Assembly: GCA_021731245.1 (NCBI GenBank)
Contig: JAKFXT010000010.1
Coordinates: 1-32,075 of the forward strand
Source: Patescibacteria group bacterium
GTDB taxonomy: Bacteria; Patescibacteriota; Minisyncoccia; Phycocordibacterales; JAKFXT01
Reading direction: 5' to 3'
DNA: 32,075 bases
Shown here: piece after piece, positions 1 to 32,075 of the stretch
How positions within the stretch are numbered: position 1 is the stretch's first letter
Layout of the letters: each line of letters begins with the position of its first letter
The notes under the pieces: model-generated
Seen by the model: only the letters and a program-made list of their open reading frames with translations
Told to the model about the DNA's origin: nothing
The model's database searches: none
Translations under genes and position numbers: made by a program

Positions 1-144
1 GTCTCATAATATTGAGCTTTGTTTAGCTGGAAAAATTAATAATTAGAAAATTTATTTGATTTTTCTTACTTTTGCTTATTTTTTATAAAAAATACTGCAA
101 AAATTAGAAATTTTACAGAGGAGAATGGTTTTAAGAAAACTAAT

Positions 145-173
145 CCGAAAATTTCTTCAAGAGAAATTTTCGG
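145..173. repeat. Perfect 12-bp inverted repeat (CCGAAAATTTCT-TCAAG-AGAAATTTTCGG), terminator-like hairpin
   Basis: Seen directly; followed by T-rich sequence on the + strand. Confidence 0.6.
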
Positions 174-483
174 TTCTTTAACAATCTTTTTTCTTCCGCC
201 TCAACTCAAGTCTTCCTCAAGTTCTAAATATTTTACACCAAAGACATGGGAACCACCACAAGTGGATAACTCTTTTTTTCCTAAGTCCCAAAAAATTTAT
301 ATAGCGCCCCAAGCCAAAGAATACTGGAAGCACAAACCTTTGAAAACAACACACTTTTCTCAAAAATCAACCCTCTTATCGCTCCCCTTGTGTTAAATTA
401 TTACAGACAATTTATTCGAAAATATAAGTCGTATATTTTAAAAGAAAAAATCCAACAAATAATCACTTTGATATAATAAATTT

Positions 484-906
484 ATGGCTAATTCAGAAGT
501 TAAAACTAAAAAAACAACTAGCAGTGTCCGAACTTTTATTTCTCGTATAAAGGAAATAGAGAAACGAAATGATGTAAATACACTTATAAAAATATTTACA
601 AAAATTACAAAGAAAAAACCTATTATGTGGGGAGATTCTATTGTAGGTTTTGGAGAATACCATTACAAATCTATATCCGGACGAGAGGGAGATTGGCCTT
701 TGACTGGCTTTTCACCGAGAAAACAAAATCTAACTATTTATATAATGCTCGGCTTTGAACAATATAAAAATATTATGAAAAATCTTGGGTCATATAAAAC
801 CTCACGATCATGTCTTTATATAAAAAAATTATCTGACATAGATACATCTATACTTAAAAAACTTATAAAGAAATCCTTCCTTGATGTGAAGAAAAAATAT
901 ACTTAA
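484..906 (+). CDS. DUF1801 domain-containing protein
   Basis: ORF; motif WPLTGFSPRKQNLTIYIM...LGSYKTSRSCLYIKKLSDID typical of DUF1801. Confidence 0.8.
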   Translation: MANSEVKTKKTTSSVRTFISRIKEIEKRNDVNTLIKIFTKITKKKPIMWGDSIVGFGEYHYKSISGREGDWPLTGFSPRKQNLTIYIMLGFEQYKNIMKNLGSYKTSRSCLYIKKLSDIDTSILKKLIKKSFLDVKKKYT

Positions 907-911
907 AAAGA

Positions 912-2012
912 ATGTTGATTATAACGAGACATATTTTTGTTATTTTAATTGCAACGCTAGCCTTTTATGTATTTATTTTAACATTTACAAATTCTTTTTC
1001 TTACAAAAAAGAATTTGAGAAAAAAGAAGAAACAAAAAATAATTCTGCTTTTGTCATTGCCCTACCAGAAAAAATTCTTTTAAGTAGTGGGTATCACGTT
1101 TCTCAAACATTTAATAACTGTGCGCCAGCAGCTCTTTCAATTGCACTCTCTTATTATGATATTTCTGTAAGTCAAGAAATTTTAGCCAAAAGTCTAAGGC
1201 CATTTAATAATCTACGTGGCATAGACGACGACAAGTCCACTCCCCCGCAAGAACTAGCGGAAGAAGCGGAGAAATATGGGCTCATTTCGTACTTCCGAGC
1301 TGGCGGTGACATAGAAACATTAAAAAAAATCCTTGCATCAGGTCAACCCATAATCATTCGCACTCTTTTAAATACAAATGAGGATTACGCACACTATAGA
1401 GTGATTCGCGGATATGATGAGAGGACAAAAGAAATAATCCAGGACGACTCTTATCAGGGGAAAGACATACGCTATACCTATGAAGAATTCAATAAAATCT
1501 GGAAGCCATTTAATTATGCCTATCTTGTGATTGTAAAACCGGAAAAGAAAGCCGAGATTGAGCAAGTTCTGGGTGAAAACTTAGACCCAAGACTCTCTTG
1601 GCGAAAATCAAGAACCATAGCTAAAGAGCAACTCATGAAGAATCCAGGTGACACAATGGCTCGCTTTAATCTTTCTATAGCTCACTACTATCTAGGCAAT
1701 TACAAGGGAGCAACTATGGAACTTGAAAAAATAGGGGCAACCCTCCCCCGTCACACTCTTTGGTATCAAATGGAACCAATAGAAGCTTACTTTCAAATAA
1801 GAAATTATGATAAAGTTTTTAAATTAACTGACGGTATTTTAAATGATAAAAACAAAGCTTACAGTGAACTTTATATTCTGCGAGGAAAAAGTTATATGGA
1901 ACTTCAGCAATCAAATTTGGCTCGTGCAGAATTTGAAAAAGCAGTCTTCTATAATATAAATTCAAAAACTGCTAGAGAAGCACTAGCCTCCTTATTGGGA
2001 CAAACAAACTAA
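912..2012 (+). CDS. C39-like peptidase domain protein with C-terminal TPR repeats, N-terminal TM
   Basis: QTFNNCAPAALSIALSYY (catalytic Cys region), later HYRVIRGYDE, TPR-like C-terminus. Confidence 0.75.
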   Translation: MLIITRHIFVILIATLAFYVFILTFTNSFSYKKEFEKKEETKNNSAFVIALPEKILLSSGYHVSQTFNNCAPAALSIALSYYDISVSQEILAKSLRPFNNLRGIDDDKSTPPQELAEEAEKYGLISYFRAGGDIETLKKILASGQPIIIRTLLNTNEDYAHYRVIRGYDERTKEIIQDDSYQGKDIRYTYEEFNKIWKPFNYAYLVIVKPEKKAEIEQVLGENLDPRLSWRKSRTIAKEQLMKNPGDTMARFNLSIAHYYLGNYKGATMELEKIGATLPRHTLWYQMEPIEAYFQIRNYDKVFKLTDGILNDKNKAYSELYILRGKSYMELQQSNLARAEFEKAVFYNINSKTAREALASLLGQTN

Positions 2013-2014
2013 AA

Positions 2015-2521
2015 ATGATTAATCGAAAAAATATATTTTGGCTGATAATAATATTTTTTATTATCTTAACCGCTGTAATTATAATTAGCCTTCCTCAATC
2101 TTCAGACTACACATCTGAAAAGACACCGGAAGTAAAAAAAGAACTAGTGGGGCCACATATAAAAATTAAAGAAAAAGATATTAAACTTGAATTAGCAACA
2201 ACAACGAAAGATGTAGAAAAAGGTCTTTCCGGTCGCATCTCTCTTGAAAATAACTCTGGTATGCTTTTCGTTTTCTCTAAACCTTATCGTTATTCATTTT
2301 GGATGCGTGATATGAATTTTCCCTTAGATATGATTTGGATTAACGATGGACTAATTGTTGATATAAGTGAAAATGTACCAAATGACTTCAATCCAGCTTC
2401 TCCAACTTTTTATCAACCTCTTAGTCCCGCTCAATATGTACTTGAAGTAAATGCAGGTTTCAGCGGAGCGAACAACATTAAAATTGGGGATGCTGTATCA
2501 TTCATAAATATAAATCTATGA
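2015..2521 (+). CDS. DUF192 family protein, N-terminal membrane anchor
   Basis: ATTTKDVEKGLSGR...GMLFVF...SFWMRDMNFPLDMIWI motif. Confidence 0.85.
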   Translation: MINRKNIFWLIIIFFIILTAVIIISLPQSSDYTSEKTPEVKKELVGPHIKIKEKDIKLELATTTKDVEKGLSGRISLENNSGMLFVFSKPYRYSFWMRDMNFPLDMIWINDGLIVDISENVPNDFNPASPTFYQPLSPAQYVLEVNAGFSGANNIKIGDAVSFININL

Positions 2522-3576
2522 TACTCACTCCTGCAAAAGCAGAAGACAAAGAAAAGTGGAATGATTTTGTCAGAGACAATTATCCCCCGATTGGGGCTTT
2601 TATGATTACTTTTGAATGGGGTGAATTTCAGAAAGCTTTGGGGCGCAATGTTGAACGATATGAAATAAAAGAAGGGGCAAAAACTCTCGCATTATTCACT
2701 CTTATACACGAAAAACTACCTTTTAACTTTTACTACGGCTATACTCCCCGCGGACCCGTTTTTGATAAAAACATAAATACTGAGAAGTGTCTTGAGATTA
2801 TGAGTTTTATCGCCAAAAAACTAAAGGAAAAGCACTCAGAATTTCTTTTCATACGCTTTGAGCCTCCAATAAATGAATCTAGTCTCCCCCAACAAAACTC
2901 TTATCTTGTATTTACTAGGAGTCACATTCAGCCAAGAAAAAACCATGCTGTCCCCCTTAAAGATGGGCTCGAGAAAATAAGAGCCAATCTTCACCCGAGT
3001 ACCCGCTCTAATATAAAGAGAGCTTTAAACCGTGGGGTGGAAGTTGTGGCTAAAGACACTTTCAATGAAGATGACTACGGGAATTTGTTTGCCATGATTG
3101 AAGACACCAAAAAGCGTAATTCCGGCGTAAACACCTATCCAAGAGAACAATATTTTAGGACTTTTCTTAACACTATTCCCAAACTTCTAGAAAAAAACCG
3201 AGAAGGGCTTTCTTTACGTATTTATTGGGGTTATCAAAATAATGAACCAGCAGGGGTACACATGGTGGTTTATTTTGGTACAACCGCCACATACCTTTTC
3301 GGCACAACGTTTACTAAAAATTTAAATTCAAAAATAGCTACATACCTTCATTGGCAAGCATTGAGTGAAGCAAGTGAAAAAGGAATGCTTTATTATGACT
3401 TAGGCGGAATTGACGAAAAAATTTGGCCAAGTATTACAGATTTCAAAAGACAATTCCGTGGCAAAGAGTGGGAGTATGTTGGAATAATAGACGCTCCCCT
3501 TCGCCCGCTTTTTTATTATATATTTGTTATTCTGCGGGCAATAAAACGCAAAATAAAATTTAATTGGTTTAAATAA
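2518..3576 (+). CDS. FemAB-like peptidoglycan bridge aminoacyltransferase (GNAT fold)
   Basis: LHPSTRSNIKRALNRGVEV, YLHWQALSEASEKGMLYYDLGGID motifs. Confidence 0.8.
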   Translation: MILTPAKAEDKEKWNDFVRDNYPPIGAFMITFEWGEFQKALGRNVERYEIKEGAKTLALFTLIHEKLPFNFYYGYTPRGPVFDKNINTEKCLEIMSFIAKKLKEKHSEFLFIRFEPPINESSLPQQNSYLVFTRSHIQPRKNHAVPLKDGLEKIRANLHPSTRSNIKRALNRGVEVVAKDTFNEDDYGNLFAMIEDTKKRNSGVNTYPREQYFRTFLNTIPKLLEKNREGLSLRIYWGYQNNEPAGVHMVVYFGTTATYLFGTTFTKNLNSKIATYLHWQALSEASEKGMLYYDLGGIDEKIWPSITDFKRQFRGKEWEYVGIIDAPLRPLFYYIFVILRAIKRKIKFNWFK

Positions 3577-3608
3577 CATTCTGACCTTCAGCAGAAAGTT
3601 AGAATGTT
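3575..3608. terminator. Bidirectional terminator-like hairpin between convergent genes
   Basis: AACATTCTGACCTT ... AAAGTTAGAATGTT, about 14-bp stem with one mismatch and one wobble. Confidence 0.65.
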
Positions 3609-3609
3609 A

Positions 3610-3828
3610 TTAATATCGACTTATTCTAAATCCAAGCCAGATTCCGAGAGCTCCACCAACCGCGCCCCAAATTATTGAAGAAAAAGAAAATATGCCCGCG
3701 CCCCAAAGGGTTGGCGCGTAACTTCCGAGAGATGAGCCAATTATCATTCCTATCCACACAAACTTTTTTGAATCCATCTTGTAGTAAGGAAGTTTTATTG
3801 TTAAATATCTAAATAGTAGCTCCGTCAC
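3610..3828 (-). CDS. Small hypothetical membrane protein (true start probably internal MDSKKFVW)
   Basis: ORF with two hydrophobic, glycine-rich segments. Confidence 0.5.
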   Translation of the reverse strand: MTELLFRYLTIKLPYYKMDSKKFVWIGMIIGSSLGSYAPTLWGAGIFSFSSIIWGAVGGALGIWLGFRISRY

Positions 3829-4096
3829 CTAATCCCATTTGAGCTTTATATTGCTCAATGACTTCTGGGTGCTTCCCTTCTTTACAATCATTTACAAATA
3901 TTTCTGCACTTTCTCCATCAGGAAATGACATGTAAGCAAGAGCGCTTTCACAAACAACATTTATATTAAGTTTACCTTCTGGGGCAGGCGTATTTGGCAA
4001 TTCGGACGAAACACGAAACATTCCATAATAGGCAACAAAAGCTATCACAAGAAATGCAACGATTACAGAGGTTATCTTCTTATTTTCCATATACAA
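3809..4096 (-). CDS. Hypothetical protein with N-terminal TM segment
   Basis: ORF; VIVAFLVIAFVAYYGMF segment. Confidence 0.6.
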   Translation of the reverse strand: MYMENKKITSVIVAFLVIAFVAYYGMFRVSSELPNTPAPEGKLNINVVCESALAYMSFPDGESAEIFVNDCKEGKHPEVIEQYKAQMGLGDGATI

Positions 4097-4112
4097 AGGA
4101 TACCATAAAAAA

Positions 4113-4982
4113 TTAATTATAAAATATAAACATTGTCGCCATTATAACCATTAATATATTCTCAGCAAATGTTAGCCATGTCACTGGCACATTGAAAAAC
4201 CCCCCTAAACAAGCACAGGCTGTTTCCTCCTTTTCGCTTAATTTATAGTAGACACCGACAGAGGCGACGCTCATTAGTATTATTGTGATAACGCTCGCAA
4301 TAAAAAGCTCTGTCCGATTGAAGTACAATATTCCCAAAAAAACCTCGAGAGGTGCATAGAAATAGCCCCATAATGGGAATCTTTTTGCGACAATGTCGTA
4401 CCCTCCATACATTTTGGCAAAATTCTTTATATTTATAACCTTGAGCCCACCAAACAAAATGAAAAAACCTGCCATAAAATCAAGCATCCAATCGTGAAAG
4501 AGGTGTTCCAGGGAACTTATAGGCCAACTTCTGTAGGTCGCCCAGATAAAAACGAGTAGTAACAAAGTTAGAAGTGGTAATAATCTTTTGAATTTTTGAA
4601 AAATTCTTCCCTTTATGCCATTAGAAACGGCACCGGTTCCAAAGACATTTTCCTTATCAAGGATAAATCCGGTCACTAAACCAAACTTATCCGTAGTTGG
4701 AGTAACTTCGGGACAACCCTTCCTTTGTTCTAGTGTTTTTCCATCAGGCGACACTGTCGCATGAAAACTGCAATGAGCTTCATTTTTTAAACCCCAAGCA
4801 ATGTATGCAAGGGAATTTTTGTAATAAAACACGCCAACGGAAAAAATTATATTGTCTATGGTTTTTTGATAAACTTCTTGACGAAGATTTGGTATAGAAA
4901 CTCCTCTATATTCACGATTATTTCTAACCTTATAACGCTCCCATCCCGAAAGATCCAGTCTATTTTTAAAGAGATTTTCCAT
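4113..4982 (-). CDS. MauE/DoxX-like membrane protein with extra N-terminal soluble domain
   Basis: ORF; multi-TM C-terminal half with ETACACLGGFFNVPVTWLTFAENILM motif. Confidence 0.6.
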   Translation of the reverse strand: MENLFKNRLDLSGWERYKVRNNREYRGVSIPNLRQEVYQKTIDNIIFSVGVFYYKNSLAYIAWGLKNEAHCSFHATVSPDGKTLEQRKGCPEVTPTTDKFGLVTGFILDKENVFGTGAVSNGIKGRIFQKFKRLLPLLTLLLLVFIWATYRSWPISSLEHLFHDWMLDFMAGFFILFGGLKVINIKNFAKMYGGYDIVAKRFPLWGYFYAPLEVFLGILYFNRTELFIASVITIILMSVASVGVYYKLSEKEETACACLGGFFNVPVTWLTFAENILMVIMATMFIFYN

Positions 4983-5010
4983 AATTTTGATACTTTATTA
5001 TACAAAGAAA

Positions 5011-5034
5011 AAGGCCGGGACGAATCCCGGCCTT
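5011..5034 (-). terminator. Strong intrinsic terminator of the GC-rich gene
   Basis: Minus strand AAGGCCGGGA-TTCG-TCCCGGCCTT perfect 10-bp stem, UUCG tetraloop, followed by TTTTTC. Confidence 0.9.
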
Positions 5035-5053
5035 GCGACGGCGCCTTGGTACC

Positions 5054-5446
5054 TCAGGTGATCGCCAAGCGGTGTGTCTTGAACATCCACGCGAGCGCCG
5101 ACTTGAGCATCGTCACGAACCAGACGACAAACAAGCCGATAAGAACGATCGTGACGAGGAAGGTCAGCACCGAGCCCAGGGCAGAGCCGAAGAGCATTCC
5201 GACGATCGGCGATACCGTGGCACAGATGATCTGCTCGCCAAGCAGAGCCCAGCCAAACTGAGGCGACGAGAACATCACGACCAGAGCTTCGAAAGTGAGC
5301 CCCATGTGGATGACGAAGTGCTCGATCTCCCAGAGCGTGGCGCCGATGAAACTGAGATCGGCCGGAGCCCTGTGGCTCGAAGCATAGACACCGGTTGCGA
5401 ACAGTGGCGCGACGACTGCGAACAGAAAAGCGGTGATTCGTTTCAT
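5054..5446 (-). CDS. Predicted exported/membrane protein in GC-rich island (start at internal ATG)
   Basis: AAGGAG Shine-Dalgarno 6 nt upstream of the ATG at 5446; MKRITAFLFAVVAPLFATGVYA signal-peptide-like, then further hydrophobic segments. Confidence 0.75.
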   Translation of the reverse strand: MKRITAFLFAVVAPLFATGVYASSHRAPADLSFIGATLWEIEHFVIHMGLTFEALVVMFSSPQFGWALLGEQIICATVSPIVGMLFGSALGSVLTFLVTIVLIGLFVVWFVTMLKSALAWMFKTHRLAIT

Positions 5447-5557
5447 GGCCGACTCCTTATGGGTTGGTCCAGCTAGTTGGAATAAAAACTTGAAGACGTG
5501 CAACTATATAAATACTAGCATAGACAATATGAACTGCATTTATAAATACTGCAAAAC

Positions 5558-5956
5558 TCACTTACTCTCAAGTCTTATGAGCTTACCCCTGCGCTTCACT
5601 ATATTTTTATAATCCCACTGAATAAATGTGGCCTTTTTGAGCCAACGCTTAATTTCCTTTTCTTTTATCTCCGTAACCTTGGTGTACATTATCGAGGCAT
5701 CTTTAAACCTTCCTTTACCTCCAATTAGAATAGGTTCATCAAAACTCCTCCCACTCCAGAACATAAGCTGAAGACCGGCCTTCAGTTTCGAATATCCCGC
5801 AACTGGATTACCATCGAGAAACCATACTGGATGAGCGTGCCACACTTTCCCCTCACCTCCCTTTAAATATCCCTTAATGATGCGGAAAAGCTCATTACAA
5901 ATTTTCTTATCTTCGCCTCGCTGTTTGGAATTGTATTTATTAATGTCTGAAATCAT
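5558..5956 (-). CDS. DUF1801 domain-containing protein
   Basis: VWHAHPVWFLDGNPVAGYSKLKAGLQLMFWSG...FKDASIMYTKVTEI. Confidence 0.75.
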   Translation of the reverse strand: MISDINKYNSKQRGEDKKICNELFRIIKGYLKGGEGKVWHAHPVWFLDGNPVAGYSKLKAGLQLMFWSGRSFDEPILIGGKGRFKDASIMYTKVTEIKEKEIKRWLKKATFIQWDYKNIVKRRGKLIRLESK

Positions 5957-5959
5957 AAA

Positions 5960-6334
5960 TTAATCACAATTGGGAATCTTAAGAATTTCACAGTGATAAA
6001 AATCAACTCCCATGCCATACCCTCCCAAAACGGAAAAACCAACAAAGAGTATCCCAACTAAAATATTAAGAACCATAAAACGAAGATTCCTAATTGCAGG
6101 ATAAAGTGAAACTATGCCACCAATAAATACAAATGAAATGAGACTGAGGATGAGGAATTGCTCGTACAGACTTGGGAAAGTATCAAGAGCGAGGATTTTC
6201 AATACGGGAAACCCCGACACCACGAGCGCGTTTAGGATGAAAAAGGGAGAAGCAAGAATTATACCAAGATAAAGATGTTTATTCAGAGTAAACATGTGCT
6301 TATTATACCAATCATACGTCTTCAAGGTTACCAC
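5960..6334 (-). CDS. Hypothetical multi-TM membrane protein
   Basis: ORF with three to four hydrophobic segments. Confidence 0.5.
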   Translation of the reverse strand: MVTLKTYDWYNKHMFTLNKHLYLGIILASPFFILNALVVSGFPVLKILALDTFPSLYEQFLILSLISFVFIGGIVSLYPAIRNLRFMVLNILVGILFVGFSVLGGYGMGVDFYHCEILKIPNCD

Positions 6335-6411
6335 TTTTTGAAGACTCCATCGAGAATTTAAGAGCGTACATTACATATTCCGCGCAAAGCTGTGTCTCCT
6401 GAACAATCACC

Positions 6412-6993
6412 TTATACCTTAAAAACTTTCCATTCGAAGTCCCCGAGAAACACAATTTCAAGGTCTTGTCCCATGTGTTTCAAGGAATTAAGGGCTTTGG
6501 AATTTGGAGGCAATTCAATACTTTTATAGTGACAAACTACTCTGAGAGGAAGAAGGCCAAGCCCTTCACGTATTTCTCCATCTGATTCATCATCGTGAAA
6601 GGCACTATACCGCCCAATCGCATACGCTCCAGCAGATGAACCGACAACCGTTTTACCATCGAGATTTTCTTTAAGCTCAAGATAGTTCTTCAAAATCCCT
6701 AGGAGTTTTGGGGTGCTGCCACCTGGTATATAAAGAACATCCGCTTTCTTTAGTTGCTCCATAAAATTACTTTCATCCGCGAGTAAAAAAATAAGGTTCT
6801 TGCCATGCGCCCACTTACTAAAAATCTGGCTATCCTGCCCAAACTTCCTTGTGATGTCAGTATCTCGGGAAGCAAAATAACAAAGCAATATTGTGGCACC
6901 ATCCGAAACATCACGGACAATCTCTTCGTAAAAAGATCTGTTCAAATCATTATCTGTTCGAGTATATCCGCCGTGGAGAATGTATTTGGTCAT
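6412..6993 (-). CDS. Peptidase S51 / dipeptidase E-like protein
   Basis: YIPGGSTPKLLGIL ... VVGSSAGAYAIG nucleophile-elbow motif. Confidence 0.85.
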   Translation of the reverse strand: MTKYILHGGYTRTDNDLNRSFYEEIVRDVSDGATILLCYFASRDTDITRKFGQDSQIFSKWAHGKNLIFLLADESNFMEQLKKADVLYIPGGSTPKLLGILKNYLELKENLDGKTVVGSSAGAYAIGRYSAFHDDESDGEIREGLGLLPLRVVCHYKSIELPPNSKALNSLKHMGQDLEIVFLGDFEWKVFKV

Positions 6994-7046
6994 GATTTTT
7001 CTTATTGTATCGCTTTCAGCAAATTTGCTAAGCGACCCATCTCATA

Positions 7047-7559
7047 CTAAATCTTTAATAAGATTTCATTTATAAACTCAATTTTCCTTCTATAATACTC
7101 CTTTACCGTAACGCCGTTGCATTCTTCCTTTAAAATTCTATATCGATTCAATTCATCATGATGGCTCTTGAGATATTTCTCAAAGGCTTTGCTATTTAAA
7201 TAATTAGGATGATCAACATCAATTAGCTTGAGGTCAATCTTCTTACCCTCTTCCTTAACTTCAAATCTAACCCTGTCAGGGTATACCGACTTTATAGGAC
7301 CAAGTCCCGCTTCAAGTTTCTTAATGTAATCAGGAAACCTCCCTTTATTGGTCACAATAGAAACATCGATTTCGTCTTGACCAGAAATACCGAAGCTACT
7401 CGCCCCAACATGTTCTACTGTCACCTCGGGACCTAAAATATTCTGTATTTTCTTTTTAGCTTTTATAAATAGTTTCTTAGCTTTTGGATCATAAGGAACA
7501 ATAAGTACCGCCTTATCTGACAAAGACTCAACCCACTTTTCTTGTTCAGGAGTAAGCAT
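7047..7559 (-). CDS. GrpB-like nucleotidyltransferase family protein
   Basis: VLIVPYDPKAKKLF...VEHVGASSFGISGQDEIDVSIV; HPNYLNSKAFEKYLKSH. Confidence 0.8.
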   Translation of the reverse strand: MLTPEQEKWVESLSDKAVLIVPYDPKAKKLFIKAKKKIQNILGPEVTVEHVGASSFGISGQDEIDVSIVTNKGRFPDYIKKLEAGLGPIKSVYPDRVRFEVKEEGKKIDLKLIDVDHPNYLNSKAFEKYLKSHHDELNRYRILKEECNGVTVKEYYRRKIEFINEILLKI

Positions 7560-7598
7560 TAATTATTCTATTTAAAATTAAATTTACTTCAGAGACGC

Positions 7599-7717
7599 CT
7601 ATTGTCTGTTCCGCGCAAAGCTGGGAGACTTGGACTCAATTTCCTTATGGGAAATTCCGGGGAAGTTCCCCGAACTTCCCTTCTCGTCCAACTTGAACCA
7701 AAATTACCGCTTTCAGA
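7599..7717 (-). pseudogene. Partial duplicate of tRNA-Gln 3' half plus trailer, interrupted by a 57-bp palindromic insert (7638-7694)
   Basis: 23-bp identity 7695-7717 to 7761-7783; GACTTGGACTC shared; trailer similar to tRNA-Gln trailer. Confidence 0.7.
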
Positions 7718-7743
7718 AGCCTTATTGTCTATTTCGTGCAGAG

Positions 7744-7814
7744 CTGCGGGACTTGGACTCGAACCAAAATTACCGCTTTCAGAGAGCGGCGTCCTACCAT
7801 TAGACGATCCCGCA
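7744..7814 (-). tRNA. tRNA-Gln(CTG)
   Basis: Cloverleaf: TGCGGGA/TCCCGCA acceptor, CCGCT-CTCTGAA-AGCGG anticodon arm, TTTGG-TTCGAGT-CCAAG T arm. Confidence 0.9.
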
Positions 7815-7963
7815 GCTCTGCACATAATAACGACAATTTTTCAAAGAAAACCAGATGGAAAACAAAACTGTTTGTTTTCCATTCCCACCACTTCGATGAT
7901 CTCCCAGCTTTGCGCACAACACAATAGCTGTAAGATTAGCTAAAAAATAGAATAAAGTAAAAG

Positions 7964-9619
7964 CTATTTTTTACGAGCAATAGCTGCTTTTAGAAACTCT
8001 GTGAAAAGTTTATGTGGCGCAAGGGGTCCCGCTTGAAACTCTGGATGAAATTGAGTGCCTAGGAAAAATGGGTGTTCTTTTTTAGAAAGTTCAGCTATTT
8101 CCATAAGACGACCATCGGGCGAGCGACCGGAAAAAATTAGCCCCGCTTCTTCAAGACGTGCAATGTATTCTGGGTTCACTTCATAGCGATGACGATGACG
8201 CTCACTAACTTCCGCTGTGCCGTAGGCACGGCGAGCAATTGTCCCCTGCTTTAAAACCGCTTTGTATGCACCAAGTCGCATTGAGCCACCATACTTTCCT
8301 TTTTCAATAAGTTCCTTTTGCTCTGGCATCACATCTATTAGCAAATGCTTGCCCTTAGGATTTATTTCTGCCGTGTGAGCATCTTTTATTCCCAAAACAT
8401 TTCTCGCGTATTCAATAACAGCAAGTTGCATACCATAACAAAGTCCGAAATATGGGATTTTATTCTCTCTTGCAAAACGAATAGCGTTTATTTTCCCCTC
8501 TATTCCAGTTTCACCGAATCCTCCTGGTACCAAGACACAATCATAATCCTTCAAAATCTTTAATTTACTTTTATCTTTCTCAAAATGTTTGGCATTAATC
8601 CAGCTAATCTCTGGTTTTCTATTTAAGTGATACGAGGAGAACTTAAGGGCCTCAATAACGGAAATGTATGCATCTGACAATACGAAATCTCCTGTGTCGA
8701 AATACTTACCGACCACAGCTATTTTTACTGACGCTTTGGCAGTTTTTACTTTACTTACAAAACGAGCCCATTCTTTCATTTCGCCATTCTTATGCCCCAA
8801 TTTCATAGAAAGCGCTTTTAAAATTAAGTCCCCGATATTATCTTTCTCAAAATTAATTGGCACTTCATAAATACTTTCTATGTCGGGCGCAGAAATTATG
8901 TGATCCGCAGAAACATTGCACCAAACAGAAAGTTTTTCTTTTCTTTTCCTATCAAGCGCCATTTCGCTTCGTGCAATTATTAAATCCGCCTGCAATCCGT
9001 GAGAATTAAGTTGTCTTACAGCGTTTTGCGTTGGCTTTGTTTTCATTTCACCAATTTTGGAAGGCACAGGTAAATATGAAACAACAATAGTCAAAATATT
9101 TTGCGGGTGTTTCATTTTCATCATTCGTGCCGCTTCTATGAAAAGAGCATTCTGAAAATCTCCAATCGTGCCACCAATTTCAATTATAGAAATGTCTGAT
9201 TTATTTACTTGAGCAGATTTCTCAATTCTAGAAATTATTTCTTCGGTGATGTGAGGGAGAGCTTCAACACATTTTCCTTTGTAATAAAGCGCGCGCTCTT
9301 TATCTATTACCGCCTTATAGACCATACCTGAAGTCATATAGTCGTGGTTTGTGAGATTGCGCCCCATAAAGCGCTCGTAGTTCCCCATATCTTGGTCAGT
9401 TTCTAAACCAGAATTCAAAACAAAAACTTCTCCGTGCTCGGTCGGATTCATTGTGCCAGCGTCAATATTTAAATACGGGTCAATCTTTATTGGATTGATT
9501 TTATATCCACGAGATTCCAAAATTTTTCCAATTGAAGCGGTGGCTATGCCTTTTCCAACACCGCTCATAACACCCCCAATAACAAAAATATATTTATGAT
9601 CTTTTTTAGGAGAATTCAT
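7964..9619 (-). CDS. pyrG: CTP synthase
   Basis: KYIFVIGGVMSGVGKGIATASIGKILESRGY; GGFGETGIEGK; YFGLCYGMQ glutaminase motif. Confidence 0.97.
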   Translation of the reverse strand: MNSPKKDHKYIFVIGGVMSGVGKGIATASIGKILESRGYKINPIKIDPYLNIDAGTMNPTEHGEVFVLNSGLETDQDMGNYERFMGRNLTNHDYMTSGMVYKAVIDKERALYYKGKCVEALPHITEEIISRIEKSAQVNKSDISIIEIGGTIGDFQNALFIEAARMMKMKHPQNILTIVVSYLPVPSKIGEMKTKPTQNAVRQLNSHGLQADLIIARSEMALDRKRKEKLSVWCNVSADHIISAPDIESIYEVPINFEKDNIGDLILKALSMKLGHKNGEMKEWARFVSKVKTAKASVKIAVVGKYFDTGDFVLSDAYISVIEALKFSSYHLNRKPEISWINAKHFEKDKSKLKILKDYDCVLVPGGFGETGIEGKINAIRFARENKIPYFGLCYGMQLAVIEYARNVLGIKDAHTAEINPKGKHLLIDVMPEQKELIEKGKYGGSMRLGAYKAVLKQGTIARRAYGTAEVSERHRHRYEVNPEYIARLEEAGLIFSGRSPDGRLMEIAELSKKEHPFFLGTQFHPEFQAGPLAPHKLFTEFLKAAIARKK

Positions 9620-9647
9620 TTTATCTTTTATAAAAAACCGTTTACAA

Positions 9648-9684
9648 AAAAATGGGGCAGGAGGATTTGAGCCCTTCCCTGCCG
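9648..9684 (-). terminator. Intrinsic terminator downstream of ftsX
   Basis: Minus strand GGCAGGGAAGG...CCTCCTGCC followed by ATTTTTTTG. Confidence 0.7.
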
Positions 9685-9749
9685 TAATTCATTCTATATG
9701 TTTATAAACGCCAAGACTACTGTGTATAGCGGAGTAGGAATTTGAAAAC

Positions 9750-10676
9750 CTATATCGTCAAGTAGCGACGAACCGCCAAATAACTACCAAATATGCCCAA
9801 AAAGACACTGGAGCCCATGATAATGCCGAATATTTGTGGGAAATTGCTTACATAGTAAGAAGCCAGGTTAAGCCCTCCGAAGAAAATGCTGGACGATGGT
9901 GCGAGCCACCAAGCAAACCCATAAAGAATGATGAGGGCGATAATACCAGCGATAGCGCCGGACATTATTCCGGTCACCATAAATGGACCTCTTATATACA
10001 TTAAAGATGCCCCCACAAGTCGCATAACAGATATTTCATCTCTTGCGGTGTAAATAACAAGTTGAATCATCACGAAAGTAATGAGTATAGACATCACTAT
10101 AAAAATCCCAACAATAAGTGTCCCGACACGAGTCGAGGAGCTTATTATTTTATTCAGAGCATCAATTGATGTCTTATTGTCGTAATAATTAATCTTACTA
10201 ATTAAAGAAGCGGAGCCGGTTGCACCAGCGCTTTTACCATCCAAAAACTTAGCGATGCTTTCATATTGAGAAGTGTCTCTTGCTCTAATATTTAAAGTGG
10301 CACCAAGTGGATTCTCTCCAAGTTCTTCTAGTGCCTGAATAGTAAGCTGATCATTCTCATGGCGACTCTTAAATTCTTCCAGTACTTGTTCGCGACTAAG
10401 ATATTCAACGGATTTTACTTCAACAAGTGCTTCTATATCTTTTTTCAATGCCAAAATATTTTCCTCAGGTGCCGTTGTTACAAAATAAACATTTATATCC
10501 ACTTTTTGTTTTAATTGTTCAAGGGACGATGTGAAAACAGCACTTCCAAAAATCATAAGTCCCACAACAAGCATTGTGATTATCATCACTAAAACAGAAG
10601 CGAGGGACACGAAGCCATTTCTCCAAAAGTTAATGAAACCGGATTTACATATTCTTTGTACGTTTGTCCAAAACAT
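9750..10676 (-). CDS. ftsX: Cell division protein FtsX (ABC permease)
   Basis: Four-TM permease layout, adjacent to ftsE; ARDEISVMRLVGAS motif. Confidence 0.9.
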   Translation of the reverse strand: MFWTNVQRICKSGFINFWRNGFVSLASVLVMIITMLVVGLMIFGSAVFTSSLEQLKQKVDINVYFVTTAPEENILALKKDIEALVEVKSVEYLSREQVLEEFKSRHENDQLTIQALEELGENPLGATLNIRARDTSQYESIAKFLDGKSAGATGSASLISKINYYDNKTSIDALNKIISSSTRVGTLIVGIFIVMSILITFVMIQLVIYTARDEISVMRLVGASLMYIRGPFMVTGIMSGAIAGIIALIILYGFAWWLAPSSSIFFGGLNLASYYVSNFPQIFGIIMGSSVFLGIFGSYLAVRRYLTI

Positions 10677-10680
10677 AATG

Positions 10681-11406
10681 TTATTTTAAATTATATCGCC
10701 CAGCTGGTTCATCACGAATTATTTTGCCCATTTCCATTGTTATTACACGTCTACCTAATGCATCCACTATCGCCTTGTTGTGAGTAGTCATAATTACGGT
10801 TGTTCCGAGATTATTTATTTTCTGCAAAATATTTACCACATCATTTGTGGCAACTGGATCCAGATTCCCCGTTGGCTCATCAGCAATAATAATGTCCGGC
10901 TGATTTATAATCGCACGCGCGATGGCCACTCTTTGCTTTTCTCCTCCTGAAAGCTCATGCGGAAAATTGTGAATTTTATCCTTCAAATCAACTAATTCTA
11001 AAACATGAGGAACGTCAGATGATATTTCTTCATCAGAACGCCCCGCGACTTCCATAGCAAAAGCGATATTTTCATAAGCGGTCTTATTGGGAAGTAGTCT
11101 AAAATCTTGAAAAACAGTCCCTATACGGCGACGAAAATCATTTATTTCCCCTTTGTTCAATAAATGTATATTGGTCTGCTCTACAAAAACAATGCCTTCT
11201 GAAGGAATTTCTTCAGCCAATAAAAGCTTAAGCATAGTAGTTTTACCTGCCCCCGAGTGCCCCACAATAGAAATGAACTCCTCTGGGTCCACCTTCATAT
11301 TTATGTCTCTCAAGACGAATCCGCTTGATGGGTATTGTTTGGAAACTTTATCAAAGAAAATCATAGGTGAATGGCCTTTTTCGGTTATTGTCTTAATCTC
11401 CTCCAT
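10681..11406 (-). CDS. ftsE: Cell division ATP-binding protein FtsE
   Basis: GHSGAGKTTMLKLL Walker A; LSGGEKQRVAIARAI signature; DEPTGNLD. Confidence 0.93.
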   Translation of the reverse strand: MEEIKTITEKGHSPMIFFDKVSKQYPSSGFVLRDINMKVDPEEFISIVGHSGAGKTTMLKLLLAEEIPSEGIVFVEQTNIHLLNKGEINDFRRRIGTVFQDFRLLPNKTAYENIAFAMEVAGRSDEEISSDVPHVLELVDLKDKIHNFPHELSGGEKQRVAIARAIINQPDIIIADEPTGNLDPVATNDVVNILQKINNLGTTVIMTTHNKAIVDALGRRVITMEMGKIIRDEPAGRYNLK

Positions 11407-11415
11407 TTTACCTTA

Positions 11416-12279
11416 TTAGTTAGCTTTTAAAAATGGCTCTATACCACCAGCCAACACTTTTTCAGTATCGTGCACTTCTACATTGGTCCTGTGATCCTTC
11501 ACAAGTTTATACGGGTGCAATACATAAGAGCGAATTTGATTACCCCACTCCACTTTTGTCGTCTTACTTATATACATGCCTTTTTCTTTGGCAATTCTTT
11601 CGTCCTCCCGTAACTTAAATAATTTTCCAGAAAGTAATTGCATACCTTTTTCCCTGTTTTGTGCCTGAGAGCGTTCGGACTCAACGTGCACAGAAAGTCC
11701 TGTAGGAATATGCACGATGCGCACAGAAGTTTCTCTTTTATTTACATTCTGCCCACCTGGACCTGATGAACGCGCAAACTCAATATTTAATTCATCTTCC
11801 GGTATCGGCATTTCATTTACTTTTTCGAATTTCGGAATCACTTCAACCATTGCAAAAGATGTATGTCTTTTTTTAGATGCATTAAACGGTGAGATGCGAA
11901 CCAGACGATGAACTCCGGATTCACTTTTTAATTCTCCATAGGCACCTTTTTTCCTAATTTCAAAAGTAATGTTTCGGAAACCTCCATGATCATTTTCATT
12001 TTTGTGTATTAAATATGATTCCATCCCCTGACGTTTCAAATACTTTTGATACATTTCATATAGCATATTGGCAAAGTCCTCCGCATCATCTCCACCGGCA
12101 CCTGCAAAAATAGTTATTATCGCTTCTTTACTATCATAACCAACACCACCCTCGGCGGTGGCTTTTAATTCTTTATGTTCTTTGACTAGCTCTTGGGCCT
12201 TTTCCTTATCAAGCCAAAAATCTGCTTGTTGCATCAGACCTTCAATTTCTTCAATACGCTTTTTACTTTCTTCAGACAT
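11416..12279 (-). CDS. prfB: Peptide chain release factor 2 (start at internal MSEESKKR)
   Basis: SSGPGGQNVNK (GGQ), VRISPFNASKKRHTSF (SPF motif of RF2). Confidence 0.9.
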   Translation of the reverse strand: MSEESKKRIEEIEGLMQQADFWLDKEKAQELVKEHKELKATAEGGVGYDSKEAIITIFAGAGGDDAEDFANMLYEMYQKYLKRQGMESYLIHKNENDHGGFRNITFEIRKKGAYGELKSESGVHRLVRISPFNASKKRHTSFAMVEVIPKFEKVNEMPIPEDELNIEFARSSGPGGQNVNKRETSVRIVHIPTGLSVHVESERSQAQNREKGMQLLSGKLFKLREDERIAKEKGMYISKTTKVEWGNQIRSYVLHPYKLVKDHRTNVEVHDTEKVLAGGIEPFLKAN

Positions 12280-12306
12280 TGAAACGATTATACCAGAGTA
12301 AACTTG

Positions 12307-12377
12307 AGCCGAAGGCGAGAATCGAACTCGCGTTTCTACTTTACGAAAGTAAAGTTCTGCCACTGAACTACTTCGGC
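12307..12377 (-). tRNA. tRNA-Thr(CGT)
   Basis: GCCGAAG/CTTCGGC acceptor, GTTC/GAAC D arm, TTACT-TTCGTAA-AGTAG anticodon arm, GCGAG-TTCGATT-CTCGC T arm. Confidence 0.9.
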
Positions 12378-12826
12378 TTGCGCTCTATTAACAAGCGCGC
12401 TTCTTGAGTTCTTTTGCTTGGGGCTCTATTTTTTCTACCCCTCCCCTTATTTAAGGCTGAAAAGGTCGGCAACAATGAATCACAGTTCGGACATATGAGA
12501 CGAAGATTGTCCTCTTTATTATTACGCCAATTTCCATCAATATGATCGGCAACTAAAGGAACTTTGCCTGTTTTTGGGTTAACTTTGGACCAACTGCAGA
12601 AACAGCACTTATTTCCAAATTTTTCCCTCAAATACCGTTTAACTTGAATCGAGACAATTCCTATACTCTGTAAGCCGCTCACTTCACCGGCTTTCCAAGC
12701 TCCAAGATAACGCGACTGCTGATATTTCTGTTGGCAAGCATTACTACAATACTTGTAATATGACCGAGCGGGCTCTTTATCGCACACTGGACATTTTGGG
12801 CGTATTTTTTTAGGGTTTGGCACCAA
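12368..12826 (-). CDS. HNH endonuclease family protein, 3' end overlapping tRNA-Thr(CGT)
   Basis: CPVCDKEPARSYYKYCSNACQ zinc-ribbon-like N-terminus; CCFCSW...VADHIDGNWRNNKEDNLRLICPNCDS HNH motif. Confidence 0.85.
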   Translation of the reverse strand: MVPNPKKIRPKCPVCDKEPARSYYKYCSNACQQKYQQSRYLGAWKAGEVSGLQSIGIVSIQVKRYLREKFGNKCCFCSWSKVNPKTGKVPLVADHIDGNWRNNKEDNLRLICPNCDSLLPTFSALNKGRGRKNRAPSKRTQEARLLIERKPK

Positions 12827-12902
12827 TTAATTATAACTTTGATGAAAACCACAATCAAGTTTATAAACTGGTCAGCAGTTGCTAACTTTAGATTTATTCT
12901 GG

Positions 12903-13169
12903 AGCCGAGAGGCGGGATTGAACCGCCGACCTCATCCTTCGCTTACACCTTCTCTTTATATATGCAGAAGGGCTAGACTGTATATCCTCCGATGCAATAT
13001 CGGAGCCCTTGTCAGTCGTTCGGGCTATTTATCAAACAAACGCCACGGTCTTGTCCCTTGAACTCTAGGGATATTAACCGTTATTCGGGATTCAAACGCG
13101 CATTACTGCGCATAGGGGCAAGGAGTGCTTCCTACCATGGATGTGCTCTACCAACTGAGCTATCTCGGC
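12903..13169 (-). tRNA. tRNA-Thr(GGT) interrupted by an intron (exons 13134-13169 and 12903-12939)
   Basis: Spliced sequence: GCCGAGA TA GCTC AGTTGGTA GAGC A CATCC ATGGTAA GGATG AGGTC GGCGG TTCAATC CCGCC TCTCGGC T, a 73-nt cloverleaf. Confidence 0.9.
12940..13133 (-). ncRNA. Group I-like self-splicing intron in tRNA-Thr(GGT), between positions 36 and 37
   Basis: 194 nt; 5' exon ends in U, intron ends in G; P1-like GGU|AGGA...UCCUUGCC; P7-like GACTG/CAGTC; P8-like CTCCGAT-ATTGC-ATCGGAG; P9-like CCTTCT...AGAAGG. Confidence 0.8.
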
Positions 13170-13231
13170 TTATTTTATTTTCAACAGAACAAAAAATACT
13201 ATAGCAATTTGACACTCTTTTGCAAAAAAGA

Positions 13232-13513
13232 TTAATCCTCTTTATCTTCCTTACGAAAGTGTTTATAAAGAGATCCGGTAAAAATTAGAATTGCAAAGCC
13301 CATGAGTAGAATCAAAATTGGATTTTCATGAAAAAACGGTATTCCGTCAATAACTCTTTCAAAACCATACAAAACTGAGACTAAGCCGAAAGTTGCCAGA
13401 ACAGAAAAAAGTAATGGGTAACGCCCAAGAACGTCACGTCCCCTCTCTTCCATGTAATCATGTACTTTCTGAGTTAAATTTTCTACTTCTTTAATAGGAT
13501 CTCTGTTGATCAT
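13232..13513 (-). CDS. Small hypothetical membrane protein (start at internal MINRDPIKEVENL)
   Basis: ORF; two hydrophobic segments; upstream part of supplied ORF is tRNA-Asp sequence. Confidence 0.65.
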   Translation of the reverse strand: MINRDPIKEVENLTQKVHDYMEERGRDVLGRYPLLFSVLATFGLVSVLYGFERVIDGIPFFHENPILILLMGFAILIFTGSLYKHFRKEDKED

Positions 13514-13528
13514 TTTATTTTTCCTTGG

Positions 13529-13602
13529 CGCGGCCAACCGGATTTGAACCGGCAACCTCTCGCGTGACAGGCGAGTGCTCTAACCAGTTGAGCTATGGCC
13601 GC
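13529..13602 (-). tRNA. tRNA-Asp(GTC)
   Basis: GCGGCCA/TGGCCGC acceptor, CTCGC-CTGTCAC-GCGAG anticodon arm. Confidence 0.93.
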
Positions 13603-13832
13603 ATTTGTGTTTTCAAAAACTTTCTTCCAGCTGCAGTTTTTAAGTATCTCTCACGAGAAACTGCTTCTGTTCTGGAATCAAATTTTTCAGTGTAAACAAT
13701 CTTTGGATTTACAAAATTCTTTATAGATTTAGTATCTCCTCTACAATGTTCACTAAAACGTCTTTCAAGATTATTTGTATGCCCCTTATAGAGCTTTCCA
13801 TTCTCATCTTGTAAAACGTATACAATAAACAT
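13593..13832 (-). CDS. GIY-YIG nuclease domain protein, 3' end overlapping tRNA-Asp
   Basis: MFIVYVLQDENGKLYKGHTNNLERRFSEHCRG...REAVSRERYLKTAAGRKFLK is GIY-YIG family-like. Confidence 0.88.
   Translation of the reverse strand: MFIVYVLQDENGKLYKGHTNNLERRFSEHCRGDTKSIKNFVNPKIVYTEKFDSRTEAVSRERYLKTAAGRKFLKTQMRP
13594..13606. repeat. Direct repeat copy 1 (TATGGCCGCATTT) spanning tRNA-Asp 5' end
   Basis: Identical to 13879-13891. Confidence 0.9.
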
Positions 13833-13846
13833 TTTCCATGTTGAGC

Positions 13847-13878
13847 CCCGCCCGTACCGAACGATACGTTCGGGCGGG
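13847..13878. repeat. GC-rich hairpin abutting direct repeat copy 2
   Basis: CCCGCCCG ... CGGGCGGG outer arms with inner AACG/CGTT pairing. Confidence 0.85.
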
Positions 13879-13891
13879 TATGGCCGCATTT
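13879..13891. repeat. Direct repeat copy 2 (TATGGCCGCATTT), displaced copy of tRNA-Asp 5' end
   Basis: Identical to 13594-13606. Confidence 0.9.
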
Positions 13892-13909
13892 TTCCGATCT
13901 TTAATCGGG

Positions 13910-13980
13910 TGCCGGTGAATGGAATCGGACCATTGTTTGAGGCTTATGAGTCCTCCGTTCTACCATTGAACTACACCGGC
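13910..13980 (-). tRNA. tRNA with CAT anticodon (elongator Met or Ile2)
   Basis: GCCGGTG/CACCGGC acceptor, GTTC/GAAC D arm, loop CTCATAA. Confidence 0.85.
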
Positions 13981-13981
13981 G

Positions 13982-14031
13982 TTATCGCTTGGTGACAGTA
14001 GAATTATATTTTCGTCTGTCACCAACGATAA
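13982..14031. repeat. Long inverted repeat between two CAT tRNA genes
   Basis: TTATCGCTTGGTGACAG / CTGTCACCAACGATAA, one-nt bulge. Confidence 0.85.
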
Positions 14032-14036
14032 ACGTG

Positions 14037-14107
14037 TTGCGGGGGCGGGACTTGAACCCACATCCCAAGGTTATGAGCCTCGTGAATTACCATTACTCTA
14101 CCCCGCT
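14037..14107 (-). tRNA. Initiator tRNA-fMet(CAT)
   Basis: AGCGGGG...CCCCGCA A: non-Watson-Crick 1:72, CTCATAA loop, fMet-like 3' end CCCCCGCAAC. Confidence 0.8.
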
Positions 14108-14188
14108 ATTAGAATAGGAGGCATTGTAGCAGAACTTGCCCCTTATGCAACAAACTAAATACGTATATTTTATAAAAATTATAAAAAA

Positions 14189-14806
14189 CTAAATATATTG
14201 AAACTCATTAAAGACATCTTCGTACAACCTAATAACGTGTCTCATTTCTCTTTCTGAAATCTCAAAACTAGAGCCTTCATGGGCGATTGAGTTTCTTATG
14301 CGATGAGCTTCCCACGCTTTATCAATTGTTTGAAAATCACTCCTATCCACTCTTTTTAATCTCTCCCCAAGAGTGTCCCCCAAATCATCAAATTGATGAA
14401 AAACTAATTCATCAAGCATTATGTCAGCCTCAAGTATGGCGAGACGCCATTCACTTGGAGTATTTGAATTCACGTGAGATTGAACTTGTTGCCACTTATG
14501 AAACCCGGGAGAATCTTTTCCAAAAACTTCTTCGTTTTTATGATGATAGTCATGCGTAACTTGCTGTACTTTTTTGTTTTCAATAGTTCTTATCTGGTAT
14601 ATACGAAACAAACAATAACCAATGCCTATAATTAAAATAAATGAAACAAAACTTGAAGCAAAAGAAAATGTTTCGTAAAAATTTAAAAATCTAGTAACAA
14701 CTTCCTGCTTATCTACCGCCTCTCCCCTATTTACGAAAATATTATATAACCACCAAATAATATTATCCCAAGGTATTATAGGCACTTCATAATTAGAACT
14801 GTTCAT
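14189..14806 (-). CDS. Hypothetical protein, one central TM plus cytosolic helical domain
   Basis: ORF; FASSFVSFILIIGIGYCLF TM segment. Confidence 0.6.
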   Translation of the reverse strand: MNSSNYEVPIIPWDNIIWWLYNIFVNRGEAVDKQEVVTRFLNFYETFSFASSFVSFILIIGIGYCLFRIYQIRTIENKKVQQVTHDYHHKNEEVFGKDSPGFHKWQQVQSHVNSNTPSEWRLAILEADIMLDELVFHQFDDLGDTLGERLKRVDRSDFQTIDKAWEAHRIRNSIAHEGSSFEISEREMRHVIRLYEDVFNEFQYI

Positions 14807-14807
14807 A

Positions 14808-16229
14808 TTACATATTGTCCTCTCCTAGGAACTTTTTGCCAAGTTCAAAAAGTGCAAACTCAGAAAATTCTGGTCCTGTGAACTGAATCCCAAGAGGCAG
14901 TTTTTTACCTTCTATTTCAGAAAACCCAGACGGAATAGAAAGAGCCGGAAGTCCTGTGATGTTTGCGGGTGTAGTAAATATATCTGCTAAATACATGGTT
15001 ACAGGGTCATTAATTTTTTCTCCAATTTTAAAAGCAGGAGTCGGGGAGGTCGGTGTAACAATAGCGTCAACTTCACTAAAAACTTTCGCAAAATCATTTT
15101 TTATTTCCTCACGAACTAAAATGGCTTTTTCGTAATAAGCGTCATAGTAACCTGCCGAAAGAACGTATGTGCCAAGCAAAATCCTTCTTCTGACCTCCGC
15201 CCCAAAAAGTGAGCGTGTGTTAGTGTAATCTTCCATTAAGTTAGATCCTTCTTTTCTTTTTCCATAGCGCACACCATCAAATCGAGATAAATTTGTAGAA
15301 CTCTCCGCTCCCATAATTATGTAATACACAGGAAGAGAATACTTTATCGTCGGCAACTCTACTTCTTTTATTACATAACCTAAACTTTCAAGTCTTTTCA
15401 AAGATAATTTAAAATTTTCTAAAACAACACTATCTACCCCTCCTTCAAGAAAGTGCCACGGAACACCTATTATGTTTTTTTTATTTTGTGAATTTTCTTT
15501 AATGTCTCTTGAGGTACTGTCAAAATCATCTTTTCCAGAAACTATCCTGAAAAGAAGTTCGGAATCACTTACACTTTTGGTCATTGGTCCTATTTGATCA
15601 AGTGATGAGCCCATAGCAATAATCCCATACCTAGAAATGGCTCCATAGGTGGGCTTTAATCCAACAATTCCACAAAAACTTGCAGGCTGTCTGACAGAGC
15701 CACCAGTATCAGTCCCGAGTCCAGCCATTGCCATATTTGAAGCAACGGCAACAGCGCTCCCTCCAGAAGAACCTCCTGGAACACGTGTCTCATCGTGGGG
15801 ATTTCTCGTTACTCCATATGCAGAATTTTCAGTAGACCCCCCCATGGCAAACTCATCCATATTGGTGCGTCCCAAAAATATAGCCCCCTCTTCTTTTAAT
15901 TTCTTTGTGGCAGTGGAATCATAGGTTGCCATATAACCTTCTAAAATTTTAGAGGCCGCTGACACTTTTTTCCCTTTTATTAAAATATTATCTTTTATAG
16001 CAAAAGGAATTCCCAGAAGTTTCCCCTTATTACCTAAGTCTCTTGCCGTATCAGCGGCCTTAGCAAATTCAAGCGCATCATCAAATACTTCCAAATATGC
16101 ATTCAATGACCCATTCCTATTTTTAATTTCATCTAAACAGGAAGAAACAATATCTACAGAAGAAACTTCTCTTTTATCCAGAAGTTTCTTCGCTTCACTT
16201 ATTGAAAGTTCACTTAATTTTTTATTCAT
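14808..16229 (-). CDS. gatA: Asp/Glu-tRNA(Asn/Gln) amidotransferase subunit A
   Basis: GIPFAIKDNILIKG, VPGGSSGGSAVAVAS, GTDTGGSVRQPASFCGIVGLKPTYG amidase signature; start at internal MNKKLSELS. Confidence 0.96.
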   Translation of the reverse strand: MNKKLSELSISEAKKLLDKREVSSVDIVSSCLDEIKNRNGSLNAYLEVFDDALEFAKAADTARDLGNKGKLLGIPFAIKDNILIKGKKVSAASKILEGYMATYDSTATKKLKEEGAIFLGRTNMDEFAMGGSTENSAYGVTRNPHDETRVPGGSSGGSAVAVASNMAMAGLGTDTGGSVRQPASFCGIVGLKPTYGAISRYGIIAMGSSLDQIGPMTKSVSDSELLFRIVSGKDDFDSTSRDIKENSQNKKNIIGVPWHFLEGGVDSVVLENFKLSLKRLESLGYVIKEVELPTIKYSLPVYYIIMGAESSTNLSRFDGVRYGKRKEGSNLMEDYTNTRSLFGAEVRRRILLGTYVLSAGYYDAYYEKAILVREEIKNDFAKVFSEVDAIVTPTSPTPAFKIGEKINDPVTMYLADIFTTPANITGLPALSIPSGFSEIEGKKLPLGIQFTGPEFSEFALFELGKKFLGEDNM

Positions 16230-16230
16230 T

Positions 16231-16512
16231 TTAAAGAATCTTTTTAACAACAAAATAATCGCCTTTTGATTTGGGAGACTCCTTTAAAACTTCAGCTCTC
16301 ATAGAATCACCAAAGACCTTATCTTCTCTCATTACATTTTTAAGTTCTACGTCACTCCCCGTGACATCTTTTTTGGACAAACTGACTTCAGAAAGTTGTC
16401 CGACGTAGGAAAGAATGCCTTCTAGGTCTTTAGCAAGTTTTTCTCCCTCTTCTTCACTAATAGTTATGCGAGAAAGAGTACTTAATTTTTTAATATCGTC
16501 TTTAGAAATCAT
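16231..16512 (-). CDS. gatC: Asp/Glu-tRNA(Asn/Gln) amidotransferase subunit C
   Basis: DDIKKLSTLSRITISEEEGEKLAKDLEGILSYVGQL; adjacent to gatA. Confidence 0.9.
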   Translation of the reverse strand: MISKDDIKKLSTLSRITISEEEGEKLAKDLEGILSYVGQLSEVSLSKKDVTGSDVELKNVMREDKVFGDSMRAEVLKESPKSKGDYFVVKKIL

Positions 16513-16519
16513 TTTGCTA

Positions 16520-18547
<2,028 letters not shown>

Positions 18548-18581
18548 TTACCTAAAAAAATAGAGTACGAAAGTACAAAAA

Positions 18582-19163
18582 CTACTGAAGTGTGGCCTTT
18601 ATAGCACGCTCAACTCTACGATCACTCTGTTCGCAAGTGTTATATCCGTGACTTATTATTGTCGTTTCAAGCTTTCCTCCAACCGTTCTCTTTTTAACTT
18701 CAATTTCTGCACATATGCCATTACTATTTAAATTAAAGCTGGTATCCCCCCGCAATCCTTGGTTTCTAAAATTCCCATCTGCAGGAGTGATACCTATGGG
18801 TGCTCCCATACATTCTATTTTAGGAAGTCCTAAATTAATAATCCCGTATCTATTAGATTGTTCATTACTTATTATTCCATCTTGACTAGGATCTCCGCTT
18901 GGACCATCACTTTCTCCTACCCCAAAAGCACTGCCACTATCGTCATCACTTGGCTTTCCATAATGATAATTCCAATAAAGGGCGCATTCCAAACCCGTGT
19001 CGGCTGCATAAAAAGCAAATTGACTGTCACGCCCAGTGGAGGAAAGAATGATTTCAACCAAAGCAATTCTATAAATAGTCGCCCCTATTGCCAAAAACAA
19101 ACTCCCTATCATTATGGCCATTAAAAGCGCGAATCCTTTTTTTTTATTTAATTTATAATTCAT
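18582..19163 (-). CDS. PilX/GspK-like minor pseudopilin
   Basis: KKKGFALLMAIMIGSLFLAIGATIYRIALVE, no Glu5. Confidence 0.65.
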   Translation of the reverse strand: MNYKLNKKKGFALLMAIMIGSLFLAIGATIYRIALVEIILSSTGRDSQFAFYAADTGLECALYWNYHYGKPSDDDSGSAFGVGESDGPSGDPSQDGIISNEQSNRYGIINLGLPKIECMGAPIGITPADGNFRNQGLRGDTSFNLNSNGICAEIEVKKRTVGGKLETTIISHGYNTCEQSDRRVERAIKATLQ

Positions 19164-19165
19164 AA

Positions 19166-19765
19166 TTAATAACCCCAGTTGAATAATCTTTCCTTAATTA
19201 CAAAACTTCTATCCAAATAAACTGTCCTCCAAATAACTTTTACGGAAACCTCTACTTCAACCCCAGGAACAATTTCTGTCATAGTCACAGATCTTTTAAA
19301 GGTTGTGGCCGGAGAAAAACCAGCGAATCCATAACGCTTTAAACTATTATTATTACTTCCTAAAATAGTAATGAGAGCAAATGGCTGACAATTGTCTATG
19401 TCAGGACAAGTGATGTATGTGCCCGAGACGTAAGGACTATTTAAGGCATCAAAAGTACAGACGTCACTACCAGAATCTGTACCCCCGCCAGAGCTTTCAT
19501 CTATACAATTTTCAAGTCCATTAAGCCAATTTGGACCGGTATTTCCACTTAAAACATTTGTGTCTCTTTTATTTCTTATAAATTCCATACCTTCTTGTGC
19601 TAAATAAGAAGCCACAATCTGATCCTTACCTACATTTGCATTGAAAACACTTTTTGAGGTTAATGAAAGAGGTTCCACAACAGCAACCAATAAAATAGAT
19701 ATAGCTATTAAAGCTTCAATGAGGGTAAATCCTTTTTCTTTTTTTAATAAAATTTCTTTTACCAT
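19166..19765 (-). CDS. PilV/GspI-like minor pseudopilin
   Basis: KEKGFTLIEALIAISILLVAVVEPL. Confidence 0.75.
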   Translation of the reverse strand: MVKEILLKKEKGFTLIEALIAISILLVAVVEPLSLTSKSVFNANVGKDQIVASYLAQEGMEFIRNKRDTNVLSGNTGPNWLNGLENCIDESSGGGTDSGSDVCTFDALNSPYVSGTYITCPDIDNCQPFALITILGSNNNSLKRYGFAGFSPATTFKRSVTMTEIVPGVEVEVSVKVIWRTVYLDRSFVIKERLFNWGY

Positions 19766-19767
19766 AT

Positions 19768-20376
19768 TTAAATATCCAACTTTCTTTGAGAAGCTAAAGT
19801 CTGTAAATTAAAATCAACTCTTCTTGGATTGTTACCTGCCCCTTCACTAACAAAGGCAAACCCTTTAATTATTATTCTTACTAAAGGTTGCTCTCCTCCC
19901 ACAACAGCTCCGGTTACATAAAATCTTATATCTTCTATCGTTATTTCTGGAGCAGTAATACGAGCCAAAAGATGGACTCCGTCAATCGTTTTTTTTGTGT
20001 ATATAGAGCCATTTTCAAGCCAATATCCCCACTGATCACTACCGCTTGAAGTCCCTTTTTCAGATTCAAAAACTATTTGGGAACCTCCATTTACACAATC
20101 CTGAGGACTAATGCTATTCCAAAAAGGGTCAGTCCAAAAATTAGAAATGTGATTTGCGTCGCACCTATAGCTACTACCTGTGCGAATACTACGAGCCATA
20201 TTCTCCAGAGCAAAATTAATATTATTGATAGCAGATTGTTGGGCTTGTGCTTTTTTATTTAAATTAACAAGCGTAAGCAGGGCACCAGCAGCTATAAACA
20301 TAACAACAGAAAAAAGACCGAACGCAACAATGAGTTCAATGAGCGTAAATCCTTTATTAGATGTTTTTTTAATCAT
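19768..20376 (-). CDS. PilW/GspJ-like minor pseudopilin
   Basis: [31 protein letters not shown]. Confidence 0.75.
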   Translation of the reverse strand: MIKKTSNKGFTLIELIVAFGLFSVVMFIAAGALLTLVNLNKKAQAQQSAINNINFALENMARSIRTGSSYRCDANHISNFWTDPFWNSISPQDCVNGGSQIVFESEKGTSSGSDQWGYWLENGSIYTKKTIDGVHLLARITAPEITIEDIRFYVTGAVVGGEQPLVRIIIKGFAFVSEGAGNNPRRVDFNLQTLASQRKLDI

Positions 20377-21023
20377 ATTATTTGAGTTGTACCGTCACAA
20401 ACTGTTTGTGACTTAACGGATATTTGGCCAACCAAAGTTATTAGCACACACCTTTTATCAACGTCATTACTAGAATTCTTCAAGACAACTTTAATGGCGT
20501 CGATGTTGGTTTCAGATCCATCAGCTCTACGAAACTCTGGTTCGGGATTTGGTCTAAGAAAAGTAACGGTAAAATTTTCTAATCTTATTACAGAGGGGCT
20601 ATCGCTTTCACATGTCCAAGTCCCACCATAAAAGGTACATATGTCTGAAATATAGTTACGATTATTTATTCCTATAACACTCGTTTCCTCTAAGTTATCA
20701 TAAGTATTATTTCCATTTACATCAGCAAATAAAATAAATTTCTGCGAATCGGCCAAATCAAAGTAAACACCGTAACCAACTTGGGTACTTCCACCAGCTT
20801 GATAAGTACGGGAGCTTAAGCCAAAAACTTGTGCCTGCCTTGCAGTTAAGGCAATCTCGTAACCGAGATTGGTTAAAAGAATGGTGGAATTAAATTTACT
20901 ATTTTCATAGAGAACAACCGCACCAATCAAAGTCACAACCGAAACAGTAACCATAAGCTCTATCAAAGAAAAACCTAGTTTGGGGGACATGTAAAAAAAT
21001 TTAAATTTTGTTGTTTTTATCAT
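20373..21023 (-). CDS. FimT/GspH-like minor pseudopilin
   Basis: PKLGFSLIELMVTVSVVTLIGAVVLYE. Confidence 0.75.
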   Translation of the reverse strand: MIKTTKFKFFYMSPKLGFSLIELMVTVSVVTLIGAVVLYENSKFNSTILLTNLGYEIALTARQAQVFGLSSRTYQAGGSTQVGYGVYFDLADSQKFILFADVNGNNTYDNLEETSVIGINNRNYISDICTFYGGTWTCESDSPSVIRLENFTVTFLRPNPEPEFRRADGSETNIDAIKVVLKNSSNDVDKRCVLITLVGQISVKSQTVCDGTTQII

Positions 21024-21863
21024 TTAAATTCCAAAAAGTAAGTGTATTGAGAACAAATCTATGGGGTGGAGGAAAACTGTAATCGTGGAAACCACCAGAA
21101 ACGGTGCAAACGGTATCTCACTCTTAATTGTAAGGGGAACTCCACCTTGCCACAAGGAAAGGTTTTGCATAATTTTTTGTAATAATAAAAAGAATAGAGC
21201 CCACAGTGCTCCAATCCAAAAAGCAATAACGATAGCGGATAGGCCCTCTGCTGCCCCAAGTAAAAATCCAATACCTATAACCAGTTTTCCATCTCCTAAA
21301 CCAATCCAGCGACCATCAGAATATTTCCAAAGCCCATAAAATGGTAGGAAAAATATTCCTCCCGCACTAAAATTTATAATTCTAGAGACCAAATCTACGT
21401 GTGATGTGTCAATAAATCTAAACGTAGCAACAAAAAAAGAAAGTGCTATGAAAATAAATACAAATGTATCAGGGATTATTTTATGTCTCAAATCATAGAC
21501 TGTGATGGAAAGTAAAATGCAACCAATAGAAATATAAATTATTAGTAGGAGAGCGTTCGCAATAAACCCTATTGAGTAAAGATACGTTAAAAAAAGAAAA
21601 ATTACTCCTGTAATAAACTCAATAAAAAAATACTGGGATGATATTTTACTAAAACAAGTACGACACTTTCCCCTTAAAAAAATAAAGCTAAAAATCGGAA
21701 TGAGTTCATACCATTTTAAAGTGGTATTGCAAGAAAAGCATCTAGATCTACCTCTTGCAATAGAAAGTCCTGTACCAAAACGCAAAATTACTACATTTAG
21801 GAAACTGCCAACAAATAAACCTAAAAGAAAAGTGATGGGTAGTATAGTGGGTTCCAATATCAT
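21024..21863 (-). CDS. pilD: Prepilin peptidase / N-methyltransferase
   Basis: LFVGSFLNVVILR, CFSCNTTLKWYELIPIFSFIFLRGKCRTC, YDLRHKIIPD, GLGDGKL. Confidence 0.93.
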   Translation of the reverse strand: MILEPTILPITFLLGLFVGSFLNVVILRFGTGLSIARGRSRCFSCNTTLKWYELIPIFSFIFLRGKCRTCFSKISSQYFFIEFITGVIFLFLTYLYSIGFIANALLLIIYISIGCILLSITVYDLRHKIIPDTFVFIFIALSFFVATFRFIDTSHVDLVSRIINFSAGGIFFLPFYGLWKYSDGRWIGLGDGKLVIGIGFLLGAAEGLSAIVIAFWIGALWALFFLLLQKIMQNLSLWQGGVPLTIKSEIPFAPFLVVSTITVFLHPIDLFSIHLLFGI

Positions 21864-21903
21864 TATTTATAATTATATATCATCACTAAATTTAAATCCT
21901 TGA

Positions 21904-21938
21904 AAACAAAAACCCCCGCATTCCGGGGGTTTTTGTTT
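21904..21938 (-). terminator. Intrinsic terminator downstream of last pilA paralog
   Basis: AAACAAAAACCCCCG-CATTC-CGGGGGTTTTTGTTT. Confidence 0.85.
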
Positions 21939-21955
21939 AAAAAAGTAAAAATTAA

Positions 21956-22414
21956 TTATCCGCAAACAGCCTCATCAGTACCACCCAAAGTAGAGCTGAC
22001 TGTAGTAGTTGACTGCCCAGAAGCATCAACACACTGAAAGCTAGTGCTTGGAGTTTTCAAAGGCACCTCTATTGCCCAAGCAATTCCGGTGTCATGGCAT
22101 GTAGCAACGCCCGCACTTCCTGCTCCAGTAGTAAAATTAGTTGGCGTTATTATACCAGAAGCTTGTTTTGCAGCATTAATAGCATTAACTACTACCGAGT
22201 TAGTGCAGACACCAACATATGAATTATTACCGGGACCATCATAGAATATTTCTGCTTGTGAACGAATATTAGCTAAATTTGATTTAATAGCTGCGTTCGC
22301 TCCTTTATCACGAGCTGTGTTAAGACTAGCCAATACAACTGAAGAGAGAATACCGATAATGGCGATAACCACCAATAGTTCGATAAGTGTAAAACCTCTT
22401 TTTAAACTATTCAT
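21956..22414 (-). CDS. Type IV pilin (PilA-like), paralog A
   Basis: [51 protein letters not shown]. Confidence 0.9.
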   Translation of the reverse strand: MNSLKRGFTLIELLVVIAIIGILSSVVLASLNTARDKGANAAIKSNLANIRSQAEIFYDGPGNNSYVGVCTNSVVVNAINAAKQASGIITPTNFTTGAGSAGVATCHDTGIAWAIEVPLKTPSTSFQCVDASGQSTTTVSSTLGGTDEAVCG

Positions 22415-22456
22415 ATTTAAAAAATTATATCACGAAAAAATTATAATAAAAATAAA

Positions 22457-22906
22457 CTATCCACACACATAATCATTCGGGTCTAAGAAATTAGTAGAGC
22501 CAGTAAGAGTCGTGGACTGCCCAGTATAATCAATACAATGAACTGAATCAGCCAAACCTCTTAAGGGAATCTCTATTGCCCATTCAATAACATTTTCATG
22601 ACAAACAGCAACGGAACCAGTACTAGGTGAACTGTTAGAAAGACTAGTTGCACTTGTTATACCAGCGGCCTGCTTGGCAGCATTAATCGCGTTTTGAACA
22701 TTAGGATTCACGCAAAGATTATTATAGCTACCTGTATTATCATAAATTATTGCCGCTTGTGAGCGAATCCCTGCTAAATTTTCCTTTACATTAGCGTCGG
22801 CCGCCTTATTTCTTGCTTGATTTAAAGAAGCAAGAACAACAGTAGAAAGTATTCCTATAATTGCTATAACTACCAGTAATTCTATCAACGTAAACCCTTT
22901 TCTCAT
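22457..22906 (-). CDS. Type IV pilin (PilA-like), paralog B
   Basis: [36 protein letters not shown]. Confidence 0.9.
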
Positions 22907-22916
22907 ATTAATTTAT

Positions 22917-23360
22917 CTACTGACAAATAGGGCCTGTTGGTCTTGCGGCAAGTACAACGGCCTTACTAGTATCATCTACACACCAAAACTCAGCTGGATT
23001 TGTTTTAAGAGGAATAGCTATTGCGTATTGAGTAGCTGTTATTTGACAAGTAGCGTCTCCTCCACTTTTTGCTACAGCATCCGCTATACCGAGTCGAATG
23101 CTATCTTGTTCTAATATAGTTCCAGCTGTGTTCAAGCCACTACAAGTATCAGTTGCAATGTCTGCTCCAGTATTATAAGTGTTGCCCATATCATCATATT
23201 TAGCTGCCGCAGAAGCACGCAAACCTTCTAGGTTTGATTTAATATTGGCATCAGCCCCTTTTTCTCTGGCTGTATTTAATGAAGCTAAAACAATTGAGGA
23301 GAGGATGCCGATTATCGCAATAACTACCAAAAGTTCTATTAATGTGAAGCCTTTTTTCAT
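22917..23360 (-). CDS. Type IV pilin (PilA-like), paralog C
   Basis: [36 protein letters not shown]. Confidence 0.9.
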   Translation of the reverse strand: MKKGFTLIELLVVIAIIGILSSIVLASLNTAREKGADANIKSNLEGLRASAAAKYDDMGNTYNTGADIATDTCSGLNTAGTILEQDSIRLGIADAVAKSGGDATCQITATQYAIAIPLKTNPAEFWCVDDTSKAVVLAARPTGPICQ

Positions 23361-23411
23361 ATAAAAATATAAATATATTAACTATTTAATATTTACAATA
23401 TATCACTTTTT

Positions 23412-23449
23412 AAACAAAAAATCCCCACAGTATGGGGATTTCTTGTTTT
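23412..23449 (-). terminator. Terminator-like hairpin after paralog D
   Basis: AATCCCCA-CAGTA-TGGGGATT within A/T tracts. Confidence 0.75.
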
Positions 23450-23468
23450 CAAAAATTAGTAACAGATA

Positions 23469-23936
23469 TTATCCGCAAACAGCGTCACTGGCACCTAAGA
23501 CAACTGGGGTAGTCGTAGACTGACCAGTTGAGTCAACGCATTGCATCAACGGAACACCTGCCGTTGAGCCTTTCAAAGGAACTTCTACAGCCCAAGTTCC
23601 AGCAGGAGTAGCGGGAACGTGACAAGTAGCCAGTATTCCACTTCCAGCTGTTGCAAAAGCAACAACCGTAGCCGCACTTATACCTGAAGCCTGCTTAGCA
23701 GCATTTATAGCATTGATAACGGTTGCGTTTGTACACACAGCGTCATAATTACCCGCGGTGTCGTAAACAATTTCTGCTTGGGCACGAATGTTCGCTAAGT
23801 TTGACTTAATAGCTGCGTTCGCTCCTTTATCACGAGCTGTGTTAAGACTAGCCAATACAACTGAAGAGAGAATACCGATGATGGCGATAACCACCAATAG
23901 TTCGATAAGTGTAAAACCTTTTTGTGTTTTTATCAT
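23469..23936 (-). CDS. Type IV pilin (PilA-like), paralog D
   Basis: [51 protein letters not shown]. Confidence 0.9.
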   Translation of the reverse strand: MIKTQKGFTLIELLVVIAIIGILSSVVLASLNTARDKGANAAIKSNLANIRAQAEIVYDTAGNYDAVCTNATVINAINAAKQASGISAATVVAFATAGSGILATCHVPATPAGTWAVEVPLKGSTAGVPLMQCVDSTGQSTTTPVVLGASDAVCG

Positions 23937-23969
23937 AATTTACTTAATTATTAATATCTATTTTATTTA

Positions 23970-24047
23970 TTACGTATCGTCTTTAGACTCTTTCAAATCG
24001 ACCCCGCAACCCCATTACAGCGGGGTGCCTTCATTTACGATACGTAA
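23970..24047. repeat. Nested inverted repeats between pilC and pilA paralog D
   Basis: Outer TTACGTATCGT/ACGATACGTAA (23970-23980, 24037-24047); inner ACCCCGC/GCGGGGT (24001-24007, 24020-24026). Confidence 0.85.
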
Positions 24048-24118
24048 CGCAATTATATACCTAAAGCTATATTTAAAGAAAATAGTTGTGGATATCCCTA
24101 AAAATAACAACTTTATAT

Positions 24119-25327
24119 CTACTGAATATTACCTGTTATATTATAAATTGGTATCAAAACAGAAGCGAGGAGTGTTCCTACTCCCAACCCCAAAAGAACA
24201 ATCATGACTGGCTCAATAAGATCAACTAAGGTGTCCACTGCCGTTGAAACTTCTCTTTCATAAAACTTAGCCAAAGTCTTTAAAATAGAATCCAGTTCCC
24301 CTGACTCCTCCCCCACTTTTACCATTTGAATAACGACTCCTGGAATTTCTACCCCTCTTGGCAAGGAGTCGGACAAAGATGACCCGGCCTTAACACGATT
24401 GGATGCTTCTTTCAAAATATCTTGATAAATTCTATTGTCCACAACTTCAGATGTTATTTCCATAGCTCTAACTATTGGAATGCCACTTGCAAGCATGGTG
24501 GAAAGATTATCGGTTATGCGGGCAAGATATAGTTTCCTATATAAGTCTCCTACGTATGGAACGGATAACTTAAAAAATGAAAGGGATAGACTTCCTTTGG
24601 AAGTATTAGCGAAGCGATAAAATACGAATCCAGCCAAAACGACTAACGCTGCGAGAAATATTCCATAATCTATCAAAAAAGAACTGAGTCCAATAACGAT
24701 TTTAGTATAAAGTGGGATTTCTTGACCTGATTCAACTAAAATCTGACTTATCTTAGGAATAACCAAAGTAAGCATTAAAACCATAACAGCTACGAAGGTG
24801 CCGATAACAAAGCCTGGATATATCAAAGCATTTTTAGCTTTGCTCGTTAATTCATAATTTCTATCAAGATAATCTGCTAAATATTGAAAAACTTCATTCA
24901 TTTTGCCAGACTCCTCACCTGACTTAATCATATTTGTATAAAATGGAGTGAAGACATCAGGGTGTTTTGAAAGGGCCTTGGAAATCGGGCTTCCCGCCTG
25001 AATATCATCTGTAATTTCTGCCAATCTTTTTCCAAGGGCCGGATTTGATGCTTCAGATGAAAGCATACGGAAAGTACGCAGGGCAGAGACTTGAGCATCA
25101 AAAAGAGTCGCGATTTGACGGGACAGAATAACGACGTCTTTGTTAGAAATGTGTTCAAAAAGAGCAAAGTCAGTATCGAAAAGTTTTTTACCACCCGTCT
25201 CACGAATTGAAGACACAACTAACCCTCTTCTTTGCAAAGAAGAAATGGCAACGTCAACATTAAGAGCGTCAATAGATCCTTCGTTTTCTCTACCATTACC
25301 ATCAACTGCTTTATAATTAAATAACAT
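24119..25327 (-). CDS. pilC: Type IV pilus inner membrane platform protein PilC (GspF family)
   Basis: IATLFDAQVSALRTFRML, IKSGEESGKMNEVFQYLADYLDR, VKVGEESGELDSIL. Confidence 0.93.
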   Translation of the reverse strand: MLFNYKAVDGNGRENEGSIDALNVDVAISSLQRRGLVVSSIRETGGKKLFDTDFALFEHISNKDVVILSRQIATLFDAQVSALRTFRMLSSEASNPALGKRLAEITDDIQAGSPISKALSKHPDVFTPFYTNMIKSGEESGKMNEVFQYLADYLDRNYELTSKAKNALIYPGFVIGTFVAVMVLMLTLVIPKISQILVESGQEIPLYTKIVIGLSSFLIDYGIFLAALVVLAGFVFYRFANTSKGSLSLSFFKLSVPYVGDLYRKLYLARITDNLSTMLASGIPIVRAMEITSEVVDNRIYQDILKEASNRVKAGSSLSDSLPRGVEIPGVVIQMVKVGEESGELDSILKTLAKFYEREVSTAVDTLVDLIEPVMIVLLGLGVGTLLASVLIPIYNITGNIQ

Positions 25328-25364
25328 GGTTGATTTTATTAACGAGTCGGCGAGTTTTTAAAAT

Positions 25365-25473
25365 CACCACCCAGCACCTTTTTAAGTTGTTCGACCTTAT
25401 TAAATTTATTCTTATTACTGTTTATCATAATTTATTAATTAATTATATTTACGAATTAAGGTGCTGGGTTGTG
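25365..25473. repeat. Long-range inverted repeat between pilT and pilC
   Basis: CACCACCCAGCACCTT (25365-25380) versus AAGGTGCTGGGTTGTG (25458-25473), one mismatch. Confidence 0.85.
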
Positions 25474-25503
25474 AAAATTACAGTCATTACATTCCTTAAT
25501 TTT

Positions 25504-26577
25504 CTACAACAATCTATCCAAAATACGTGGATTAAGTGAGTGCATATACGCATTTTCTGCGGTAATCTCACCCCGACGAACCAAATCCGACAACGATCGA
25601 TTCAAATCAATCATACCTTGATCCATTCCTGTTTCAATAACTGTATTAATTTCATGACTTCTACGCTCTCTAATTAAATTAGCAACAGCGTTATTATTTA
25701 TTAAAAGTTCATAAGCAGGAACAAGTCCGCCTGAAATTCTAGGAATTAGTCTTTGTGAAAAAATTCCCGTCAAACTTGAGGAGAGCTGAAGACGAATCTG
25801 ATCTTGCTGTTCTGCTGGGAAAGAATCAATTATGCGATCTATGGTTTGAGCGGCATTATTTGTGTGGAGTGTTGAAAAAATTAAATGCCCAGTTTCTGCT
25901 GCGGTTACGGCAGTTCCAATCGCTTCCATTCCTCGCATTTCCCCAATCATAGCCACATCCACATCTTGTCTAAACATAGAGTGGAGCGCCGTACCAAAAT
26001 CATCCGTATCCACCTTAACCTCTCTTTGATCAATAATGCATTTTTTCGGTTCAAAAATATATTCTATTGGGTCTTCAATTGTAATAATATGTTCTGCTCT
26101 TTCATTATTTACAAGCTCAATAAGAGCTGCGAGGGTCGTTGTTTTTCCTTGTCCTACTGGCCCCACCACTAGAAAGAATCCTTGTGGTTTTCTAGAAAAA
26201 GTTTCCAAAATCGGAGGCAGATTCAATTCCTGAATTGAGCGAATTTTCTGTGGAATCAAACGCAGAGCAATACTAATTGACCCTCTTTGAAAAAATGCAT
26301 TACCTCGAAAGCGAGTGGTGTCATGATGCTGATAGGCAAAATCACATTCCTTGCTTTCCATAAACTTATCTTTTATCTCCTTTTCAACCATTGCACTAAA
26401 AAGACCCAGAGTGTCCTCTTTAGTAAGTAGCGCTTTCTTAACAAGGGGCACTAAAAATCCAGACACTCTCACAGTCGGGTATCTTCCCTCTGTTAAATGC
26501 AAGTCCGATGCGCTCTCATTGGCAACAATTTTTACCAAATCATCTAATTCTCTTCTATAGTCTTCTAGTGTAGTCAT
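25504..26577 (-). CDS. pilT: Type IV pilus retraction ATPase PilT
   Basis: SDLHLTEGRYPTVRVSG, VGPVGQGKTTTLAAL, IGEMRGMEAIGTAVTAAETGHLIFSTLHTNNA. Confidence 0.92.
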   Translation of the reverse strand: MTTLEDYRRELDDLVKIVANESASDLHLTEGRYPTVRVSGFLVPLVKKALLTKEDTLGLFSAMVEKEIKDKFMESKECDFAYQHHDTTRFRGNAFFQRGSISIALRLIPQKIRSIQELNLPPILETFSRKPQGFFLVVGPVGQGKTTTLAALIELVNNERAEHIITIEDPIEYIFEPKKCIIDQREVKVDTDDFGTALHSMFRQDVDVAMIGEMRGMEAIGTAVTAAETGHLIFSTLHTNNAAQTIDRIIDSFPAEQQDQIRLQLSSSLTGIFSQRLIPRISGGLVPAYELLINNNAVANLIRERRSHEINTVIETGMDQGMIDLNRSLSDLVRRGEITAENAYMHSLNPRILDRLL

Positions 26578-26581
26578 GTTA

Positions 26582-26974
26582 TTAGATATTTTTTCTTTTT
26601 AAAATTTCTTGAACCTGCTCCAAAACTTCAGATGGAATTGTGTTGGCCTTAACAATGTACCCGTCTATGCCTAATTTTTTAGCTGCTTCTATATCAGAAT
26701 TTTGCCCTTGATTAGACAGAACTATGTAGGACGCATTTGGTGCCAAATTACCCTTTCTTATGGCTTCCAAAAATTCTAAACCAGAAAGTCCCGGCATTAT
26801 CACATCAAAAAGTATCGCATCTGGGGTATAACCATTCTTTATTTTTTCCAGTGCATCTTCTCCCGAAAAAGCCGACATGATTTCAAAAGAAGCACTTTTA
26901 AACTTCAGTGTATACATATCAACTAAAAACTTATCATCATCAACCAAAAGTATTTTCTTATTTAATTCAGCCAT
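26582..26974 (-). CDS. Stand-alone response regulator receiver (CheY-like) protein
   Basis: KKILLVDDDKFLVDMY, DAILFDVIMPGLSG, conserved LSNQ/IVKA positions. Confidence 0.9.
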   Translation of the reverse strand: MAELNKKILLVDDDKFLVDMYTLKFKSASFEIMSAFSGEDALEKIKNGYTPDAILFDVIMPGLSGLEFLEAIRKGNLAPNASYIVLSNQGQNSDIEAAKKLGIDGYIVKANTIPSEVLEQVQEILKRKNI

Positions 26975-27029
26975 AATTTATTTAAATCTTCAAATCTTTA
27001 AAGTATTATAACGCATAATTAGAATTTAT

Positions 27030-28778
27030 TTATGACAAAGTGTTCACTTCTTCAAAAGGAATTAGCCCATTTGAACATTTAATAATAGCGTCTTCTTGAA
27101 GAGAGATCATCCCTTTATTTCTCATAATATCTCTCATTTCAGGTTCTGTTGCCTTTCTCAAAATAGCCTCCTCAATCTCTCTATTTATTTCAAACATTTC
27201 AAAAACAGCCATTCTACCTCTTACTCCATTTGGACAATCAGCAGTTGGCTGTATTCCATAAAGATTTTCTGTTGGCATAATCTGAGAACGTAAATCTGCT
27301 GGCAAAGTAGCGAAGTGACTTTCGACAAAAGCTTTCATAGAGCCTTCAATTGGAAGTGGCTTACCAGTATTCGGACAAAGAGTGCGCACCAATCTTTGTG
27401 CCATTACTAAAACAATTGTGGGAGCAATTAAATATGGGTCAATTCCCATATCAATAAGTCGAGGTATAACGCCAAGCGCATTGTTGGTGTGAATAGTTGA
27501 AAGAACCAAGTGACCAGTAAGAGCCGCTTGAACCGCAAGGGCCGCCGTTTCTTTATCTCGTATCTCACCCACCATTATAATGTCTGGGTCTTGGCGCAAA
27601 GTAGTACGTAGCCCCGTTGCAAATGTGTAATTAATCTCGGGACGAATCTGAGATTGATTCATACCTTCTATGTTAAATTCAACAGGATCTTCCAAAGACA
27701 AAACATTTTTTGTCTCTCTATCAATTTCATTTAACATTGAGTAAAGAGTGGTAGATTTACCAGCTCCAGTTGGACCAGAAATCAAAATTATACCGTACGG
27801 CTTTTGAATAGATCTTCTAACCATTTCTAAATGTTCTTTAGAAAGTCCTGACCCCTCAAGGCTACGGACTCCTTTTTCTTTATCCAAAATACGCATCACA
27901 ACCTTCTCTCCATAGTAAGTTGGAAAAGTTGATACGCGAAAATCTACACCACGACCATCAATTTTTGCCGAAAAGCGTCCATCTTGTGGTTTTCTGTGTT
28001 CATCCAATTTCATATTGGAAAGTATTTTTATACGAGCGACGACACTTCTGTGAACAGTTATAGGTAAAACTAAACTGGTATGTAATTCTCCATCAATACG
28101 AAAACGAACGCGGGTGCGCTCGGCCATTGGCTCAATGTGAATGTCAGATGCCTGACCTTCTATCGCATATCGTAAAACTGTTGCCACAATTTTTGTAACA
28201 GGGGCATCCTCAATAATTCTCGCCTCTCCCGCTTTTTTGCTTTGAGTTAAATCTTGAGTAGATTCTTTATTTAAATCAGTATCTTCCCCACCAAGTTCTC
28301 CCGAGAGTTCAGAAAGAGCCTTGGTTACTTCACCAGAAAGACCTTTGTACATATCGATAACAGATTTAAAGTCATCTGTTGATATTAAAAATAGTTTAAA
28401 AGGAAGATTTATCTTTGAAGAAATAAAATTCAAAGCGTCTCTTGCCTCAATATTATCCGGATCAACAATACCTACTTCCAAAACTCCGTCGGAAACACTT
28501 ATTGGAACAAATTTATAGTGAGACGCAGATTCCTCTGGAATATATTTAAGTATTTCAAAGGGTATATCTTTGTCATCAACACTCCTTATAGGGATTTTCA
28601 AATATTGACCTTTGGCTTCCAAAAAGTCCTCACTTGTTACACCGTGATCTTTAAGAACTTCTTCAAGAGGTGATTTAGATTCTCTTACCTCACGCTCAAC
28701 AGTAGCCGCCTCTTTGTCGGTAATAATATTTTTACGAACTAAAATTGAAAGCAGTGGGTTAGCCATTGTATCCTTCAA
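27030..28778 (-). CDS. pilB: Type IV pilus assembly ATPase PilB (GspE family)
   Basis: ISGPTGAGKSTTLYSML, VGEIRDKETAALAVQAALTGHLVLSTIHTNNA. Confidence 0.92.
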   Translation of the reverse strand: MKDTMANPLLSILVRKNIITDKEAATVEREVRESKSPLEEVLKDHGVTSEDFLEAKGQYLKIPIRSVDDKDIPFEILKYIPEESASHYKFVPISVSDGVLEVGIVDPDNIEARDALNFISSKINLPFKLFLISTDDFKSVIDMYKGLSGEVTKALSELSGELGGEDTDLNKESTQDLTQSKKAGEARIIEDAPVTKIVATVLRYAIEGQASDIHIEPMAERTRVRFRIDGELHTSLVLPITVHRSVVARIKILSNMKLDEHRKPQDGRFSAKIDGRGVDFRVSTFPTYYGEKVVMRILDKEKGVRSLEGSGLSKEHLEMVRRSIQKPYGIILISGPTGAGKSTTLYSMLNEIDRETKNVLSLEDPVEFNIEGMNQSQIRPEINYTFATGLRTTLRQDPDIIMVGEIRDKETAALAVQAALTGHLVLSTIHTNNALGVIPRLIDMGIDPYLIAPTIVLVMAQRLVRTLCPNTGKPLPIEGSMKAFVESHFATLPADLRSQIMPTENLYGIQPTADCPNGVRGRMAVFEMFEINREIEEAILRKATEPEMRDIMRNKGMISLQEDAIIKCSNGLIPFEEVNTLS

Positions 28779-28812
28779 CCATTATACATCGCCAAACTAA
28801 TCTTAAATACAA

Positions 28813-29181
28813 CTAATTGGTCAATGTTCCAACACCAATATTTATTTGTGGGGAAGATGGTGCGACAGAGCCTTCAAATGGCGCGAATGGATTTTCTCTT
28901 CCTTTGTCGCCTTCAGTTAAAACAAGGTCTGTACTAAAATTATTCAATTTCTTAAAAACTGAATCAGTGAAAATATCCTGACTGAGTTTAATTCTCTTAA
29001 GCTCCAAAAGCAGTGGTAGCACTTCCCCACCAACACTGCCGCCCGCAGAAGAAACACTTATAAAAGTAGTTGGGTCTGATGAAGAATTTTCAGCAAAAAA
29101 ATAATTATAAACAAAATATAGACCAACTAAAATTGCTACAAAGATGACTATATTTTTAATTTCAGATTTTATAAAATCCAT
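28813..29181 (-). CDS. Hypothetical pilus-operon protein, possibly PilP-like
   Basis: Single N-terminal TM, GRENPFAPF motif, position after pilO. Confidence 0.45.
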   Translation of the reverse strand: MDFIKSEIKNIVIFVAILVGLYFVYNYFFAENSSSDPTTFISVSSAGGSVGGEVLPLLLELKRIKLSQDIFTDSVFKKLNNFSTDLVLTEGDKGRENPFAPFEGSVAPSSPQINIGVGTLTN

Positions 29182-29197
29182 ATAATTATATTATTAC

Positions 29198-29779
29198 TTA
29201 ACGTAACCAATAAGTTTTAATGGTAATGTCGTAATCATAAACCTCTCCGGTGGTACTTCTTACTGCTATATTTGTAACATCGGCTAGGCGAAGTGAGCTT
29301 TCTAAACTCTTCAAAAATTGCTTGAAAACCTCATATTTTGCGGAAACGCTAAAACCTAAAGTCACAGAACCGATCGTTTCATTTCCTCCTATCGCAATCT
29401 CACGTTCTTCTCCAGAATTAGCGTTACTATTGCTTGTATTCCCAGAAAAACGTAATGATTTAAGAACAAGTCCATAAGGCCTAGCTATATCATTTATACC
29501 GATAACAAGACGAATATTATCAATGTAGTCCGGTAATAATCTTTCGAGCCTATCTCTGTCACCTTGATTCAAAGCATTCTTGGCTTCAAGTAATTTATTT
29601 TTCTCACGAACAAACTCGTCAGAATTTCCAATAGCAGTATCATAATCAGCTATTTCCTTCATAATCATTTCTATACCTGGCTTTGCGGGGTCATCGCTTC
29701 TATACATTGGATCAATCACTGTAAAAAATAGTCCGACTGAAATAACTATTAATATGACTTGAAAAATAATTTTGTTCAT
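29198..29779 (-). CDS. PilO-like pilus assembly protein
   Basis: N-terminal TM, coiled coil, position between PilN-like and PilB. Confidence 0.65.
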   Translation of the reverse strand: MNKIIFQVILIVISVGLFFTVIDPMYRSDDPAKPGIEMIMKEIADYDTAIGNSDEFVREKNKLLEAKNALNQGDRDRLERLLPDYIDNIRLVIGINDIARPYGLVLKSLRFSGNTSNSNANSGEEREIAIGGNETIGSVTLGFSVSAKYEVFKQFLKSLESSLRLADVTNIAVRSTTGEVYDYDITIKTYWLR

Positions 29780-30420
29780 ATTCCTTCAGAATCGATTACG
29801 CTCCTAAATTTAATTAATTGAGGGTCAACAATTGTAGAAACAGAAAAATTTATGTTACCGCTACCATCAAGGCTAAGGTCAGAAAAAATTGGCTCACGAA
29901 AACCTTTGGTTCTATTAAAAAGGTCTGATTGTAAAGCAACGCTTGTATAATTTTTAGCATTTCCCCTTGCTTTAAATTGTATGCCACCAATAGAGGTCGG
30001 CAATTCTGATGTTTCTACAGCCCCAACCTCTATCTCTCTATCGGGAATAACAAGATTTAAATCCAAAAAGCGAACGTGTTTTATAGTTGCGTCCTCCAAG
30101 ATATCGAAAAAAGCTGACACAGCAACGTGCTGATCGAGCAATTTCTGAGATTCTTCTATTCGACTCCCTAAACGCTTTAAATCTCTAACGGTATCTAAAT
30201 CAAAGCCCTTTCTCGCCCTTTCAAGAGTTTCTCTTTTATTTACAAGTGACTTCTCCAAATAACCCTTATAAAGATACGCCCCAAAAGACAGGGCTACTGC
30301 TCCAAAGAAAATAATGACGCATATTATAGTTACAACCGAAACACCTCTATTTTCATAGCTATAGCTGGTTTGGATTATTGGCTTTTTTGGTATAAAAGAA
30401 GTCTGAGATTGACTATCCAT
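29776..30420 (-). CDS. PilN-like pilus assembly protein
   Basis: Single TM, coiled coil, between PilM and PilO-like genes. Confidence 0.6.
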   Translation of the reverse strand: MDSQSQTSFIPKKPIIQTSYSYENRGVSVVTIICVIIFFGAVALSFGAYLYKGYLEKSLVNKRETLERARKGFDLDTVRDLKRLGSRIEESQKLLDQHVAVSAFFDILEDATIKHVRFLDLNLVIPDREIEVGAVETSELPTSIGGIQFKARGNAKNYTSVALQSDLFNRTKGFREPIFSDLSLDGSGNINFSVSTIVDPQLIKFRSVIDSEGI

Positions 30421-30498
30421 ATGTTTATTATATCAAGAAGAACAACGATTTTTATAACAACAAACGTGAATAACTCATTATTCGCCTACCTAGGAATT

Positions 30499-31629
30499 TT
30501 AATTTTGTTGACTCAATTTACGTAATGCTAAACCAACAGCAACAGCAAACTCTGGCCCAACAGCTTTTAGAGTAGGTGAGAGAAAGGCTGGGGTTAAAGT
30601 TTTAGAAAATGGATCTCCTGCAATTACCTCTGCTTGAAAATGTACTTTAGCGGCTTCAGCAAAACCACGCATCACAGCTCCCCCGCCGGACAAAACCACT
30701 TTTGAAATAGTGTGATTATTTTTTTTCTCAAATGAAAGCAGAACTTGATTACTTTCATTAAATATATAGTCCAAAGAAAGCGTTACCACTTCATTAATAG
30801 CCCTGTTTGCAGGGTCGGTCGACAAACCAACACTTCTTTTTAATTCTTCCGCCTGAGAAACTGGTACATCCAAAGATTTTGCGATCGATAAAGTAATATC
30901 TTGTGAGCCGCGATTTATAATGTGTGAATCTTTTATGACACCATGCTCCATCAAATAAAGCTTGGTGGTCCCTGCCCCCATATCCATAATCATAACTGGC
31001 TCAATCCCCTGATCTAAGACTGAGCGAGCTGTGCTAAAAAGTTCTATTTCAAAAACAGGGTCTTCAAATCCGAGTTCTGTACTAATTGTTTTATTTTTTA
31101 TAAGCGCATCATTTAATATAGCAACGAGAAGAACGTCAATTTTTTTAGCGCCATTGTCTTTGCCTTTAGATGCCTTAGTTTCTCCCGGAGAAGAAAATCT
31201 GTCTTCTTTTTTTGGTATTACCCACCAGTCCAGTGAGACTTCGGAAATAGGAACTGGAATATAACGCCTTGCTTCAAGCGGAATCATTTCTGCCATTTTC
31301 TTTTCTCCAATATCTGGCATTTCCACAAATGAAATTAGGCTTGAGGCAAGTGGGATTGAAACAACAGCATTCTTACTTGTCACTTTAGCCTCCCGAAACA
31401 AATCTGTAAGCGCCTCTTTAATTCTGTCTATAGGTAAATTAGTAGCACGCCCAAGCTCAATACCGCCATATGGACCAAGGGCAATTTCTCCATAAGTCTC
31501 GAGGACTGCACGGCCATTCTTTTTCTTAAGTTGCACTACTTTTATGGCAGAGGCGCCAATATCAACTCCCACAACGCTTTCGTCTCTACTTGTCAAATTT
31601 TGAAAAATTTTTTTAAATGAAATATCCAT
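30499..31629 (-). CDS. pilM: Type IV pilus assembly protein PilM (actin-like ATPase)
   Basis: VVGVDIGASAIKVVQLKK, MIMDMGAGTTKLYLM, VLSGGGAVMRGF. Confidence 0.92.
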   Translation of the reverse strand: MDISFKKIFQNLTSRDESVVGVDIGASAIKVVQLKKKNGRAVLETYGEIALGPYGGIELGRATNLPIDRIKEALTDLFREAKVTSKNAVVSIPLASSLISFVEMPDIGEKKMAEMIPLEARRYIPVPISEVSLDWWVIPKKEDRFSSPGETKASKGKDNGAKKIDVLLVAILNDALIKNKTISTELGFEDPVFEIELFSTARSVLDQGIEPVMIMDMGAGTTKLYLMEHGVIKDSHIINRGSQDITLSIAKSLDVPVSQAEELKRSVGLSTDPANRAINEVVTLSLDYIFNESNQVLLSFEKKNNHTISKVVLSGGGAVMRGFAEAAKVHFQAEVIAGDPFSKTLTPAFLSPTLKAVGPEFAVAVGLALRKLSQQN

Positions 31630-31670
31630 TTTCTACTGAAAATATGTCAGAATGATATTAAGTATATCAT

Positions 31671-32027
31671 ATGGATTTTCTAAATTTAGCTCTAAATTGG
31701 GTAAAAAATGGCCTAGAATTACTGACTTCTTTTGTCTTCCCCATTTCACTAACTGAAACTAAATTAAAAACAATTTCGGTTGAAAAACTTAAATCTAATT
31801 TCCCCAACGAATGGTTCTCTAATGACAAGAAGACAGTGGCTATTTTCCCTTACAAGAATACATTTATAAGAGAGTCTATCTGGCTTTTAAAATATAGAAA
31901 AAATGAATACGCGATAAATATTTTTGCCAAAGCGCTAGGCGAATCAATAATTAGTCTTTGTGAGGACCAATTACCTTTTTATTCTTCTCCTCAAATTATT
32001 TTGATTCCCATACCAAATCATATATGA
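31671..32027 (+). CDS. comF: ComF-family protein, truncated at the window-end palindrome
   Basis: IWLLKYRKNEYAINIFAKALGE...IILIPIP is N-terminal ComF-like; PRTase part missing. Confidence 0.65.
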   Translation: MDFLNLALNWVKNGLELLTSFVFPISLTETKLKTISVEKLKSNFPNEWFSNDKKTVAIFPYKNTFIRESIWLLKYRKNEYAINIFAKALGESIISLCEDQLPFYSSPQIILIPIPNHI

Positions 32028-32075
32028 TTTGGTATGGGAATCAAAATAATTTGAGGAGAAGAATAAAAAGGTAAT
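31970..32075. repeat. Perfect 53-bp-arm palindrome ending the window
   Basis: Arms 31970-32022 and 32023-32075 are exact reverse complements with no loop. Confidence 0.97.

What the first reader, a model, noticed from the sequence alone, without database searches (positions are those of the whole stretch)
7599..7814. tRNA-Gln 3' half and trailer duplicated in tandem; second copy split by a palindromic insert
Downstream of intact tRNA-Gln(CTG), a second copy of its 3' half (23-bp identity, 7695-7717 vs 7761-7783) plus a diverged trailer follows. In that copy 57 bp (7638-7694) are inserted exactly in the T-loop region between GGTTC and GAGTCC. The insert is almost entirely two hairpins: GGGAAGTTC/GAACTTCCC and AATTTCC/GGAAATT. 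This resembles a tRNA-derived repeat that acquired a small palindromic (REP/MITE-like) element.
Basis: partly seen in the sequence, partly recalled or inferred. Interest (0 to 1): 0.6.

Follow-up and report, generated by a model that had tools for sequence, protein, structure and literature searches.

The report
tRNA gene nested inside another tRNA
In a tiny, uncultured bacterium a working glutamine-tRNA gene sits inside the broken-open body of a second glutamine-tRNA, and the hairpin inserts that split it belong to, or are built like, a widespread and apparently undescribed group of hairpin elements that graft themselves onto copies of tRNA genes in these bacteria.

Summary
On the minus strand the intact tRNA-Gln(CTG) (7814-7743) is enclosed by both halves of a second tRNA-Gln. 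The outer halves pair with each other by 16 perfect bp, using an acceptor stem (TGGGAGA/TCTCCCA) different from the inner one. The same nested layout follows pyrG in relatives, with compensatory changes; two genomes of one of those genera have a plain tRNA there (empty sites). The outer D-loop carries a 'class III' three-hairpin element (covariance-model hit, E about 1e-7); the inner tRNA replaces its third hairpin. The 57-bp T-loop insert is exact and absent from G025 and G227. It has no other copy in the genome, but its layout matches two other structured cores (classes I and II) found in T-loops of partial tRNA copies. Classes I, II and III occur in 206/397, 47/380 and 92/397 sampled genomes, mostly beside many kinds of tRNA. 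No Rfam, phage or plasmid match was found. Mobility is likely; mechanism and any RNA function are unproven.

The parts
7917..7927 (-). Leader CTATTGTGTTG before the outer structure, resembling the leader of the inner gene (ATTGTC..)
   Evidence: sequence
7900..7916 (-). Outer tRNA-Gln 5' part: extended helix TGCGCAAAGC plus acceptor 5' strand TGGGAGA (7900-7906); pairs with 7613-7628
   Evidence: 16-bp perfect complement, 0/500 shuffles >=12; alignment to G025/G227
7884..7901 (-). Outer D-arm, GATCATCGAAGTGGTGGG, up to the G18-G19 position after which the class III element starts
   Evidence: motif found in 5 of 297 genomes, all at tRNA-Gln(CTG), reversed control 0
7855..7882 (-). Class III hairpin A
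   Evidence: R3 covariance model hit 7794-7886, E 8.1e-8 genome-wide, only R3 hit in this genome
7838..7850 (-). Class III hairpin B (TTTTCTTTGAAAA)
7815..7837 (-). 5' strand of the helix that replaces class III hairpin C and carries the inner tRNA (ATTGTCGTTATTATGTGCAGAGC)
   Evidence: pairs with 7724-7744; core pairs ATTGTC/GACAAT become ATTCTC/GAGAAT in G025 and ATTTTC/GAAAAT in G227
7743..7814 (-). Inner, intact tRNA-Gln(CTG)
   Evidence: ARAGORN and Rfam RF00005, 59.8 bits
7724..7744 (-). 3' strand of the same helix (GCTCTGCACGAAATAGACAAT)
7704..7723 (-). Outer anticodon-arm remnant, anticodon CTG retained
   Evidence: alignment
7695..7703 (-). Outer T-arm 5' strand and first T-loop bases (TTTTGGTTC)
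7638..7694 (-). 57-bp T-loop insert: anti-T strand TTGGAC (7686-7691), hairpin GGGAAGTTC..GAACTTCCC (7660-7680), hairpin AATTTCC..GGAAATT (7638-7656)
   Evidence: absent from G025 and G227; no other copy in the genome
7613..7637 (-). Outer T-arm 3' strand, acceptor 3' strand TCTCCCA and extension GCTTTGCGC
7599..7612 (-). Outer trailer GGAACAGACAATAG, resembling the inner trailer
   Evidence: sequence

Best explanation
The locus is a composite of two tRNA-Gln genes and two insertions. An older tRNA-Gln(CTG) copy behind pyrG was opened in its D-loop, after G18-G19, by a class III element: a ~90-bp structured repeat of three hairpins. The tRNA-Gln that works today sits at the tip of the element's third hairpin, as if the element had carried or captured it, so the cell kept a functional gene while the older one became a shell. 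Later the shell's T-loop took a second, 57-bp hairpin insert. Shown: the anatomy, the pairing of the shell, the homologous nested loci, the empty sites and the dispersal of classes I-III next to tRNA genes. Inferred: that the elements move (non-autonomously, probably copied as structured RNA or single-stranded DNA), that insertion targets tRNA D- and T-loops, and the order of events.
For: Same nested layout at the same pyrG-tRNA-Gln(CTG) position in G025 and G227, and a variant in G156. In G028 and G107, of the same genus as G227/G156, pyrG is followed 20-36 bp later by a plain tRNA-Gln. R3, built without the window, finds the window D-loop element at E 8e-8 and elements in 92/397 genomes. Of the 30 loci fetched, 24 have a same-strand tRNA within 450 bp (Phe, Glu, Leu, Ile, Val, Ser, Gln, Thr and others) and 17 a head or tail copy of it, with the insert typically right after (T)GG of the D-loop. 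The T-loop insert is absent from the homologous G025 and G227 loci. Class I: 206/397 genomes; a 21-fixed-base pattern gave >=118 hits, those whose titles name a lineage being Patescibacteria of the Parcubacteria type; 60/82 lie downstream of a tRNA or tmRNA, 17 kinds. Class II: 25 copies in this genome, also behind 5S rRNA, 47/380 genomes of the phylum. Structure tests: 0/500 shuffles reach the observed covariation score for class I and class III.
Against: No transposase, integrase or reverse transcriptase is tied to the elements: Y1 transposase is absent from this genome and present in 5/10 element-rich versus 4/10 element-poor genomes, and other enzyme families were not tested. No element found in viral contigs, phages or plasmids. 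Complementary tRNA strands lie between conserved hairpins of class I, which plain cut-and-paste insertion does not explain. The 57-bp insert has no relatives by sequence. Compensatory evolution of the shell is more than a dead relic would need.
Confidence: 0.55

Rival explanations
1. The outer shell is a functional RNA structure. Pre-tRNA-Gln folds as a tRNA-like shell with the real tRNA on an extended stem, and the shell (and the tail- or head-copy elements at other tRNAs) guides processing, termination or turnover of the pre-tRNA. Selection, not transposition, keeps the copies matched to the neighbouring tRNA.
For: Outer acceptor stems covary as pairs: TGGGAGA/TCTCCCA, TGCGGGA/TCCCGCA, TGCTAGA/TCTAGCA; the T-stem and carrier helix covary too. 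Class I tails match their own tRNA: 17/56 reach >=12/17 against 0.11% for tails of other isotypes. Class I elements fold better on the tRNA strand, 93 against 24. Fold z -10.6.
Against: Patchy within one genus (plain gene in G028/G107). Many element copies are eroded or orphaned. A terminator-like hairpin often separates tRNA and element (seen by eye). Most tRNAs in this genome have no tail copy (31 of 37).
Confidence: 0.3
2. Ordinary tandem duplication of tRNA-Gln followed by decay, with hairpins arising by replication template switching at palindromes; no mobile element.
For: tRNA duplicates are common; anti-copy/copy palindromes centred on terminators (e.g. tRNA-Gly) look like fold-back copying; no other copy of the 57 bp.
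Against: Three conserved cores recur at many tRNA kinds and in many genomes. Outer head and tail pair with each other and not as well with the inner gene. The nesting order (5' half, whole gene, 3' half) is not what tandem duplication gives.
Confidence: 0.12
3. Assembly chimera of repeated tRNA-Gln sequences.
For: Draft, probably metagenome-derived genomes; repeats break contigs.
Against: The same layout is assembled independently in several genomes with different acceptor stems and hairpin sequences, behind pyrG in four of the five.
Confidence: 0.03

Closest known systems
REP/BIME elements and RAYT (Y1) transposases
   Same: Short dispersed palindromic repeats outside protein genes, no protein of their own
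   Different: Larger (80-150 bp) multi-hairpin elements built into copies of tRNA ends; no Y1 transposase in this genome and no link with its presence
MITEs (non-autonomous inverted-repeat elements)
   Same: Small, dispersed, presence/absence polymorphism, arms of the element are inverted repeats
   Different: The inverted arms are taken from the local tRNA or 5S sequence and are not a fixed terminal repeat; no parent transposon identified; the 57-bp insert is single-copy
tRNA-gene integration sites of phages and integrative elements
   Same: A copy of the tRNA 3' end lies downstream of the intact gene
   Different: Only about 30-380 bp between gene and copy, no integrase gene there, many tRNA kinds used, and 5' halves and 5S rRNA are copied as well
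Group I introns in tRNA genes
   Same: Insert in a loop of a tRNA; group I introns are known in CPR tRNAs (PMC8172020, read)
   Different: Insert sites are D- and T-loops of partial copies; too short; no intron model matched
Rickettsia palindromic elements (from own knowledge)
   Same: Structured palindromic repeats inserted into genes of reduced genomes
   Different: No sequence relation tested; the present elements carry tRNA-matched arms
TIGR-Tas arrays and IS110 bridge RNAs (PMC12045711)
   Same: Structured RNAs, found in CPR bacteria among others, or RNAs with two strands matching both strands of a target
   Different: No array and no box C/D-type repeat recognised here; link to Tas or IS110 proteins not tested

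Membership tests
REP/RAYT | Associated Y1 (REP-associated) transposase in the genome | tested here: not met
   PF01797: no match in G000; 5/10 element-rich vs 4/10 element-poor genomes
MITE | Multiple copies of the same element in the genome | tested here: not met
   57-bp insert: no other copy. The D-loop class III element has one hit in this genome, though 92/397 genomes carry the class
MITE | Target-site duplication and fixed terminal inverted repeats | tested here: not met
   No direct duplication at 7638/7694; arms pair with local tRNA sequence, not a fixed repeat (sequence)
MITE | Autonomous parent transposon | tested here: inconclusive
   Only PF01797 tested
Integrative element att site at tRNA | Element with integrase between tRNA and its 3' copy | tested here: not met
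   Inner tRNA to outer anticodon remnant is about 20 bp, no plausible gene
Group I intron | Group I core detected by covariance model | tested here: not met
   No match among 4227 Rfam families apart from tRNA and weak chance hits
Class III D-loop element (defined here) | Covariance-model match and position after G18-G19 of a tRNA D-loop copy | tested here: met
   Window 7794-7886, 46.2 bits, E 8.1e-8
Class I or II T-loop element (defined here) | Covariance-model match of the T-loop insert | tested here: not met
   No R1 match in the window at E<=0.01; no R2 match listed in the window's contig. Layout only is shared (anti-T strand plus two hairpins)
Functional second tRNA-Gln | Complete cloverleaf after removal of the inserts | tested here: inconclusive
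   Acceptor pairs; D region altered and anticodon stem weak in the window; T-arm intact in G025 and G227
Functional second tRNA-Gln | Transcription, maturation and charging | not testable with these tools
   No RNA data

The most novel reading that the evidence does not exclude
Patescibacteria carry a large, undescribed class of RNA-structured mobile elements that parasitise tRNA genes. They insert into the D- and T-loops, copy the ends of the gene they land beside so that all arms stay paired, and can carry a replacement tRNA, so that tRNA genes become nested one inside another.
Probability: 0.35. Interest if true: 0.88.

Novelty: new variant of a known kind. Interest (0 to 1): 0.7.

Why it matters
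tRNA genes are usually seen as passive landing sites for mobile DNA. Here a tRNA gene lies inside a second, split tRNA that still pairs with itself, and the inserts belong to a repeat group that decorates a fair share of the tRNA genes (6 of 37 with clear tail copies in this genome) in some of the smallest bacterial genomes. If the elements move, they would be a mobile system adapted to tRNA loops with no known enzyme. If they are selected RNAs, they are an unknown layer of tRNA processing. They can also confuse tRNA annotation and break assemblies of these genomes.

Tried and rejected
Integron-like cassette arrays at tRNA-Gln: considered because of tandem tail copies; dropped when only 1-3 units were found per locus and the element turned up at many other tRNAs. 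A tRNA-Gln-specific phenomenon: dropped. Viral origin: the loose pattern gave chance hits only (0 of 80 confirmed by model), the strict pattern 0 hits, phage and plasmid searches empty. RAYT/REP: no link. Known RNA families: none. TIGR-Tas was read and left as a resemblance only. Literature searches found no description of tRNA-in-tRNA genes or of these repeats in the open-access papers held; subscription papers could not be searched. Laying the whole genome in the Python box was not available.

Full report
What is in the window. The tRNA-Gln(CTG) gene is on the minus strand, 7814-7743. Front and back pair over 16 perfect bases (GCGCAAAGCTGGGAGA / TCTCCCAGCTTTGCGC); none of 500 shuffles reaches 12. 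The inner gene uses another acceptor stem (TGCGGGA/TCCCGCA). So this is one outer tRNA-Gln, opened, with the whole inner tRNA-Gln inside it; the region folds with z = -10.6.

Related loci. The outer D-arm motif TCGAAGTGGTGGNNATGNAAANC occurs in 5 of 297 genomes of the order, all at a tRNA-Gln(CTG), while the reversed control pattern gives none. G025 and G227 show the full nested layout, and the three align over the whole length except for the 57-bp insert, which only the window has. The outer acceptor pairs are TGGGAGA/TCTCCCA (window), TGCGGGA/TCCCGCA (G025) and TGCTAGA/TCTAGCA (G227); the helix under the inner tRNA is ATTGTC/GACAAT, ATTCTC/GAGAAT and ATTTTC/GAAAAT. These are paired changes. 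The locus follows pyrG in the window, G025, G227 and G156. In G028 and G107, of the same genus as G227 and G156, pyrG is followed within 20-36 bp by a single plain tRNA-Gln: an empty site for the whole structure. In G156 the second tRNA-Gln (TTG) is nested too, but with the inner gene in the variable-loop position of the outer one.

The D-loop element. The outer D-loop holds hairpins at 7855-7882 and 7838-7850, and the helix carrying the inner tRNA stands where other copies have a third hairpin. Ten such inserts from other loci (beside Glu, Ser, Leu, Phe, Thr, Trp and Gln genes, one without a detected tRNA) gave model R3. The window was not among them, yet R3 finds it at 7794-7886 (46.2 bits, E 8.1e-8, the only hit in this genome), and 92 of 397 genomes of the order carry the class. 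Of the 30 best loci fetched, 24 have a same-strand tRNA within 450 bp and 17 show a copy of that tRNA's head or tail. The insert typically starts after the (T)GG of the D-loop. Covariation of the R3 structure beats all 500 shuffles and all slid versions. Three of the ten training sequences come from genomes that also have a related Gln locus (two of them are the G156 Gln loci), so R3 is not fully independent of this locus family.

The T-loop inserts. Downstream of tRNA-Gln in other genomes lie partial copies whose 3' tails repeat the local tRNA tail, often 15 of 15 bases although tails differ between genomes. The sequence between the strands has a conserved core, class I: TCGAA - hairpin - GTACTG - hairpin with a GTA loop - CGA. 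Model R1 finds it in 206 of 397 genomes. A 21-fixed-base pattern gives at least 118 hits; all titles that name a lineage are Patescibacteria of the Parcubacteria type. Of 82 pattern hits, 60 lie downstream of a tRNA or tmRNA on the same strand, 17 kinds in all. Tails match their own tRNA at 12 or more of 17 in 17 of 56 cases, against 0.11% for tails of other isotypes. The structure covaries, and the tRNA-strand fold is the more stable one in 93 of 117 comparisons. In the window's own genome a class I element follows tRNA-His, and another lies inverted in a 5S rRNA 5'-part copy. A second core, class II (CGGAGC..GCGAGGCGGGGTCGC..TGTGACC), has 25 hits in this genome, behind tRNA-Cys, Val, Leu, Gly, Glu, Ala and Ser and twice behind 5S rRNA, and occurs in 47 of 380 genomes across the phylum. 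Six of 37 tRNAs of this genome have a downstream tail copy at p <= 0.007 by a mismatched-tRNA null. Two of these six, Ile(tat) and Ser(gga), have head and tail copies around the gene, with outer acceptor strands that pair with each other (GCGGGTA/TACCCGC and GGAGACG/CGTCTCC) and differ from the inner gene: nested loci again.

The 57-bp insert. It matches neither R1 nor R2, and it has no other copy in the genome. Its layout (a strand complementary to the T-stem, then two hairpins) is that of classes I and II. I therefore call it an insert of the same architecture, not a proven member.

Interpretation. The best-supported reading is insertion of small structured elements into D- and T-loops of tRNA copies, with the working tRNA-Gln sitting in the third hairpin of a class III element. 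Shown: anatomy, pairing, empty sites, dispersal. Inferred: mobility and the order of events. No enzyme is identified; Y1 transposase does not track the elements, and no viral, phage or plasmid copy was found. The main rival is a selected RNA function of the shell, which the compensatory changes favour and the patchiness within a genus disfavours. No Rfam family matches, and the open-access literature searched holds no description; absence there is weak evidence because subscription papers were not searchable.

Limits. Relatives are unnamed drafts; loci were chosen by similarity, so the counts are for those samples. R1-R3 were built from few sequences with short calibration. E-values are rough, and the tallies used strict filters and therefore undercount.

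Noticed in passing
own genome G000:C6:3230-3467 (L384): tRNA-Ile(tat) is nested in a second tRNA-Ile whose body carries a class II element; outer acceptor GCGGGTA/TACCCGC differs from inner GCGCGTG/CACGCGC.
   Followed up: partly
own genome G000:C11:19936-20296 (L411): tRNA-Ser(gga) nested in an outer tRNA-Ser (GGAGACG/CGTCTCC), class II elements on both sides.
   Followed up: partly
own genome G000:C4:56900-57450 (L417): 5S rRNA gene flanked by partial 5S copies: two class II elements in 3'-part copies downstream and an inverted class I core in a 5'-part copy upstream.
   Followed up: partly
own genome G000:C4:57487-57593: A tRNA-like gene of 107 nt by covariance model, about 30 nt longer than normal with the extra sequence in the middle; possible intron or long variable arm.
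   Followed up: no
own genome G000:C3:7981, C4:37467, C10:17081, C12:16684 (L438, L435, L442, L443): Class II-like cores away from tRNAs, flanked by inverted repeats of local, different sequence.
   Followed up: no
L393, L127, L136: tRNA tail - terminator - inverted tail form one long palindrome centred on the terminator; in tRNA-Gly the inverted tail is exact over 16 nt while the direct copy has decayed.
   Followed up: partly
window 21956-23936: Four tandem prepilin-like genes with near-identical N-terminal leaders in a type IV pilus gene cluster.
   Followed up: no
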